Position numbers and translations under genes: made by a program
Part shown: piece after piece, positions 1 through 64,000 of the stretch
Numbering within the stretch: position 1 is the first letter of the stretch
How the letters are laid out: every line of letters begins with the position of its first letter
Origin: Bacteroidia bacterium
GTDB lineage: Bacteria > Bacteroidota > Ignavibacteria > SZUA-365
Assembly (NCBI GenBank): GCA_027493955.1
Contig: JAOSJT010000001.1
Coordinates: 2,839,131 to 2,903,130, forward strand
DNA length: 64,000 nucleotides
Direction: 5' to 3'
The notes under the pieces: model-generated
The model's input: only the letters and a program-made list of their open reading frames with translations
What the model was told of the DNA's origin: nothing
The model's database searches: none

Positions 1-26
1 ATGGTGATGGTTATCATGCCGCTCGG

Positions 27-1238
27 TCAGTCCTTTCTGTTCACGCTGTTAAACTCGGCGATGCCCTTTCCTATGAGTTCTACCGCACGGCGACAGGAGG
101 TGTCATTCAGCACGTATGCGAGCCGTGCTTCGTTGAGCCCGCGGCCGGCTGACGCATAGAAGCCGGGACCCGGTGCGATCATGGTGGTTTCGCCTCCGTC
201 ACTGAAATCTGTCAGCATCCAAGATGCTAAGGCCTCGATGTCGTCAACCGGGAATTGCGCCATAATGTAGAACGCGCCGCTGGGTTTGCGGCACAGTACA
301 CCGGGTATGGCGAGAAGTTCGTCATATGTTGCATCGCGCCGTCCGCGATATTCCGCGATCATCGAATCGAAGTACTTCGCTCCTTCGGCGACCAGCGCCG
401 CGGATCCAATCTGCTCAAGTGTGGCCGAGCAAAGTCGGGCCTGGCCAAAGCGTAACATCACGTCCATGAAGCCGCGATTGCGGCTGATGACGCAGCCCAT
501 GCGTCCACCGCAGAGACTGTACCGCTTCGAGAGACTGTCCATGACGATGGCCTGCTGTTCGAGACCCTCGATCTCGAGGACGCTTTTCGCGCGGCCTTCA
601 TACACAAATTCGCGATAGACTTCATCCGATAACACGTACAGCCCATGCCGGAGAGATACGTCGCGGATCGTATCGAGTTCGTCCTCCCGCAGCACCGTAC
701 CGGTGGGATTGTTGGGATTGCAGATGATGATGCCACGCGTGCGCGGGGTGATATGCGACTCGATAACATCCTGTGCGGGAAGATGGAAACCATCCCCGGC
801 TTCCGTGGCGATGGGGACCAGGGTGATCCCGGCCATAATGGCGAAACCGTTGTAGTTCGTGTAGAACGGCTCGAATACGATGATCTCCTCGCCGGGCTCC
901 GCAATCGCCATCATGGAGAACATGATGGCCTCGGAACCACCGGTGGTGATGAGGATGTCGTCGTATCGCAGCGGAATGTCGAGCGTCTGATAGTACTGCT
1001 GCAGACTTTCAATGAACGGGCGTATCCCCTGCGAGTTGCCGTAGGCAATCACTTTTTCCTGGAAACCCCTGACGGCGTCGAAAAACTCGACCGGCGTCTC
1101 GATGTCGGGCTGCCCGATGTTGAGATGATAGACATGTGTCCCGCGCTTCTTCGCTTCATCGCCCAAGGGGACGAGTTTCCGGATGGGCGATGCGGGCATG
1201 AGAGCTGCGCGGCGGGATAGTTGAGGTGCGGATGTCAT
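27..1238 (-). CDS. PLP-dependent aminotransferase, class I/II (AspC-like)
   Basis: A 403-residue fold-type I aminotransferase that would exchange an amino group between an amino acid and a 2-oxo acid in the cytoplasm, using pyridoxal phosphate. Visible motifs are NPNNPTG near residues 174-180, the PLP-contacting Asp in SDEVYRE (D205) and the Schiff-base lysine in SLSKRYSLCGGRMG (K238), which also carries the substrate-binding GxR. The start is the ATG at 1238, because family homology begins with the LSRRAALMPASPIR segment; an upstream extension of 18 codons is low-quality sequence. No strong ribosome-binding site is visible. Substrate specificity (aspartate, aromatic or other) cannot be told from sequence. 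Confidence 0.9.
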   Translation of the reverse strand: MTSAPQLSRRAALMPASPIRKLVPLGDEAKKRGTHVYHLNIGQPDIETPVEFFDAVRGFQEKVIAYGNSQGIRPFIESLQQYYQTLDIPLRYDDILITTGGSEAIMFSMMAIAEPGEEIIVFEPFYTNYNGFAIMAGITLVPIATEAGDGFHLPAQDVIESHITPRTRGIIICNPNNPTGTVLREDELDTIRDVSLRHGLYVLSDEVYREFVYEGRAKSVLEIEGLEQQAIVMDSLSKRYSLCGGRMGCVISRNRGFMDVMLRFGQARLCSATLEQIGSAALVAEGAKYFDSMIAEYRGRRDATYDELLAIPGVLCRKPSGAFYIMAQFPVDDIEALASWMLTDFSDGGETTMIAPGPGFYASAGRGLNEARLAYVLNDTSCRRAVELIGKGIAEFNSVNRKD

Positions 1239-1540
1239 GTGAGAACCGGTAACGGTGACAGAAAGATTCGCTCCCGACACGCACAAGAGCATATGTCGAG
1301 TGGAATCATGCTATTCTGTCAAATGTAACGAGACAGGGCCCAAATCGCAAAACGGGATGCACGGACGACGAATCACCGCTGGATGCGCAACGTCAGAACG
1401 AACAGACGCACGCCGCAGAAATTGCGATGCGGCTCCTCCTTCACCCTCGCTAAAACATCCCGCTGCCCGACTGTGCCAGGTCCTGCTGGCGGAGTGTGTG
1501 CGTTTCCGCTGCACGGAGGCGCTGCGGTTGTTCGGCAGAC
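1239..1540. other. intergenic region without recognisable gene
   Basis: About 300 bases between the aminotransferase start and the M16 peptidase stop, both on the minus strand. Short open frames exist on both strands but none has recognisable protein character or a ribosome-binding site. It probably holds the aminotransferase promoter; no consensus element stands out. Confidence 0.5.
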
Positions 1541-2809
1541 CTACTCCCGAGGGAGAAGCATCGCAACCGCGGGTCCCTCATTCGCGAAAAACGCAGTCGC
1601 GATGGTACGCATATCATCCGGCGACAGCTCGCGGATATTGCGAACGAGCAGTGACAAAGGGACATCCCGTCCGGGGCCCAACTCATCTTTGCCAAGCCGC
1701 GTCATGCGTGAGCTCATACTTTCCAGGCCAAGCAACATGCTGCCGATCACCTGCTCCTTCGCCCTGTTGAGTTCGCGCATGGATACAGGCTTGACAGCGA
1801 GTTCCTCAATTTCACGCCGCACGAGATCCACGGCGCGCTGCTCACGCCCCTGCTCCACCGCAAGATAGACCCCCAGGGTGGATACGTCCGTGTACGGATT
1901 GACGAAGGAGTACACGTTATACGCAAAGCCGTGCCGTTCCCGAATGCGCTGAAACAACCTGCTGCTCATGCCTTCCCCGAGCAATGCGCTGAATACCTGC
2001 TGTGCCATGCGTGTGTCCCCTGCGTATCCCTCAGCCGACGTGCCCAGGATGATATGGGTCTGCTGTATGGCGCGGGTGGAGGTGTCACTCCCGCCGTATA
2101 TCTTCCGCGGTTTGCGTCGCCGGATCGGTACGCCCTCGGGCAGCGACGAGAGTTCGCGCGCGCATACGGTACATACGCTTTCGTGATCCACCGCCCCAGC
2201 CGCCGTCACAATGATATTCGATGCGCTATGATGCCTCGTGATAAAGTCCCGCAGGACATCGCGCGTAAAGGATCGGACGGTGTGCTCGCGGCCGATGACC
2301 GGTTGTCCCAACGGATGCTTTCCGTACAGGAGCTCTTCGAAACGGTCATGCAACAAATCTTCGGGATCGTCGTCTGCGCCACGCATCTCCTCGATAATCA
2401 CCTGTTTCTCTTTCTCGATCTCCCTTTCCGGGAGCGTGGCGTTCATCACGATGTCAGCAAGCAGATTCAGTGCGCGCCCCAGGTGTGGCCGGAGTATGCG
2501 GGCATAGTAACACGTGCTGTCCTTCGTGGTGTAGGCATTTACGTATCCACCGACCGCCTCAAGATACTGTGCGATGTGATGCGTCTTTCTGCCGCTGGTT
2601 CCCTTGAACACCATGTGTTCAATGAAGTGAGAAATCCCGCTGACGTCCGGTGCTTCATCACGGCTCCCCGCATTCACCCAGATTCCGACGGCCAGGGAAT
2701 GCACACCGGGTACGTGTTCGGTGATCACGCGAAGGCCGTTCGGCAGGATGCTCCGCTGCGGTGCGCCCGATGAAACGAGAGAAAGGGTGTGATGTGAAGT
2801 GAGTTTCAT
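1541..2809 (-). CDS. M16 family zinc metallopeptidase (processing peptidase-like)
   Basis: A 422-residue member of the pitrilysin/mitochondrial processing peptidase family. The inverted zinc motif HFIEH lies at residues 61-65, and the downstream glutamate is in the IIEEMRGADDDPED segment about 75 residues later. The length fits the single-chain bacterial PqqL/YmxG-like M16B type. No signal peptide is visible, so a cytoplasmic peptide-degrading role is likely. The frame is open upstream to 3130, but that extension is antisense to the neighbouring crtZ-like gene and was discarded. ATG 2809 or ATG 2827 are both possible starts; neither has a good Shine-Dalgarno. Confidence 0.88.
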   Translation of the reverse strand: MKLTSHHTLSLVSSGAPQRSILPNGLRVITEHVPGVHSLAVGIWVNAGSRDEAPDVSGISHFIEHMVFKGTSGRKTHHIAQYLEAVGGYVNAYTTKDSTCYYARILRPHLGRALNLLADIVMNATLPEREIEKEKQVIIEEMRGADDDPEDLLHDRFEELLYGKHPLGQPVIGREHTVRSFTRDVLRDFITRHHSASNIIVTAAGAVDHESVCTVCARELSSLPEGVPIRRRKPRKIYGGSDTSTRAIQQTHIILGTSAEGYAGDTRMAQQVFSALLGEGMSSRLFQRIRERHGFAYNVYSFVNPYTDVSTLGVYLAVEQGREQRAVDLVRREIEELAVKPVSMRELNRAKEQVIGSMLLGLESMSSRMTRLGKDELGPGRDVPLSLLVRNIRELSPDDMRTIATAFFANEGPAVAMLLPRE

Positions 2810-2873
2810 CGTCGGTTCATGCTGCATGATTCGCGTAGAGCGTATCCCTCCGTGGTGATAGCAGCGGGGGACT

Positions 2874-3326
2874 CTACACTGTTGATGATGGTGAGGGACG
2901 CCCGTAGCGACGGTTCCAGAAAAACAAACCGAAATGCGTGCAAGGGTCACCGGTATGATGGTAGAGATGTGCGACTTTGATCCGGCGAAAAACGGCGAAG
3001 TGATCCAACCAGGCGACGGGCAACCGCGCATGGATGTATCCGTCATGCACGATGAAATACGCAATACCGTATGCAGTGATCCCGAAACCCGCAGCAGCGA
3101 GCAGGTCGCTGCCCAGGAACAGTCCGGCAACGACTATCGACGCCGCGGCGATGGCGTGCAGAAGGACGAACAGATCGTTCCGCTCGAATACTCCGGTCCT
3201 TCTTGCACGGTGATGCGAACGGTGTACCGACCAGAGGACGCCATGATAGACGACACGATGCACGAAAGCCGCCCAGAACTCCATTGCGGTGAACGTCAGG
3301 AGAAAAACCACCGTATTGATCAGCAT
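2874..3326 (-). CDS. crtZ: CrtZ-type beta-carotene hydroxylase / fatty acid hydroxylase superfamily
   Basis: A 150-residue membrane di-iron hydroxylase with four hydrophobic segments. The eight-to-ten-histidine signature is complete: H23/H28, H35-H38-H39 (HRSHH), H94/H99 (HDGYIH) and H120-H123-H124 (HLYHH). This order and spacing match CrtZ, which adds 3-hydroxyl groups to beta-rings of carotenoids such as zeaxanthin precursors. No other carotenoid genes lie nearby, so the substrate is inferred from the family only. It sits between the M16 peptidase and a PAS protein on the same strand, 25 bases downstream of the latter, and may be cotranscribed with it. Confidence 0.82.
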   Translation of the reverse strand: MLINTVVFLLTFTAMEFWAAFVHRVVYHGVLWSVHRSHHRARRTGVFERNDLFVLLHAIAAASIVVAGLFLGSDLLAAAGFGITAYGIAYFIVHDGYIHARLPVAWLDHFAVFRRIKVAHLYHHTGDPCTHFGLFFWNRRYGRPSPSSTV

Positions 3327-3351
3327 GCGATGTTGCCGGGAGTGTGAGGCA

Positions 3352-4212
3352 CTATTTCACCGTGGAGAGGTGGATCAGGCAGGTAACGAGATGTAACGCA
3401 TCTGTCTGGTCACAGAGCGCCAGAAACGTTATCTCCTCGATGAAATCCGATCCCTTTTTCGGGTGAAACGTCATGCGCCTGGTGATACGTGCGTTGCAGT
3501 CCATAGACGTCAGATCCGGCAGTTCCTGTTCAAGATCAACGTCCCCGCCAAAAAGCATGATGAAATCCTTGCCGGTCACTTCATCTCTGCTGTACCCGAA
3601 AAGCCGCGCCGCGCTGGTGTTCCATGACTGTATTTCGCCTTCCGGATTGATGGAAAAAATCGCCGTCTCCTTCAATTCGTCGCTGATATTCAGCATCAGG
3701 CGGCGATACGCGTTCGAAAAATACTGGCATCGCTTGTATGCGGTGATGTCGTCCAGACTGATGCGCACTCCGATGTGTTTCCCGCGTCTTGTTTTCACCG
3801 GATTCCAGGTCATCAGCATCCATCGGGGAGTCCCGTCCTTGGCCAGAAACACGTACTCCACATCGCTGTCCGATTCCCCGAGCAACGCACGTGCTTTATC
3901 TTTTCGGAACCGTTCTGCGTCATCGGCATGCACCAATGCCTCGAGGCGCAGCCCTTCCTGTAAAAAATCTTCGGCGGGATACCCCAATATCGTCTCACAG
4001 GATGGACTGACGAATTCGTAGTTTCCATTCACATTGTACCAGAACTCGAGACTGGACGAAAGATCCGCGATGATATGCATGCGTTCATGCGCCTCATGCA
4101 GAAGCTTTTTGTATTTGTTCTTCTGCTGAGCGAGGAGCTTCGCAACCGCAACTTTTTGCGGGTTGGACAGCTTCAGTGTATCAAGACTCAGTGGTCGTTT
4201 TTTCTTGAACAT
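3352..4212 (-). CDS. PAS domain signalling protein (two PAS domains, no output domain)
   Basis: A 286-residue soluble protein with a short basic/coiled-coil start (residues 1-50) followed by two tandem PAS/PAC domains, about 55-165 and 165-280. The first holds the typical FVSPSCETILGYPAEDFL segment and the PAC portion RWMLMTWNPVKTRRG; the second holds the AARLFGYSRDEVTGKDF segment. No kinase, GGDEF, EAL or HTH domain follows, so it must act through a partner protein or as a sensor module alone. The ligand is unknown. Confidence 0.8.
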   Translation of the reverse strand: MFKKKRPLSLDTLKLSNPQKVAVAKLLAQQKNKYKKLLHEAHERMHIIADLSSSLEFWYNVNGNYEFVSPSCETILGYPAEDFLQEGLRLEALVHADDAERFRKDKARALLGESDSDVEYVFLAKDGTPRWMLMTWNPVKTRRGKHIGVRISLDDITAYKRCQYFSNAYRRLMLNISDELKETAIFSINPEGEIQSWNTSAARLFGYSRDEVTGKDFIMLFGGDVDLEQELPDLTSMDCNARITRRMTFHPKKGSDFIEEITFLALCDQTDALHLVTCLIHLSTVK

Positions 4213-4468
4213 GCACTGTGCACATCGAATGACAGGAACACCGTCCCACCTGCAGCAGGCAGCAACGCATTGACCTGGATTGACATACCAATGTACTCAA
4301 AATCGTGCAGAAAACCATCGGCGGCGTCTCTCGCGAGATCGGCCGGTCGCAGTTCCCGGAATGTGCTGTGTTCGCGTAGCACGCGATACCCCGTGGGTGC
4401 AAGGCCGCACACGCAAGGCCCCGTTCCTGGCGGTCAGCGACGGGGGAACGCTCGCCTCCGTTGGTGCA

Positions 4469-6679
4469 TTACCGCAGGGCGAGTCGCAGCTGTTCGAGAA
4501 GTCCGGAATAGCGGAGGTGCTCGCGCGCGGTGTTCACGGCCATCGAAACCGCTGAACGCTGTCCGAGCAACACAAGCATGTGCTTTGCCCGTGTCATTGC
4601 CGTGTACAGCAGGGTGCGTCGCAACATGATGCGATGCTGCGTAACGACAGGCAACAGCACCACGCGGTACTCGCTGCCCTGGCTTTTGTGAATCGTGATG
4701 GCATAGGCGAGGACGAGAGCATCGGTGTCCTCCGGCGCGTACTCTACCGCCCTCCCATCGAAGAGCACGCGGAGCGTCTGCTCATCCTCGTCATATGATC
4801 GTACATACCCGATATCGCCGTTGTACACGTCTTTCTCATAATCATTGCGTGTCTGCATCACCTTGTCACCGGCACGGAACACACGGTCGCCCCGCTGCAT
4901 CAGCACACGGGCTCCGGCATTGAGCGCCTGTTGCAACACATGATTGAGGTTGGTGACGCCGGCCGTCGTATTGTACATGGGCGAGAGCACCTGTATGTCA
5001 CGCATGGGGTCGCAATCCAGCTCTCGGGGGATGCGCTCTGCCACAAGATCACGAATGAGATGGGCGATGTTCTCACCCTGCTCCACCTCCCGAAAAAACG
5101 TTTCTCCCCCGTCAATGCGCCGCTTGTCGAACACGGGCATGAATCCATCTCGGACGCGATGCGCGTTCGTGACGATGCTGCTGTGCGTTTTTTGTCTGAA
5201 AATGAGTTTGAGCACCACGGTGTCAATTTCAGCGCACGCGATCAGATCGCGCAACACCGTTCCCGGACCAACGGAGGGGAGCTGATCCGCATCTCCGACG
5301 AGTACGATACGGCAACCCGGCGGTCTCGCCGCAAGCAGTGCCGCGAACAGGGTGCAGTCCACCATGGACATTTCATCGACGACGAGCAAGTCCGCTTCTA
5401 TCGGGTTGTCCTGGTTACGCTGGAAGCCAAGCACCATTGGATCGAACTCCAGAAGTCGGTGGATGGTGCGGGCCTCGATGCCCGTCATCTCGGTGATGCG
5501 CTTTGCCGCTCTGCCCGTGGGCGCACAGACGGCGCAGCGCATATCCAACTCGGTGGCCAGTTGCAGCAATCCCAGCAGCGTCGTGGTCTTTCCGGTTCCC
5601 GGTCCTCCGGTGAGAATACAGACGGGACCTGCGATGCATTTATGTATCGCCTCCACCTGCTGCGCATTGTAGCTGATTTCATGTCGCTGCTCAATCCGTT
5701 TGAGAGCATCATCGAGCGCCAAATGATCCAGACCATTCCAGATTTCGTTGTGTGCGCGGCGGAGTGCACTCGCGATCGCGCGTTCGGCGTGGAACAGCTC
5801 CGGCACATAGACCATGTCGCCCTCCTCGATCACCAGACCCCGCGCTGTTGCCTCCCGCAGTGCGGAGGCAAAGCTATCGGCATCCGTGCCCATGAGGTTC
5901 GCCGCATGGTGAATGAACTCGTCCACCGGTAAACAGCAGTGGCCGTCACGACGGGCCGCCTCGCCCAGCACATAGCTGGCGCCGGCGAGCAACCGTCTCG
6001 GGTCGTCCGCGAGAATCCCCATTCCCCGTGCGATGCTGTCTGCGGTGGTAAATCCTATTCCCTCCACCTCCTGCGCGAGGCGGTACGGATCGTCCCGGAT
6101 GACGTGGACGGCATTGGCACCAAATACACGGTAGATCCGTACCGCGAACGCCGTGCTGATTCCATGCGCCTTGAGGAACAGCATGACATGCTGCACACCG
6201 CGTTGGGCATCCCACGCTTTGCGTATCGCCGACAATTTTTTTTCACCGATGCCGTCGATTTCCAGCAGTCGTTCGATGCGCGTATTCATCACCTCCATCG
6301 TTTCACTGCCGAAATGATCAACGATACGGGCTGCGAGCGCTTTCCCTATGCCCCTGATGAGACCCGACGAAAGATAGCGGATTATTCCTTCACCGGTCGT
6401 CGGATATTCGAGCTCATAGGATGTGAAATGAAACTGTCTGCCGTATTTTTGATGCTCCTCCCACGTCCCGGTCAGAATGAAGTCGTCTCCCACAGACGGA
6501 GACATCATTTCACCAACGACGGTCACAGGAAAGAGCTCACCATCCACACGCAGGCGCGCGACGATGAATGCACTGTCCGGAGACGACCACGTGACACGTT
6601 CCAACACGCCTTTCAGCGTTTGCTGCCCTTGCGTTTCTCCTTTCGCCCTGCTATCATCGTGCTCGTAGCTATTCATCAT
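4469..6679 (-). CDS. recD2: ATP-dependent RecD2-like DNA helicase (SF1B)
   Basis: A 736-residue helicase of the RecD2 type, a stand-alone 5'-3' DNA helicase for repair and replication-fork processing. The N-terminal OB-like part and helix-hairpin-helix repeats ([10 protein letters not shown] and IDGIGEKKL, residues 105-155) are characteristic of RecD2 and absent from RecBCD RecD. The Q motif is near residue 340, Walker A (GGPGTGKT) at 358-365, then VVDEMSMVD (motif II) and [12 protein letters not shown] (motif III), with IHKSQGSEY near the C-terminus. Tandem ATGs at 6679/6676 overlap the divergent YjbQ frame, and no Shine-Dalgarno is seen. Confidence 0.93.
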
Positions 6680-6692
6680 GAAGGATGCCGTC

Positions 6693-7106
6693 GTGAAATT
6701 TCACACCGAGTACCACTGGTTCAATACGCACAATCTACGCGAGTACATCAACATAACAAGCGAGGTGGAAACCGCCCTGCTGAAAAGCGGGATCCGCGAA
6801 GGGATGATCCTCGTCTCCGCCATGCATATCACCGCCGGCGTCTATGTCAACGACGCGGAAAATGGTCTTATTGCGGATATCGACGAATGGCTGGAGCATC
6901 TGGCACCGTTTCGCCCTGATTACCGCCATCACCGCACCGGCGAGACAAACGGTGATGCCCATTTGAAAAGTCTGCTTGTCCACCATGAAGTACTCGTGCC
7001 GGTGACGAACGGCAAGCTGGATCTCGGACCCTGGCAACAGATCTACTATGCGGAATTCGACGGCAAACGCAAGAAACGTGTTCTGATCAAAGTGATGGGC
7101 GAGTAA
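6693..7106 (+). CDS. YjbQ family protein (UPF0047, secondary thiamine-phosphate synthase enzyme family)
   Basis: A small conserved YjbQ/UPF0047 protein of 137 residues from a GTG start. Signature segments are [18 protein letters not shown], the [13 protein letters not shown] motif with its conserved His, DGDAH-like NGDAHLKS, and [14 protein letters not shown] near the end. Members show weak thiamine-phosphate synthase activity, but the physiological role is unclear. An ATG at 6678 is in frame but overlaps the divergent recD2 start codon. GTG 6693 is preceded by AAGGA at 6681-6685 with a 7-base spacer, and homologues start with a KFHTEY-like segment, so GTG is preferred. Confidence 0.85.
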
Positions 7107-7191
7107 ACCGTCGGTCTCCGGCGACGGCGTGCCCACGTCGGGGCCATCTTCATTCGCACCGCGCGCATGATACTATCGACACCGTGCACGA

Positions 7192-8535
7192 TCACTTTCG
7201 GGTGATCACGATTTCTGTCCGCCGGTTCAAGCGCCGTCCCAGCTCTGTATCGTTCGGAGCTACCGGCTGCGATTTTCCCATGCCCCGGGTGGTGATACGG
7301 TCTGCGCTGACACCTTTGTCCGAAAAAAACTTTTTCACCGCCCGGGCGCGTGCATCGGACAACGCGACATTGTACTCATCGCTCCCGATGAAATCCGTAT
7401 GGCCGCGAATCTCAATGTGCATTCCCTGATATCGTTTCAGCATGGCAAGAATGCGGTTCAGATCCTCGGTATACGTCATGTCGAAGGTAGCGCGATTGAA
7501 GTCGAATAAAATATTATCCAGAACAAATTTTTTATCCACTTCAAGGACGGTGTGCTCCTCCCGCAGTACGACTTCGTTCGCCATATTGCGAATTTCCAGA
7601 TTGATCTTTTCCGGCGGTACTTCCTCCGGTACGCGATAGCGAACGGCGTAGAGGTTCGTGAGACTTTCGCTGAACTCATCGAGGATGGAGCTGAAATCCT
7701 CAATGATGTTGAAGCGTTTTCCTCTTGTCGCATCGGTCATCTGTCTGTATTCGTCTATCAGCGGAGGGGTGATGGCGAAGAGCTTGACGTTCTGTTTGTT
7801 CAGAAAATCAATCATCGTGCGCGTGGTAAATTCCGTTTTCCCGTCCCCCCGGTCGCCTTTCTGATGGAACATGGCGTCGGTGATGAGGATGAAGATACGT
7901 TGTGCTGAAAGGCGAAATTTAAACGACGTGGCTTCGTATAGGGCTTCGAGCGCATTTTCGTTGTCGTCGCCGCCGCCGCCCACTTTGACGCCGTCTATCC
8001 ACGCGATAAAGGTATTGACGTCCTCGGTAAAGTCCTTATACCGGTCGATGCGATCGCTGAAGGAAATGAGGGCAAGACGGTAATCCACACCGCGCGACGC
8101 CAGGCGCCGTGTGAACTCAATGATATTCGCCTTGACTTCGTTCACTTCCTGCTGCATGCTTCCCGTCTGATCGATGATGAAAGCGATATCGACGGGCAGG
8201 CTGTTTTCGGCCGAGATGCGCTCCAGACTTTCGACGCGCATGGGCCTGCTGTCCTGGTAAATGATCAGATCGTTTCTGACCAGATGCGGAAAGTGGTTAT
8301 TGAGAGAGTCCCTTGCGTCGAGAATGACGCTGACCTCGGGATAGCGACTGATGTCTACAGCGCGGATAGATACGTTCACTCGCTGCGGATCCGTCGTATG
8401 CGCGGAAATGATCGTCGCTTTCCGGAGGCTGTCGGCGGCGGGATTATGCGGATCCGCTGCGACTTCCTGAGGAGACGGATGCACCAGGAGGACGAATAAC
8501 AGCGGCGCAAGAACGGAGGAGATGTACTGCATCAT
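7192..8535 (-). CDS. secreted VWA domain protein with C-terminal OmpA peptidoglycan-binding domain
   Basis: A 447-residue envelope protein. Residues 1-27 form a signal peptide. A von Willebrand A domain covers about 115-310, with a MIDAS-like DQTGS at 122-126. An OmpA-like domain at about 335-447 contains LFDFNRATF, the peptidoglycan-binding GHTDFIGSDEYNVALSDARA segment and a terminal NRRTEIVI segment. The fusion would anchor a protein-binding, metal-dependent adhesion domain to the cell wall. It closes the minus-strand GldL/GldM-like cluster, 151 bases after the second barrel gene, where it could play the wall-anchoring part that PorE plays in type IX secretion. That role is inferred from context. 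Confidence 0.85.
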   Translation of the reverse strand: MMQYISSVLAPLLFVLLVHPSPQEVAADPHNPAADSLRKATIISAHTTDPQRVNVSIRAVDISRYPEVSVILDARDSLNNHFPHLVRNDLIIYQDSRPMRVESLERISAENSLPVDIAFIIDQTGSMQQEVNEVKANIIEFTRRLASRGVDYRLALISFSDRIDRYKDFTEDVNTFIAWIDGVKVGGGGDDNENALEALYEATSFKFRLSAQRIFILITDAMFHQKGDRGDGKTEFTTRTMIDFLNKQNVKLFAITPPLIDEYRQMTDATRGKRFNIIEDFSSILDEFSESLTNLYAVRYRVPEEVPPEKINLEIRNMANEVVLREEHTVLEVDKKFVLDNILFDFNRATFDMTYTEDLNRILAMLKRYQGMHIEIRGHTDFIGSDEYNVALSDARARAVKKFFSDKGVSADRITTRGMGKSQPVAPNDTELGRRLNRRTEIVITRK

Positions 8536-8686
8536 ACGTGGGACAGCAAATATCCGATAACATCCACACGGGGGGGTATGTTCCGCATCCGCGGAGCAAC
8601 AGCCAGAAACGATACAGGCGATGGCTCGCGCTCATCGCCTGTACGTTTCGCAATTTACAAACTGTGTATTCGCTTCATACGCGACG

Positions 8687-10405
8687 TCAGAACGCGAAGC
8701 CGAATCTGAGACCGGGCACGATCATTTCATCATGCTCCCATCTCTCGACGTCGCGGAACACGACGCGGGAGTATTTCACTTCCGCGCGCATCCATGCGAA
8801 GATATGCAAATACACCTCGCCCATCAGTCCACCGTTGAAGTACTGCAGTGCCACGCCATAGGTCGTCTTTCCCACATGATCATAGGAGAGACGCGCGAAC
8901 AGATCGAGCGTGCTGTGATCTGCAACGGTACGAACCGAATCGAACACGAGGCCCGGATCCGAACCCGCAGGTGCGAGAGCCGGATCGCGGCGCTGTGCTT
9001 CGATCATTTTCTGATACCCGATACCTGCGGCAAGGCGAAGTCCGCGCAGAGCGAAGCCCAGATCACGCCAGTAATACGCCGTCGCGGTGTTGGCGAGGTA
9101 ATAGAAACGGTTCATGTAAAACGCCTTGCTGGGGTCGTTCGGATCATAGACCGGACTTACCTCGCTGCCGTTGATGATGCGTCCTTCACCGTCCGTGATC
9201 TTCTTTCCGCCGAGCTTCGGCAGTCCGAACGAAACGAATGCGGCCGCGCCGATACCGTCGGCGTCCGAACCCGGAGCACCGGCAGTGTTTGACAATTGCT
9301 TGAAGTATTCACCAGCCGCGCCCCACGTGCCGTTGATGGTCCGGGGTTTGAAGATGGGGAATTCATCCTTGACGCTGATGTCGCCGAAACCAAACGGAAT
9401 GGACGGACCGATCTTGATGCGCTCGGTGTTGGAAGGCTCGTACACGAATAAGGTGTTCCACTGCGCACCGTACAGGAACGGCAGATTCACCCAGTCGTTT
9501 CCGATTTTCAGTTCGAAGCCAGCGCGAATGCGTGAGGGCTGCAGGGCGACGCCGTCAGCGGCGCGCTCATCCGAATCGAGCGTCCACATGAAGCCGCCAC
9601 CGAAGGGGATGCTAATCGTCGCTTCCGCAACATACGGTGCAGGCTTGAGAGCGCCGGTTTCGTCGAGATGCGCATACTGCTCGCGACGCACGACATAGTC
9701 GTACAGATCGGGCGTCAGCACTTCACGCAGATTGCGACGACCGATAATGCGGTAATCGTCAAAATCGGAATTATCCGTGTTGGGCATGAAGCCGGCGGAG
9801 AGGTTTTCGGGATCGTGGGCGCGTGCCTTTTCGATCACGATGCCGATCAGGTTCTCGCTGTCCTTCGGACTCTGAATGATGCGCATACGGGCCTTGCCGG
9901 TGAGCACGCGCTCGGCGATGGTCACTGCTTCGGCATCACGAAGATCGTCGCGGTTGTCGCGGACCTTGCGCATGATTTCGAGAATGGTCGGTTCATCCTG
10001 GATGATCCACTGCGGGAAGTACTTGTTGACGAGTGGATCGAGACTGGTCAGTGCGCGGAGGAGCACGCGAAGGCGGTCGTTTTCGTCCTTATAGTGATCA
10101 ATGGCCATGTCGAGCAGACGCAGGTAGTTCTGCCGGTCATCTTCTCCGGGACGGTGTGAAGCCAATTCGGTGACGAGTCTGTCGCTCCAGGCCATGCGGC
10201 GAAGCATATCTTCTTCGGAATAGTTCGCACTCCGCATGAAGCGCAGTATCTGCTCAACATTCGTGAGTGCATCTCCTGTGTTCTGCGCCTGGGTGAAAGC
10301 AGGTGCGATAAGCGATGCGCAGAAGACCAGGAGCAGGAGCGGGAGAAGTCGGAGTTTCGTCTGCATGCCTTGTGTTTCCGTGCTTGAATATGAAACATTC
10401 TTCAT
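8687..10405 (-). CDS. outer-membrane barrel protein with helical periplasmic N-terminus (cluster OMP2)
   Basis: A 572-residue exported protein that I do not recognise as a named family. A signal peptide ends near AFTQAQ (about residue 41). Residues 45-200 are charged and helical. The remainder has alternating hydrophobic strands and ends in aromatic residues (LRFGFAF), as outer-membrane barrels do. Its last 60 residues align with those of the upstream gene product: QYFNGGLM...AWMRAEVKYS here, QYFAGRMM...SWLRVEAKYS there. The two are therefore paralogous at the barrel end. The ATG at 10405 has an AAAGGGGG ribosome-binding site 7 bases upstream and lies 14 bases from the previous stop. It probably partners the GldL/GldM-like motors. 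Confidence 0.75.
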   Translation of the reverse strand: MKNVSYSSTETQGMQTKLRLLPLLLLVFCASLIAPAFTQAQNTGDALTNVEQILRFMRSANYSEEDMLRRMAWSDRLVTELASHRPGEDDRQNYLRLLDMAIDHYKDENDRLRVLLRALTSLDPLVNKYFPQWIIQDEPTILEIMRKVRDNRDDLRDAEAVTIAERVLTGKARMRIIQSPKDSENLIGIVIEKARAHDPENLSAGFMPNTDNSDFDDYRIIGRRNLREVLTPDLYDYVVRREQYAHLDETGALKPAPYVAEATISIPFGGGFMWTLDSDERAADGVALQPSRIRAGFELKIGNDWVNLPFLYGAQWNTLFVYEPSNTERIKIGPSIPFGFGDISVKDEFPIFKPRTINGTWGAAGEYFKQLSNTAGAPGSDADGIGAAAFVSFGLPKLGGKKITDGEGRIINGSEVSPVYDPNDPSKAFYMNRFYYLANTATAYYWRDLGFALRGLRLAAGIGYQKMIEAQRRDPALAPAGSDPGLVFDSVRTVADHSTLDLFARLSYDHVGKTTYGVALQYFNGGLMGEVYLHIFAWMRAEVKYSRVVFRDVERWEHDEMIVPGLRFGFAF

Positions 10406-10419
10406 GATACCGCCCCCTT

Positions 10420-12459
10420 TCAGTTAAAAATGGAAGGAAGCCCGATGCGCAAGCGGGGCGTGATCATGAAGTAGCTGGTCTCGCTTTCCCACACCTCACG
10501 TGTGCGCAGCAGGAAGGAGTACTTGGCCTCCACGCGGAGCCAGCTCGTCAGTTCGAGAAACGCGTCGGTCATCATGCGTCCGGCAAAATACTGGACGCCA
10601 AGGCCGTAGCGGTTGGACGAACTCAGGTTGATGAAGGACATACGGACGTAAACGTCGAAGTATTCGTCTTCCTTGCCGAGAGTGAACATCTTTCCGACGT
10701 CCTCCGTACGGAATTCGCGGTCGAGCTTTGTCTGACCGACATCAGCCGACGAAACGAGATGATTACGACGGATCTGCATGTATCCACCACCAATGTTCAG
10801 ACGGAAAGCGACGTTGGGATTGATCGCCCTGTCCTTGAACATGATGGGATAGTACACCTGCGCGATGGTGGAGATGTGGAAGAAATCACCGAAGTAATCT
10901 TCATCATCCAATTGTGCCGGACGCTGCGTACTGGTCCGGAGGTGATCATAGGCTTCCTGTCCGTCGAAGTCATTGATGACAAACAGGCTGCCGCCCAAGG
11001 AGAACGGGAAACCGAAGGTAAAATCGAAATCCACGTTATACCCGCCAGCCGAAGAGAGAAGACCCTTTTCGAAGGCGAGAGGACCGGGGAGGTCGGGAGC
11101 GATCATATTCATCGGCAGGACCACACCCACGCTCATCTGGTTCTTATACCCGATGGAGAGCGACGAGATGCCGGTGGACCAGCGCGGAAGGCCGATTTCA
11201 TCGTTGCCGATGGTGTAGCCGAGCTTCCAGTTGGGAGCCAATCCGGATCGTGCCGGTGAGCGGAGTTCGATCTTGTCAAGCGACGCATCGATGGTGACGA
11301 TATCCGCAGGATACACACCGGGGTTGGCGACGACGTCGATAATCTGCGTCAGACCAGCTTCGCGCGCATCGATGACCAACTGTCCCCGCACCTCATATCG
11401 GGTGTCGCTGAGGAAGTTGTACTCGATGTCCGTCCGGTCCATGGTTCCACTTTTCTCGGTGAGCTGGATCGGGAACTTGGTTTTCACTTCGAACTGATCG
11501 GCATTGGCGCCGACGAACTGTATGTTCGTGATTTTCAGCGGACGGTTTTCCGGATTCCGGATGCGCAGCTTCCGAACATCGGGGAAGAACACCGGGATCT
11601 GCTGCTCATAGAATGGCCCGGCGGCGTCATATTGCGGGATCTGGATGGATCCCTCAAGCGTGTCGCGGGTACTCCAGAAATCGCTGAAGCGGCTGGTCGT
11701 TGTTTCCAGCTCACGCTGCGTCATGACGATAAAGGGACCGACCTTGCCGGGCATCCAATCGCCGCGTTCCGGGAGAGGAATGGAGGCCGACTGGCTGCGC
11801 TTGCTCAGAATGTCGTCATACAGATTTTCGTCCGCGAGTTGCAACACACTGATGAGATCGGAACCGGAGATGGTAAAGCCTTTCGCGATCGGTTCGGTGC
11901 TTCCACCGCCGAAGTCGCCCAGGCCGCCTTCACCGTCGGAGTCATCCGTGCCGGTTTCCTCGGGCGGGAGCATTTCCAGTTTTTCGACATACACTTCGAT
12001 GATTTCGAAGGGAGCGATGCCGTACATTTCCTGCTCCTGCGGTGTGGCCTCCACATAGTAGACTTCCACCTTGCGGAGCTGGGCACTGCCTTTACCCTTG
12101 CGGCCCGCGACCTCGAAGGTGCCGTCGAGGCGGTATTCTTCCTCGAACATTCCAAGGTCGTTTGCACGGGCAAAGACCTTGTCGATGCGCTCGTAGTATT
12201 GGCGCAGGGCGTAGCCCTTCACCTGGGTATAGTCATACCCTGTCGTCGCGCTGGCGCGGCGACGGCCGGTGGTCGCACGCGGTTTGTCCTGGGCGGCCGA
12301 CCGGATGATCTGGTTTTTTTCTTGTGCGTCGTTGTACTCCGTCTTCAGCTGGCCCTGTTTCTCCTTCACGGCCTGATCCGCCTGCGCGAAAATCCGTGGG
12401 GAGAAGCAAGCCAGGAGCGCCACAACGAAAAGGGCACGTACAATGAGTTTCTTGCTCAT
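10420..12459 (-). CDS. outer-membrane barrel protein with long periplasmic N-terminal part (cluster OMP1)
   Basis: A 679-residue exported protein of unknown family. The ATG at 12459 has an AGAGGA site 6 bases upstream and opens a clear signal peptide ending FSPRIFAQA; an upstream ATG at 12513 is discounted. A charged helical part is followed by an acidic Gly/Asp-rich linker (DDSDGEGGLGDFGGG), one or two beta-sandwich segments (near VRKLRIRNPENRPLKITN), and a C-terminal half of amphipathic strands ending LRIGLPSIFN. The barrel end is homologous to the next gene product. It lies 66 bases after the GldM-like gene. Where classical T9SS operons have GldN after GldM, this operon has this protein instead. 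Confidence 0.75.
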   Translation of the reverse strand: MSKKLIVRALFVVALLACFSPRIFAQADQAVKEKQGQLKTEYNDAQEKNQIIRSAAQDKPRATTGRRRASATTGYDYTQVKGYALRQYYERIDKVFARANDLGMFEEEYRLDGTFEVAGRKGKGSAQLRKVEVYYVEATPQEQEMYGIAPFEIIEVYVEKLEMLPPEETGTDDSDGEGGLGDFGGGSTEPIAKGFTISGSDLISVLQLADENLYDDILSKRSQSASIPLPERGDWMPGKVGPFIVMTQRELETTTSRFSDFWSTRDTLEGSIQIPQYDAAGPFYEQQIPVFFPDVRKLRIRNPENRPLKITNIQFVGANADQFEVKTKFPIQLTEKSGTMDRTDIEYNFLSDTRYEVRGQLVIDAREAGLTQIIDVVANPGVYPADIVTIDASLDKIELRSPARSGLAPNWKLGYTIGNDEIGLPRWSTGISSLSIGYKNQMSVGVVLPMNMIAPDLPGPLAFEKGLLSSAGGYNVDFDFTFGFPFSLGGSLFVINDFDGQEAYDHLRTSTQRPAQLDDEDYFGDFFHISTIAQVYYPIMFKDRAINPNVAFRLNIGGGYMQIRRNHLVSSADVGQTKLDREFRTEDVGKMFTLGKEDEYFDVYVRMSFINLSSSNRYGLGVQYFAGRMMTDAFLELTSWLRVEAKYSFLLRTREVWESETSYFMITPRLRIGLPSIFN

Positions 12460-12525
12460 GGAATATCCTCTGCTATCGAATTGATCGTTCAGCTTCGCGA
12501 ATATCGTGGTCATGCGATTCGCCGT

Positions 12526-14130
12526 TTACTCGGAGTACAACACAACGGTGTACTTCTCGTTGATGGTACCGTAACGGATGGTGATGGTAGCATCTGTTCC
12601 GTCGCGCTTGACCTTGCCCTTCAGGAAGAACTTGACGAGACTGCCCTGCTCCTGCCCGGTATTCGGGTTGGTACGCGGCATGACCTGAACCTCATCCAGC
12701 AGATCCTGACCGTCATCCGATTCCGCTTCGATGCGAATCTCGGACTGTTGTATGTTGCGGATATTTCCGCTCACACAGCGACCGCAGCGCGCGGCGACGA
12801 ACTGGAAGACGTTGTTGATCGGATACTCGCCGCCGTTCGCGAAGGACTGCGATCCGATACGATCGATAGGAGCTGAAATGTTAAAGACGAATTCGGACGA
12901 TGTGAGATTCGTGGAAGTGGAGTCCACCAGAACCTGATAAGGACGATTCCGATACTTGGACTTGACAATCATGGTCTTGCCCATCGCGTCATTCGGAACC
13001 TTGTATTTGATGATGTTGCCTGTACCGCTTTCGACTTCCTTGCCGTCAAGTTCGATTTCGTAGGTATAGCTACCGACGTCTTCGAGACCGCCGACATTGA
13101 TATACATTTCGAACATCTCGCCGACAAAGGCACCCTGCGGCCGTCTGCGGCTCAGGAAGGGCTCTTTGACCACGACCTCGAAGCTGATCGGGCGGGAGAC
13201 GCTCTTCGCCCCGGCATTACGCTTGTCGCGGGCTTCCACTGTCACGCGACGCGTACCAGCCTCATTAAATGTGCCGGACCATACCCACTTACCGCGCTCG
13301 GGATCGGTGTTATAGAATGGATTTGAACGGTTCAGCGGGTCCATGGCGACACCGCCGCCGACGACGGGCATGGATGAAATCTTGTCCACCGTCGTGCCAC
13401 GCACCTTGATTTCATTGAAGGTGGGGAAACCGACGGCCGTCACAATTTGATCCGCCTGAATCTGGAGTTGATCGTATTCTTCCGAAACAACTTCCACGAT
13501 GAACTTATCGGGACTCAGATTCTCTGATTGACGAACAAATTCCTCGATGGGTACACCTTCGAGTTCAGGATCGGAATCGAGAGCGCTGCGAATTTCCTTG
13601 CGGGAGAATTCAAGAGAACCGACCTTCACCTTCGCCGTCCCCTCATCAATATCGGGCTGCAGCGAAACACGGTCTGTTCCGGCCTGGACCCAGAGCTCGA
13701 ACAGTCCGGGGCCAAGATCCGCCTTCCAGGTAAAACGATACAGACGCTCACCGGTGGAGGCATGCAGTGTGGAGTCCTGAATCTGATCGGGGTACTTGAG
13801 GGTCTGAACCTCGTTACCATCCTTGTACACTTTCACTTCCGGCGGGGTGGTGACTTCGTCGCTGTCGCCGAGGCCCTTGACGGAAATGGTAAATCTGCGC
13901 TCTTCGTTGACTTTGAGCTGGTTGTCGCCCGCAGCCGCGACAGCGGGCATGTTCTTGAGCAGCTCAAGAATGATGCGTCGGTTTTTCTCTTCCAGAGCAC
14001 GCTGCTGGGCCATCAACTCGGCTTCGGCGTCATCGCGTTCCACGATGATGATCAGAAGCTCGCAGATAACCGCCAGATACAGGAAGAAATAAACCTGATA
14101 TTTTTTATAGTGATCACCGGAACTTGCCAT
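12526..14130 (-). CDS. GldM/PorM-like periplasmic motor shaft protein (copy 1)
   Basis: A 534-residue protein with one N-terminal membrane helix (residues 13-31, ending ERDD) and a long periplasmic part of beta-sandwich repeats. This is the layout of GldM/PorM, which is turned by the proton-driven GldL ring. The helix segment FLYLAVICELL resembles the GldM LMYLVFIAML-type helix and the paralogue encoded at 15235-16746; a Glu (E24) sits within the helix. Another shared block is PFL...GLEDVGSYTYEIELDG...SGTG...PNDAMGK. A CGRC pair lies near residue 450. An AAGGAG site sits 7 bases before the ATG, and the gene starts 37 bases after its GldL-like partner. Family assignment is by architecture and context, not a database hit. 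Confidence 0.72.
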   Translation of the reverse strand: MASSGDHYKKYQVYFFLYLAVICELLIIIVERDDAEAELMAQQRALEEKNRRIILELLKNMPAVAAAGDNQLKVNEERRFTISVKGLGDSDEVTTPPEVKVYKDGNEVQTLKYPDQIQDSTLHASTGERLYRFTWKADLGPGLFELWVQAGTDRVSLQPDIDEGTAKVKVGSLEFSRKEIRSALDSDPELEGVPIEEFVRQSENLSPDKFIVEVVSEEYDQLQIQADQIVTAVGFPTFNEIKVRGTTVDKISSMPVVGGGVAMDPLNRSNPFYNTDPERGKWVWSGTFNEAGTRRVTVEARDKRNAGAKSVSRPISFEVVVKEPFLSRRRPQGAFVGEMFEMYINVGGLEDVGSYTYEIELDGKEVESGTGNIIKYKVPNDAMGKTMIVKSKYRNRPYQVLVDSTSTNLTSSEFVFNISAPIDRIGSQSFANGGEYPINNVFQFVAARCGRCVSGNIRNIQQSEIRIEAESDDGQDLLDEVQVMPRTNPNTGQEQGSLVKFFLKGKVKRDGTDATITIRYGTINEKYTVVLYSE

Positions 14131-14166
14131 TGTTGGTCTCCTTGGGAAAAATGAATCCTCCGCCTG

Positions 14167-15009
14167 TTACTGGCGAAGACCTGTTTCCGTGCGAACGCTG
14201 GTCTCGAGTTCCGCTTTGAGTGCGTCGAGCTTGCGTTCGACCTCTGCGAGAGAAAGCTGCTTTCCGGGAAGCCCCTGACCCTGGCCTTCTTCTTCCTTTT
14301 CTTCCTTCTCGTACCAAGTGGTCATACCCAGCAGCAAAAGCACGGTAATTTCAACCACAATGGCGATAACGATAAGATCAGGTTGATGCGCGGTCATGAA
14401 CTTCACACCACGGAGACCGATGTTGAGAATCAGGAAGGCCGTTCCGATGAAGGCGATAGCGGTGATGTTGTTTTTGTAGTCGGGAATAAAATCGTTGTGC
14501 ATGTACATGCCGAAGCCCTGACGGACGCTCCGCTCTTTCTGCAACCAGTATTTCGGCTTCTTCATGAGCGAGTCACCGAATTTGCTTGAAATACCGGTGG
14601 CCTTCAGAATGGAACCCACGAAGGCATGCAAGCTGCCCCTGAACAGGAACAGACCGATGGGGGTAAAAAAGAACACTACGACGAAAAATGAAATCGTAAT
14701 CACCGTCGACACTGCGAACAGGTTGATGATGAAGGTGGAGGTACCGATTTTGAACACATACTCGGTATTGAACAGATTTGCCACCATGCCACCTTGTGAC
14801 GGGCGGATCTGCTCAAGTTCGGCGTGCGTGAGCTGGCTCAGATCTCGGTCTTTACCTTCGTCACGGAGTTTCATTTTCATTTCATCGAGCGTCATCAGGT
14901 CGGACGAAGCCTCACCGCCCGCGGCAAGGGCAGGTGCGGCAAACACCGAAAACATGGCTACCACCAGGGCGCCAAGCATCAGATGGCGAAGAAATCCACT
15001 ACTCTTCAT
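14167..15009 (-). CDS. GldL-like inner-membrane motor protein (copy 1, with N-terminal extension)
   Basis: A 280-residue membrane protein. Residues 1-30 resemble a signal peptide or first helix, and another hydrophobic stretch lies at 92-122. A GldL-like core follows: two helices at about 182-204 and 210-233, the second with a membrane-embedded glutamate (E220, in IAIVVEITVLLLLG), then a charged coiled coil (251-272). In GldL the equivalent helix-2 glutamate is essential for proton flow; here the role is inferred. The extra N-terminal 150 residues are not part of standard GldL. The start has TAGGAGG 8 bases upstream. A 226-base gap from the preceding gene may contain an internal promoter; TTTGACA is seen on the minus strand at 15205-15211. 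Confidence 0.68.
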   Translation of the reverse strand: MKSSGFLRHLMLGALVVAMFSVFAAPALAAGGEASSDLMTLDEMKMKLRDEGKDRDLSQLTHAELEQIRPSQGGMVANLFNTEYVFKIGTSTFIINLFAVSTVITISFFVVVFFFTPIGLFLFRGSLHAFVGSILKATGISSKFGDSLMKKPKYWLQKERSVRQGFGMYMHNDFIPDYKNNITAIAFIGTAFLILNIGLRGVKFMTAHQPDLIVIAIVVEITVLLLLGMTTWYEKEEKEEEGQGQGLPGKQLSLAEVERKLDALKAELETSVRTETGLRQ

Positions 15010-15234
15010 ACGGATGGCCTCCTAACAAGACATTGTAAAATCGCGTGCCGCGGAGAAGCGGGTAACGATCTGTTATTGAGTTTTCATGCTGAGTATGTGA
15101 TGGATGTCGGCTCCGGCTTGCTGCACTGCTCCGGGGATTCGGATCAACGTGCTGAGGGTGGACGAAAGCCACATCACATAAAGGTCGTACATTAAACATA
15201 TATGTGTCAAATCCGGCAGACATCTCCGTTGCTC

Positions 15235-16746
15235 CTAGCGTGTCAACCGTATTGCATGCTGAAAAATAGCGCCCGCGGCACGGATGGTAACGAGCACCTG
15301 CTCGCCGCCGGCGGCAACCGCGGCACTGTTCTCGAGTTCGAACTCGAATTCGCCCTTCCGTATCATGGACACACTGGCTTCAAACCGGCGGTTACCGGAT
15401 GCGGTAATTTCGACTGCGACATCCGATATTTTATCTATCGGCTGCTCGCCCATGAAACGTGGGTGCGAATACCGCGATGCCGTGAAGCGGAATGCGGCGT
15501 TGGAAGGTGCGCGCTCCGGCAGCGACGCGGCGATGCGCGTGGGAGGGACCTCCACCGGCAGTGAGATACGGGATATTCCGGATCGGTGTGTCTGCGTTGA
15601 TAAATAGCGATACAGACGTCCCATATACCGGACCTCCAGCACCAATCTCTTTCCGACATACGATGTCGGAATCCGCCAGCGACCGACCGGACCGGTGCCG
15701 CTCGCTTTTATCACCGTTTCGTTTACGCCGGCTATCTCGTACAGTGACCAGGTGTAGAGCGCTTCCTGCTCAAGTCCGCGAACCTGCAAATTCACGGACA
15801 TTTCCTCGCCCGCATACAGGTGCAGCGGCGGCTGCTCGAAAAGAAAGGGCTGCGTTCCGTTGAGGGTGAACTGCGTCCGGGCGATATCCTTCCCGCCTGC
15901 GCCTCTGTCAAGTCGCGCCTCGATTACCACGGTGTCGGGTAGGCTCCGGACCACACCGGACCACCGGTACTCCACCTGCCGGTCCGTCCTGGTCACTTTC
16001 GTGAGCGTCCCGCTGCCGCTGACAATCGAGACATGCGGTGCAGACCATCCGAGGTTCGCAGTGATGGTATTCTGTTCCTCGAAGCCTATTGCGGAGGAGA
16101 TGGAGGTTTGTGAGGATTGAATCCGCAGCGCTTCAAGCGTTTTCGGCCGCGCGAGAGAGGTGTCTATCACCTGAATGACAACGGTGCCGGTTGCATGCTC
16201 AAGCGCTTTGACCTGAACGTGGGATATGTCCGACGTATCAAACTTGAGCCCGCGATATTCAATACTGCCGCCTTCCGCCCGCTGAATACGTCTGGCTCCG
16301 GCTTTGAGATTTACGGTGTAGGTCCCCGTCCTCGGGAATCTGCCCGTCAGCGGGAAGTACACAACCCTGTCGTACACATTGCCATACCCTGTGCGTTCTC
16401 CGATCTGCAGGAGATCCGGAGAGGTGAGCAGGCTGTCACGTACGATAGAGTGGAGAGTCATTGTTACCTGGTCGTCCGGGTCAATGTCGTGAACGAAAAT
16501 CTTCGTGCTGAAGGGCGGGACCGCGGTGCTGACGATGCCGCTGCGGTCGTCGGCAGAGACATAGTAGCGCACCGTATCGTTTTCGGGTACGAGAGGCAAT
16601 GGGGGAATGAACTGCGCAACAAGATGTTCGTGCCGCTGTGCATGGGTGCTTGTCGCATGATCGCGCTCGCGGGAGATAACCGCAAAGCCCACGATAGCCG
16701 TGAGGTACAGGATGAGGAAGATATCGACACGCCGACGTCTTGCCAC
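15235..16746 (-). CDS. GldM/PorM-like periplasmic motor shaft protein (copy 2)
   Basis: A 503-residue paralogue of the protein at 12526-14130. It has a very basic start (ARRRR), one membrane helix at about 8-24 with the same ILYLTAI...SRERD pattern, then periplasmic beta-sandwich domains. The block PFLFEQPPLHLYAGEEMSVN...RGLEQEALYTW...ASGTGPVG...PTSYVGKR matches copy 1. The helix has glycine where copy 1 has glutamate, and the CGRC pair is missing. The start must be GTG 16746: it lies two codons after an in-frame TGA and is preceded by GAGGGG at an 8-base spacing. It follows its GldL-like partner by 47 bases. Confidence 0.7.
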   Translation of the reverse strand: MARRRRVDIFLILYLTAIVGFAVISRERDHATSTHAQRHEHLVAQFIPPLPLVPENDTVRYYVSADDRSGIVSTAVPPFSTKIFVHDIDPDDQVTMTLHSIVRDSLLTSPDLLQIGERTGYGNVYDRVVYFPLTGRFPRTGTYTVNLKAGARRIQRAEGGSIEYRGLKFDTSDISHVQVKALEHATGTVVIQVIDTSLARPKTLEALRIQSSQTSISSAIGFEEQNTITANLGWSAPHVSIVSGSGTLTKVTRTDRQVEYRWSGVVRSLPDTVVIEARLDRGAGGKDIARTQFTLNGTQPFLFEQPPLHLYAGEEMSVNLQVRGLEQEALYTWSLYEIAGVNETVIKASGTGPVGRWRIPTSYVGKRLVLEVRYMGRLYRYLSTQTHRSGISRISLPVEVPPTRIAASLPERAPSNAAFRFTASRYSHPRFMGEQPIDKISDVAVEITASGNRRFEASVSMIRKGEFEFELENSAAVAAGGEQVLVTIRAAGAIFQHAIRLTR

Positions 16747-16793
16747 ACGTCACACCCCTCGACCCGACAGGCGGTCAGTATAAAAACGCTCGA

Positions 16794-17561
16794 TCATGCC
16801 TCCGCCCCCGCTTGCGCATCTGCCTGGTTGAGCAAACGCCGTGTCTGTTGCGCCATCTGCTGCTGCTGCTGCAGGAGATTGTGCAGCAGCGCCTGGGTCG
16901 CCTCGGCCTGCTCGCGGAACAGGGCGTTGGTTTGATCCATTCGGTCCAGATACTTTCTGGCGTTATCGCTGTTTATTCTCGAATAATTCTCTGTCAGCTT
17001 CGTCAGCAAGACATCCTGCCGGATGTCTGTTTGCGAGATGAGACGAAACAGATCGGAAACCGCGGTCGTCATTTCACGAATGGAGCTGTTAATCGAGGAG
17101 ATCAGTGTGTCAGACAACCCTGTCGGGGTGACGGCGGTGCCGGGCTCGTCGTTCCTGCTGAACGCGGTGACCGTCGCAAGCAACAGCAGAAACAGCGCTT
17201 CGATCGCCAATCCCCCGAGCGCGAAGAGAAGATCATACCCGCTCAGATACAGCCCCACGCCAACGAGCACGAGCATGGCGCCGAAATACACCAACCCCTG
17301 AATGGTGTTGTAGTAGTACGTACTCACGATTTCTTCAAAAAACACACGTGTCCCGAGCTTCATGCCGAGACTGCTCTCAAATCGCATTCTTCTGCCGTCC
17401 CCGAGCTGTATATTCGTTGCGCTACGGCAGACCTTCCAACATTCGAAGAGTGTCCGGATTTCCGAGAAATTCTTCACCCGGCGATCATGAAAAAACTCAT
17501 GAAGGAGCCGACGTCCTTCGATGCTTTCCAGATCCTTGATTGTTTCCGAGGTGTTGAACAC
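16794..17561 (-). CDS. GldL-like inner-membrane motor protein (copy 2)
   Basis: A 255-residue protein with a cytoplasmic N-terminal domain (1-80, including C41 and C45), two membrane helices at about 87-107 and 111-134, and a long C-terminal coiled coil (150-250) rich in Gln. Helix 2 reads ALGGLAIEALFLLLLA, very close to the GldL helix 2 that carries the proton-channel glutamate; here it is E121. This is the clearest GldL match in the cluster. The start is GTG 17561, the only candidate after an in-frame stop further upstream. It is the first gene of the seven-gene minus-strand cluster and has a palindrome-rich upstream region. Confidence 0.72.
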   Translation of the reverse strand: MFNTSETIKDLESIEGRRLLHEFFHDRRVKNFSEIRTLFECWKVCRSATNIQLGDGRRMRFESSLGMKLGTRVFFEEIVSTYYYNTIQGLVYFGAMLVLVGVGLYLSGYDLLFALGGLAIEALFLLLLATVTAFSRNDEPGTAVTPTGLSDTLISSINSSIREMTTAVSDLFRLISQTDIRQDVLLTKLTENYSRINSDNARKYLDRMDQTNALFREQAEATQALLHNLLQQQQQMAQQTRRLLNQADAQAGAEA

Positions 17562-17602
17562 GAAGTATTTTTCCGAGTGAGATTGTCGAAATGGCCAAAG
17601 CG

Positions 17603-17618
17603 TGTGGAATTATTCACA
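17603..17618. promoter_or_regulatory. candidate CRP/FNR-family operator
   Basis: The sequence TGTGG-N6-TCACA matches the CRP consensus TGTGA-N6-TCACA in nine of ten positions. It lies 42-57 bases upstream of the GTG start of the GldL-like gene, a plausible place for an activator or repressor. No regulator of this family is encoded in the window. Confidence 0.4.
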
Positions 17619-17689
17619 AATCATGCCAAACACACTTTTCTGCCGCATTGCCCCAGTTCCATGCAAATTTTGCGTATTACAAGCCTGAT

Positions 17690-17708
17690 ACGTGAATATA
17701 TTTCACGT
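17690..17708. promoter_or_regulatory. palindromic operator-like site
   Basis: A perfect inverted repeat of ACGTGAA/TTCACGT around a 5-base AT spacer, about 130-147 bases upstream of the motor cluster. The half-site resembles that of the nearby CRP-like site but the spacing differs. Confidence 0.35.
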
Positions 17709-17931
17709 CTCGTGAGCAGTATTCACAGTATTTACCTGGGTTGTGAAATTTGAACCGGGATGCCGTTCCGACATTCTTCTCGCCGGCCCGGGGCACGAAC
17801 GCCATGAGAAGAACCAGCATCATCGGTATGCAGAGAGACTACTCTCCGGCAATATGCCTCGTACAGCGACGTGTACGACGAGTCGTACATCGCCCGCAGC
17901 AGTGACAGGAACGGGAGTCGCGTAACAGGGA

Positions 17932-18861
17932 CTACACGTTTTCGCTACGTACCTTGAACCATTCGAACGTTCGCCGCAATCCCTCTTCTATCCCCACATT
18001 CGGCGACCATCCGAAACGGGATTGAATTTTCCCGTAGCTGCAGACGCTCCGGAGCTGCTCTCCCTGCTTGGCCGGTGCGTGTATCTCCCGGGCGGGCTCT
18101 CCGGCCGAGGCGTTGAGTATGTGGAACAAACGGTTCACGTCTGTCTCAACATTCGTGCACACATTGAAGACGTCGCTCCCGTGCATCTCCAACGCGTGGA
18201 CGTTCGCCCGCACCACATCGTCGATGAACACGTAATCCCGCGTCTGTAAGCCGTCGCCGTTGATGACCGGGTTGCTTCCCCGGAGCAGCTTGTCGGAGAA
18301 TATTGCGACCACGCCGGCCTCGCCGTGAGGGTTCTGCCGTGGACCGTAGACGTTGGTGTAGCGAAGTACCGTGTACTCAAGCCCTCTGACGACATTGAAA
18401 TAATGCAGGTAACGTTCCACGGTGACCTTGGTAATGCCGTAGGGCGAGCAGGGAGCGATGGGATGCGCTTCATCGGCGGGGAAATAGACTTGCTCGCCGT
18501 ATCCCGCACCGCCTGATGAAGCGAAAATCACACGTTGCACATCATGCGCGAGCGCCGCCTCGATGACGTTGAGCGAACCCAATACGTTCACTTCGAGGTC
18601 ATAGCGCGGATCTTCCACCGATTTTCGCACATCGATCTGTGCAGCGTGATGGTTGATGACATCGATTTTGTGCTCGCGCACCACATCGGCGAAGTTCTGG
18701 TCGCGAATATCCATCTGATAGAATTGCGCTCCGCTCGGGATATTGCCCGACACGCCGGTGGAGAGATTATCCACGATAATGATCTCGTGTCCCAGCGCTT
18801 TGTACGCCTCGGCGATCGATGAGCCGATAAATCCCGCTCCGCCCGTGATCAGAATGTTCAT
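17932..18861 (-). CDS. NAD-dependent epimerase/dehydratase (UDP-glucose 4-epimerase-like)
   Basis: A 309-residue extended short-chain dehydrogenase/reductase acting on nucleotide sugars in the cytoplasm. It begins with the Rossmann NAD motif GGAGFIGSS. It has the SSGGAGYGEQ segment with catalytic Ser, the YGITK catalytic Tyr/Lys pair, and RYTNVYGPRQNP, typical of GalE-like UDP-hexose 4-epimerases. It probably supplies sugars for surface polysaccharide or LPS. The ATG at 18861 was chosen because the Rossmann strand begins directly after it; a TTG six codons earlier is unlikely. The product (UDP-galactose or another hexose) cannot be fixed. Confidence 0.88.
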   Translation of the reverse strand: MNILITGGAGFIGSSIAEAYKALGHEIIIVDNLSTGVSGNIPSGAQFYQMDIRDQNFADVVREHKIDVINHHAAQIDVRKSVEDPRYDLEVNVLGSLNVIEAALAHDVQRVIFASSGGAGYGEQVYFPADEAHPIAPCSPYGITKVTVERYLHYFNVVRGLEYTVLRYTNVYGPRQNPHGEAGVVAIFSDKLLRGSNPVINGDGLQTRDYVFIDDVVRANVHALEMHGSDVFNVCTNVETDVNRLFHILNASAGEPAREIHAPAKQGEQLRSVCSYGKIQSRFGWSPNVGIEEGLRRTFEWFKVRSENV

Positions 18862-19270
18862 GAAATGTGGTCTTCGCAATGATACATTTCATAATGTAGC
18901 ACCATCGGAATGGGTGTACAAACCGTGATAAGACCCGGAGGTGGCTGCAAATAACGGGTTGATTCATTCTTTGCACCTGCGCGGGGACGATCGGAAAGTC
19001 CCTTCTGCAAAATACTCCGGGATGCGACGCGCCTCTCATCCTACCTCAACCCGCGACGGTCGCATCCCGGCCCCCACACGTTCTTGTTATTAATAGGACC
19101 AACGAGGGCGGTTGGTGAAAAAACTGGATTATTTTTCTGTTTTTTTTTTAAGACGGTCTGTTGTTCATCCACAAATCCGTCGCTATCATCCGCCTCGGAC
19201 AATTTCACTCCGCCTTGCGATGGCACCGATACTGTATCGGCATCAGCGTTCTGGTGCTGCCCGATAGCGT
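18862..19270. other. intergenic region without recognisable gene
   Basis: About 410 bases between the epimerase start and the subtilase terminator. It contains homopolymer runs (T9 near 19141) and an open frame of 87 codons on the minus strand (19041-19304) that lacks a ribosome-binding site, runs through the terminator hairpin and looks like chance. Confidence 0.5.
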
Positions 19271-19305
19271 AAAAAAAAACGTGGAGCACCGTCGGGTGCT
19301 CCACG
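19271..19305 (-). terminator. rho-independent terminator of the T9SS subtilase gene
   Basis: An 11-base perfect stem (CGTGGAGCACC with GGTGCTCCACG, 19280-19290 and 19295-19305) is followed on the minus strand by nine T residues (19271-19279). It lies about 25 bases after the subtilase stop. Confidence 0.9.
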
Positions 19306-19328
19306 CGATCCGCAGAGGGTAGGTCTTT

Positions 19329-22313
19329 TCAGCGTACGATGTTCAAGGGGACGGTCCGGAGCAATCCGGGACTCTCAGCACGCAGGTAATACGTCCCTGA
19401 AGGTATTTCCGGCAGATACAGCACACGAAGCGTGCGACCCGGAAGCAGTTCGACCGAACCGAAGTCCGCACGCTGCCTTCCGAGCATATCGAAGAGCTTC
19501 AGGCGGACAGCGCGCTGCGAAGCGACATCGAGAGAAACAGCAACGTCACGCCGCCCTTCGAGCGGATTGGGATGTACGCCAAGGCGGAGGAGCTCTGACC
19601 GGGGGAGCGCAATGTCCGTTACAGAGGTCGGATCCCAGGCTGTGGCCAGCGTATCCCACATTTTTCGCGCAGCGGGCACCGACGCGATAATCTCGGCAAG
19701 CGATTCGCCCGCAATCAGGGCATAACCGACCACAACCGAATCCCCTGCTGCAACATCCCCGACAGCATTCCCGATGGTGAAGGACACGTCGGTGATTTGT
19801 GAAACCGGTCGGACTATACCGCGCGACAGCGCTTTCCACTTCTCTGCTTTGCTAAAACCGTTATAAATACCGATGGTCAGCGAATCGTCGTTATCCCTGT
19901 TGTTGATGCCCCAGTAGGTCACCGGATATTCCACGGACAGCGGCAGCACACCGATGCGGGTCTGTGTTTTGGGTGAGCCCGTGCTGTCGAAGCAAATGGC
20001 CATCGCGAGGGTGTCGATGTATTTCGCGAAATCCGATTGGGAATTCGGGCCGATATCCCAATCGAAGAACAGCCCGGTATGAAGCCGTTCATGCATGTTC
20101 GAAGAAAGGTTCTGCACGTGGTATTTCAGGAACACCATGTTTCGAAGTTCCGGACGCGTGAATGCGAAGCTTTCGAGTCGGATACGCGTCTGCAGACGAT
20201 TGGCAAGCGTCGCACCGAGGTCCTCGAACACGCCGTCGCCTTCCTGCTCGGCCCGTGCACCCGGGGTGTCCATGTTGTACAGGTACTCCGCCTGCATATC
20301 CCGCGCCTGCGCACTGGCCCCCGAACGCGCGACATCCACGACGAGTGGTGTGTTGTTGATCACGGCACCCACCATGAACGCCCCCTCAAACAACACACTT
20401 TCCATTCCTTTATAGCGAAATCCGCTGCCGGTGACACCCGACATGTCGTCGTAGCCGATGTTGCCGTCGCTGCTGAGTGTAACCTGTATGTCGTTGATGT
20501 CGTGATCGCGGTAGCTCGGCTGCTGAATAAAAAATACGCCGCCCTGATCAACGTATTCGCCGTCGGTTACGTGGTAGATGAGATCCACCTGATTGTTCGG
20601 CGCATACACGTCTTCCAGTGTCAGGACGTACGGTGTCGCATCATTGGACACCTCTCCCATTGTCGGTATCTGTCCGGCGAGAAATTCTCCCTGCTCAATG
20701 GTCACACGTGTATTCGGGGAGCTCAGACGAATGACGGCATTGGTGGTCGGTGCGAGATAATTCACCCAGCGCATACGTATGGCGAGTTTTTCTCCACGTT
20801 CGGCGATGCCGTTGCCGTTGCCGTATTCGGTGTCGCTCCATGACCAATCAACCAGCCGGACACCAGGCCACTGTTCCGTGAGCGCCCGATAGGCATTGAC
20901 TCGTCCGCGGCCGATTTTTCCTTTGAGCCAGCGATTTTGCAGATAATCGATGGTATCCGATGTAACCCGAATTTGCTCGCGCACCTGCTCGGGTGTGAAT
21001 TGCGGGAAGACGCTTTTTACCAACCCCGCCAAGCCGGCAACCAAGGGAGAAGCCATGGAAGTGCCTGTGTATGCGGTGTAGCTGGTGTTGCTCTGACTGA
21101 TGCTGCTCACGATATCCACACCCGGTGCCGAGACGTTCACCCAGGAGCCATAGGTCGAAGATGAATGGACTTTGTCCCCCTGTCCGACGTTGGCGACGGA
21201 GAGGACGTTGGGATAGGCACCCGGAGTGGACACGGTTTCATCGCCGGAATTTCCGGCGGCGGCAATAACGACCGCGCCTTTGGAGATGGCGTACGCAATG
21301 CGCTCTTCCTGACTCAACATGTACCCGCCGCCTCCCCAGCTGCAGTTGATGACATGCGCTCCGTTATCCGCCGCATACACGATGCCGTCGTACCCTCGCA
21401 TGATGGAGGTTGAGTAACGATCAGGGGCACATTTGATGGGCATAATGCGGCAATTGAAGGCCAGGCCTGCAATCCCCTTTCCGTTATCACCGCGTGCGGC
21501 GGCAATGCCCGCGACATGCGTGCCATGCGGATTGCCGGTCGACGTGGGATTGGGATCCCTGTCGTAATAGCTGCCTCCCGAAAGACCGGTTGGGCCGACA
21601 AAATCAATCCCAATAATATCGTCTACATACCCATTGCCGTCGTTGTCTACGCTGTCAATATCAGCTGTGGTGAATTTTCCATCCTGGTCGATATCCTCGC
21701 CGGGATTGACCCGGATATTGTCCGCAAGGTCTTCGTGTGTCCATCGTACACCGCTATCCACGATGGCGATAACCACGTCGGGACTTCCGGTACTGATATC
21801 CCATGCCTCGCGGGCCCATACGGCATAGAGTCCGTACTGCTGAGTGAACATCGGATCGTTGGGTACGAGACACAGCTTCTGCACGAGATCGGGCTCGGCG
21901 TACTCCACATCAGGCAAGCGGCAGAACGCGCGAGCCACGTCGATGGGATGCGCTTCGTCGTCGAATTCCACGTAGTACAATCGCTGCAGTGCGATTTCAC
22001 TGCCGTCCGCCCTGAAACGGGAAATATGACCCGGATACGCCCGCGTCATCCTGAAAACGCCGTATCGCGCAAGCAGGGGATTGATCGCTGCCACCGAGGC
22101 ATAATCATTTTCCAGCAGATGTTCCGCTTCACGACGAAATTTTACGAGGATGCGCCCGGGAACAACCTCGGCATCGGAGGGAATCCGGTCCAACGCTTCG
22201 ATCGCGTTGGCCGGTGCTTTGGCGCGTGCGGTGAGATTCTGTGCAGAGCTCGTGGCGACAACGCCGCATACGAGCCACAGGGCACAATAGAGCAGCAGCT
22301 TGTGCATATGCAT
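19329..22313 (-). CDS. secreted S8 subtilisin-like protease with T9SS sorting domain
   Basis: A protease of about 994 residues exported by Sec (signal peptide LLLYCALWLVCGVVATSSAQ) and then by type IX secretion. An N-terminal fervidolysin-like propeptide (VPGRILVKFR) precedes the catalytic domain, which shows the full triad: Asp in AIVDSGVRWTHEDL, His in NPHGTHVAGIAAARG and Ser in YTGTSMASPLVAGL. A long beta-rich middle follows. The last 80 residues (GVHPNPLEG...LKLFDMLGRQ...GTYYLRAES) are a type A C-terminal sorting domain. ATG 22313 (MHMHK) was chosen because the signal peptide follows directly; ATG 22307 is equally possible. It would digest extracellular protein at the cell surface. Confidence 0.92.
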   Translation of the reverse strand: MHMHKLLLYCALWLVCGVVATSSAQNLTARAKAPANAIEALDRIPSDAEVVPGRILVKFRREAEHLLENDYASVAAINPLLARYGVFRMTRAYPGHISRFRADGSEIALQRLYYVEFDDEAHPIDVARAFCRLPDVEYAEPDLVQKLCLVPNDPMFTQQYGLYAVWAREAWDISTGSPDVVIAIVDSGVRWTHEDLADNIRVNPGEDIDQDGKFTTADIDSVDNDGNGYVDDIIGIDFVGPTGLSGGSYYDRDPNPTSTGNPHGTHVAGIAAARGDNGKGIAGLAFNCRIMPIKCAPDRYSTSIMRGYDGIVYAADNGAHVINCSWGGGGYMLSQEERIAYAISKGAVVIAAAGNSGDETVSTPGAYPNVLSVANVGQGDKVHSSSTYGSWVNVSAPGVDIVSSISQSNTSYTAYTGTSMASPLVAGLAGLVKSVFPQFTPEQVREQIRVTSDTIDYLQNRWLKGKIGRGRVNAYRALTEQWPGVRLVDWSWSDTEYGNGNGIAERGEKLAIRMRWVNYLAPTTNAVIRLSSPNTRVTIEQGEFLAGQIPTMGEVSNDATPYVLTLEDVYAPNNQVDLIYHVTDGEYVDQGGVFFIQQPSYRDHDINDIQVTLSSDGNIGYDDMSGVTGSGFRYKGMESVLFEGAFMVGAVINNTPLVVDVARSGASAQARDMQAEYLYNMDTPGARAEQEGDGVFEDLGATLANRLQTRIRLESFAFTRPELRNMVFLKYHVQNLSSNMHERLHTGLFFDWDIGPNSQSDFAKYIDTLAMAICFDSTGSPKTQTRIGVLPLSVEYPVTYWGINNRDNDDSLTIGIYNGFSKAEKWKALSRGIVRPVSQITDVSFTIGNAVGDVAAGDSVVVGYALIAGESLAEIIASVPAARKMWDTLATAWDPTSVTDIALPRSELLRLGVHPNPLEGRRDVAVSLDVASQRAVRLKLFDMLGRQRADFGSVELLPGRTLRVLYLPEIPSGTYYLRAESPGLLRTVPLNIVR

Positions 22314-22595
22314 CACTTGTTTTTCGTGGATAAAGAACCGCGGAGGCATCGGGCCGGGCGGAGTTCATCAGTTTTCGAAGATACGAAATTCCATGAGCAA
22401 AATCCGTTGAACTCCGGCGAAAGCAGGCGTACGTCAATATGATACCATTGCGCAACGTCCATCATTCGTTGGAATCGCGGAGGTTCACGGGATGACGAGC
22501 GATGACGCTTGAATATGGGCCGGAAATGCCGTCAGGCCTCCCGGACGGCCGAGGTGCATCCGAACTGGGGCGATGCACATATCGTCCGGCGGGGA

Positions 22596-23033
22596 TCATC
22601 CCCCGATTGTGTCTCCCGCCAGCGTCGCGGTGATTTCTACATTGCCTTTCAGCATTGCCCAGACCGGGCAATACGTATCGGCACTTAATTGCACCGCTTT
22701 CGTGAACTCCTGCACCTGAAGGTCCGGACTCTCGATACGGAAGGTGAGGGAAATGGAGCGAAAAGCGGTCGGATGCTCCTCGCGCCGGATGCCCTCGGCA
22801 TCGACGCTGCACGCTGTAATGGTCTTACCCATGCGCCGCAGAAGCGTGAGAATGGACGACGCACTGCAAGCGGACAGACTTATCAGGAGGAGCTGCATGG
22901 GCATGTATCCGCTCCCTTCCCCAAGAGGCGGGATATAATCGAGCAGAATATCCGGAAAATTGTCGGCCGAGCCGCTGAATCGCAGTTTTTCATTCAAGAG
23001 CTGAACGCTGGCGGTGAGAGGTGTTTGCGACAT
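22596..23033 (-). CDS. OsmC/Ohr family peroxiredoxin-like protein
   Basis: A 145-residue OsmC-family protein, thiol peroxidases that reduce organic hydroperoxides. Both conserved cysteines are visible, one in SLSACSASSILTLLRRMG and one in ADTYCPVWAMLKG. The frame stays open to 23198, but ATG 23033 (MSQTPLTASV) is where family homology begins. It lies in the same orientation as the following DUF5995-like and YciI-like genes upstream, and the three may be cotranscribed. Confidence 0.87.
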   Translation of the reverse strand: MSQTPLTASVQLLNEKLRFSGSADNFPDILLDYIPPLGEGSGYMPMQLLLISLSACSASSILTLLRRMGKTITACSVDAEGIRREEHPTAFRSISLTFRIESPDLQVQEFTKAVQLSADTYCPVWAMLKGNVEITATLAGDTIGG

Positions 23034-23116
23034 GATGCTGTGGTATTGTGTGGCGATGCGTGAAAGGTGAAGAGACTGTTGAGCTCCCGACAACAATTCT
23101 GGAACGGGTCTTGCCG

Positions 23117-23866
23117 CTAGAACAATCTGTGGAAGTTCCTCCAATCCGGCGACAACAAGACTTCTGCCCGACCGATGACGTGTGCGTCGAGATCGCACAG
23201 AAGCGCATCCCGCTTCGGTCCGGCGCCGGCGTCAAGGAGCTTCAACGACCACTGCCAGACATCGTCCCGCCAACGTGTGAGCAGCGTCGAGATGAGGAGT
23301 TCGTCCAATCTCCCCATCAGCGCGTCTACGACGCCCAGCGATGGCATTGCGGGCGAGAGCACATCGTCCTGCACCGCGTCGATGGTTCGGGCGATGATGG
23401 CGTTGACCTGCGAATAGTCGTCGAACCGTGCTTCCCGCTGCGCACCATGAAGCTCCCGCCAATCCGGAGCGAGCAACTCCTCCACCGCGAGAACGAGGTC
23501 GTAATTGATATGCGCGTTTACACCGAGAAACAGCAACTGCACGGGTGTGACAGACGGTGTGCGGGCGGCGTCATGCGCCATTCTCCATACATGCAGTGCT
23601 TGGTCGGGGTTGTTGACATACACGCGCAGCGCATCGAAATAGTAGTGCGCGAAACGTTCCAGCAGGCGGCGTACCCACGCGGCGTCCATAAATTCTTCGC
23701 GTGCGACCGCCGCGTACATGTTCTTCGTCATCATCGTGTAACAGCCGAGAAACACCGCTTTCCGGTCAGCGTCCGCCGTCCAGGCAGCGAGCTGCCGGTC
23801 CATCTCGTACACCAGTGTCCGTTCCGCTTGCGCGGCGAGGATCGGAGAGTCTTGCTGCCTTGTCAT
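23117..23866 (-). CDS. DUF5995-like helical protein
   Basis: A 249-residue, mainly helical, soluble protein. The segments FLGCYTMMTKNM, FAHYYFDALRVY and LLFLGVNAHINYDLVLAVE match my recollection of the DUF5995 pattern, a family of unknown function in which the conserved NAHINYDL block is typical. No catalytic motif can be named. The ATG at 23866 was chosen over one 30 codons upstream because the upstream part overlaps the YciI-like gene. The neighbours (OsmC, YciI-like) give no functional clue. Confidence 0.65.
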   Translation of the reverse strand: MTRQQDSPILAAQAERTLVYEMDRQLAAWTADADRKAVFLGCYTMMTKNMYAAVAREEFMDAAWVRRLLERFAHYYFDALRVYVNNPDQALHVWRMAHDAARTPSVTPVQLLFLGVNAHINYDLVLAVEELLAPDWRELHGAQREARFDDYSQVNAIIARTIDAVQDDVLSPAMPSLGVVDALMGRLDELLISTLLTRWRDDVWQWSLKLLDAGAGPKRDALLCDLDAHVIGRAEVLLSPDWRNFHRLF

Positions 23867-23885
23867 ATGTTCTCGCCCGCAGGAT

Positions 23886-24167
23886 TCAATGGTCTCCACC
23901 GACCACAACGGTCCATGGTCGTACGTCCCAGGATATGACCACGCCCTTCCGTACATACACGTCGCCCATCGCGAAATTTCTGGCCGCTTGCGGTGAGTCG
24001 CTCTTGAATACGAGCACGGCGCTGTCCGCCGGATCCGCCAGTGCGCCCGCCATGATCAATTCTCCGCGATCGAAGGCGGCACGGGCGTACGCAAGGTGCT
24101 CCTCACGATAGGGTGCACGACGCTCAAGGTAATCGTCCGCGGTGGTGTAGAATAAGATGTGGTACAT
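23886..24167 (-). CDS. YciI-like protein
   Basis: A 93-residue ferredoxin-like-fold protein of the YciI family. It contains RAPYREEHLAYARAAFDRGELIMAGAL, with the conserved His/Asp positions that form the putative active site, then ADSAVLVFKSDSPQAARNF. Family members have no settled function, although a dehydrochlorinase-like and a muconolactone isomerase-like role have been proposed for relatives. The start ATG 24167 has GGAG 7 bases upstream; an ATG 19 codons earlier has none. Confidence 0.82.
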   Translation of the reverse strand: MYHILFYTTADDYLERRAPYREEHLAYARAAFDRGELIMAGALADPADSAVLVFKSDSPQAARNFAMGDVYVRKGVVISWDVRPWTVVVGGDH

Positions 24168-24577
24168 CGCAATGCTCCGTCTGATGCTGCAAAGTAACTG
24201 ACATATTTCATTCCTGAAACTCACACCGATGACGCGCAGGGAATATTCTCGCGGGACCTCCAGACGGCGCCATCCACATAAAACAGCGTCGCATGGTGGG
24301 GCATGGGTGATACGGGATGAGGCAGAGACGAAAGAGCGCTTCAGCCGTCATGGCCTTGAAGCACCGTCATTGCTGTGCGCCTGCGCACTCCTGCGAATTT
24401 CCTTCCGTTTTCGCACTCCGCACGACGGCACTCCTCCTGCGCTTTGTCACCCCGGAAAGCCCGTCCGGCGAATGAAAATAATTTCAGATCCTCGTGGGAT
24501 TTTTCTTGCTTTTCTCGTATGCGAGCATTTATCTTTATTTGTACCAAATCTAAATTACTCTGTCGTTAGGAGTACAT
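24168..24577. other. intergenic region between divergent genes
   Basis: About 410 bases between the YciI-like gene (minus) and the porin-like gene (plus). Apart from the porin promoter near 24506-24537 no gene or RNA is recognisable; short open frames on both strands have no support. Confidence 0.5.
24506..24537 (+). promoter_or_regulatory. candidate Bacteroidetes-type promoter of the porin operon
   Basis: TTG at 24506-24508 and TATCTTTA at 24530-24537 (seven of eight matches to TAnnTTTG) are separated by 21 bases, within the range for the Bacteroidetes primary sigma factor. The porin ATG lies 40 bases downstream. Confidence 0.4.
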
Positions 24578-25675
24578 ATGACAACATTTCGCTTCATTTT
24601 TGCCATTACCTTCTTCCTCGCAACTACGCACGTTTTTTCGCAGAACACCGGCACCAGTGTGGGCGGTTACGGCGAGGTACATTACAACGAGCCCGAGGGT
24701 TCGCGGAAGGGCACAGTCGACATGCACCGATTCGTCATCTATCTCAATCATCAATTCAACGACTGGATCGGATTTTTCTCGGAAACCGAGATCGAACATA
24801 CCTGGTTTTCATCCTCCGGCGGTCCGGGTGAACTGGGTATTGAGCAGGCTTTCCTTGAGTTCACACCGTGGAAGAAATTCGGCATACGCGCCGGCATCCT
24901 GCTCCCGCCGGTGGGAATCATCAATCAGGTCCACGAACCGAACACTTTCCATGGGGTGGAACGCCCGAGCTTCCACCGCGTGATCATTCCGACGACCTGG
25001 CGAGAAGCCGGAGTCGGCGTGTTCTCCAGTCCGATTGACGGGCTGCATGTGCAACTCTACACCGTGTCCAGCTTCAAAGGCGACGGACTTAATGCGTCCA
25101 ATGGACTCCGCGGCGGGCGCTGGAAGGCCGCAGAAGCCTCCACTGCCGACATGGGTTTCACCGGCCGCGTGGATGTATTACCTTTGGCCGGGCTGTCTCT
25201 GGGTGCGTCCTTCTTTACCGGCGGACTCACCGGCGGCGACGAAGCGCTCGGTGATGCTTCGACAAGTATTCTCGCAGGCGACGTGCGTTACAGCATCGGC
25301 GGACTCGAGCTTCGCGGTGAGGCGGCAATGATTTCCGTCACCGACGCCGACAAGCTCAACGCGGCCTTCAACAAACAGGTTGCCGACAAGATGAACGGCT
25401 TTTACATCGAGGCCGCCTATGATTTCCTTCGGCATCTCGCGGAGACGGAACAGCAGCTTTTCGTGTTCGGACGCTATGAGGCATACAATACGCAGGCGGA
25501 AACCACCGGCTTCGAAGCTCTCAGGCAGTACGACCGCAACGACACGACGATCGGACTTACCTATAAGCCCGATCCCGCAGTCGCGGTCAAACTCGATTAT
25601 CAGATGTTCGATCATGCCGCTGCCGACAAAGCGACCGGTCAGCTGAATATCGGTATCGGCTATGCGTTTTTCTGA
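24578..25675 (+). CDS. outer-membrane porin-like protein
   Basis: A 365-residue exported barrel protein. The signal peptide (residues 1-22, ending HVFSQ) precedes GGYGEVHYN, a common first strand of phosphate-selective-porin-like proteins. Alternating strands follow, with a C-terminus ending in aromatic residues (GIGYAFF). TAGGAG lies 5 bases before the ATG. Its 3' end overlaps the FMN-binding gene by 14 bases, so the two are translationally coupled. It may admit an electron donor or acceptor used by the flavoprotein; the substrate is unknown. Confidence 0.8.
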   Translation: MTTFRFIFAITFFLATTHVFSQNTGTSVGGYGEVHYNEPEGSRKGTVDMHRFVIYLNHQFNDWIGFFSETEIEHTWFSSSGGPGELGIEQAFLEFTPWKKFGIRAGILLPPVGIINQVHEPNTFHGVERPSFHRVIIPTTWREAGVGVFSSPIDGLHVQLYTVSSFKGDGLNASNGLRGGRWKAAEASTADMGFTGRVDVLPLAGLSLGASFFTGGLTGGDEALGDASTSILAGDVRYSIGGLELRGEAAMISVTDADKLNAAFNKQVADKMNGFYIEAAYDFLRHLAETEQQLFVFGRYEAYNTQAETTGFEALRQYDRNDTTIGLTYKPDPAVAVKLDYQMFDHAAADKATGQLNIGIGYAFF

Positions 25676-26213
25676 CATCGCATACATCCTCTTCTTCCTT
25701 CCAATCCTCCTCAGCGGGACTGCCTACGCGCAGTCCCGCTACGACGTACAATCCACCATTCAGCGGCTCTACGGTGCGAATGCGAAAGTCGTACCCGCAC
25801 AGCTCAAACTGACTCCGGAAACGGTCGCGCGACTGAGCGCGAGCTCCGGCGTCGCACATCCCTGGAATGCGGTGGAGGCATTGCGTGTCGTACGCGGTAG
25901 CGGCACCGCCGGCTGGGCGTTCATTGACAATGTAAAGGGAAAATCACGTCCGATTACGTACCTCGTGTGTTTCGACGGTGAAGCGAAAATTCTGGACGTC
26001 GAAATTCTGGAATACCGCGAGTCGCATGGCGGAGAAGTGGCCTCCGATATGTTCCGTGCGCAGTTTCGCGGTAAAAGCGACGAGGACCGTTTGCTCGTCG
26101 GCCGCGACATTCGGAACATCAGCGGAGCGACCATCAGTGTACGCAGCGTCACGAAGGGGACGAAAGCGCTTGCCGCGCTTGCACGGCATCTCATGAACGG
26201 GAGCAACCCATGA
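25662..26213 (+). CDS. exported FMN-binding domain protein (covalent flavoprotein)
   Basis: A 183-residue periplasmic protein: signal peptide 1-24 (ending GTAYAQ), then an FMN-binding domain like those of RnfG/NqrC. The motif DIRNISGATISVRSVTKG matches the S/T-GAT-S/T flavinylation site, where ApbE attaches FMN by a phosphoester to the threonine. The segment GWAFIDNVKGKSRPITYLVCFD is the typical preceding strand pair. It probably passes electrons in the envelope. It overlaps the porin gene upstream and the membrane protein gene downstream (ATGA), so the trio is an operon. Confidence 0.85.
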   Translation: MRFSDIAYILFFLPILLSGTAYAQSRYDVQSTIQRLYGANAKVVPAQLKLTPETVARLSASSGVAHPWNAVEALRVVRGSGTAGWAFIDNVKGKSRPITYLVCFDGEAKILDVEILEYRESHGGEVASDMFRAQFRGKSDEDRLLVGRDIRNISGATISVRSVTKGTKALAALARHLMNGSNP

Positions 26214-26722
26214 TCTCGTTGCCGGCTCTGCACCTGCTTCCCACATCCCTGCGCCTCTTCCTGACCGCGTTTCTGCTGGCTGCGGCCTTCGGCTTCGTCC
26301 ATGGCCTGCTCTTTGTGGAGCATACGACCAGGCTGTCCACCGACGGTATCGCGGAGCGTTACCGCGGCACGGAAGCAATGGGCCTCGATCCCGCCACGCT
26401 GCCGCCGGAGCGGGAGATACAGTACGAAAAATCGGAAGCGGAAATCCTGAATATCACGCACGCCCACATTATCACGCTTTCCCTGCTCTTTCTCGCCGTT
26501 GGCGGCATCTTTGCGTTGAGTACCGGACTCCCGTCATGGTTACGGGGATTCGTCCTGGTCGAACCGTTTTTCAGCATCGCTCTCACCTTCGGGGGTATGT
26601 GGCTCGTGCGCTTTTCCCATCCCGCCTGGAGTGCGCTCATGGCGGTCAGCGGCCTGGCGATGACGTTCAGCTTTTTTCTGATGACGGGCTGGAGTATCTG
26701 GAGCATGTGGCGTCGCCGCTGA
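26210..26722 (+). CDS. small multi-span membrane protein of flavoprotein operon
   Basis: A 170-residue inner-membrane protein with about four helices (near 15-35, 83-105, 112-130 and 138-165). I do not recognise a named family. Histidines occur at or in helices (FVHGLL, THAHIITLS), which could ligate heme, but no heme-binding consensus is present. It overlaps the FMN-binding gene by four bases and so probably works with it, perhaps as the membrane electron partner. Confidence 0.7.
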   Translation: MISLPALHLLPTSLRLFLTAFLLAAAFGFVHGLLFVEHTTRLSTDGIAERYRGTEAMGLDPATLPPEREIQYEKSEAEILNITHAHIITLSLLFLAVGGIFALSTGLPSWLRGFVLVEPFFSIALTFGGMWLVRFSHPAWSALMAVSGLAMTFSFFLMTGWSIWSMWRRR

Positions 26723-26905
26723 CGATCAACCTCTGTCATTCCGCGACACATCTCGCCCGATCCACCTGTTGCGTCTCTACGAAACGTGCCCAGCCCTCGC
26801 TCTCGACCTGCCTCCGCCGCGCGCACGGCACCGCGGCCGGCCCGGGCTGAGTCATGAGCCGGGCTGCGTTATCTGTCGAGTATACATTCTCAACGAATAT
26901 TTTGC

Positions 26906-26913
26906 TATATTTG
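26906..26913 (+). promoter_or_regulatory. promoter -7 element of tRNA-Val
   Basis: TATATTTG is a perfect match to the Bacteroidetes -7 consensus TAnnTTTG and ends 10 bases before the tRNA 5' end. A -33 element is not obvious. Confidence 0.5.
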
Positions 26914-26923
26914 GTATTGCTTC

Positions 26924-26998
26924 GGGCAGTTAGCTCAGCCGGTTCAGAGCGTCTGGTTTACACCCAGAAGGTCGGGGGTTCGAATCCCTCACTGCCCA
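26924..26998 (+). tRNA. tRNA-Val (anticodon TAC)
   Basis: A 75-base cloverleaf. The acceptor stem is GGGCAGT/ACTGCCC with discriminator A. The D-loop segment is TAGCTCAGCCGGTTCAGAGC. The anticodon stem TCTGG/CCAGA encloses loop TTTACAC (anticodon TAC at 26959-26961), and the T-arm is GGGGG TTCGAAT CCCTC. The 3' CCA is not encoded. Confidence 0.97.
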
Positions 26999-27103
26999 CA
27001 CCTCCCGTCCATGAAGCCGTACACGCATGTCCAGTCAGCTCACCGGGACAGACTCCGGCGCCATGTCACGCGGCCAAGCCCTCTCACTTTGCAGGAAACT
27101 TCC

Positions 27104-27901
27104 ATGCGCAATTTTTCTCTGCTGTTCATCACCCTGAGCGCCGTTCTCCTTGCCGCCTGCGGATCCGGAAACAATGGCGACGCCCTCCGCGACGATCCAC
27201 CGACCGTAAAAGTGTACGCCGTCAAGAACGTGAAAATCGAGTACGAATACAGCGGCGCGGCCAAGGGGAGTAAAACCCACCTCATCGCGAATTACGGGAT
27301 GTATCAGCGAATGGAAGATGACCTCACCTATACGTTGGGTGGAAACGAACGAACGGTCAGCATCATCGATATCATCGCAGATACCGTGCAATATCACATA
27401 GACAAAACGAAGAACAGCGGCACCCGGACGTCCTTCGAAGTCGCGCGGCTGGAAAAACTCGTCGATGGTTATTCCCCGCAGGAGCTGAAAGATTTCCAGG
27501 CCAGTTACCTGCTGAAAAGCGGTGCGAAGGTTATCGGCAAGGAAACCATTCTGGGGAAAGAATGCACGGTCTACGACCTGGCCATGTCCGGCGTGGTCGT
27601 TTCCCTGTGGAACAGTGTCACCATGCGCTCGAAAATCAAAATGGGCGACAGTGAGATTATCATGACCGCCGTGGATATCGATGAATCGTTCTCTCCGGAC
27701 GCGGACATGTTTGCCCCCCCGAAAGATGCGAAAATCGAGGAACCGCGCATCATCAGCAATTTCCCTGAAGGGCATCCTCCTGTTGACGGCCCATCCGATA
27801 GTCAGATGCCCGAGGGACATCCCCCCGTAGATGCACCCGGAGGCTCCGCACTGCCTGAAGGACACCCGCCCGTCGACGCTCCGTCCGGGGCACAGCGCTA
27901 G
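27104..27901 (+). CDS. lipoprotein with C-terminal PEGHPPVD repeats
   Basis: A 265-residue lipoprotein: the lipobox LLAAC gives Cys19 as the acylation site. The ATG at 27104 has AGGAA upstream; the frame is open further upstream but without signal character. The middle part (YQRMEDDLTYTLGGNERTVSIID ... GKECTVYDLA ... DSEIIMTAVDID) resembles DUF4412/LolA-like barrels that bind hydrophobic ligands. The tail carries three copies of PEGHPPVD separated by 8-9 residue Pro/Ser/Gly linkers. Such a Pro-rich tail may be a tether or binding arm in the periplasm. Function unknown. Confidence 0.82.
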   Translation: MRNFSLLFITLSAVLLAACGSGNNGDALRDDPPTVKVYAVKNVKIEYEYSGAAKGSKTHLIANYGMYQRMEDDLTYTLGGNERTVSIIDIIADTVQYHIDKTKNSGTRTSFEVARLEKLVDGYSPQELKDFQASYLLKSGAKVIGKETILGKECTVYDLAMSGVVVSLWNSVTMRSKIKMGDSEIIMTAVDIDESFSPDADMFAPPKDAKIEEPRIISNFPEGHPPVDGPSDSQMPEGHPPVDAPGGSALPEGHPPVDAPSGAQR

Positions 27902-27973
27902 GCGTGTGAACCACGGCAGACATTTCGCTGTTATGGAAGCTGCATCAGTTTCACGCATTGGAGGCGAACTACA

Positions 27974-28711
27974 ATGAATTCCGGCAATCCCTTTCTCAAA
28001 GAATCACGGCTCCGCGCGATACAGGAATCCGCTGTCGGCTCCGAGACGATGAGCTTCAACGGCGCGCTGAATAAAACGGCGCTGCTTTTTCTGATTCTTC
28101 TCGTCGGCGCCTCCTGGACCTGGTCGGATATGAGCTGGACCGGTGCACAGGGTTTTTCAGGAAAAATGCTCATCGGCTTGCTTGGCGGCTTCGTGCTTGC
28201 CCTTGTCACCGCGTTCAAGCCTCATCTCGCGCGCTACATCTCCCCGGTGTATGCGTTTCTGCAGGGTATGTTTCTCGGCGGACTTTCCTCGATATTTGAG
28301 GGGATGTACCCCGGCATCGTCATACCCGCCATCGTACTCACGTTCGGTATCATGGTCGGTATGCTCGTGACGTATCGATCGGGACTGATCAGAGTCACGG
28401 AAAAATTCCGCATCGGCGTCATCAGCGCCACCATGGGTATAGCGCTGTTTTACCTCATCGCAATGGGACTGGGGTTCTTCGGCATCAGCATCCCTTTTCT
28501 CTTTGAAGGCGGGATGTTCGGGATCCTCTTCAGTCTCTTCGTCATCGTCATCGCAGCGCTCAATCTCGTTTTGGACTTCGATATGATCGAGCAGCTCTCC
28601 GCGGCCGGCATGCCGAAGCATATGGAATGGTATGGTGCCTTCGCGTTGATGGTGACACTCGTGTGGTTATACATCGAGATACTCCGTTTGCTTGCAAAAA
28701 CCCGGGAATGA
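27974..28711 (+). CDS. Bax inhibitor-1/YccA family membrane protein
   Basis: A 245-residue integral membrane protein with about seven helices. It contains typical BI-1/YetJ/YccA segments: the N-terminal NPFLKESRL...TMSFNGALNKT, FLQGMFLGGLSSIFEGMYPGI, and the C-terminal LNLVLDFDMIEQ followed by GAFALMVTLVWLYIEILRLL with the conserved acidic residues of the pH-sensitive calcium-leak channel. GGAGG lies about 9 bases before the ATG. A strong terminator follows. Confidence 0.92.
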   Translation: MNSGNPFLKESRLRAIQESAVGSETMSFNGALNKTALLFLILLVGASWTWSDMSWTGAQGFSGKMLIGLLGGFVLALVTAFKPHLARYISPVYAFLQGMFLGGLSSIFEGMYPGIVIPAIVLTFGIMVGMLVTYRSGLIRVTEKFRIGVISATMGIALFYLIAMGLGFFGISIPFLFEGGMFGILFSLFVIVIAALNLVLDFDMIEQLSAAGMPKHMEWYGAFALMVTLVWLYIEILRLLAKTRE

Positions 28712-28757
28712 CCTCTCCCCTGGGAGATGAGGACAACAGATGTGTTGTCAGGAAAAG

Positions 28758-28790
28758 AAGAGCGGAAGCACTATGGCTTCCGCTCTTTTT
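28758..28790 (+). terminator. rho-independent terminator (likely bidirectional)
   Basis: A 12-base perfect stem AAGAGCGGAAGC/GCTTCCGCTCTT (28758-28769 and 28776-28787) runs into a T5 tract on the plus strand. The minus strand also ends in a T-rich run, so it may serve the convergent gene too. Confidence 0.88.
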
Positions 28791-28827
28791 ATATCATGGG
28801 GATGCTGTGTGCAATGGCGATGCAGAA

Positions 28828-29310
28828 CTAGATCCTTCGCACCTCGGGGGCAGGCACATCGCTGCCAGTATACGGACAGGATGGCGTCGGTTTCGCGCCG
28901 GAATACGGGCACAGTTTCTGACTCTCCGCACTCTCCGTTCCGGAGTCGGCGTTCTTTTCCAGCACAACGCTGATGCCATGTCGCTCAAGCAGGTGAAGAG
29001 CCGTCCAGGTGCAGAAGGCACCATGAGAAGCGGTAACGGTAATGCGGTCGCGCTCGACATCGGCAGACTGTACTCCGCTTAGTGCCGAGAGAAGTTTTTG
29101 CGAGAGCTCCCGTTGTCTCTCGTCACCCTTCACCACAAACACGTGTATGCTTGCCGGCAACGGCTCCGGAGCGGCTGTGACAGACTCAGCGACGCGATGT
29201 TTGCTATATGCGTTCATGCCTCGTTCGGATGCGGGAAAAATGACAAACAGCGCGACAACGACGGTGAGAAATAACAGCACGGTGGTGGATATATGAATCT
29301 TGCTGCGCAT
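28828..29310 (-). CDS. membrane-anchored protein with HMA-like fold and CPY(S/T)G motifs
   Basis: A 160-residue protein with one N-terminal helix (8-25), hence periplasmic or exported. A ferredoxin-like stretch (HVFVVKGDERQRELSQKLL...ADVERDRITVTASHGAFCTWTALHLLERHG) resembles heavy-metal-associated domains but lacks their CxxC. The tail holds two related motifs, CPYSG and CPYTG, 11 residues apart, suggesting metal binding. GAGGTG precedes the ATG by 8 bases. No named family; the function, possibly metal handling, is inference. Confidence 0.68.
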   Translation of the reverse strand: MRSKIHISTTVLLFLTVVVALFVIFPASERGMNAYSKHRVAESVTAAPEPLPASIHVFVVKGDERQRELSQKLLSALSGVQSADVERDRITVTASHGAFCTWTALHLLERHGISVVLEKNADSGTESAESQKLCPYSGAKPTPSCPYTGSDVPAPEVRRI

Positions 29311-29481
29311 GGAAGCACCTCATGGGTTGTGTATGAAGGATGCAACACGCGGGTCAGTGGGAGAATTCCCGGACGGTATTGCATGACGCACGGAGATTAC
29401 GGATTTTCAAAAATGCGTCTTTTCGACCTGTGCTCCTTTGGTCCCTTCCTTCTGAATCACATGATGCACTCACGGATTTTC

Positions 29482-31308
29482 ATGCACAAACCATTCCATA
29501 TCCTCTGTCTCGGTGTTGCTATCACTGTAGCGCACCTTGTTCCCGCAGTCGCGCAAGAAGGCTGGCTCACGCATTTCGAGAAAAGCGGTTTTCGTTCCTC
29601 GCCCGACTATGCCGAGACCATGCGATGGCTGAACCGGCTCGACAGCGCGTCGGAATGGATCTCCGTACAGTCCTTCGGCCTTTCACCGCAAGGGCGTGCC
29701 TTGCCCTTGGTCATCGTATCGAAGGACGGCACATTCAATCCGCAGGCGGCACGCGCCGGAGGAAAAAACATCATCCTCATTCAAGCGGGAATTCATTCCG
29801 GCGAAATTGACGGCAAGGATGCGGGCATGATGCTTCTGCGCGAAATAGCCGTCACACGTACGCTTGCGAAACTCGCCGACCATGCGGTCATTCTCTTCAT
29901 GCCTATCTTCAATGTTGACGGACACGAGCGCCGCAGTCCCTTCAATCGCATCAATCAGGACGGTCCGGACACCATGGGGTGGCGCGTCACGGCGACCAAC
30001 CTGAACCTCAACCGGGATTACATGAAGGCCGACGCTCCTGAAATGAAGGCCTGGCTCCGTACTTTCAACGAATGGATGCCGGATATGCTCATCGACTGTC
30101 ATGTGACAGACGGCATTGATTTTCAGTACAATCTCTCGTACGCCGCGGAAACCTACGGGAACATGCATCCCATCGTTGCGGACTGGCAGAACCGCCTTCA
30201 GTATTGGTTCATCGATGCCATGGAGAAGGCGGGCGACCCTGTCATTCCGTACGTTTTTCCGCGCGAGAACAACGATCTCTCCAAAGGGCTCGTGGACTGG
30301 GCTTCGCAGCCCCGTCTCAGCACGGGATATGCCGCAGTGCGTAACCGGGCCAATCTGCTCATAGAAACGCACAGCCTGAAACCCTTCAAAGACCGCGTGT
30401 ACGCCACGTACAGATTGCTGCAGGCCGTCCTGGAATTCAATGCCGCATATCCGGGTACGCTTCGCGATGTCGTCCGTCGGGCGGAGGAAGACGACAGACA
30501 ACGTTTCAGGTCCGGAGACACGACATCTTTTCCACTTCGGTTTCAGGCCACGGACAAGGCGGATACGATACAATTCAAGGGCTTCGCCACAGAGTTGCGG
30601 AACAGTTCGGTGTCGGGAGGGACATACATCTGGTGGGATCATTCGCAACCGCAGACCGTATCGATTCCTCTCTACCGCGATGTGCAGCCGACACTCGGCG
30701 TCCGTCCGCCCCGCGCATACATTATTCCGCAGGAATGGACGGAGGTGCTTTCGATACTTCGGCTGCACGGCGTCCAATTGCATCGAACGAGCCGGGACGC
30801 GAACATTTCCTGCGAGCGAAGCACCTTCAGCAAAGCGGTGTGGAGAACACGGCCGTACGAAGGGCGCGTACCTGTGAACGTCGAGACACGCAAGGACACG
30901 GCGACACTGCGCATTCCCGCCGGCTCCTTCGTGGTGGATCTCGCGCAATCGTCCGCGCGGGTGGCGATCAATCTTCTTGAAGCCGATGCTCCGGATTCGT
31001 TTGTCTTTTGGGGTTTTTTCAACGCCGTTTTCGAGCAAAAAGAATACTACGAAGCATACATGATGGAAGCCATCGCACCGGAAATGCTGCAGCGGGACGA
31101 GAAACTCCGCGAGGAGTTCGAACAGCGTCTCGCTTCGGACACCGCTTTCGCCTCATCGCCGAGAGCGCGACTGGATTTTTTTTATGAGCGCTCGCCCTGG
31201 TATGATACAGGAATGAACGTCTATCCCGTACTTCGCTGCATGTCGCTGGACGGTCTGCCGCTGCTGCGCGAGGAAGAATGGCAAGCGCATGCTTCTGACG
31301 CTCAATGA
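29482..31308 (+). CDS. secreted M14 family zinc carboxypeptidase
   Basis: A protein of about 608 residues that begins with a signal peptide (ILCLGVAITVAHLVPAVAQ). The M14 zinc ligands His and Glu are in AGIHSGEIDGKDAG, with the third His expected in the DCHVTDG segment. The substrate-binding NLNRDYMK block and the catalytic Glu region NLLIETHSLK are also present, as in dipeptide/muramoyl-type M14 peptidases. ATGs at 29461/29464 and 29482 are all possible starts; the frame further upstream is antisense to the preceding gene. The S9 peptidase follows after about 10 bases, forming a peptide-degrading operon. Confidence 0.88.
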   Translation: MHKPFHILCLGVAITVAHLVPAVAQEGWLTHFEKSGFRSSPDYAETMRWLNRLDSASEWISVQSFGLSPQGRALPLVIVSKDGTFNPQAARAGGKNIILIQAGIHSGEIDGKDAGMMLLREIAVTRTLAKLADHAVILFMPIFNVDGHERRSPFNRINQDGPDTMGWRVTATNLNLNRDYMKADAPEMKAWLRTFNEWMPDMLIDCHVTDGIDFQYNLSYAAETYGNMHPIVADWQNRLQYWFIDAMEKAGDPVIPYVFPRENNDLSKGLVDWASQPRLSTGYAAVRNRANLLIETHSLKPFKDRVYATYRLLQAVLEFNAAYPGTLRDVVRRAEEDDRQRFRSGDTTSFPLRFQATDKADTIQFKGFATELRNSSVSGGTYIWWDHSQPQTVSIPLYRDVQPTLGVRPPRAYIIPQEWTEVLSILRLHGVQLHRTSRDANISCERSTFSKAVWRTRPYEGRVPVNVETRKDTATLRIPAGSFVVDLAQSSARVAINLLEADAPDSFVFWGFFNAVFEQKEYYEAYMMEAIAPEMLQRDEKLREEFEQRLASDTAFASSPRARLDFFYERSPWYDTGMNVYPVLRCMSLDGLPLLREEEWQAHASDAQ

Positions 31309-31318
31309 GAGGATATCC

Positions 31319-33307
31319 ATGCGACTTCAACTTGTTCTTGTACTCAACATCGTTTTGACCGTCGCTTCGTCGTCCCAGCAACGTCCACTGACGCCGGTGG
31401 ACAAAGCATTGTTTCGTACGCCGGCGACACCGGTACTCTCGCCGGTGTCGAACGCCGTGGCCTACACCATTCGCGAGGCCGACACCGCCGCCAATCGCTG
31501 GATTACCCATGTGCATCTGCTGGATGCCGCAGGAAACGGCAGACAGCTGACACGCGGGGCGGAGTCGTGCACTGCGCCGGCATGGTCGCCTGACGGCGCG
31601 CTGGTAAGTTTTCTCTCCACGCGTGCAGGCCTGGGCGCGAACGGAGAACGCTCGAAGGGGAATACGGCCCTGTTTGGCATTCCGATGACCGGCGGTGAGG
31701 CGCGTCTGCTTGCCGCACCCGAAGAGGATGTTCTTGAGTACGTCTGGTCTCCCGACGGATCACACATCGCCTTCCTTACGATGGGAGCGCTGCCGGACAG
31801 CTCTCTGGCCATCCAAAAGCGTCGGGCACAGCGCAAACTCAACCTCACGGCAGCGTCCGATCCCAAGCCGGGCCGCACGCTCTGGCTGCTGACTGTTTCA
31901 TCGGGCCAGATACGGCGGATCGCCGATCTCGACGGCGGGGTGGCCAACTTCGTCTTCTTTCCGGACGGAGAGCGGCTGGCCTATCAGACCAATTACTCCG
32001 GGGAGTACAATGATGAACAGAAGCACGATCTATGGGTGACAGACCTCTCCGGCGTGACCACGCGGCTCACCGACATGGATGGTCCGGAAAGAAAACCACG
32101 CATCTCCCCCGATGGCCGTTTCATAGCCTATCTCAGTCAGACCGTACCGGATATCGAGTTCGCGAAAACGGAAATCTCTTTGCTCGATATGACGACCCGA
32201 CAAACCCGGAGGGTCACCGCCAACGCAATACATTCCGTCGCTGACATGCACTGGTTGCCCGACGGATCACTGCTGGCACTGTTCAATGTCGGCACTTCTG
32301 CGGAGTTGCATCTCGTTGACCCCGGAAGCGGAGCGCTGCGACGTGTCACAGATCCCGCCATTGTGGTTTCCGAGGTTCATGCCTCACGGAGCGGCACGGC
32401 GGTATTTACCGCCGAAGGTGTCGCCTCGCTCCGCGAACTCTATTTACAATCCCGCGACGGCAGCACGCTGCGCACCCGGTTTTCCGATCAACTCAAGCCC
32501 TTCCTCCTCGGCAAACAGGAAGTCATCACCATTCGAAGCGACGATAACCTCTTCGACATTGAGGCCGTTCTGGTAACACCGCCCACGATGAAGCCCGGCA
32601 CTCCGGTGCCACTGCTCCTTGCGTATCATGGAGGACCGTACGGCGACTTCGACAACAAATTTTTCCAGGCGTATCCCGCTCATATTCTGGCGGCGCACGG
32701 TATAGCGACCGTCATGCCCAACGTCCGCGGCAGCTCCGGCTACAGCGATGCGTTCGGGCAGGCGAACCGTTATGATCTCGGCGGCGGCGATTTTCGTGAT
32801 GCCATGCGCATCGTTGACGCGCTTGTCACGCGCGGGGTAGCGGACAGCGGCAGAATGGCAGTGATGGGCGGGAGTTACGGCGGGTACATGACGAATTGGA
32901 CAATATCGCAAACACAGCGCTTCAAAGCGGCTGTATCGCTGTTCGGCATCTTCAGCTGGTTTACCGACTGGAGCAATTCCTGGCAACCAGTGTTTGAGGT
33001 CATGTATCTCGGATACAACTACTGGGAAAAACCGCTCGATATGAACAATCTCTGGATCGCACGTGCGCCGCAAACGTATGCGCGCAGTATCACGACGCCG
33101 ACACTGATTCTCCAGGGTGACAAAGATCAATACACCAACCTCGCGAATTCACGCGAAATGTATCAGGCCCTGCACGCCCTCGGCTGCGAGGTGGAATTCG
33201 TTGTCTATCACGGTGCCGGACATGGACTGCGGAATACCCCAAATCAGTGGATTGACTCAATGGAACGTTCCGTGCAGTGGATACGCGGGAGAATAGACAC
33301 GCGGTAA
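31319..33307 (+). CDS. S9 family peptidase (acylaminoacyl-/dipeptidyl-peptidase type), exported
   Basis: A 662-residue serine peptidase with signal peptide (residues 1-20), a beta-propeller with TolB-like WSPDG repeats (about 60-390) and a C-terminal alpha/beta-hydrolase domain. The nucleophile Ser is in VMGGSYGGYMTNW, the Asp in LQGDKDQYTNLANS and the His in VYHGAGHGLRN. The propeller limits access to short peptides. AGAGGA lies 5 bases before ATG 31319. It is coupled to the M14 carboxypeptidase gene, so together they would trim oligopeptides in the periplasm. Confidence 0.93.
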   Translation: MRLQLVLVLNIVLTVASSSQQRPLTPVDKALFRTPATPVLSPVSNAVAYTIREADTAANRWITHVHLLDAAGNGRQLTRGAESCTAPAWSPDGALVSFLSTRAGLGANGERSKGNTALFGIPMTGGEARLLAAPEEDVLEYVWSPDGSHIAFLTMGALPDSSLAIQKRRAQRKLNLTAASDPKPGRTLWLLTVSSGQIRRIADLDGGVANFVFFPDGERLAYQTNYSGEYNDEQKHDLWVTDLSGVTTRLTDMDGPERKPRISPDGRFIAYLSQTVPDIEFAKTEISLLDMTTRQTRRVTANAIHSVADMHWLPDGSLLALFNVGTSAELHLVDPGSGALRRVTDPAIVVSEVHASRSGTAVFTAEGVASLRELYLQSRDGSTLRTRFSDQLKPFLLGKQEVITIRSDDNLFDIEAVLVTPPTMKPGTPVPLLLAYHGGPYGDFDNKFFQAYPAHILAAHGIATVMPNVRGSSGYSDAFGQANRYDLGGGDFRDAMRIVDALVTRGVADSGRMAVMGGSYGGYMTNWTISQTQRFKAAVSLFGIFSWFTDWSNSWQPVFEVMYLGYNYWEKPLDMNNLWIARAPQTYARSITTPTLILQGDKDQYTNLANSREMYQALHALGCEVEFVVYHGAGHGLRNTPNQWIDSMERSVQWIRGRIDTR

Positions 33308-33373
33308 ATCCGGAGGCCCGCCCGGCAAGATGCTGCGGTGCGCCTGCTGCGCGTCGGGTGATACGGACGGTAC

Positions 33374-35398
33374 CTATGTGGCAGATTGGCCCGATATGCG
33401 CTGTATCTCATCGCGCAACTGCGCGGCGCGTTCGAACTCCAGGTCTTTCGCGGCTTCCATCATTTCTTTCTGAAGCTGGTCGAGCAGTTCCCGCTTCTGC
33501 TCGCTCGTCATGTAGCGGAGAACGGGTTCAGCTACCATGCGCGGCTTCTGTCTCTCGGCTATTCGTTCGTCGCGACGCGACTTGAGATCGGCAATAGCGG
33601 TGGAGTGCAGAATTTCCTCCATCGATTTCCTGATTGTCTCGGGATTGATGTTATTCTCGATGTTGTAGCTCGTCTGCAGATCCCGTCGGCGCCGGGTTTC
33701 ATCCATGACCTTGCGCATCGAATCCGTGACGCGGTCGGCGTACATGATGACGCGCCCGTCCGCGTTTCGCGCTGTGCGTCCGGCAATCTGCATAATGGCG
33801 CTCTCGCTGCGAAGGAAGCCCTCCTTGTCCGCGTCCAGAATGGCGACGAGCGACACCTCCGGCAGATCCAGTCCCTCGCGCAGCAGGTTGACGCCGACCA
33901 GTACGTCGAAGCTTCCGAGACGCAAGTCGCGGAGAATTTCCACGCGCTCCAGTGAATCGATATCGGAGTGCATATAGCGTACGCGTATACCAATATTTTC
34001 CAGATACTCCGTCAAATCTTCGGACATGCGCTTCGTCAGCGTGGTGACAAGCACGCGCTCCTGTTTTACCGCACGGTCCCGTATTTCAGCGATCAGATCG
34101 TCAATCTGATTTTTGATCGGTCGGACTTCCATCGGCGGGTCGAGCAGGCCTGTGGGCCGGATGATTTGCTCAACAACGACACCACCGGATTGCGTGAGTT
34201 CGTGTGGCCCCGGAGTCGCGCTGACGAACACACATTGCCGTATCATCGCTTCAAATTCATCAAATTTCAATGGTCTGTTGTCAAGCGCCGACGGCAAGCG
34301 GAAGCCGTGCTCGACGAGCGTGCTTTTTCGCACTCTGTCACCGTTGTACATGGCGCGGATTTGCGGAAGCGTCTGGTGCGATTCGTCAATGATCATCAGG
34401 AAGTCATCGGGAAAATAATCCAGCAGACACTCGGGGCGTTCCCCTGGCGCTCTGCCGGCCAGGTGGCGCGAATAATTCTCGACTCCTGAGCAGTAACCGA
34501 TTTCTTTCATCATTTCCAGATCGTAACGCGTTCGCTGCTCGAGACGTTGCGCCTCGAGATATTTTCCGCAGCTGCGAAAATATTCCAGACGTTCCTCGAG
34601 TTCCTTTTCTATGTCAACAATCGCGCGCTTGAGCTCTTCGTCGGTGGTGAGAAAATGCTTCGCGGGATACACTGCCGCCGATTCCACTTTCTCGAGGACT
34701 TTCCCTGTCATCCTGTCGACGAGCGACAGCGCCTCGATCTCGTCGCCGAAGAACTCCACTCGCAGCACTTCCTCGGATTCGAAGGCCTGAATGATCTCGA
34801 TGACGTCTCCCCGGACCCGAAAGGTACCGCGCGTGAAATCGAAATCATTACGGACATAATGGATGCTGCTGAGCTTGCGCAGGAAATCGTTTCTCTCAAT
34901 CTGCTCCCCCAGCCGGATAAGTACGAGTTGATCGGCGTAGGTGTTCTTCGAGCCGATGCCGTAGATGCAGGAAACCGATGCGATGATGACGACGTCGCGG
35001 CGTCCTTCCACCAACGCCGTAGTTGCCTTGAGTCGCAGGCGGTCAATCTCGTCATTGACCGCCATATCCTTCTCGATGTAGGTATCTGTGGAGGGAATGT
35101 AGGCCTCGGGTTGATAGTAATCGTAGTAGGAAATGAAGAACTCTACCGCGTTATGCGGAAAAAAGGACTTGAATTCTCCGTATAGTTGTGCCGCGAGTGT
35201 TTTGTTGTGCGAGATGACCAGGGTCGGCTTTCCGACCGTCGCGATGAGATTGGAAATCGTAAAGGTCTTTCCGCTGCCGGTGACCCCCAACAAGGTCTGA
35301 TACCGGTCTCCCCGCTCAACGCCTTCCACCAACTGGCGTATGGCATCCGGTTGGTCGCCGGTCGGTTTGTATTCTGATTCGAGCTGAAACGCTTTCAT
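33374..35398 (-). CDS. uvrB: UvrABC system protein B
   Basis: A 674-residue nucleotide-excision-repair helicase-like damage verifier. It shows Walker A (GVTGSGKT), the [32 protein letters not shown] block, the beta-hairpin region ([16 protein letters not shown]), DEAD-like [32 protein letters not shown], and a C-terminal UVR motif ([28 protein letters not shown]) for UvrC binding. ATG 35398 matches the family N-terminus ([14 protein letters not shown]); the frame is open 18 codons further but without homology. Confidence 0.97.
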
Positions 35399-35540
35399 GC
35401 TGTTTTCTTTCCAAATATGTGCATCCATCAATCTGCACAATACCACGGACATCCGGAAGAGTGGAGTTTCTACCGCTCGCGGCGGACCACTTCGCTGCGA
35501 GAGGGATGTGTTCGCTTCTCTCTCGTCATGCCACCGGTAC

Positions 35541-36434
35541 TCACATGGATCTCATCGCCGCGAGCCCATCGTACACAGTGGTGAATTGAATACCGGTTCT
35601 CTCGATTGTTTTCGAACAATCGAGAGAACAGTCATCCGTAGAGCTCAGGGGCGGCTTTCGTTCGAGAACTGTTGCCGAGATTCCTTCCGTGGAAAAGCCA
35701 TACGCCGCTGCGATACGGCAACCCGCTTCGTAGCGGGACAGTCGCTCCGGTCCTCCGGCATGGATGATCCCCGGCGCGATCTCCTCATGCAGAAGGACAC
35801 GAACCAACTGCGCCACATCGGGGGCATACAACAGTGAACGGTATTGATTCGTGTACAGACGCAAAGGACGTCCGTCCCTGAGTGCGCTCAGTGTCCAGGC
35901 CAACATGGCACCTTCTCGGTTGAATGGTCCGGGGCCGTACATCAGCGCCGTACGGATACTATGCGCATCTGGGTGTATGCGGTGTATCGCCGTTTCAGCA
36001 GCGGCTTTGGTCACACCGTACACCGACACTGGTGAGGTTGCGGCATTCTCGTGGTATGGGCCGTCGGAACCGTCAAAAACCAGATCCGTCGAAATGTGAA
36101 TGAGGCGAACACCAGCAGCAGCGCAGCACTCGGCAATGATGCGGGCGGAGGTGGTGTTGATCAATTGCGCCTGGGCGGGATCGGCATCGCAGGCAGCTCT
36201 GGACGCGATCGCGGCACAGTGAACGACAGCATCGAAATTGCGAAGAAGACCCGGCATGACTGATCCGACCATCTCAAGGTCGAAACGCACCCACGATGCG
36301 GCGACGGATCGGTCCGGCAGTGCTTGATGCCACGCACCCGTCACGTCTACCCCGACGGAAGTCAATCCGCGGGCGATGTTCCAGCCCAGAAAGCCGGCTG
36401 CACCGGTAATGAGAACTCGCTGCCGTTCCGGCAT
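35541..36434 (-). CDS. RmlD-like NAD(P)-dependent sugar reductase (SDR family)
   Basis: A 297-residue extended SDR of the dTDP-4-dehydrorhamnose reductase family. It has the [15 protein letters not shown] dinucleotide motif, [17 protein letters not shown] (typical of RmlD), YGVTKAAAE with the catalytic Tyr/Lys, and ALMYGPG. It probably acts on a dTDP- or other NDP-sugar for surface glycans. ATG 36434 has GAGGT 5 bases upstream; ATG 36467 does not. A 15-base perfect inverted repeat lies within the last 30 codons. Confidence 0.8.
35596..35629. repeat. 34-base perfect hairpin inside the RmlD-like gene
   Basis: Arms of 15 bases (plus strand GTTCTCTCGATTGTT and its exact complement AACAATCGAGAGAAC) enclose a TTCG loop. 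It lies about 55-89 bases before the stop codon and is not followed by a T tract on either strand. Confidence 0.85.
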
Positions 36435-36618
36435 ACTGTACCTCACCTCGTTCGTCAGTTCAAACATGGATCGCCGCGTCCCGCGTAAGCTGTGCGCAGG
36501 AATAGGACGAACTTTCTCGGTGCGCAGCCTCCGCGATACCGCTGTCGCATGGTACGAATTTTCTCCTGTTCATTGCGACACCCGGGACCCCCGACCGGAT
36601 TACCATGGATTTTTTCGG

Positions 36619-36626
36619 TATATTTG
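36619..36626 (+). promoter_or_regulatory. promoter -7 element of DEAD-box helicase gene
   Basis: TATATTTG, a perfect TAnnTTTG match, 33 bases upstream of ATG 36659. If used, transcription starts near 36633, so the in-frame ATG at 36605 cannot be the start. Confidence 0.45.
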
Positions 36627-36658
36627 ATGATGCTAAAGAACAAAGAGAATTTCACGAC

Positions 36659-38194
36659 ATGACAGACGAGCTTCGTCCCCAACAAGAGCCCGACATAGAG
36701 GTCTTGTACGAACCGGATAATCCCCTGCCCGATTTCACCTTCACCGATCTCCCCGCTGCATTATCCTCACTGGTACAAGGTCTTGGTTGGTTCACCCCCA
36801 CCCCCGTGCAGCGCAAGGCTATACCGTACGTCATGGCGGGCAGAGACATAATCGTCCAAGCGCGCACCGGCAGTGGGAAAACAGCGGCGTACCTGCTCCC
36901 GATTATCCAGCGCATCGACACCACGCAGGCCTGGTGTCAGGCGCTCATTCTCACGCCCACCCGCGAATTGGCCAAGCAGGTTCACGACGTTCTGATGCAA
37001 CTCGTCGGTGACTCGGGTATCCGTTCAGCCCTCGTCTATGGAGGCGTGCGTTACAATGCGCAGATTCGCGATCTGAAAGAAGGCGCGCATATCATCGTGG
37101 GCACACCGGGCCGCGTGCTGGATCACCTCTACCGCGGCACACTCACACTGATGCGCGTGAAGATGCTTGTACTGGACGAGGCGGATGAAATGCTTTCGAT
37201 GGGCTTTTATCCTTCGATGCGCAAACTCCGAAAGCAATTACCGGAAAAACGGCACACCTGCATGTTTTCGGCAACAATGCCGTATCATGTCGAGCAGCTC
37301 GCGCATGAGTTTCTGCAGAATCCCGACCGCCTGAGTCTGAGCAGAGGTAATCAATCCGTCTCCCAGCTCGAGCATTTGTACTATCTCTCGCCGGCGTTGC
37401 AAAAGGATCGGGTCCTTGTCCGTCTGCTTGAATACGAGAATCCGGAATCCGCAATCATTTTCACCAACACCAAGCGCGACGCCGAATATCTCTCGACGTT
37501 CATCAAGAATTACGGCATCGAAGCGCAGCATTTGACCGGCGACCTGCCGCAAAGTAAGCGCGAACGGCTGATGGATAACCTTCGAAGCGGAGAACTGCGC
37601 CTGCTTATCGCCACCGATGTCGCAGCGCGCGGCATTGATATCAGCGATTTGAGCCATGTGTTTCTCTATGACATTCCTGAACACGTCGAGGTGTATGTCC
37701 ATCGGTCGGGGCGCACCGCCCGCGCCGGAAAAACAGGGATTGCCATCACCATTTGCGAGCAATTTCAGGAGAAAAAGCTTCTGGGTATCGCCAAACGCTA
37801 TGGTTTCAGTATAGAAAAAAGCGAATTACCATCCGATGACGCGCTGCAGCAGAGATTGGCGGAACGGCTCACCGTCCATCTCGAACAGCAGATGATTGAT
37901 CTTGCGATCATGGACAGGGAGCGGGCACAGCGCTTCTCTTCGCTCGCGGAGACGATGGCGCAGGACGAAGACCTCCGCCCTCTCCTTGCCATGCTTCTCG
38001 ATCGTTCCTATGTGCAAGGGCTGCATGGACGCGTCTATGAGGGCAAGCCCCGATCCGCCGCAACGGAAGCCGTCCAGGGCACACCCGAGGGCGCAACGCG
38101 GGATAGCAAGAAAAAGCGCAAGCGTCGCGGCACACCGCGTCCGGAAGATGCGTCTGCAAGCGAGACTGCCTCCACGGTTCCGCCGGGCGAGTGA
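36659..38194 (+). CDS. DEAD-box ATP-dependent RNA helicase
   Basis: A 511-residue RNA helicase with all core motifs: Q motif (FTPTPVQRKAIP), ARTGSGKT, LTPTRELAKQ, GTPGRVLDHL, VLDEADEM, SATMP, IIFTNTKRDAE, ATDVAARGIDI and HRSGRTARAGK. The C-terminal tail is basic (KKKRKRRGTPRP), as in DeaD/CsdA-like proteins that act in ribosome assembly or cold-shock RNA unwinding. The start is ambiguous: ATG 36605 gives 18 more residues, but a perfect promoter element lies between the two ATGs, so 36659 is preferred. Confidence 0.92.
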   Translation: MTDELRPQQEPDIEVLYEPDNPLPDFTFTDLPAALSSLVQGLGWFTPTPVQRKAIPYVMAGRDIIVQARTGSGKTAAYLLPIIQRIDTTQAWCQALILTPTRELAKQVHDVLMQLVGDSGIRSALVYGGVRYNAQIRDLKEGAHIIVGTPGRVLDHLYRGTLTLMRVKMLVLDEADEMLSMGFYPSMRKLRKQLPEKRHTCMFSATMPYHVEQLAHEFLQNPDRLSLSRGNQSVSQLEHLYYLSPALQKDRVLVRLLEYENPESAIIFTNTKRDAEYLSTFIKNYGIEAQHLTGDLPQSKRERLMDNLRSGELRLLIATDVAARGIDISDLSHVFLYDIPEHVEVYVHRSGRTARAGKTGIAITICEQFQEKKLLGIAKRYGFSIEKSELPSDDALQQRLAERLTVHLEQQMIDLAIMDRERAQRFSSLAETMAQDEDLRPLLAMLLDRSYVQGLHGRVYEGKPRSAATEAVQGTPEGATRDSKKKRKRRGTPRPEDASASETASTVPPGE

Positions 38195-38218
38195 TTCACC
38201 GGTACCTGTTTGAAAGAA

Positions 38219-38250
38219 CGAGGCTGTCGATGGACAGCCTCGTATTGTTT
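38219..38250. terminator. hairpin terminator between convergent DEAD helicase and clpX
   Basis: A 10-base perfect stem (CGAGGCTGTC/GACAGCCTCG, 38219-38228 and 38233-38242) with GATG loop. On the plus strand it is followed by a weak T-rich tail (TATTGTTT), and on the minus strand by TTCTTTC. Likely bidirectional. Confidence 0.75.
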
Positions 38251-38267
38251 ACACGATGTTGAGTACT

Positions 38268-39521
38268 TCAGGCGGAGCGCTTCTGCTCACTGAAGGAGAG
38301 CACGGGATCGGCACCGTTATCGATGGTGTCGCGGGAAATGAAGCAGCGTGATACCTGTTCACGCGAGGGCAGATGATACATGATGTCCATCATCGCCTTC
38401 TCCAGAATGGAACGTAAGGCGCGAGCACCCGTGCCACGTTCCAGGGCTTTGTCAACGATAGCTTCGAGGGCATCGTGATCGAATTCGAGTTCGACACCTT
38501 CCATCTCAAACAGCTTCTTATATTGCTTTACCAGAGCGTTCTTCGGCTGGGTGAGGATATTACGTAATCCTTCCCGCGAAATCGGATGCAGCACGGACAT
38601 AACCGGGAGACGCCCGATCAGTTCGGGGATGAGACCGAAACGCAGCATGTCGTCCGGCTCCACATGCGAAAGAACATGCAGCCTGTCGTGCTTGTTCATC
38701 GCTGTGGCATCGGATCCGAAACCGACCGGCACCTTGCCGGTTCTGCGTTGAACAATTGTTTCCAGACCTTCGAAAGCGCCACCGCAGATAAAGAGAATAT
38801 CTTTGGTATTGATGTTTATCAAGGGCTGTTCCGGATGTTTGCGGCCTCCTTTGGGCGGCACGCCAACGATGGAGCCCTCGAGGATTTTCAACAGAGCCTG
38901 CTGAACACCTTCACCCGAAACATCGCGTGTGATGGATACATTTTCGCTCTTACGGGCAATCTTGTCTATCTCGTCAATGTAGATAATACCTTGTTCGGCA
39001 CGCTGTACGCTATACTCCGCGTTCTGCAATAAATGCACGAGAATGGACTCGACATCATCGCCGACGTAGCCGGACTCGGTCAACGTCGTGGCATCAGCTA
39101 TCGCGAATGGTACATCGAGAATGCGCGCGAGCGTTCTGGCCAGAAGGGTTTTCCCTGTTCCCGTTGGACCGATGAGGAGAATATTGCTTTTCTCGATCTC
39201 CACATCATCATCACTGAAAAACTGCTTCGATTCCAGGCGCTTGTAGTGATTATAGACGGCGACAGCAAGCGTCTTCTTCGCACTCTCCTGCCCGATAACA
39301 TAGTCATCCAGGGCTTTCTTGATCTGCGCAGGTGCTCGCAGCTTCCGGGATTTCGCCGATGACGTGTTAAAGGCGGCGGCATTGCTTTTAAGAATGTCCA
39401 CCGAACTCAATACACATTGATTGCATATGTACACATCGGGGCCGGCGATAATGCTCTCCACGTCACGTGATGAACGTCCGCAAAAGGAGCATTTGATGGT
39501 ATCAGATTTCCGTGTACTCAT
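38268..39521 (-). CDS. clpX: ATP-dependent Clp protease ATP-binding subunit ClpX
   Basis: A 417-residue AAA+ unfoldase. The N-terminal C4 zinc domain (CSFCG...CNQC) that recognises substrates is intact. It is followed by Walker A (GPTGTGKT), the pore-loop GYVGDD, Walker B ([13 protein letters not shown]), the IGF-like GFGSDA region for ClpP docking, and the sensor-2 GARALR motif. clpP and tig are not adjacent here, unlike in many bacteria. A strong terminator separates it from the upstream HTH gene, so clpX has its own promoter in 39522-39553. Confidence 0.97.
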
Positions 39522-39553
39522 CGTATCGTGATATATCGGGTAAGGGCGGTTGT

Positions 39554-39593
39554 AAAAATGCTGGTTCCGTTCCCTGGTCTGGAACGGAACCAG
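39554..39593 (-). terminator. rho-independent terminator of the HTH/AT-hook gene
   Basis: A 13-base perfect stem CTGGTTCCGTTCC/GGAACGGAACCAG (39561-39573 and 39581-39593) is followed on the minus strand by T5 (39554-39558). It lies 24 bases after the stop of the HTH/AT-hook gene. Confidence 0.88.
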
Positions 39594-39617
39594 TAAGAAA
39601 TAATACGCAAACGCGCT

Positions 39618-40184
39618 TTACTTTCCAATCTTCTTGAGGAAGTCTGCTTCGAGTTTCTGGAGCTGCTTGAGGAAATCCAGACGGGCTTCCGCCATGGCGA
39701 TTTCCTTTGAGAGCGTTCCGCCCAGCAGACCGGAGACGGGGAGGTTTGCGGGCTGCGGAGCGGGTGCACTCGCGGGAACCGCCTTCTTCGGCCGTCCTGC
39801 CGCCTTACGGCGAGCCTTCGGTTTCGGTCCGGGTTTTTTCGCTGCCACAGGGGCGGGAGCGGTTTCCGCCTTGGGTTTCGGTCCCGGTTTTTTTCCGGCG
39901 GTCTTGGGCTTCGGGCCGGGTTTCTTGGACGCGGGCGTGGAGGCAACAGGCGCCGGAGCCGCTTTGGTCGTTCGCGGACTGGCAACAGCGTTGGGAGACG
40001 CCGCGAATTTTTCCTGGAATTTGTTGAAACGCGCGGCGACACTATCCGTCACACGCCCGGACTTCCCCGACTTGATGTTCCGCAGTGTGATATAGTTAAT
40101 ACCACTCTGAATCGAGACCTGACGCAGCGATGTGTGTTTCTCCATCACGGCGAGCGCGGCCCGGATTTTCTGCAGTTCGTCCAT
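39618..40184 (-). CDS. HTH DNA-binding protein with KPGPKPK/AT-hook repeats
   Basis: A 188-residue, strongly basic protein. Residues 1-60 form a lambda-repressor-like helix-turn-helix (SLRQVSIQSGINYITLRNIK). Residues 80-135 are an Ala/Pro/Lys-rich arm with three KKPGPKPK repeats (87-94, 98-105, 116-123) and a GRPKK AT-hook core (130-134). Residues 158-187 form a coiled coil for dimerisation. The arm resembles histone H1 tails and suggests a nucleoid-associated protein binding the AT minor groove. AGGAG lies 6 bases before ATG 40184. No named family is recognised. Confidence 0.82.
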   Translation of the reverse strand: MDELQKIRAALAVMEKHTSLRQVSIQSGINYITLRNIKSGKSGRVTDSVAARFNKFQEKFAASPNAVASPRTTKAAPAPVASTPASKKPGPKPKTAGKKPGPKPKAETAPAPVAAKKPGPKPKARRKAAGRPKKAVPASAPAPQPANLPVSGLLGGTLSKEIAMAEARLDFLKQLQKLEADFLKKIGK

Positions 40185-40727
40185 GAAATACTCCTGGGTT
40201 GATAAATGAAAGAAGAGAGGGTTGGTGTAGATGAGAGATGTAATTCTGAAATGAAAAATATATAATTCGGAAGTCACTGTCAACAAAATTATTCTCGGTG
40301 CGAGATTATGCGTGCCTGCGAAAGTGGTGTATCCCTCACCGTTGTCACATACCATGGCGTGCCTCATCCCTCCGTCACGGTATTTCCGGATCCACCGCAT
40401 GACGGCTGATCCTGCGAAAAACGAGCTCAGGATTTTACACATCCCGGCACTAGTGCACATAGAAAGCCGATACCGGTTTGCCGGTGAATCACACATACGC
40501 TGCACCGAAAATCAGCAGCGCCGCCGCACCGGTGCCGCCGTTCGCTATCCCGGTGGCGCCGATCAGGTGCTCGCAGAGGAGTGGCGCATGCCGCCTCGGA
40601 GATGTGCATGAGATTGAGAATCGCGAGGGAGCGGCACGACCTCCGGTTGCTTTTCGACAGAGAGGTTCTTACGAAACTCAGCATCGGCGGACGCACCGGC
40701 GCAGGCAGGCCCGCAGTGCACGGTGCA
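40185..40727. other. intergenic region without convincing gene
   Basis: About 540 bases, AT-rich next to the HTH gene (its likely promoter). The minus strand at 40490-40610 can be read as a short hydrophobic peptide (LIGATGIANGGTGAAALLIFGAAYV), but it has no start codon or ribosome-binding site, so it is at most a remnant. Confidence 0.45.
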
Positions 40728-42452
40728 TCAGTTGGATGTGCCGGTACTCTTTACCGCCTTCGCTTTGCCATATCCGCGGGGATCGCTACAACCATACCAT
40801 ATCCCTGTGGTCGCATCGTACAATATCCCCTCCACTCTGCCGAACGGCTGCACTTCCTTCAATGTATGGCCTTTGCCGGAAAGCTGGATCCGGACCTCCG
40901 GCGCCAATGCACCACTCTCATACTCGATTCTGTCAGGATACCATTGATGGTGGAATCGCGGAGCGGCTATCGCGTTGTGCAGCGGCATATCGAATGCGAC
41001 AATGTTCAGTATCGTCTGCAGCACCGAGGTTATAATTTTCGAACCGCCCGGACTTCCCGTAAGCAACCACGGTTTGCCGTCCTTGAGCACGATAGTGGGT
41101 GTCATGGAACTCAACATCCGTTTGCCCGGAGCTATGCTGTTCGCTTCACTTCCCAATAAGCCGAATTGATTCGCTGCTCCAGGCTTTACACTGAAATCAT
41201 CCATTTCATTATTCAACAGCACTCCGGTCCCGGGGACGACATAGTATCCACCGAAGGTACTGTTGAGCGTCGTCGTGACACAGACAGCATTTCCCCGCGC
41301 ATCCATAACGGCGAAGTGCGTTGTATTATCGCTCTCCCGCACGGGTAACGCCGTACCATGCAGCTCTGTACTGGGTGTCGCTCGGGCAGTATCGATGGCT
41401 TCATACCATGCCGCGACGGTCGAGGCGCTCAACAACGAGTCCACCGGAACGACCGTATACTCCGGATCTCCTCCGAATACCGCGCGATCCGCAAACGCTC
41501 TGCGCATGACTTCGGTCATGACATGCGCGGTCAATGCCGATGAGCGCGGCTCGATCAAACGGGGATAGTTCTCCAACACACCGAGCATCTGGAGCAGAGC
41601 GATGCCCCCGGAACTGGGGGGCGGCATGCTCAAGACCGCCAAACCACGGTATGATCCGCGCAGGGGAACGCGCTGCACACTGCGATAGTTAGCGAGATCC
41701 TCTTCCGTTATCAATCCACCATCCCGGCGCATCGCTTCCGCTATACTGCGAGCAGTTTCACCGCGATAAAAGCCATCACGTCCCGATATAATAATCCGCT
41801 CGATGCTCCGCGCCAGATCGCGTTGCCTCCATCTGACGCTCTTCCGTGGAACCTTGCCGCCGGGAAGAAAACAGCGAGATGTTGAAGTATATAATCGGAA
41901 GCTGTCGGCATATTTTTGCAGCAACGCACGCAGTCGCGGATGCGGGACAAACCCGTCGCGCGCGTAATGATACGCCGGGCGCAACACCTCTTCGCGCGTC
42001 ATGCTTCCGTACTGTTCGAGCGCACGCAGAAATCCGTCCACAGTACCCGGCGTCCCTGCCGCCAGTGGTCCGCGCAGTGATGCATTCGTTCGTACGCTAC
42101 CGTCACCGTGCAGATACATGTCGCGATGTGCGCCGGAGGGAGCTGTTTCGCGGGCATCAATCGCAGTTGTCCTGCCATCCGCCGTGCGGATGAGAATGAA
42201 AGATCCACCGCCGAGATTTCCCGCGGAGGGATAGGTGACCGCAAGGACAAAGCCCATTGCGACCGCCGCATCAACGGCGTTCCCTCCGTTTCGCAATACA
42301 TTCACCCCGGCCTCGGTAGCAAGCGGACATGCGGAAACGGCCATACCGCCACGTCCCGCGACAAGTTCTCCCGCATTTTGTGCGTTCAGCAATCCGTTCA
42401 CAGGCACGCAGAGGACGGAAAGCAGCGCGAGGAGATGTACTATTTTGTTCAT
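40728..42452 (-). CDS. ggt: gamma-glutamyltransferase (gamma-glutamyltranspeptidase), periplasmic
   Basis: A 574-residue precursor with signal peptide (residues 1-21, ending GLLNAQ). It has AVAMGFVLAVTYPSAGNLGGGSF, the autocatalytic cleavage/nucleophile Thr in SDNTTHFAVMDARGNAV, and MLNNEMDDF...SSMTPTIVLKDGKP near the C-terminus, where family members have the GSPGGSKI oxyanion segment (also present). It splits glutathione and gamma-glutamyl peptides in the periplasm. Of three clustered ATGs (42464, 42461, 42452) the last gives the best signal peptide; AGGA lies 11 bases upstream. Confidence 0.93.
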   Translation of the reverse strand: MNKIVHLLALLSVLCVPVNGLLNAQNAGELVAGRGGMAVSACPLATEAGVNVLRNGGNAVDAAVAMGFVLAVTYPSAGNLGGGSFILIRTADGRTTAIDARETAPSGAHRDMYLHGDGSVRTNASLRGPLAAGTPGTVDGFLRALEQYGSMTREEVLRPAYHYARDGFVPHPRLRALLQKYADSFRLYTSTSRCFLPGGKVPRKSVRWRQRDLARSIERIIISGRDGFYRGETARSIAEAMRRDGGLITEEDLANYRSVQRVPLRGSYRGLAVLSMPPPSSGGIALLQMLGVLENYPRLIEPRSSALTAHVMTEVMRRAFADRAVFGGDPEYTVVPVDSLLSASTVAAWYEAIDTARATPSTELHGTALPVRESDNTTHFAVMDARGNAVCVTTTLNSTFGGYYVVPGTGVLLNNEMDDFSVKPGAANQFGLLGSEANSIAPGKRMLSSMTPTIVLKDGKPWLLTGSPGGSKIITSVLQTILNIVAFDMPLHNAIAAPRFHHQWYPDRIEYESGALAPEVRIQLSGKGHTLKEVQPFGRVEGILYDATTGIWYGCSDPRGYGKAKAVKSTGTSN

Positions 42453-42764
42453 CCGGTTCATCATCCTGGATAATATAACCATCAGCGATGATAGTATCCG
42501 CTGTGTCGCATCCGCCTGGGATGACGGAATACCCGGGAGCACGGGTATCCGTTGCGAGGATGCCAGAAAATCCTTGTTGCATGGCACGGCTTTTCGCGCT
42601 GTGTTCCGGTCATTGCGAGCAGACCTGCTCCTTCCCATGGACATGCACACAAAGGTACGGGTCACATTACACGCCGGCAGGCTGCATGTGGGGGTGGCGC
42701 CGCATCGTCCGGCTGAGTATATTAGTGTTATGTGTCCGATTCATTGTTCATTAAAGGATGTACG
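42453..42764. other. divergent promoter region of ggt and S9 peptidase
   Basis: About 310 bases between divergent genes. A TATATTAG element (42718-42725) near the S9 peptidase start resembles TAnnTTTG. No further gene is visible; open frames here are extensions of the neighbours. Confidence 0.4.
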
Positions 42765-44873
42765 ATGTACAAACAGCTGATACCTATCGGGCTGCTCCTT
42801 GCAGTCATGTTTCGCATCTCCGATGCCCAGAACCAGGCAGAACGTCGACCGATCTCTCCCGATGTGCAGAAGAAACTGCAAGCGCAGGTTCTCCAGCGGC
42901 AGCAGCAAGCGACCCGACTGATCACCGCCGAGGAGTTGCTCTCACTGAAACGTGTGGGCGGACCAAGCGTCTCCCCTGACGGGAAATGGATACTGTATTC
43001 CGTGAACACTCCCGACATCACAGAAAATCGCGGAAACACGGATTTATTCCTCCTCTCCATCGACGGTTCCATTCGCCGCCTGCTCGCCGCATCTCCGGCT
43101 GCAGACTACAACGGTGTGTGGTCTCCGGACGGCAAAACCGTCGCCTTTATTTCAACACGCGCAGGCACTCCGCAGATTTACACGATTCCGGTAGATGGTG
43201 GAGAAGCCGTCAAGGTGAGTGCTATCGAGAACGGCGTCAGCAATCTGTCCTGGTCGCCGGACGGCGCCTACTTTGCCTTCACTTCCGACGTGAAGGTCGG
43301 GAAAACCATTGCGGAGCGTTTCCCGAACAGAGCTAAAGCGAATGTCCGCATCTACGATCGCATCCATGTCCGCCACTGGGATGAATGGAACGATGAACTC
43401 TCCATGCATCTGTGTATCATGCCCGTACAGGGCGGACCCGCGGTGGATCTGATGGAGGGCGAGATGTTCGAAACGCCGATGAAACCCTTCGGCGGTGCCG
43501 AGCAGATTGCCTGGTCCCCCGATGGAAAGGAAATTGCCTACGTTTCCAAGAAAATCGAAAACTATGCGACCAGTACGAATTCGGATGTGTACATTGTCGA
43601 CATCGCGAGCAAGGTGACACGCAATATTACCACTGGTCTTGTCGGCTTCGACCGTGATCCGGTCTACTCCCCCGACGGCCGCTGGATCGCGTTTCACTCA
43701 ATGGAGAGGGACGGGCATGAAGCCGACAGAAACCGCCTCATGCTGTATGATCGAAAAAATGGCGACATTCGTGAGTTGTCGAAAAATCTCGATCAGTGGG
43801 TGGGAAGCACGAAGTGGGCGCCTGATTCGAAGTCTCTCTATTTCCAGGCGGAGGACGGCGCCACGGTGCAGATCTATCGCATGATACTCGACGGGTCCTT
43901 CGAAATTCTGACGGGGGGCCTGTTCAACCATGATGCCGGCCTGGATATTACTCCCGATGGGAAAACGCTGATATATGGCAGACGCAACTTCAACGCGCCA
44001 ACGGAACTCTACGCACAGGAGGCGAAAAAAGGCGCCCGACCGCTTCCCCTGACCGCTGAAAACACAGCTTTTCTATCGAACATCCGGCAGGTCCGATTCG
44101 AAGAACGATGGATCCCCAGTACGGATGGAAAGAAAGTTCAGACCTGGATTGTGTATCCGCCGGATTTCGATCCGAAGAACAAATACCCGATGATCACCTA
44201 CTGCCAGGGGGGACCTCAGGCGACCGTCAGCCAGTTTTTCAGTTACGCCTGGAACTTCCTGTTGATGGCGTCGAAGGGGTATGTGGTTGTCGCACCGAAC
44301 CGGCGCGGACTTCCCGGCTTCGGTCAGGAATGGAACGATGCCATCAGTAAGGATTGGGGTGGCATGCCCATGCAGGATATTCTGGCGGCGACGGATGCGA
44401 TGCTGAAGGAACCGTTTATCGACACGAAACAGGTATCGGCCATCGGTGCGAGTGCTGGCGGTTATGCGGTATTCTGGCTCGCCGGGAATCATCAGGGGCG
44501 GTTCAGCAGCTTTGTATCACACTGCGGCGTGTTCAACCTCGAGAGCATGTACGGCGCGACAGAAGAACTCTGGTTTACCAATTGGGAAAATGGCGGCCCC
44601 TACTGGGACCCGCGCTATACACCCAATTACGAAAAGCACTCCCCTCATCGTTATGCACAGAACTGGGACACACCCATACTCATCATCACCGGGGAGAAGG
44701 ATTTCCGCGTTCCCTATACGCAAAGTCTCGAGGCATTCACGGTGGCACAGGTGAAGGGAATCCCCTCAAAGCTCATCGTGTATCCGGATGAAAATCACTG
44801 GGTACTGCGTCCACAGGAGCAGTTGATCTGGTTCGACGAATTTTTCGATTTTCTCGCCGAACATCGCAAGTAG
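42765..44873 (+). CDS. S9 family prolyl oligopeptidase-like peptidase, exported
   Basis: A 702-residue serine peptidase. The signal peptide (1-22, ending RISDAQ) is followed by a short helical part, a beta-propeller with many WSPDG/YSPDGRW repeats (about 60-420) and an alpha/beta-hydrolase domain. The Ser is in AIGASAGGYAVFW, the Asp in ITGEKDFRVPYTQ and the His in PDENHWVL. The layout fits dipeptidyl-/acylaminoacyl-peptidases of the S9C type found in Bacteroidota. AAAGGA lies 6 bases before ATG 42765. It is distinct in sequence from the S9 enzyme at 31.3 kb. Confidence 0.93.
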   Translation: MYKQLIPIGLLLAVMFRISDAQNQAERRPISPDVQKKLQAQVLQRQQQATRLITAEELLSLKRVGGPSVSPDGKWILYSVNTPDITENRGNTDLFLLSIDGSIRRLLAASPAADYNGVWSPDGKTVAFISTRAGTPQIYTIPVDGGEAVKVSAIENGVSNLSWSPDGAYFAFTSDVKVGKTIAERFPNRAKANVRIYDRIHVRHWDEWNDELSMHLCIMPVQGGPAVDLMEGEMFETPMKPFGGAEQIAWSPDGKEIAYVSKKIENYATSTNSDVYIVDIASKVTRNITTGLVGFDRDPVYSPDGRWIAFHSMERDGHEADRNRLMLYDRKNGDIRELSKNLDQWVGSTKWAPDSKSLYFQAEDGATVQIYRMILDGSFEILTGGLFNHDAGLDITPDGKTLIYGRRNFNAPTELYAQEAKKGARPLPLTAENTAFLSNIRQVRFEERWIPSTDGKKVQTWIVYPPDFDPKNKYPMITYCQGGPQATVSQFFSYAWNFLLMASKGYVVVAPNRRGLPGFGQEWNDAISKDWGGMPMQDILAATDAMLKEPFIDTKQVSAIGASAGGYAVFWLAGNHQGRFSSFVSHCGVFNLESMYGATEELWFTNWENGGPYWDPRYTPNYEKHSPHRYAQNWDTPILIITGEKDFRVPYTQSLEAFTVAQVKGIPSKLIVYPDENHWVLRPQEQLIWFDEFFDFLAEHRK

Positions 44874-44892
44874 CATCGGGGATCGAAATGGT

Positions 44893-44928
44893 ACGGCGGC
44901 GTCCTGCATCAGTGCGGGACGCCGCCGT
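44893..44928. terminator. GC-rich hairpin between convergent genes
   Basis: A 12-base stem ACGGCGGCGTCC/GGACGCCGCCGT with an 11-base loop, between the S9 peptidase and the convergent T9SS protein. No T tract follows, so rho-independent termination is uncertain. Confidence 0.4.
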
Positions 44929-44953
44929 CACGTTGGGCTGGTAGTGCCGAATT

Positions 44954-45631
44954 CTATTGAATCATGACCATACGCTTGACCGCAGAAAACGTGCCCGCGG
45001 ACATGCGATAGAGATACAACCCTGTAGCTGCGAGCTGTCCGTCGTTGTTGCGACCGTTCCATGTTGCGGAGTAAACTCCCGGTTGCATGACATCGTTGAC
45101 CAACGTCCGCACAAGCGCACCGCCGACGCTGTATATCTCGAGACGCACGTGACCCGATAGGGGGACACCGAATTCTATTCTCGTGGTGGGGTTAAAGGGA
45201 TTGGGATAATTCGTTCCGAGATGGTATTCCGCAGCAAGACCAACACGTGTTTCAACCGACGTTGTTTTCGGGAAATCCGTGGGATCTCCCGGATTCGTCA
45301 CGAGACTGCGGTCGCCAGGCTGCGCCTGACCAGGGGTCCAGGAACCTGTCGGATCCTGCAATTCCTGTCCGTTGGTAAAGCCATCCCCGTCACTGTCAAG
45401 CTGCGCGAGTTCTGGTCCCCACTTCACACTGCCAGCCGCTCCCGACACCGTCAGGAAATTCCGCTGGATCTCTCTCCCGAACGCATTGCGATCCCCTCCG
45501 GGCACGACGTGACAGGTGAGGCAGGATTTCACGGTGCCGTGTGGGACCTGATTTTCGCGAAAGTTCCTTCCGATAAGAAAGGTGCCCGAGGTAATACCCA
45601 GAAGAAAAAAGAGTACTACGATTTTTTTCAT
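44954..45631 (-). CDS. secreted CXXCH protein with T9SS C-terminal sorting domain
   Basis: A 225-residue exported protein. The signal peptide covers 1-19. CLTCH at 37-41 is a possible c-heme site, or a temptin-like cysteine pair. A calcium-binding type-3 repeat LDSDGDGFTNGQEL is followed by a type A T9SS sorting domain that starts at YPNPFNPTTRIEF and ends GLYLYRM...KRMVMIQ. GGAG lies 6 bases before the ATG. It is the last gene of an operon with DUF5777-like, YceI and CX4CH lipoprotein genes, suggesting a cell-surface redox role. Confidence 0.85.
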   Translation of the reverse strand: MKKIVVLFFLLGITSGTFLIGRNFRENQVPHGTVKSCLTCHVVPGGDRNAFGREIQRNFLTVSGAAGSVKWGPELAQLDSDGDGFTNGQELQDPTGSWTPGQAQPGDRSLVTNPGDPTDFPKTTSVETRVGLAAEYHLGTNYPNPFNPTTRIEFGVPLSGHVRLEIYSVGGALVRTLVNDVMQPGVYSATWNGRNNDGQLAATGLYLYRMSAGTFSAVKRMVMIQ

Positions 45632-45652
45632 ATGTTCTCCAGAAAATCTGTT

Positions 45653-46507
45653 CTAAAATGTGAGCAAGCGCGTGATATTGAAGCCGATATGCAATTCTCC
45701 ATCATTGAAGGAACTGCCGGCACCGGCCAAAAATTGGGTCGTGTTAAGCAGGGTGCTGTTGCTTAACAACACTTTGAAAAAATGTCCACCGGTCTCCAGT
45801 TCCACACCCACCGAGAGCGGATTGTGGCCCGAGCGCCATCCCGTCACCGTGGGATTCCATTCCAGAAGGACGTTCAGAACCCGCGTGATATAGTATTGGG
45901 CGTGCACACCAAGTGTAAAAGAGTACTGCCGCTCGGGACAAGGGAGATGACTGTTATTCAGATACGACGGGACGATGCCGAGCGCAAATCGTTCATCATA
46001 CATCGTATTCAAAATCAACTGCGCGAACCATTGCGCGTTATCGGTATCCCAGGTATCCGTACCCGGCACATCCGTATTCCATGCGAGACCGGCGCGGGCG
46101 GCAACGAGCAGGGGCATCACCTCGTGGCGGATTGCGAGAAGCTTGTGCTTCACGGTCAGATCCAGGTTGTCCTGCACGTTGCTGCGCCCGAGCGTCACAA
46201 CACCGTCATCACTCCAGGCATACCCCAACGCGAGACGAATGTTGACCGGTCCGTCGAAACCCCACAGCGTCGTACTGCCGTCTTTGATTGTCGGGATGAA
46301 ACGGTGCGAAATCTCGAATTCAAAGTTCCCCTGCTGCATGGTGGTCGCGGTGGGCAGATTGACTGCATGCGTGGAATGGAACAGTTCCAGCGGCGGCGGT
46401 TCCGCTTCCTCGCTGCGCTTCCAGCCGGAACCATCCTGTGCGAGGCCTTGGGCACCGATGACCAGAGGAACAAGAAGGAAAAATAGTCGTAGCGCTCTGT
46501 GATTCAT
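45653..46507 (-). CDS. DUF5777-like outer-membrane beta-barrel protein
   Basis: A 284-residue exported barrel: signal peptide 1-23 (ending GLAQ), then HAVNLPTATTMQQGNFEFEISHRF, GFDGPVNIRLALGYAWSDD and alternating strands to the C-terminal HIGFNITRLLTF. This start pattern is characteristic of the DUF5777 family, which in Bacteroidota often occurs with cytochrome-like and YceI proteins. Its ATG overlaps the YceI stop (ATGA), showing translational coupling. Function unknown. Confidence 0.78.
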   Translation of the reverse strand: MNHRALRLFFLLVPLVIGAQGLAQDGSGWKRSEEAEPPPLELFHSTHAVNLPTATTMQQGNFEFEISHRFIPTIKDGSTTLWGFDGPVNIRLALGYAWSDDGVVTLGRSNVQDNLDLTVKHKLLAIRHEVMPLLVAARAGLAWNTDVPGTDTWDTDNAQWFAQLILNTMYDERFALGIVPSYLNNSHLPCPERQYSFTLGVHAQYYITRVLNVLLEWNPTVTGWRSGHNPLSVGVELETGGHFFKVLLSNSTLLNTTQFLAGAGSSFNDGELHIGFNITRLLTF

Positions 46508-47067
46508 CCTTTGACCTTTTTCAAATACATATCGAGTTCGAGTTGCATGTCTTCGCTGATTTTCAGGAACATAAACTTCGGAACCTCGATGTTATGATCC
46601 GTGAGCTTGACGATGAAGGAAACCTTTGCGCGCATTCCGCTGGATGTGGGGGACAAGCTGGCTGTCACTTCCATGGTTTTCTTCACCCCGTGAATATCCA
46701 TTGTGCCTTTCACCGCCGCTGTCCGGCCGGAGCCGGCATCGCGTACGCTGAGTATGCTTCCGGAAAATTTCGCATAGGGGTATTTGTCCGTGTGAAGATA
46801 CTCTTCGCGCATATGCCTGTTGCGCAAACCAATTCCTGTATCAAGTGTTCGCAAATCCACCTCGAAATACAGCTCGCTGCTCTCGTTCAGACTGCTTCCG
46901 CTATGCTTGAGATATCCATCAATCCTGTTTGTCACTCCTTCGAAATCCTCTACCGGAGCGTCGGAGATGAACTTGACGACATTCTTCGCCTTCGTGTCCA
47001 CGTGATACTCGACGATCTGCGCGGAGGCCGCGAAGCTGCACAACATGAGACAGATCAGGAATTTCAT
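46504..47067 (-). CDS. YceI family periplasmic protein
   Basis: A 187-residue lipocalin-like protein with signal peptide (1-17, ending SFAASA). YceI hallmarks are NVVKFISDAPVEDFEGVTN, DLRTLDTGIGLRNRHMREEYLHTDKYP, and GTMDIHGVKKTMEVTASL. YceI proteins bind isoprenoids or amphiphilic small molecules in the periplasm. ATG 47067 has a near-ideal GGAGGT 5 bases upstream, so the longer frame to 47109 is wrong. It lies between the lipoprotein and DUF5777-like genes. Confidence 0.92.
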   Translation of the reverse strand: MKFLICLMLCSFAASAQIVEYHVDTKAKNVVKFISDAPVEDFEGVTNRIDGYLKHSGSSLNESSELYFEVDLRTLDTGIGLRNRHMREEYLHTDKYPYAKFSGSILSVRDAGSGRTAAVKGTMDIHGVKKTMEVTASLSPTSSGMRAKVSFIVKLTDHNIEVPKFMFLKISEDMQLELDMYLKKVKG

Positions 47068-47092
47068 ACAGTACCTCCATTTCTCATATCCT

Positions 47093-47533
47093 TCAGTCGC
47101 GGGGCGCACCGCGATCTATCCAGACAGCAATTGAATCTATGATGGCTGCTTCCAGCGCTCCCGCAGGAGGCATAGCCGGCTGCTTTTCACGGCGTAGGAG
47201 AGAGATCAATACGGACTCCGCACTGTTGCCGGGTGTAACGCGCTTTTGAGCCGGGAAGTAGAGACTGTTGACATTTACCAACGCATCGTACGACCGTCCT
47301 GCGGAAAGATCCATGCCTGCTTGCGGATTTGCCCCCCCATGGCATCCTGCCGTGGCGCAGCTCACCGCAAACACCTTCGCCTCGATATCGCTGAAACGTG
47401 CGCTCACCGGGAGCGGTCCATCAGGAAGATCGCACTCCGAGACAATGGAATCAGCACATGCGGATAGGAATACCACCGCCAGTACGAGGAGCGCGGCCGG
47501 GACGATGCGCGGAAAACTTTTTGTAAATGTCAT
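47093..47533 (-). CDS. cytochrome c-like lipoprotein with CX4CH motif
   Basis: A 146-residue lipoprotein: lipobox FLSAC gives Cys26. The segment VFAVSCATAGCHGGANPQAGMDLSAG resembles planctomycete-type/PSCyt cytochrome c domains, but the heme site is CATAGCH (C59, C64, H65), that is CX4CH rather than CXXCH. A later QPAMPPAG could supply the Met ligand. It heads the operon with YceI, DUF5777-like and the CXXCH/T9SS protein. Whether heme is attached is uncertain. Confidence 0.8.
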   Translation of the reverse strand: MTFTKSFPRIVPAALLVLAVVFLSACADSIVSECDLPDGPLPVSARFSDIEAKVFAVSCATAGCHGGANPQAGMDLSAGRSYDALVNVNSLYFPAQKRVTPGNSAESVLISLLRREKQPAMPPAGALEAAIIDSIAVWIDRGAPRD

Positions 47534-48185
47534 GATCTTTCAAAGTCTGCAGGAAACACTCTCACCGCAATTACTGCTGACCGTGAGAAGTCCTGACGTT
47601 GTTAGAGTATGTGCGTCACAAATGTTGCAACACTATTTTAAGTTTGAAAACATTCAACAGCAATTAAGGCATCAGGACTGACCCGGTCAGTGACTAAGTC
47701 ACAATTGTCAGGGTAAAAAAATGGATAGTGAGACCGAATACGAAATCTATAACGCACCCTGGCGCATCATGATTCCCCGGCAGGAAGCGGCAGGAAGCCA
47801 AAGGACACGCGAGATGTCGATACAAGCTCCGTTTGGACAACCCGCAGGGGTGAAGACAACTCGGTTTCGCGAGCGCTCTCCGATGCATGTTCCCGTTTTC
47901 TCCCGCCCCGCTCCAAGCGAAGCACGATGGAACAAGCGCCTTCCCAGCGCGGAAGCATATCCGTCCGATCTCCGTTGCGACGCAGTTCCGGGCCTTCTGC
48001 GTTCCCGGCGAGTGCCACTCGATACACCGACGTTGCAGGTGCGCAGCGGTGCGGTTATGCAGTTTGGAAGCGAAACCCACCCTGAGGACCGGGCAACGCA
48101 CGCCGCAAAAATGGCACCCGGTACCGCATCACAACCTCACGATTGTATCTCCGCGTACCCTCTCTCCAAAGGAGCACTGCATACT
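47534..48185. other. long intergenic region with operator-like palindromes
   Basis: About 650 bases. The part near 47534-47702 holds the redox operon promoter and two adjoining palindromes. The rest (47703-48185) is GC-rich, with overlapping open frames in several phases on both strands, none resembling a known protein. It could be a dispersed repeat or a decayed gene. Confidence 0.5.
47677..47702. promoter_or_regulatory. two adjoining perfect palindromes upstream of the redox operon
   Basis: ACTGACC-C-GGTCAGT (47677-47691) is followed, with a 2-base overlap, by GTGACT-A-AGTCAC (47690-47702). They lie 144-169 bases upstream of the lipoprotein ATG. The arrangement looks like a double operator. 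Confidence 0.45.
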
Positions 48186-48488
48186 TTAGATGTGATAGAG
48201 CAGGAGAAAAAGAAAGAAAAACACCAACGCGACACCGGTGGAAAGTGTGATGTTCGCCAGCAGCTGCATGATCGCGTTTCGCGCGACGATAACATCGTAG
48301 CGCGCCGCAATGCCTCCGGTGAATACTGCTATGGATGCATATCCGAGAACGGCCGCGAGCAAGGGATTTCGTCCGGCCAGCAACACCGCCACCGGGAGCA
48401 CAAAAAAAGTGCCCGCACCTGTCCAGGCAGCGGCCAGAAACAAGCGTCGGCCGGGCTGTTCGCTGGTAGTGTTCTCTGAATCGCTCAT
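48186..48488 (-). CDS. small three-helix membrane protein
   Basis: A 100-residue inner-membrane protein with three hydrophobic helices (about 17-38, 42-62 and 73-98). No family is recognised. Its ATG overlaps the stop of the preceding gene by four bases (ATGA), so it is coupled to the larger membrane protein and probably works with it. Confidence 0.7.
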   Translation of the reverse strand: MSDSENTTSEQPGRRLFLAAAWTGAGTFFVLPVAVLLAGRNPLLAAVLGYASIAVFTGGIAARYDVIVARNAIMQLLANITLSTGVALVFFFLFLLLYHI

Positions 48489-49351
48489 AGTATTTCCGGA
48501 GCTGTACCCCGTTCGAGCGGTGCCTCCCGCATCTGCAGTTTGTCCAACTCCCGATAATTCAACTCCGAGCCCATCATGCTATGTGGAATCAAATACACCG
48601 CGAGAGTGATGATCGAAGCCGCCAGCACCAGCCAGCGCTGCATCGCTGGTTTTATTCCCGCCAGAATGACAACAGTTAATGCCACAATCCACGCGATGAA
48701 AGCCAAAAGTGTTTTGTTGTCCGTGAGGTCAGTTCCGAAGGGGAAACCGGTCCAGAACGCACCGAACGCAAACTTCTGCACGATGGGTCCGAGTATCATC
48801 CCGCCCACCGTGATCAGTATGGTGGTCCAAAGGACAAGCTTCCTGAGCTGCGCTTCCCGTCGGAGCGCTTCCAATCCCGCACGCATGGAAAACAGCATCG
48901 CAAGAAACATCACAATCACATGGGGAAACAAATACCCATTCGGTACATGCCCCTTGAAGCGTGTGACAATACTCTCCGTCTCCGGTATTCGGAGAAAGCT
49001 CTGCCCTGCGTGCAATTCCACCGCGTACTCCAGTTTCCCAGCGGGCGGCTGATGCGGAAGCATGGCGTAAAGCGTATCCCCCTTTCGAACCATACGTACT
49101 CGCGTCCACTCGTCATCGGTTTTGTAACGCTTATAGAAAAGCGACCCCTCCGTCGTGGCATGCCGAACGAACACGCGGACCGGTTGATCTCCCGCACCTC
49201 CGTGGGATCGGTCCAGCTTCCAGCGCACCTCGCCGCCTCCCAGCGTCGCGCTGCCGCGCACGGGGTGCGTCGGACCTGTCATGCGCTGGTACACAGCCGA
49301 AGAAAATGTGAATATGACGGCGAGAATCCAGAAAAGAAGCGAGCGTTTCAT
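48485..49351 (-). CDS. conserved membrane protein of unknown function
   Basis: A 288-residue protein: an N-terminal helix (4-22), a periplasmic beta-rich domain (25-125), then about four helices (150-175, 180-205, 225-245, 250-270). The segment FGAFWTGFPFGTDLTDNKTLLAFIAWIVAL is a well-conserved-looking block resembling cytochrome-associated membrane proteins, but no function can be assigned. ATG 49351 was chosen because the signal anchor begins there. It is coupled to the 100-residue membrane protein downstream. Confidence 0.72.
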   Translation of the reverse strand: MKRSLLFWILAVIFTFSSAVYQRMTGPTHPVRGSATLGGGEVRWKLDRSHGGAGDQPVRVFVRHATTEGSLFYKRYKTDDEWTRVRMVRKGDTLYAMLPHQPPAGKLEYAVELHAGQSFLRIPETESIVTRFKGHVPNGYLFPHVIVMFLAMLFSMRAGLEALRREAQLRKLVLWTTILITVGGMILGPIVQKFAFGAFWTGFPFGTDLTDNKTLLAFIAWIVALTVVILAGIKPAMQRWLVLAASIITLAVYLIPHSMMGSELNYRELDKLQMREAPLERGTAPEIL

Positions 49352-49724
49352 AATTACCTGTAGTGAAGGTACGTACCTCAATATCGGCAAGCCGCGTGTC
49401 TCCGGCAATTCCTTCGCCGTTGACGTGCCCGAGCATCCATTCCCGGTACACCGACTCCTGGCGGGTCGGGTTGACCGAAGAAAAAGCAGCGGCGCGACGG
49501 CGGCATATTCCGACAGCCCATTGTACCATGCACCCTCCGCATATGCGCTTTCTGGATGGTGCAGGCATGGACGCGTGTATGCGTCGGGCGTTACTTTCCC
49601 GACCTGAAAAAGTATGGTATTTTATCTTGAGGACCTCACCGGCCACGTCAGATAGAATACCAGGCGCAACAGGAATGACACTACCTCCCACGTACACGCA
49701 ACACCACAGAGGAAACCGCCCACG
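49352..49724. other. intergenic region between divergent genes
   Basis: About 370 bases between the membrane-protein operon and the metallopeptidase-like gene. It must hold both promoters; no clear consensus or gene is seen. Confidence 0.45.
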
Positions 49725-51818
49725 ATGCTACGTACACATTCACTCCTTCCTATTATCACTGTGCTCTGTGCCGGTCTGCTGCTTTCCTGCGCAAAGGACG
49801 ACAGAGGCGAAATGACGCGCAGCAAAACCTTCATCGGACCGAACGCGGTCACGGAAGTAATTGACACCTTGATCGCCCTGCATGGCGAAGACCAGCGAGG
49901 ACGCATCGAGCTGGGGATTCGTCAAGTCGCAGATCGCTGGCAGGAAGCGGATGGCAGCGAGGCAGAATTTCAGAACTTCTGCCGGGAACATTTTATCTCG
50001 GACGAAGTGGTCCTCGATCAAACGTTCGCGCGCTTCGAACGAAATCTGATGCTCATCGGTGGATATTACACCGAACTGCGCCGCGATCTCAACATCCCGT
50101 TGCAGCTGGACACCGGCCCGACACTTCCCGTGGATTTGCGCTTCGGTGAGTTTTCACCGGGGGTGCATCTGCTCGATGACATGTTCACCACCAAACTCGC
50201 GTTCGCCGCGTTGCTGAACTTCCCTTTGACGACACTGGATCAACGACTGCGTGACGGTGCCTCGTGGAATCGCAGGCAGTGGGCCGAGGCACGACTCGCA
50301 CAGCGTTTCGACGTCCGCATCCCCGCTTCCGCGCAGCAGGTTGCCATCTCGGCGTACACCGCGGCGGATAATTACATCAGTAATTACAACGTGTATATGC
50401 ATCACGTGCTGAATGCGAAAGGTGAACGGCTCTTCCCGAAAGACCTCGTTCTCATTTCTCACTGGGGGCTTCGAGACGAGCTCAAAGCACAGTATGCCGC
50501 ACCCGACGGGCTGGTGCGACAACAGCTCATCATGCGCATCATGGAACGCATCATCACGCAGGAAATTCCGACTTCCGTGATCAATACGTCCGCATACGAC
50601 TGGTTTGTTGAGGACAACACCATCAGACCCTCAGGCGCACCTGAGACAAAACCGACCGCGGGTGAGCGCGAACCCGATACGCGGTATGCGATGTGGTTGA
50701 AAACCTTCAAAGGTGAGCAGGCAATCGATGCATGGACGCCCTCGGCTCCGACGCATATCGCACGGCGTTTCGATATCGACAGAGAGATTCCCGAGGACGC
50801 TGTCGAGCAACTCCTGATTTCTGTTCTCTCCGACCCCGTTATCGCCGATGTGGCCCGACTGATCACGGACCGACTCGGCAGACCGCTGGAGCCCTTTGAT
50901 ATCTGGTACCCCGGATTCAAGGCCAAACCGCCGCTCAGCGAAGCGGAGCTCGATCAGGTTGTCGCGTCCCGTTACCCCGATGCCGCATCCTTCGAACGCG
51001 ACATACCCAACATCCTCCGCAAACTCGGCTTCGATCCCGCCATGGCGCGTTTTGTGGCGGATCGCATCGCTGTTGATGCTTCCCGCGGCGCCGGACACGC
51101 CATGCCTCCCGGACGCCTGACCGACAAGGCCCGACTGCGCACCCGCATTGCGACGAATGGGATGAATTACAAAGGCTACAACATCGCCATACATGAACTC
51201 GGGCACAATGTCGAGCAGGTACTTTCTTTCCAGAACATCGACCATACACTGCTCAGAGGCGTACCCAACACTGCGTTCACCGAGGGCTTCGCCTTTGTTT
51301 TTCAATCCCGTGATCTGGAGTTACTCGGTATGCGGGTGAACGATCCTCTCGCCACAGCGCTCGGCTCGCTGGATGTTCTTTGGTCTACATTCGAGATCTC
51401 CGGTGTGGCGCTGGTCGATATGCGGGCATGGCGTTGGTTGTATGAACATCCGGACGCTTCCGCCGCTGATTTTCGCGATGCGGTGAAGCGCATCGCAACC
51501 GAAGTGTGGAATCAGTATTTTGCACCTGTTCTCGGACACAAAGATACGCCGTTGCTTGCCATTTATTCCCACATGGTGGACGCAGGCTTATACACACCGG
51601 ATTATCCCCTTGGCCACATTATCGCTTTTCAGATCGAACAGTACCTTGTGGGCAAGGATCTCGCGAAAGAGATGCAGCGCATGTGCGCTGTCGGCAACGT
51701 ATCCCCCGATTTATGGATGAAGACCGCAGTCGGCGCCCCGATTTCGACAAGTCCATTGCTCGACGCGGCACGCAAAGCACTGGCACGGGTGAAGCAATCC
51801 TCCGCATCAAAGAACTAG
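49725..51818 (+). CDS. lipoprotein metallopeptidase (HELGH gluzincin type)
   Basis: A 697-residue lipoprotein (lipobox LLLSC, Cys22). It is mostly helical and has a zincin motif HELGH at 490-494 in NIAIHELGHNVEQ, followed about 30 residues later by NTAFTEGFAFVFQSRD, where the Glu is a likely third zinc ligand as in M2/M3 peptidases. The family cannot be named with certainty; angiotensin-converting-enzyme- or oligopeptidase-like enzymes share this layout. AGAGGAAA lies about 10 bases before the ATG, and a strong terminator follows the gene. Confidence 0.8.
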   Translation: MLRTHSLLPIITVLCAGLLLSCAKDDRGEMTRSKTFIGPNAVTEVIDTLIALHGEDQRGRIELGIRQVADRWQEADGSEAEFQNFCREHFISDEVVLDQTFARFERNLMLIGGYYTELRRDLNIPLQLDTGPTLPVDLRFGEFSPGVHLLDDMFTTKLAFAALLNFPLTTLDQRLRDGASWNRRQWAEARLAQRFDVRIPASAQQVAISAYTAADNYISNYNVYMHHVLNAKGERLFPKDLVLISHWGLRDELKAQYAAPDGLVRQQLIMRIMERIITQEIPTSVINTSAYDWFVEDNTIRPSGAPETKPTAGEREPDTRYAMWLKTFKGEQAIDAWTPSAPTHIARRFDIDREIPEDAVEQLLISVLSDPVIADVARLITDRLGRPLEPFDIWYPGFKAKPPLSEAELDQVVASRYPDAASFERDIPNILRKLGFDPAMARFVADRIAVDASRGAGHAMPPGRLTDKARLRTRIATNGMNYKGYNIAIHELGHNVEQVLSFQNIDHTLLRGVPNTAFTEGFAFVFQSRDLELLGMRVNDPLATALGSLDVLWSTFEISGVALVDMRAWRWLYEHPDASAADFRDAVKRIATEVWNQYFAPVLGHKDTPLLAIYSHMVDAGLYTPDYPLGHIIAFQIEQYLVGKDLAKEMQRMCAVGNVSPDLWMKTAVGAPISTSPLLDAARKALARVKQSSASKN

Positions 51819-51856
51819 CGCAACGTGGTACAATATCTTCATGCCTGACGGGCTTC

Positions 51857-51889
51857 AACGGCGGACTGATCGTCCGCCGTTGTTTTTTT
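51857..51889 (+). terminator. rho-independent terminator of the lipoprotein metallopeptidase gene
   Basis: A 10-base perfect stem AACGGCGGAC/GTCCGCCGTT (51857-51866 and 51872-51881) followed by G and T7. Confidence 0.92.
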
Positions 51890-51979
51890 GGTCAGCGCAG
51901 TCGTCTCTAATGCACTGCCCGGGATTGTTTTACCCTGCTTGCAGTGTTGTACTGGAACGAGTCTGGTTCAGTACACATC

Positions 51980-53242
51980 ATGGATACCTCGAAGCACATA
52001 GACATTGTGATCCTCGGAGCGGGATATGGCGGGATGAGCTGCATTTCCCGCCTGGCACGACTCTTTCGCAAGGACGCGAACGTTCGCCTGCATCTTGTCG
52101 ACCGCCACACCTACCATCTGCTGGAGACCCGTTTGCATGAGCGGGCGGTCCGGAAACAGGAGATCACCGTACCACTGGCACGGTTTCTCGCACGTCGGCC
52201 GAATGTGACGTTCCATCTGGGCGAAGTGACACGAATCGATCTCGAGGCACGGGCCGTGGAGTTGGACTACGGGATGTCCGACACGACGCAGCCGGAAGCT
52301 CGGCGCATTCGCTACGATTATCTTGTCATCGCGCTCGGCAGTAAAACAAATTTTTACCAGATCCCCGGCCTGCAGCAACACGCCTTTCAGCTGAAAGAGC
52401 TCGAGGATTCCGAGCGTATTCGTGAGCACACCGAACGCATGTTCGCGATGGCGGCGACGGAGACGAACCTGAACAGACGCAAGGCACTGTTACGATTCGT
52501 TATCGGAGGCGGCGGATTGACAGGAGTTGAACTCGCGACGGAAATGGCGGAGCGCTTCGACGCGCTGTGCGTGCAGTATCATGTTGACCCGTCCGAACCG
52601 GAAATGGTCCTGATCGAACTTTCCGATCGCATCCTGCCGTCGCTCGACGGGAGGCAAATTCTCCGCTCCGTCGAGGCGATGCAGGCGATGGGCATTCGTA
52701 TTATCACAGAGACGCGCGTCATGGGAATGGAACAACGCGACGGAACTATGTATGTGCTCCGAGATCCGGGGACTCCCATAGCAACGCAGACGATGATATG
52801 GACCGGCGGGATACGCATCTCAGACCTGATTCGACGCAGCGGTGCGGAAACCGGACCGCAAGGTCGCGTGATCGTGGACGAATATCTGCGGGTGAAGGAT
52901 AGACCGGAGGTGTTCGCCATCGGTGACAACGCTCTCGCAAAAAATCCGCGTACCGGGGAATCTGTGCCGACGGCCGCACAGTTCGCCCTTCAGCAGGGGT
53001 ATCTGACTGCGAACAATGTCAGGAATTCCGTACGGAATGCATCGCTCGTCCCCTATAAACCAAAGGTGCTCGGAGAAGTTGTCTCGCTCGGCAAGCATCT
53101 CGCTATCGGCTGGGCCTCTCTGCCGTTTATCCCCCGGCTCCGTTTCATTGGATTCCTCGGGAGTCTGCTCAAACGGGCCATAGCCGAAAAACATGTATTG
53201 CTGCTGTGGAAAGAACGACAGAATTGGACCGGTCACTGGTAG
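51980..53242 (+). CDS. type II NADH dehydrogenase-like FAD oxidoreductase
   Basis: A 420-residue pyridine nucleotide-disulfide oxidoreductase family protein of the NDH-2 type, which passes electrons from NADH to quinone without pumping protons. The FAD-binding motif ILGAGYGGMS is at residues 10-19, the NADH-binding VIGGGGLTGVELATEMAE near 175, and the FAD-contacting FAIGDNALA near 315. The C-terminal hydrophobic/amphipathic segment (LGSLLKRAIAEKHVLLLW) fits the membrane-attachment helix of NDH-2. ATG 51980 was chosen at the Rossmann start. Confidence 0.87.
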   Translation: MDTSKHIDIVILGAGYGGMSCISRLARLFRKDANVRLHLVDRHTYHLLETRLHERAVRKQEITVPLARFLARRPNVTFHLGEVTRIDLEARAVELDYGMSDTTQPEARRIRYDYLVIALGSKTNFYQIPGLQQHAFQLKELEDSERIREHTERMFAMAATETNLNRRKALLRFVIGGGGLTGVELATEMAERFDALCVQYHVDPSEPEMVLIELSDRILPSLDGRQILRSVEAMQAMGIRIITETRVMGMEQRDGTMYVLRDPGTPIATQTMIWTGGIRISDLIRRSGAETGPQGRVIVDEYLRVKDRPEVFAIGDNALAKNPRTGESVPTAAQFALQQGYLTANNVRNSVRNASLVPYKPKVLGEVVSLGKHLAIGWASLPFIPRLRFIGFLGSLLKRAIAEKHVLLLWKERQNWTGHW

Positions 53243-53266
53243 TTTTGCTCAGCCGTGAAGCAAACG

Positions 53267-53292
53267 AAAAGCGGTCTCTCGAGACCGCTTTT
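53267..53292. terminator. bidirectional rho-independent terminator
   Basis: A 12-base perfect stem AAAAGCGGTCTC/GAGACCGCTTTT with a 2-base loop. It ends in T4 on both strands, between the convergent NDH-2 and T9SS genes. Confidence 0.85.
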
Positions 53293-53339
53293 CTGCAGTG
53301 ATTGGACGACATCTGGGGGCAGTTGTTGCCCGGGAAGGA

Positions 53340-54053
53340 TTATTTTACCATCGTGGCCGTCAGCACACCATTGTCGCTTTCCAATTTGAGCAAATACACG
53401 CCTGGTGCGTAGTCATTTGCGGTAAATGGCACGAGATGATGACCAGCGGAGAGACGCATCTCCTGAAAATGAACACCTACCTGCTTGCCATACACATCCA
53501 TGACACGCAGCTTCACCGTTTGATCCGACGGCAGGGTGAAGGAGAGCAGTTTGCCGGGAGCATTGACAGCCGGGAGAACGCTGAACTCTGCAGAGTAGCT
53601 TTCGGGAAGCACCACCATGCTCCCACTATAGGTGGCGCTGCTGTTGGTGGATATTTGCTTGATGCGGTAATACGTCGCCGCATCGAAAGACGAGCGGTCG
53701 GTAAATTCGTACGTACCTTGTGCGCCTATTCCATGTGACGGAACAAATCCCACCGTCGTCCACGCGGCATTTTTCCCGGACCTACGCTCGATTTCGAAGC
53801 CATGATTGCCCTGTTCCTGGCGTGTGTCCCACGTCAATTTCACCAGGTCGACGAAGCGCACAGCGAGAAGTGTACCGATTTCGACGGACAATTTCTGCGC
53901 GGAGAGGTCAAGGCTGCTCTCTGTCTTCGCGGCCTTCGGTGCCTGTCGCCTTTGTGGCGTCGGTCCGGCAATCAGCGATGAGGAAGAGAGGAGAAGGAGC
54001 GTTGCGAGGGTAAGGAAACGAAGCATTTTTCGTACTGTATTTGTGTTCAACAT
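53340..54053 (-). CDS. secreted FN3-like protein with T9SS C-terminal sorting domain
   Basis: A protein of 237 residues. The signal peptide ends near SSSLIAG (about residue 30). A fibronectin-III-like domain follows, with the KLTWDTRQEQGNHGFEIERR and YYRIKQIS pattern common in T9SS cargo. A type A sorting domain (VKLRVMDVYGKQVG...GVYLLKLESDNGVLTATMVK) ends the protein. ATG 54026 is an alternative start; neither has a clear ribosome-binding site. Function of the surface protein is unknown. Confidence 0.83.
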   Translation of the reverse strand: MLNTNTVRKMLRFLTLATLLLLSSSSLIAGPTPQRRQAPKAAKTESSLDLSAQKLSVEIGTLLAVRFVDLVKLTWDTRQEQGNHGFEIERRSGKNAAWTTVGFVPSHGIGAQGTYEFTDRSSFDAATYYRIKQISTNSSATYSGSMVVLPESYSAEFSVLPAVNAPGKLLSFTLPSDQTVKLRVMDVYGKQVGVHFQEMRLSAGHHLVPFTANDYAPGVYLLKLESDNGVLTATMVK

Positions 54054-54353
54054 GCTTCGTTATGAACATATATCACGCCAAACTATAACACGTTGGAAAT
54101 AAATACTTTACGAACATCATCCGTCAGCACTGTACGGATTACGGACTCCACGATTCCCAATACGGGGCATTTTTTTCGGGAAATTGGCCAATGCTCACCC
54201 GGGCGTCGATCTGTCCACGGATGACGCAGATTGATCGCGAATTTGCTATGGGCAGGAATCTTCCCGACCCTCGTGACGAAAAAGTATCGAGATCCGACTG
54301 AGTAACGTAAAGACGTTTATTTCTGCTGTGCGGAGTAATCCGTGCGCTTGTCT
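54054..54353. other. intergenic region without recognisable gene
   Basis: About 300 bases between two minus-strand genes. An open frame reads through into gmhA in another phase but has no protein character. It presumably holds the promoter of the T9SS gene. Confidence 0.5.
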
Positions 54354-54935
54354 CTACGTATACAGATCCGGGAACAGCATGCGCTCCACCGCTTCGATCA
54401 CCGTATGGATGATTTTGATATGCAACTCCTGAATACGGTCGCTTGTAGCTCCGGGGACAAGGATGGGGATATCGCAAAGCGGAAGCAGCGCACCGCCGTC
54501 CCTGCCAAGCAATCCGACGGTGGTCACTCCACGGCTCCGCGCCTCCTCGGCCGCGCGCAGAAGATTCGGGGAATTACCGCTGGTGCTTAACAACAGCAAC
54601 AGATCACCTTCGCGACCGAGCGCCAGAACCTGGCGGGCGAACACCTCCGAAAAACCATAGTCGTTCGCCACGCAGCTCATGTGTCCGGGATCGCTGAAGG
54701 CAATCGCCGGCATGGGGGGACGCTCCTTCCGATACCGTCCGCTCCATTCCTCCGCGAAATGCATGGCATCGCTCATCGAGCCGCCGTTGCCGCAGGCCAT
54801 CGCTTTGCAGCCGCTCTGAAATGTCGCCGCCAGTTTGCTCGCGAAAAGACGAACTCTCGGGAAATGGACGTCATCCGCAATGAACGAGGTCAAACAATCC
54901 TGTGCTTCCGAAAATGATGCTTCTATCGGGTCCAT
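54354..54935 (-). CDS. gmhA: phosphoheptose isomerase GmhA (sedoheptulose 7-phosphate isomerase)
   Basis: A 193-residue SIS-domain enzyme making D-glycero-D-manno-heptose 7-phosphate, the first step to LPS core heptose. Diagnostic segments are CGNGGSMSDAMHFAEEWSGRY (substrate phosphate loop), LLLLSTSGNSPN and DRIQELHIKIIHTVIEAVE, with the catalytic Glu/His. It supports a Gram-negative envelope. It starts 12 bases after the fumarase stop, so the two genes are cotranscribed, an unusual pairing. Confidence 0.93.
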   Translation of the reverse strand: MDPIEASFSEAQDCLTSFIADDVHFPRVRLFASKLAATFQSGCKAMACGNGGSMSDAMHFAEEWSGRYRKERPPMPAIAFSDPGHMSCVANDYGFSEVFARQVLALGREGDLLLLLSTSGNSPNLLRAAEEARSRGVTTVGLLGRDGGALLPLCDIPILVPGATSDRIQELHIKIIHTVIEAVERMLFPDLYT

Positions 54936-54947
54936 TTCTGTGTTCCT

Positions 54948-56474
54948 TCAGTGCAGAACCGTAAGCTCCAGCTGCGCCAGACGCGTCGCCGAGTCGGCTT
55001 CCACGTCCGCGTGCAAAGAGTTTCCTTGCGCGTCCATCGTGACGATGGCGGCGAAATTCTCGACGTCGAATTCCCACAACGCTTCGGGTACGCCGAATTC
55101 CTCAAGAAAATGTACGCCGGGTACGCGCTTGACCGTTTCGGCATAGTACTGTGCTGCCCCACCTATAGCATTCAAATACACCGCGCCATGCTCTTTCATG
55201 GCCTGAAGGGTCTTGGCCCCCATGCCGCCCTTTCCGATGACGACACGCAAGCCGAATTTTCTGATGATCTCGGCCTGATACGGTTCCTCCCGTATGCTCG
55301 TCGTCGGCCCCGCCGCCATGACATGCCATACGCCATCTGCGTCCTGAAGCATGACCGGTCCGCAGTGATAGATGACACCCCCGCGCATGTCCACCGGTGC
55401 ATCATGGTCCATCAGATAGCCGTGCAGCGCGTCACGGCCGGTGTACATGCGCCCGGATACCAACACAATGTCACCCACCTTCAGTGAGCGAATGGTTTCC
55501 TCGGAAATCGGTGCCTGCAGGACGACCTCTTTCCCCGTCAGCGGCAGCCCCTCGGAAACGGCCATCCGCTTTGGATCGGCTTCGCGATACATCCACTCGG
55601 TAATCTCTCCCGTCGCGGGATCGATACGGACGCCGAGACGGCGGAAAGCCCAGCAATCATAGGCAACCGAAATAAAGAAGCTCGCGGGGAGTCGGTGATA
55701 GCTTCCGACTTTACAGCCGATCAATGTGCTGTTGCCTCCGAAGCCCATGGGACCGATGTTCAGGGTATTCGCGTGATCCATGATGTATGTCTCCAGCTCG
55801 GCAAGCACCGGATCGGGATTGGTATCATCGAGCTCGCGGAACAACTGCTCCTTGGCATACGCGTATCCGGAGGCCCTGTCCGATCCGATGGCGACACCGA
55901 TGGCGCCGACGGAGCACCCCTGCCCTTGTGCCTGCCACACCGCGTGCAGAATACACTTTCGAACTCCTTCAAGGTCCCTCCCCGCCTTCCCCAGGTGCTC
56001 AAGCACCGTTGGCAGAGAGTACTGTATGTTTTTATTCTCACAACCGCCGCCCTTGAGAATGAGCCGTACTTCGATGTCGTCCCGCTCCCATTGCTCCCAG
56101 TAGAACACCGGCGCACCGTGCCCGATATTGTTGCCGCTGTTCTTGCCCGTAACGGAATCAACCGTATTCGGACGCAGCTTGCCGAGTCGTGTGGCCTCCT
56201 CGACCGCCCAGAGCACCGCCTTTTTCATGTCGATCTGGTTGACCCCGACAGGCGTCTTGATCTTGAAAGTCGGCATGCCGGTGTCCTGACAAATCGCACC
56301 TTCCTGTTCGCACGCCATGTCAATATTGCGCGCAATGGTCGCGAGCGCCATCGCGGCGCGACTACCCGGCTCCTCCTTGTCCAGAATGCGATCCATCGCA
56401 GACCGCACGTCGCGCGGCAGATTCGTGGACGTCTGGATGATCAGTTTCAGCATGCTTTGACGGAAATGCTCCAT
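54948..56474 (-). CDS. class I (iron-sulfur) fumarate hydratase, alpha-beta fused
   Basis: A 508-residue FumA/FumB-type enzyme interconverting fumarate and malate in the TCA cycle. The three [4Fe-4S] cysteines are visible in GAICQDTGMP, ILKGGGCENKNIQ and GQGCSVGAIG. The N-terminal alpha region (to about residue 290) and the C-terminal beta region (SGRMYTGRDALHGYL...YHCGPVM...GKGGMGAKTLQAMKEHG) are joined in one chain. GAGG lies 6 bases before ATG 56474. Confidence 0.94.
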   Translation of the reverse strand: MEHFRQSMLKLIIQTSTNLPRDVRSAMDRILDKEEPGSRAAMALATIARNIDMACEQEGAICQDTGMPTFKIKTPVGVNQIDMKKAVLWAVEEATRLGKLRPNTVDSVTGKNSGNNIGHGAPVFYWEQWERDDIEVRLILKGGGCENKNIQYSLPTVLEHLGKAGRDLEGVRKCILHAVWQAQGQGCSVGAIGVAIGSDRASGYAYAKEQLFRELDDTNPDPVLAELETYIMDHANTLNIGPMGFGGNSTLIGCKVGSYHRLPASFFISVAYDCWAFRRLGVRIDPATGEITEWMYREADPKRMAVSEGLPLTGKEVVLQAPISEETIRSLKVGDIVLVSGRMYTGRDALHGYLMDHDAPVDMRGGVIYHCGPVMLQDADGVWHVMAAGPTTSIREEPYQAEIIRKFGLRVVIGKGGMGAKTLQAMKEHGAVYLNAIGGAAQYYAETVKRVPGVHFLEEFGVPEALWEFDVENFAAIVTMDAQGNSLHADVEADSATRLAQLELTVLH

Positions 56475-56636
56475 ACTCGGCCTCGATATTCGATGTGCGG
56501 ATTCAGTTCAATGCCTGAATGATACGATGAAAGCAAAACGAAATCAACCGCCTGCGCGAGAATCAGGGCCGGACAGCGTCACAGGATTCTGTCGAACTTT
56601 TATTATATAAATATCTTAAAATACGCTTGACATTTT

Positions 56637-56665
56637 CCCGCTTTACCGATAAGTTGTTGTTAGGA
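56637..56665 (+). promoter_or_regulatory. candidate sigma70-type promoter of the MarR gene
   Basis: TTGACA (56637-56642) and TAAGTT (56660-56665) are separated by 17 bases, just upstream of the MarR ATG at 56674. An AT-rich stretch with the palindrome TTATATAA (56603-56610) nearby could be its operator. Confidence 0.4.
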
Positions 56666-56673
56666 CAGAACAG

Positions 56674-57150
56674 ATGGAAGTCATGCAGGATGCCGCGGTA
56701 CGTCATAGAGCTGAAACACTTTCCGACCTCATGCTCAAGTTGATGTGGACCTGTCAACGGAAACAGGAAGGCATCGCCGGTGACGCCGATTTATCCCTGT
56801 CCGAATTCAAATGCCTCAGGGCCTTCCGCCACGATACGGAACTCTCGGTGGGGGAGATTGCGACACGGATGAGCCTTACCAGCAGCCGTTTGACACGTAT
56901 CATCGACGGCCTGGTCAGGAAGCGCTACGTCACCCGGCACATCGACCCTTCCGACCGCCGCATCATCAATGTCCGTCTGACGAAACAGGGAGAAGCGATC
57001 GGACGCAAGGTGAGCGCCGAATGTATCGACGTCTACGAATCGGCACTGACCTGTCTCTCTGAAGAGAAACATGCGACAATAATCGGCAGCCTCCTCGATC
57101 TCTCGGACGCGCTTGATCGCGGCAACCACTGTGACATTCAGCAGGCCTGA
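56674..57150 (+). CDS. MarR family transcriptional regulator
   Basis: A 158-residue winged-helix regulator. The DNA-binding part is LSVGEIATRMSLTSSRLTRIIDGLVRKRYVTRHIDPSDRRIINVRLTKQG (about 57-107), with the conserved DRR wing tip. Flanking helices form the dimer interface. It is divergent from fumarase/gmhA and convergent with the symporter. MarR proteins usually bind their own divergent promoter region, so fumarase control is possible but unproven. Confidence 0.9.
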   Translation: MEVMQDAAVRHRAETLSDLMLKLMWTCQRKQEGIAGDADLSLSEFKCLRAFRHDTELSVGEIATRMSLTSSRLTRIIDGLVRKRYVTRHIDPSDRRIINVRLTKQGEAIGRKVSAECIDVYESALTCLSEEKHATIIGSLLDLSDALDRGNHCDIQQA

Positions 57151-57222
57151 TTCCCGTCAAGCGCAATAATTGTTGATGTAATCTTTCCGCCTGACGACGC
57201 GTCACAGCAGATGCACCCGCGG

Positions 57223-58653
57223 TCATCCCCGCCTCTTCCTCTCCCCAATCCCGAACAGATACACGACAGCGGAAAAGACCAGTCCGATATACATCGGTTC
57301 GACATCGAACGGATACCTTCCGTCTGACGTTGCCACTCCTGTCTGTGCAACGAGAAACCAGCCCAGGGAGAGGATGAATCCTCCGGCCATGGCAACAAAG
57401 GTGAGCGCCGGACGAATGAGAAGCCGCGGATAATACGCCGCCGTCAACGGGAGCAGCAAGGCGGGAATGAACAGCGTTCCGATGACGTACCACAGTTCGA
57501 TGACCGAAGGAAATACCAGCGCACCGGCACCCGAAAGGAAAGCGGTCAACAGCACCCCAATGCGGACGTAGCGTCGGAGGGAAACCTCGTCCTCCTTGCC
57601 CGTGCATTTGGCAACGATATCACGACCCGCCGTGAGCCCGGAGATGAACATGAGTCCGTCGTTGGTGGACATGACGGTCGCAAGTAAACCCAAAAAGAAG
57701 AGTCCCTTCGCAACGGACGGCAGAACCATGTCGGCCAGCAACGGGTAGGCCATCGCCGCGTTTCCAAGCTCCGGAAGCAAGGCCCGCGCATACATCCCTG
57801 AAAATGTGGTGATCCCATCGAGAACGAACCAGAATCCCACGGACAGAATGATGCCGCTCCGGGCTGTGCCCGGACTGCGCGCACTGATGGTGAACTGATG
57901 GAATTGCGGAGAGACCAACGTCCATAGCGCGATGAAAAACCAGACGGCGATGTACTGCACGCTGTGTCCGCCCGTCGCCGTCAGATGACCGGGAGGTAAT
58001 TCACGCGCAAGAAAATCCAGAAATCCGTGCTCCGGTATCAGATGGGCAAGAAGCATGAAAAAGCCGAGGAACATCAAAAGGAATTGCAGCTTGTCGATGC
58101 GCACGACCGCTCTGAACCCTCCGATGAATACGTACACGACGCTGACGATCAGCCCGGCGATAAGTGAAAGCACAAGCGGCCAACCCGTCACGACCTGAAT
58201 GAGAACCGCGAGCATCAACGTATACGGTGCCGGTGAGCTATTGAGGAACACCAGAACCGATCCAAGAATACCGCTGTTCCTTCCATACCGATGATAGAAC
58301 ATGTCCGGTATCGTGCTCATCCCCGACTCCCGGACTTTGCGGGCGAAAGCGAAAGCAAAAATCAATGCAAAAACATAGTACGGTGCGCCAAAGACCAGCC
58401 AGTTGGACAGGCCATAGGTATAGGAAAACTCTCCGACGCCCAGTATCCCCCATACCCAGGTTGTCACGAGAGCAGCGACGAAACCCGGAAGCGTCAGCAT
58501 GCGGCCGCCGAGAATGTAATCCGCTTCCCGTTCCTCCTTCTTCCAACGACCGCGTATGCCGAGATAGAGTAACAGCACGAAATAGCAGGCGACAAGCGTC
58601 CAGTCCGCCGCAGTGAAGTGTAGGAGTGTTCTATCGAGTGTTGCGTCAGGCAT
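57223..58653 (-). CDS. sodium:solute symporter family protein
   Basis: A 476-residue SSS-family transporter with about 13 membrane helices. It has YLGIRGRWKKEEREADYILGGRMLTLPGF at the start, the family signature GGFRAVVRIDKLQFLLMF, and LGLLATVMSTNDGLMF with the Ser/Asp positions typical of the second sodium site. It would import a small solute (amino acid, sugar or organic acid) with Na+. ATG 58653 was chosen; the frame to 58707 runs over the upstream gene's terminator. Confidence 0.92.
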   Translation of the reverse strand: MPDATLDRTLLHFTAADWTLVACYFVLLLYLGIRGRWKKEEREADYILGGRMLTLPGFVAALVTTWVWGILGVGEFSYTYGLSNWLVFGAPYYVFALIFAFAFARKVRESGMSTIPDMFYHRYGRNSGILGSVLVFLNSSPAPYTLMLAVLIQVVTGWPLVLSLIAGLIVSVVYVFIGGFRAVVRIDKLQFLLMFLGFFMLLAHLIPEHGFLDFLARELPPGHLTATGGHSVQYIAVWFFIALWTLVSPQFHQFTISARSPGTARSGIILSVGFWFVLDGITTFSGMYARALLPELGNAAMAYPLLADMVLPSVAKGLFFLGLLATVMSTNDGLMFISGLTAGRDIVAKCTGKEDEVSLRRYVRIGVLLTAFLSGAGALVFPSVIELWYVIGTLFIPALLLPLTAAYYPRLLIRPALTFVAMAGGFILSLGWFLVAQTGVATSDGRYPFDVEPMYIGLVFSAVVYLFGIGERKRRG

Positions 58654-58670
58654 GTGATGGTGAGTGTAAG

Positions 58671-58698
58671 AAAAAGGGATGCGCAATCGGCATCCCTT
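58671..58698 (-). terminator. rho-independent terminator of the Cys/His protein gene
   Basis: A 9-base stem AAGGGATGC/GCATCCCTT (58674-58682 and 58690-58698) followed on the minus strand by a T5 tract, 22 bases after the stop of the small gene. Confidence 0.83.
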
Positions 58699-58719
58699 CA
58701 CGCTCAATGCTCCAGTGTG

Positions 58720-59046
58720 TCAGCGGGCGATGACTTTGCTCAGTTTCCCACGAACCGGATGACGGTCCCGGTACAATCGCTCGGATATTTCCTTACTGTG
58801 GACGTCTATATCAACCGTGAGATGAACGAGCACTTTCATGCACGCATCGCACACACGCATTTTCTTCTCGCCATCCATGTCCAGGGGTTTCTTGAAGTAC
58901 AGGCTGTCCGGTGGAATGCTATGACCGAATTCGCAGGTATGCTCCTTCGATGATATGCCGGTGTGCCATTCATACTTTTGAGAGGAGAGCGCGTTGAAGC
59001 GTTTGAGGGAACGGAGAAACTCTTTTTCACTTTGATACAATGGCAT
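58720..59046 (-). CDS. small Cys/His zinc-ribbon-like protein
   Basis: A 108-residue soluble protein. CEFGH (C-x3-H) and, about 25 residues later, CDACM (C-x2-C) could form one zinc site. The rest is charged. No family is recognised. GGAG lies 6 bases before the ATG, and a good terminator follows, so it is a real single-gene unit. Confidence 0.75.
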   Translation of the reverse strand: MPLYQSEKEFLRSLKRFNALSSQKYEWHTGISSKEHTCEFGHSIPPDSLYFKKPLDMDGEKKMRVCDACMKVLVHLTVDIDVHSKEISERLYRDRHPVRGKLSKVIAR

Positions 59047-59359
59047 GCTGGTCTCCGCGAAATTCCTGTAAGTGATTCCCGCACTCCGCCCCGGGATCCC
59101 TCCCCGATGAGAATGCGGATGGTCACACTAATCTAACAATTTCGGCGTGAAAAGCGAGTATCACCCTCTCACCTGCAAGCAACACGAAAATATTCGGAGC
59201 TCTCCGTGTTGCTGCTCAGCAAGGTGCAGCATGATTTGTCCGCTGGCATGAATCTCCCCGAAGAATCGGACGGCTTCGGCTTGCGCATGCGCGACAACCC
59301 GTTCGCAGGCTGATGTGAAGAGTGCTTGGCGCCTACACCCGATTTTCACATTTTGTTGC

Positions 59360-59968
59360 ATGATCAGAAAGAAACTCGCAACCATCGCATCCATCGCCCT
59401 CATCCCTCCCGTGATCGCGAGCGTGGTCATCACCATCCTCGTCCTGATGCGAGAACACGGTAGCACCTTCCATCAGCTGATCGTGTGGATCACTGCCGTG
59501 CTCACCACAGGTGGATTGCAAATCGCCTACGTATTGTATTTGAAACATTTGGATCAGGTGAGCGCTTGGGACGTGCCGGAGAAGGAGCATCGCTCTCAGC
59601 CCTATCTCATCAGCGCCGCTATCAGCGCGGCGGGTTTGCTCGTCCTCCTCTTCCTGAATGCGTCGGTCTTTCTCTGGGGTTTGCTCTGGTGCTATACCTT
59701 CAACACGATCATTCTGTACGCCATCAACAGACATTGGAAAATTTCGGCCCACATGATGGGTTTCACGGGGCCTCTCGTCTTTCTCTGGCCGGCTCTCGGC
59801 ATTTGGCTGCTGGCGGCGGTCCCGCTCGCGGCGCTCCTCGCCTGGGCTCGCATCGAAACACGGGCACATTCCTTCGGCCAGGTCATCGCCGGCGCTGCCG
59901 CCGGCGTTGTGCTCACCCTCGCTCAGATCTGGATACTTCTCTCCATCGTTCTCCCCGCCTTCCGCTGA
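59360..59968 (+). CDS. PAP2 superfamily-like membrane protein
   Basis: A 202-residue protein with about six membrane helices. The C-terminal half keeps the PAP2 pattern: NRHWKISAHMMGFTG (motif 2, KISAH) and ARIETRAHSFGQVIAGAAAG (motif 3, R-x5-H). Motif 1 (KxxxxxxRP) is not clear, so phosphatase activity is uncertain. Such short PAP2-like proteins may handle isoprenyl or phospholipid phosphates. ATG 59360 begins the first helix. Confidence 0.78.
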   Translation: MIRKKLATIASIALIPPVIASVVITILVLMREHGSTFHQLIVWITAVLTTGGLQIAYVLYLKHLDQVSAWDVPEKEHRSQPYLISAAISAAGLLVLLFLNASVFLWGLLWCYTFNTIILYAINRHWKISAHMMGFTGPLVFLWPALGIWLLAAVPLAALLAWARIETRAHSFGQVIAGAAAGVVLTLAQIWILLSIVLPAFR

Positions 59969-60395
59969 CCGCGGCCACAACCGCGTCGCCGTGATTCTGT
60001 TCTCTCCACCGATGAACGCGTCTGCGCTCGTCCAAACCGAAGGCCCGCCGCAGGCCACACCCGCCCACAGCGCCGCAGTTCCATCCCTGTCCGCGCGAGA
60101 AGTCCGCCGGGAAACGGAACGGCAAATAAATATTCTGTTAAAAAAACTAATTGGTGTTGCTTTCCGCTGAAGGATTCCCTATATTGCGGATGTCATATAT
60201 CCGTTTTTCAGCAGCACATCTCTTCGCTCAACCACGCGTATGCGTGGCGTCCGCTTTGTGGCATCGCGGACGAAGGAGCTTTTAACCGATATACACATCG
60301 GGTGGACCTCTATTTGCCGAATTCACCCTTCCATTCCCGGTCACGCGATGTGTGTGTGCGGGAATCTTCCTTCATCTCAATCTCAGAGGAGATCC
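59969..60395. other. intergenic region upstream of lipoprotein subtilase
   Basis: About 430 bases. The first part has no visible gene. A promoter candidate lies at 60157-60187 and a long 5' leader of about 200 bases follows up to the ATG at 60396. Confidence 0.5.
60157..60187 (+). promoter_or_regulatory. candidate Bacteroidetes-type promoter of the subtilase gene
   Basis: TTG (60157-60159) and TATATTGC (60180-60187) are separated by 20 bases, as in Bacteroidetes promoters with an imperfect TAnnTTTG. Confidence 0.4.
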
Positions 60396-61790
60396 ATGAA
60401 ACGTTTACTCTATATCGCCCTGGTCGCGCTCGTGTTCACCGCGTGCAGCGACGACAATTCCAACGGCCCGGTGTCTTCCGGTACGACAGGCAGCACGCTC
60501 GGAAAATCCGGAGCCGCCATGCATCACCTCATCGCGTACAAAGGCAGCGCGAGCGCGATGACCTCCGCCGTACAGGCGGCTGGAGGGACGGTGCGCAAGA
60601 ATTTTTCCGCCCTGAAAATCGCAGTGGTCGAAGGTCTGAGCGAGGCGCAAGCTGCAACGCTCCGTGCCAATTCGACAATCGGCACCGTCGTTCGGGATCA
60701 GTATATCACATGGGTTCCGTCGTACGCAGCGAGCCGCACCACACCGCAGTCGGGTGCGCTCATCCAAAACCTGCTACCCAACGGCAATCCGGAGAACGCC
60801 TTCTTCTACAATGCGTACCAGTGGAATCTCCGCGCCATCGAGGCGAACAATGCCTGGCCGACCACCACCGGCAATTCGGAAGTACGCGTGGGAATTCTCG
60901 ACACCGGCATCAGTCCGGATCATCAGGATCTTGCGGGCAAGTATGACCTCACCCGAAGCATCAATCTCAGCTGGAGCAACTCCGCGGATCCGACCGACTA
61001 CCAGGATCGTCATTTCCACGGCACGCATGTTTCCGGAACGATCGCATCGAACAATATCGGGACTGCAGGCGTCGCACCGGATGTCACTCTCGTCGGCGTG
61101 AAAGTTCTCGGAGACGACGGGTCCGCGGATTTCGAGGACGTCATCAACGCCATCCTCTACGCCGCCGATCCCAATGGCGGCGATTGCGACATCATTAACA
61201 TGAGCCTCGGTGGTTACGGACCGCGCGCACTCATTGGAGGCGAGCTCCTGAGTCTGCTGACAGAGGCGGTGAATTACGCCCGCTCGCAGGGCACGCTCGT
61301 AGTGTGCTCCGCCGGCAACAGCGCGATGGATCTGGATCATAATGGGAACATTGTTGTATTGCCGGTTGAGGCCGGTACGAGCATGGGTGTCAGCGCCACC
61401 GGCCCGACCCAGGGTCAGAATCCCGACGGCTTCGCCTGTTACTCGAATTACGGCCGCAGCACCATCGCCGTGGCAGCTCCGGGCGGCAATTTCGACTGTG
61501 CCACCGGAAATGCCGTTGTTCAGGACCTTGTGATGGCGCCCTTCGCACCCTATGTGGCAAACCAGCTCGGCCTGCCGAATCCCACCACCTGGTATGTGTT
61601 CGCGGCCGGGACCTCCATGGCGGCACCGCATGTTTCCGGTGTCGCCGCGCTCATCAAGTCGCGGAATCCCAATGCCAACGCGGGACAGATGCAAACCAAA
61701 CTGCAGAACACCGCAGATGATCTCGGTTCTCCCGGCGTCGATCCCTACTACGGCAAAGGCCGCATCAACGCGCGTCGCGCGGTGCAATAA
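60396..61790 (+). CDS. lipoprotein subtilisin-like serine protease (S8)
   Basis: A 464-residue protease. The lipobox FTAC places the lipid on Cys17. Residues 42-105 form an I9-type inhibitor propeptide (HHLIAYKGS...GGTVRKNFSALKIAVVEGLS). The catalytic domain has Asp169 (VGILDTGISPDHQDL), His208 (HGTHVSG) and a Ser in AAGTSMAAPHVSGVAALIKS, with the oxyanion Asn in CSAGNSAMD. Unlike the subtilase at 19.3 kb it lacks a T9SS tail and is membrane-anchored. GAGGAG lies 4 bases before ATG 60396. Confidence 0.94.
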   Translation: MKRLLYIALVALVFTACSDDNSNGPVSSGTTGSTLGKSGAAMHHLIAYKGSASAMTSAVQAAGGTVRKNFSALKIAVVEGLSEAQAATLRANSTIGTVVRDQYITWVPSYAASRTTPQSGALIQNLLPNGNPENAFFYNAYQWNLRAIEANNAWPTTTGNSEVRVGILDTGISPDHQDLAGKYDLTRSINLSWSNSADPTDYQDRHFHGTHVSGTIASNNIGTAGVAPDVTLVGVKVLGDDGSADFEDVINAILYAADPNGGDCDIINMSLGGYGPRALIGGELLSLLTEAVNYARSQGTLVVCSAGNSAMDLDHNGNIVVLPVEAGTSMGVSATGPTQGQNPDGFACYSNYGRSTIAVAAPGGNFDCATGNAVVQDLVMAPFAPYVANQLGLPNPTTWYVFAAGTSMAAPHVSGVAALIKSRNPNANAGQMQTKLQNTADDLGSPGVDPYYGKGRINARRAVQ

Positions 61791-61945
61791 ACTACTCTCT
61801 CTCCCGCTCTACGGGGCTGCGCCAACCGGTGCAGCCCCGTTTTGCGTTGCGTGACTCTCGGTACACCCCTTCCTCCTCTGCACCGGGTCAGTGATGCGGC
61901 CTGCAACCATGAGCGGTTTTTCCGTCATATCCACGCCGAAAAGAC

Positions 61946-61974
61946 TTGCACGTGATCCGATAATCCGCTACTAT
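61946..61974 (+). promoter_or_regulatory. candidate sigma70-type promoter of VWA/T9SS gene
   Basis: TTGCAC (61946-61951) and TACTAT (61969-61974) with a 17-base spacer, 34 bases before the ATG at 62008. Confidence 0.4.
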
Positions 61975-62007
61975 TCGGTGTTTCAGACGCACAGCCCGGA
62001 TTTTCTG

Positions 62008-63639
62008 ATGAAATCATTTCTTCTGCGTTTTTCGGTCATGATTCTGCTCGTTCTGCCGAATGTGCCCGGCAATAGTCATGCACAGTTACGAACCGTCATC
62101 GATTCCGTGAATGTCACTGGTTTTCCTGAGGTGGTTCTGCAATTACGTGTCATGCAGGGAGACAACAGCGTCATGGGCCTGCGCTTGCAGGACTTCACCC
62201 TCCTTGAAAACGGGCTGGTGCTGCCCATCACCGGCGGCTACTGCGAAGATACCGTAACCCGCGGTCCCGTGTCGGTTCTCCTCGTCATAGACGCCAGCGG
62301 GAGCATGGGCGGCTGGCCACTGGGTACCATGGCCATCAACGATGCCAAGCGGGCTGCGAAAAATTTCATCGATCGCCTCTCCACAGAGGACGAAGCCGCT
62401 CTGATGGTATTCAACAGCGAGATATACTATACACAAAGCTGGACCACAAATTGGCCGCTCCTCAAATCGCGCATTGATAATATCGATCCCTGGGGTTCAA
62501 CGCGCCTATGGGACGCCGTTCTCGCCGGTGTCAATGTCACCCGCTCCCGCAGCAAGAAGAAGGTGATGATTGTGCTTACCGACGGCGAGGACACGGGATC
62601 GACAACGCCCTTCAGTACTGCCCGCGACGCCGCGGTTGCTGACGACGTTATGGTCTATACCATCGGGCTCGGCAATAATATCGAAGAGAATCGTCTTCGT
62701 CAGCTTGCACAGGATACCGGCGGAAAATTCTTCAAGGCACCGCAGGCGTCCGATCTCGATCAGATTTACGCGGAAATCAATCTCTCTCTCATCAGCACTG
62801 GCATCTGCGAGCTCCGCTATTTCTCGCCCATTGATTGCTGGAACGGCGACGAGGTAACGGTGGATGTGCGCGCCAACACCACGCAGGGTGTGGCCGCCGG
62901 CACGGCACGTTACACTCTGCCGTACGACACGTCCACATTCTCCTACGTCACCCTCTCGATGGAGCGCGAGTACGCCGTGCAAAGCGGCAAACGCCTTACC
63001 GTACCTCTCGAGCTGTCTCGCGTCTCGGCCAATCGCGCCCCGTCCGTTTTCGATTTCAGTGTAAACTTCGACGGCAATCTGCTGACCTTCGTAGACGCGC
63101 GACCCACGGGCCTCAGCACCGGCTATATCGTGACAACCACTCCTACGCAGCGCGGCGTTGACGTCAAACTGCAAGGGGCCACACCGCTCACAGAAGCCGG
63201 GACACTGCTCGAGCTCACGTTTGAAGCCCGGCCGACGTTCTACAGCGGCAAAACGGAGATCTCCGTATCGCCGCCGGCCGTGCAACAGTTCTGCACCGAG
63301 GCATCCTCGTTCAACGGATTGATAACCGTGAGCGGCACATGCGAGCATGCTCTCGGCGCGCCGGCTCCAACAACTCCGCAAGTGCGGCTCATTGCCGTAT
63401 CACCCAATCCGTTCAATCCGGAAGCGCGCATCCGCTACACCGTCTCGGAGTATGCGGACATCACACTCGAACTCCACGACGTGCTCGGTCGCCGGTTGCG
63501 GACTCTCTATAACGGTCCCGTCAATGCCGGCGAGCATCAGTATATCTTGGACGCAACGGATTTCAGCGGAGGCGTTTACATGATCGCCATATCCGCCGGG
63601 AGCAGCCGGGATTATCGCCGTGTCATGCTGGTCAAATAG
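62008..63639 (+). CDS. secreted VWA domain protein with T9SS C-terminal sorting domain
   Basis: A 543-residue protein. Signal peptide 1-26 (ending NSHAQ). A von Willebrand A domain at about 88-270 has a perfect MIDAS (DASGS, 95-99) and later ATD-like VLTDGEDTGS. A cohesin-like/beta-sandwich region follows (FDFSVNFDGNLLTFVDARPTG). The protein ends with a type A T9SS sorting domain (AVSPNPFNPEARIRYTVSE...LHDVLGRRLRTL...GVYMIAISAG). Likely a surface adhesion or binding protein. ATG 62008 was chosen from the signal peptide. Confidence 0.88.
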   Translation: MKSFLLRFSVMILLVLPNVPGNSHAQLRTVIDSVNVTGFPEVVLQLRVMQGDNSVMGLRLQDFTLLENGLVLPITGGYCEDTVTRGPVSVLLVIDASGSMGGWPLGTMAINDAKRAAKNFIDRLSTEDEAALMVFNSEIYYTQSWTTNWPLLKSRIDNIDPWGSTRLWDAVLAGVNVTRSRSKKKVMIVLTDGEDTGSTTPFSTARDAAVADDVMVYTIGLGNNIEENRLRQLAQDTGGKFFKAPQASDLDQIYAEINLSLISTGICELRYFSPIDCWNGDEVTVDVRANTTQGVAAGTARYTLPYDTSTFSYVTLSMEREYAVQSGKRLTVPLELSRVSANRAPSVFDFSVNFDGNLLTFVDARPTGLSTGYIVTTTPTQRGVDVKLQGATPLTEAGTLLELTFEARPTFYSGKTEISVSPPAVQQFCTEASSFNGLITVSGTCEHALGAPAPTTPQVRLIAVSPNPFNPEARIRYTVSEYADITLELHDVLGRRLRTLYNGPVNAGEHQYILDATDFSGGVYMIAISAGSSRDYRRVMLVK

Positions 63640-63696
63640 CATTACGCCACTTTTCGCAGCCCTTCCGCAGTGAAGGTGGCGGTGATTAACGCACAA

Positions 63697-63725
63697 GGGC
63701 AAAGATTTCCGATCTTTGCCCTTTT
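63697..63725 (+). terminator. rho-independent terminator of VWA/T9SS gene
   Basis: A 10-base perfect stem GGGCAAAGAT/ATCTTTGCCC with a 5-base loop, followed by T4 and CATTT. Confidence 0.9.
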
Positions 63726-63756
63726 CATTTGATCACAAGAAGCACGCATAAAAAAA

Positions 63757-63852
63757 GGCCAAGCTACCCCCCGTCACATGATCCGATACCGGCCGTTGCT
63801 TCCTTCCGGACCTGGCGGGGTTGGGTACGACATCATTGCGGAGGACTTGGCC
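63757..63852 (-). ncRNA. ffs: signal recognition particle RNA, small bacterial type (4.5S)
   Basis: The minus strand contains the universal SRP core CCAGGTCCGGAAGGAAGCAAC (symmetric and asymmetric loops with GGAA tetraloop). Outer ends GGCCAAG and CTTGGCC pair, and a T6 tract follows at 63751-63756. The length of about 96 bases fits the Alu-less 4.5S form that pairs with Ffh for membrane-protein targeting. Confidence 0.95.
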
Positions 63853-63939
63853 TACACTCTGCGCATCGCAAGCGATGCAGACAGATAATGTATCGAAAAT
63901 TCAGGCATCGAACAAATGGATTTGCGACTTATGAGTGCT

Positions 63940-64000
63940 GGTAAAGGGTGAAGGGTAAAGGGTAAAGGGTGAAGGGTGAAGGGTGAAGGGTGAAGGGTAA
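63940..64000. repeat. heptanucleotide tandem repeat (GGTRAAG)n at window edge
   Basis: Eight full copies plus a partial copy of GGTGAAG/GGTAAAG run to the last base of the window and continue beyond it. The units differ only at one A/G position. Confidence 0.95.

Follow-up and report, generated by a model that had tools for sequence, protein, structure and literature searches.

Gene content of the locus

The window analysed here, a stretch of 64,000 nucleotides, carries seven open reading frames between positions 7192 and 17561, all on the minus strand and with coordinates that agree with those of an earlier note made from the sequence. We refer to these genes as A to G, starting from the high-numbered end. 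The intergenic gaps from A to G are, in order, 47, 225, 36, 12, 14 and 151 bp, with the widest lying between B and C (225 bp) and between F and G (151 bp) and the others being short. Scans for sigma-70 promoters and terminators returned about the same number of candidates as in shuffled sequence. A description of this cluster was not found in the open library of literature that was searched.

A (16794-17561; 255 aa) encodes a putative GldL-like ring subunit with two membrane helices and a glutamate (E121) in the second, assigned by an A-family profile match to GldL and by alignment. B (15235-16746; 503 aa) encodes a putative GldM-like axle with a single N-terminal membrane helix, assigned by a B-family profile match to GldM and by homology to D. 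A second putative ring subunit, C (14167-15009; 280 aa), has a signal sequence and three membrane helices with a glutamate (E220) in the last, and was placed by alignment and by its membership of the superfamily of A. A second putative axle, D (12526-14130; 534 aa), has a conserved membrane helix containing E24 followed by tandem beta domains in an AlphaFold2 model. E (10420-12513; 697 aa) is an exported protein, conserved across the class of Bacteroidota to which the window belongs, with a C-terminal barrel homologous to that of F by hhalign, and F (8687-10405; 572 aa) is an exported protein with a helical N-terminal part and a predicted 14-strand outer-membrane barrel (AlphaFold2, VIA-align). 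Finally, G (7192-8535; 447 aa) combines a VWA domain with a C-terminal OmpA-type peptidoglycan-binding domain recognised by Pfam, and its gene also adjoins F in other genomes of the class. By inspection, C, E, F and G have signal-type N-termini and A, B and D have a cytoplasmic start.

Searches with Pfam and NCBIfam recognised G only, as VWA (E 1e-12) plus OmpA (E 4e-21), which agrees with the VWA-OmpA protein of the earlier note. A to F gave no convincing match to either collection, only chance-level ones, and the description of these proteins as GldL- or GldM-like therefore depends on profile-profile links that are clear of reversed-alignment controls.

Putative ring subunits A and C

Canonical gldKLMN operons from Bacteroidota genomes served as the reference for family comparisons by hhalign, in which reversed alignments were the controls. 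The A family matched canonical GldL across the membrane hairpin with an E-value of 4e-6 (reversed control 0.02). C matched the A family with an E-value of 9e-7, and C alone had no profile link to canonical GldL, so that its connection runs through A only. The A-type, C-type and further proteins of the class form one superfamily, with E-values between subfamilies down to 4e-18. Both A and C contain a two-helix hairpin with a glutamate in the second helix (E121 and E220, respectively) in register with E49 of GldL, and in a core alignment of 42 sequences that included canonical GldL this TM2 glutamate was the single invariant column. E49 is an essential residue, and the key acid of the GldLM motor sits on GldL (PMC8986121). 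In the family to which the window belongs, A lacks the basic residue of the first helix, and in one genome the glutamate as well. An A-type protein outside the 42-sequence alignment (L038:12628-13407) has a glutamine at the TM2 glutamate position and is possibly an inactive ring subunit.

The NCBIfam model for GldL (TIGR03513), which recognised real GldL in a control, matched neither A nor C nor anything else in the same genome, and searches of PDB sequences with the A and C profiles returned nothing meaningful. C-type proteins were also considered as members of the MotA/ExbB family, an assignment that was rejected as they had no Pfam match. A third GldL-core protein is encoded elsewhere in the same genome (L106:8293-11521, near position 4123009 of contig C1); the gene directly after it encodes an AAA_16 ATPase, none of the adjacent genes was recognised as GldM-like, and the same pairing occurs in two further loci (L109, L118).

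Putative axles B and D

The homology between B and D is clear (hhalign E 9e-37). The B family matched canonical GldM with an E-value of 3e-5 (reversed control 0.006), a weaker link than that between A and GldL, and D alone had no profile link to canonical GldM, being connected via B only. The GldM model TIGR03517 found no match in B, in D, in the rest of the genome or in the sampled genomes of the class. An AlphaFold2 model of D from 27 sequences (mean pLDDT 85.6) showed a single long helix (residues 7-59) followed by tandem beta domains, and the same architecture of one N-terminal membrane helix and then beta-rich domains is predicted for B from its homology to D. Comparison of the D model to the PDB by Foldseek and VIA-align gave match lists filled by generic Ig tandems. 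GldM has a helical D1 domain spanning residues 32-232 (PMC5790014); in the D model this domain is absent and the long helix runs directly into the beta domains. A short GldM from another Bacteroidota family (L084) likewise has no room for D1.

The axle helix is highly conserved in the D family; it includes a glutamate, which is E24 in the D protein of the window, and an ERD motif comes after this residue. Of 22 D-type sequences compared, 20 have the in-helix glutamate, which is missing at that place in B-type proteins and canonical GldM. Together, E24 of D and E220 of C place acids on both ring and axle, unlike GldLM, where the key acid is on GldL. We infer that both acids carry protons. The likeness to GldL and GldM proposed in the earlier note is compatible with the predicted folds, with the TM2 glutamate in register and the helix of D leading into beta domains, and is supported by the profile matches of A and B.

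Predicted outer-membrane barrels E and F and wall anchor G

The earlier note had described two large exported proteins with related barrel ends, and E and F are indeed homologous at their barrel ends (hhalign E 1e-16). An AlphaFold2 model of F from 16 sequences (pLDDT 69.7) showed an N-terminal part made of helices and a barrel of about 14 strands. VIA-align superposed the barrel on OmpG with a Z-score of 15.8 and, with a Z-score of 13.3, on one chain (presumably PorV) of 6h3i, a structure of the T9SS translocon. Since OmpG outscores the 6h3i chain, the match of the F barrel to the translocon is generic. GldK, GldN and PorP were considered as identities for E and F and rejected, profile similarity being nil. 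The barrels of E and F and the OmpA domain of G supply the outer-membrane partners and wall anchor that had been proposed for the cluster.

Gene order and distribution across the class

The order A-B-C-D-E-F-G, or whatever part of it fits on the contig, recurs in relatives (L035-L041), so the gene order is kept in other genomes and the arrangement is not due to chance. Some members of the family (L042-L046) have additional C-D-type genes elsewhere, with E and F not beside them. In the rest of the class D-E-F are found together, usually with G, and C is unlinked (L048-L054); the A-B pair stands alone in L125, L136-L139, L141, L142 and L145; and in a distant family (f14) an L-M-E-F order occurs twice (L143, L144). 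The tandem arrangement of both pairs is limited to the family and order of the window.

A total of 61 genomes of the class were sampled, with absences based on profile searches. F was found in 32/61 and D in 32/61, both of them in 30/61, the exceptions being G026 and G035, in both of which D-like genes turned up locally, G012, whose assembly is 74% complete, and G023, in which C and D are both present. Almost the same genomes contain C, with C, D and F together in about 30/61 genomes, and A was found in 25/61, every one of which has F. Genomes of family f12 have SprA and C-D-E-F without A. Across 296 sampled genomes of Bacteroidota, F turned up in 33, all of them from this class. C, D and F are all missing from 27/61 genomes (e.g., G029, G021 and G053), and 26 of these 27 have SprA with A, C, D and F undetected. 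This indicates that the module is not required for every type IX secretion system (T9SS) in the class. A broad GldL core profile, in a search that had no canonical genome as control, gave no convincing match in 19 genomes of the class that lack the module.

The co-occurrence of C, D and F even where they are unlinked, with A-B nested within that set, indicates that the two pairs are old paralogues that were brought together. In the tree, B is split from D (support 81/91) and both sides hold sequences from other families of the class. A recent tandem duplication of one motor was rejected, as B and D fall into different clades, and each of these includes sequences of other families or from elsewhere in the class. 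The earlier note's duplicated motor therefore holds as two non-identical GldL/GldM-type pairs and fails as a simple duplication of one operon, since the parts lie apart elsewhere and B and D are separate clades.

Type IX secretion components in the class

GldK and GldN, together with GldL and GldM, are regarded as the fixed core of the T9SS. SprA was detected in the genome of the window and in 60/61 class genomes, the exception being 68% complete. GldN was found in 0/61 class genomes by model search; the model recognises real GldN and misses a probable GldN in L084, so that very divergent ring proteins may have escaped the search. Of 12 class genomes tested for GldK with a model that recognised real members, none had a match above the cut-off; there were generic FGE-type matches only, with none whatever in four genomes, and the best E-value in the class was 2e-24, whereas Flavobacterium gave 6e-181 and family f33 about 1e-42. 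The earlier note had reported GldK and GldN missing from the cluster; they are absent beside it and went unrecognised by profile elsewhere in the genome. The genome search for a separate canonical gldKLMN/sprA locus returned SprA, with GldL, GldM, GldN and GldK not recognised by profile. With SprA nearly universal and neither ring protein recognised where searched for, the class is a natural test of the purpose of the ring. Export reportedly depends on a conserved cysteine of GldK (PMC12635249).

In three genomes the gene directly downstream of a C-type gene, separated from it by no more than some 20-75 bp, encodes a PorU/PorU2-like C25 peptidase (L108:7466-14527, L110:8301-15227, L119:8589-15644; E about 1e-60, under the curated cut-offs). 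These genomes come from two families and may represent one event. The A-B pair adjoins large proteins with a T9SS sorting tail (CTD) in L137 and L139. Because the genomes are few and related and sorting-tail proteins are common, these neighbourhoods are suggestive only.

A putative motor module and its alternatives

Restricted to one lineage, the module is related to the GldLM motor and has outer-membrane partners of its own. Built on what was observed of gene content, homology, conservation and co-occurrence, on the presence of SprA and on the lack of recognisable GldN and GldM, our best explanation is an envelope-spanning machine whose inner-membrane part would consist of two proton-driven motors of the GldLM type. 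Rings of A and C would surround the membrane helices of the axles B and D. The beta-domain chains of these axles would span the periplasm and act upon the barrels E and F in the outer membrane, and G would tie the assembly to peptidoglycan. E, F and G may substitute for the GldK/GldN ring. C-D-E-F forms the core conserved in the class, and A-B, present only in core-bearing genomes, a second, old paralogous motor.

The chances are roughly even that this is an alternative T9SS-linked motor module, energising the SprA translocon in place of the standard GldL/GldM motor and GldK/GldN ring. A link to the T9SS is favoured by the missing GldK and GldN and by the C-type gene beside a PorU-like gene, and weakened by the SprA-bearing genomes that lack the cluster. 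The dissimilarity of E and F to the GldK, GldN and PorP profiles, the lack of D1 in the predicted structure of D, the connection of C and D to the canonical families through A and B only, and the limited reach of the GldK search (12 class genomes) and of the GldN model (which misses the L084 protein) also speak against such a replacement. More specifically, and with less than an even chance, the class may run its T9SS on two distinct GldLM-type motors, one of them with both ring and axle acids, coupled to E/F and G instead of GldK/GldN.

The machine could instead be separate from the T9SS, as a GldLM-type complex with the task of moving or stabilising either the outer membrane or some structure on the cell surface (in gliding, in a Tol-Pal-like role or in sensing), with the T9SS powered otherwise. 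The 26 class genomes in which the T9SS runs without the module would fit, as would the lack of a convincing GldL core match in the 19 of them that were searched, the Pal/OmpA type of the G anchor, the ExbB-like helix count of C and the membrane acid in the axle of D. We regard this as rather unlikely, however, given that the sole relatives of known function power the T9SS and gliding, that a C-type gene adjoins a PorU-like gene in three genomes, and that no recognisable GldLM or GldKN is left in this genome to power the T9SS. A division of labour, with A-B as the T9SS motor and C-D-E-F-G as a different machine clustered with it by happenstance, would account for the matches of A and B, and not of C and D, to canonical families, for the families that keep A-B alone and D-E-F-G elsewhere, and for the large CTD-bearing proteins beside A-B. 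It is, however, improbable when set against the f12 genomes with SprA and C-D-E-F but no A, the PorU-like neighbour belonging to C rather than A, and the loss from A in the family of the window of the first-helix basic residue and, in one genome, of the glutamate too. That unrelated membrane and Ig-type proteins merely resemble GldL and GldM is very improbable and was already disfavoured: A to F lack curated-model matches, and the shapes in question, Ig tandems and two-helix proteins, are common, but the order within the pairs, the invariant glutamate, the profile E-values far better than those of reversed controls and the kept gene order argue against chance or artefact.

Comparison with known systems

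The cluster shares with GldL/GldM (PorL/PorM) of gldKLMN an L-then-M pair, a two-helix ring subunit with a glutamate in the second helix, a single-helix axle with periplasmic beta domains and distant sequence homology. It differs in having two such pairs, in the signal sequence and extra helix of C, in the membrane glutamate of D and predicted lack of helical D1, and in carrying the barrels E and F and the anchor G instead of GldK and GldN. A gldKLM operon in family f33 of Bacteroidota (L084, L085) also has a GldM-type axle too short for D1, but it includes a protein of GldK type (E 1e-51 with Kcan), and the canonical GldL profile finds its ring subunit with an E-value of 1e-7.

The ion-driven 5:2 motors ExbB/ExbD, TolQ/TolR and MotA/MotB have a pentameric ring around a dimeric axle. 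In common with them, a peptidoglycan-binding OmpA domain is encoded alongside (G), C has three membrane helices as in ExbB, and D has an acid in the axle helix, as do MotB and ExbD. In contrast to these motors, the proteins of the cluster have no Pfam match to the motor families, the ring acid is placed as in GldL and the periplasmic part is predicted to consist of tandem beta domains. The kinship of GldLM with the MotAB/ExbBD motors is unsettled (PMC9389320); a motor whose ring and axle each carry an acid, if true, would stand between them. G shares an OmpA-type domain with PorE and has a VWA domain in place of PorE's other parts. With regard to PorV/PorP, the F barrel superposes on the translocon chain as described above, and neither E nor F has a sequence match to PorP. 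The module may show how an alternative version of the T9SS is powered.

Two other genes in the window encode proteins with tail-like features. A subtilase (19329-22349) has a C-terminus that resembles a T9SS sorting tail by eye with no Pfam match to the tail, and a VWA-cohesin protein (61891-63639) has a sub-threshold match to Por_Secre_tail (E 1e-4).
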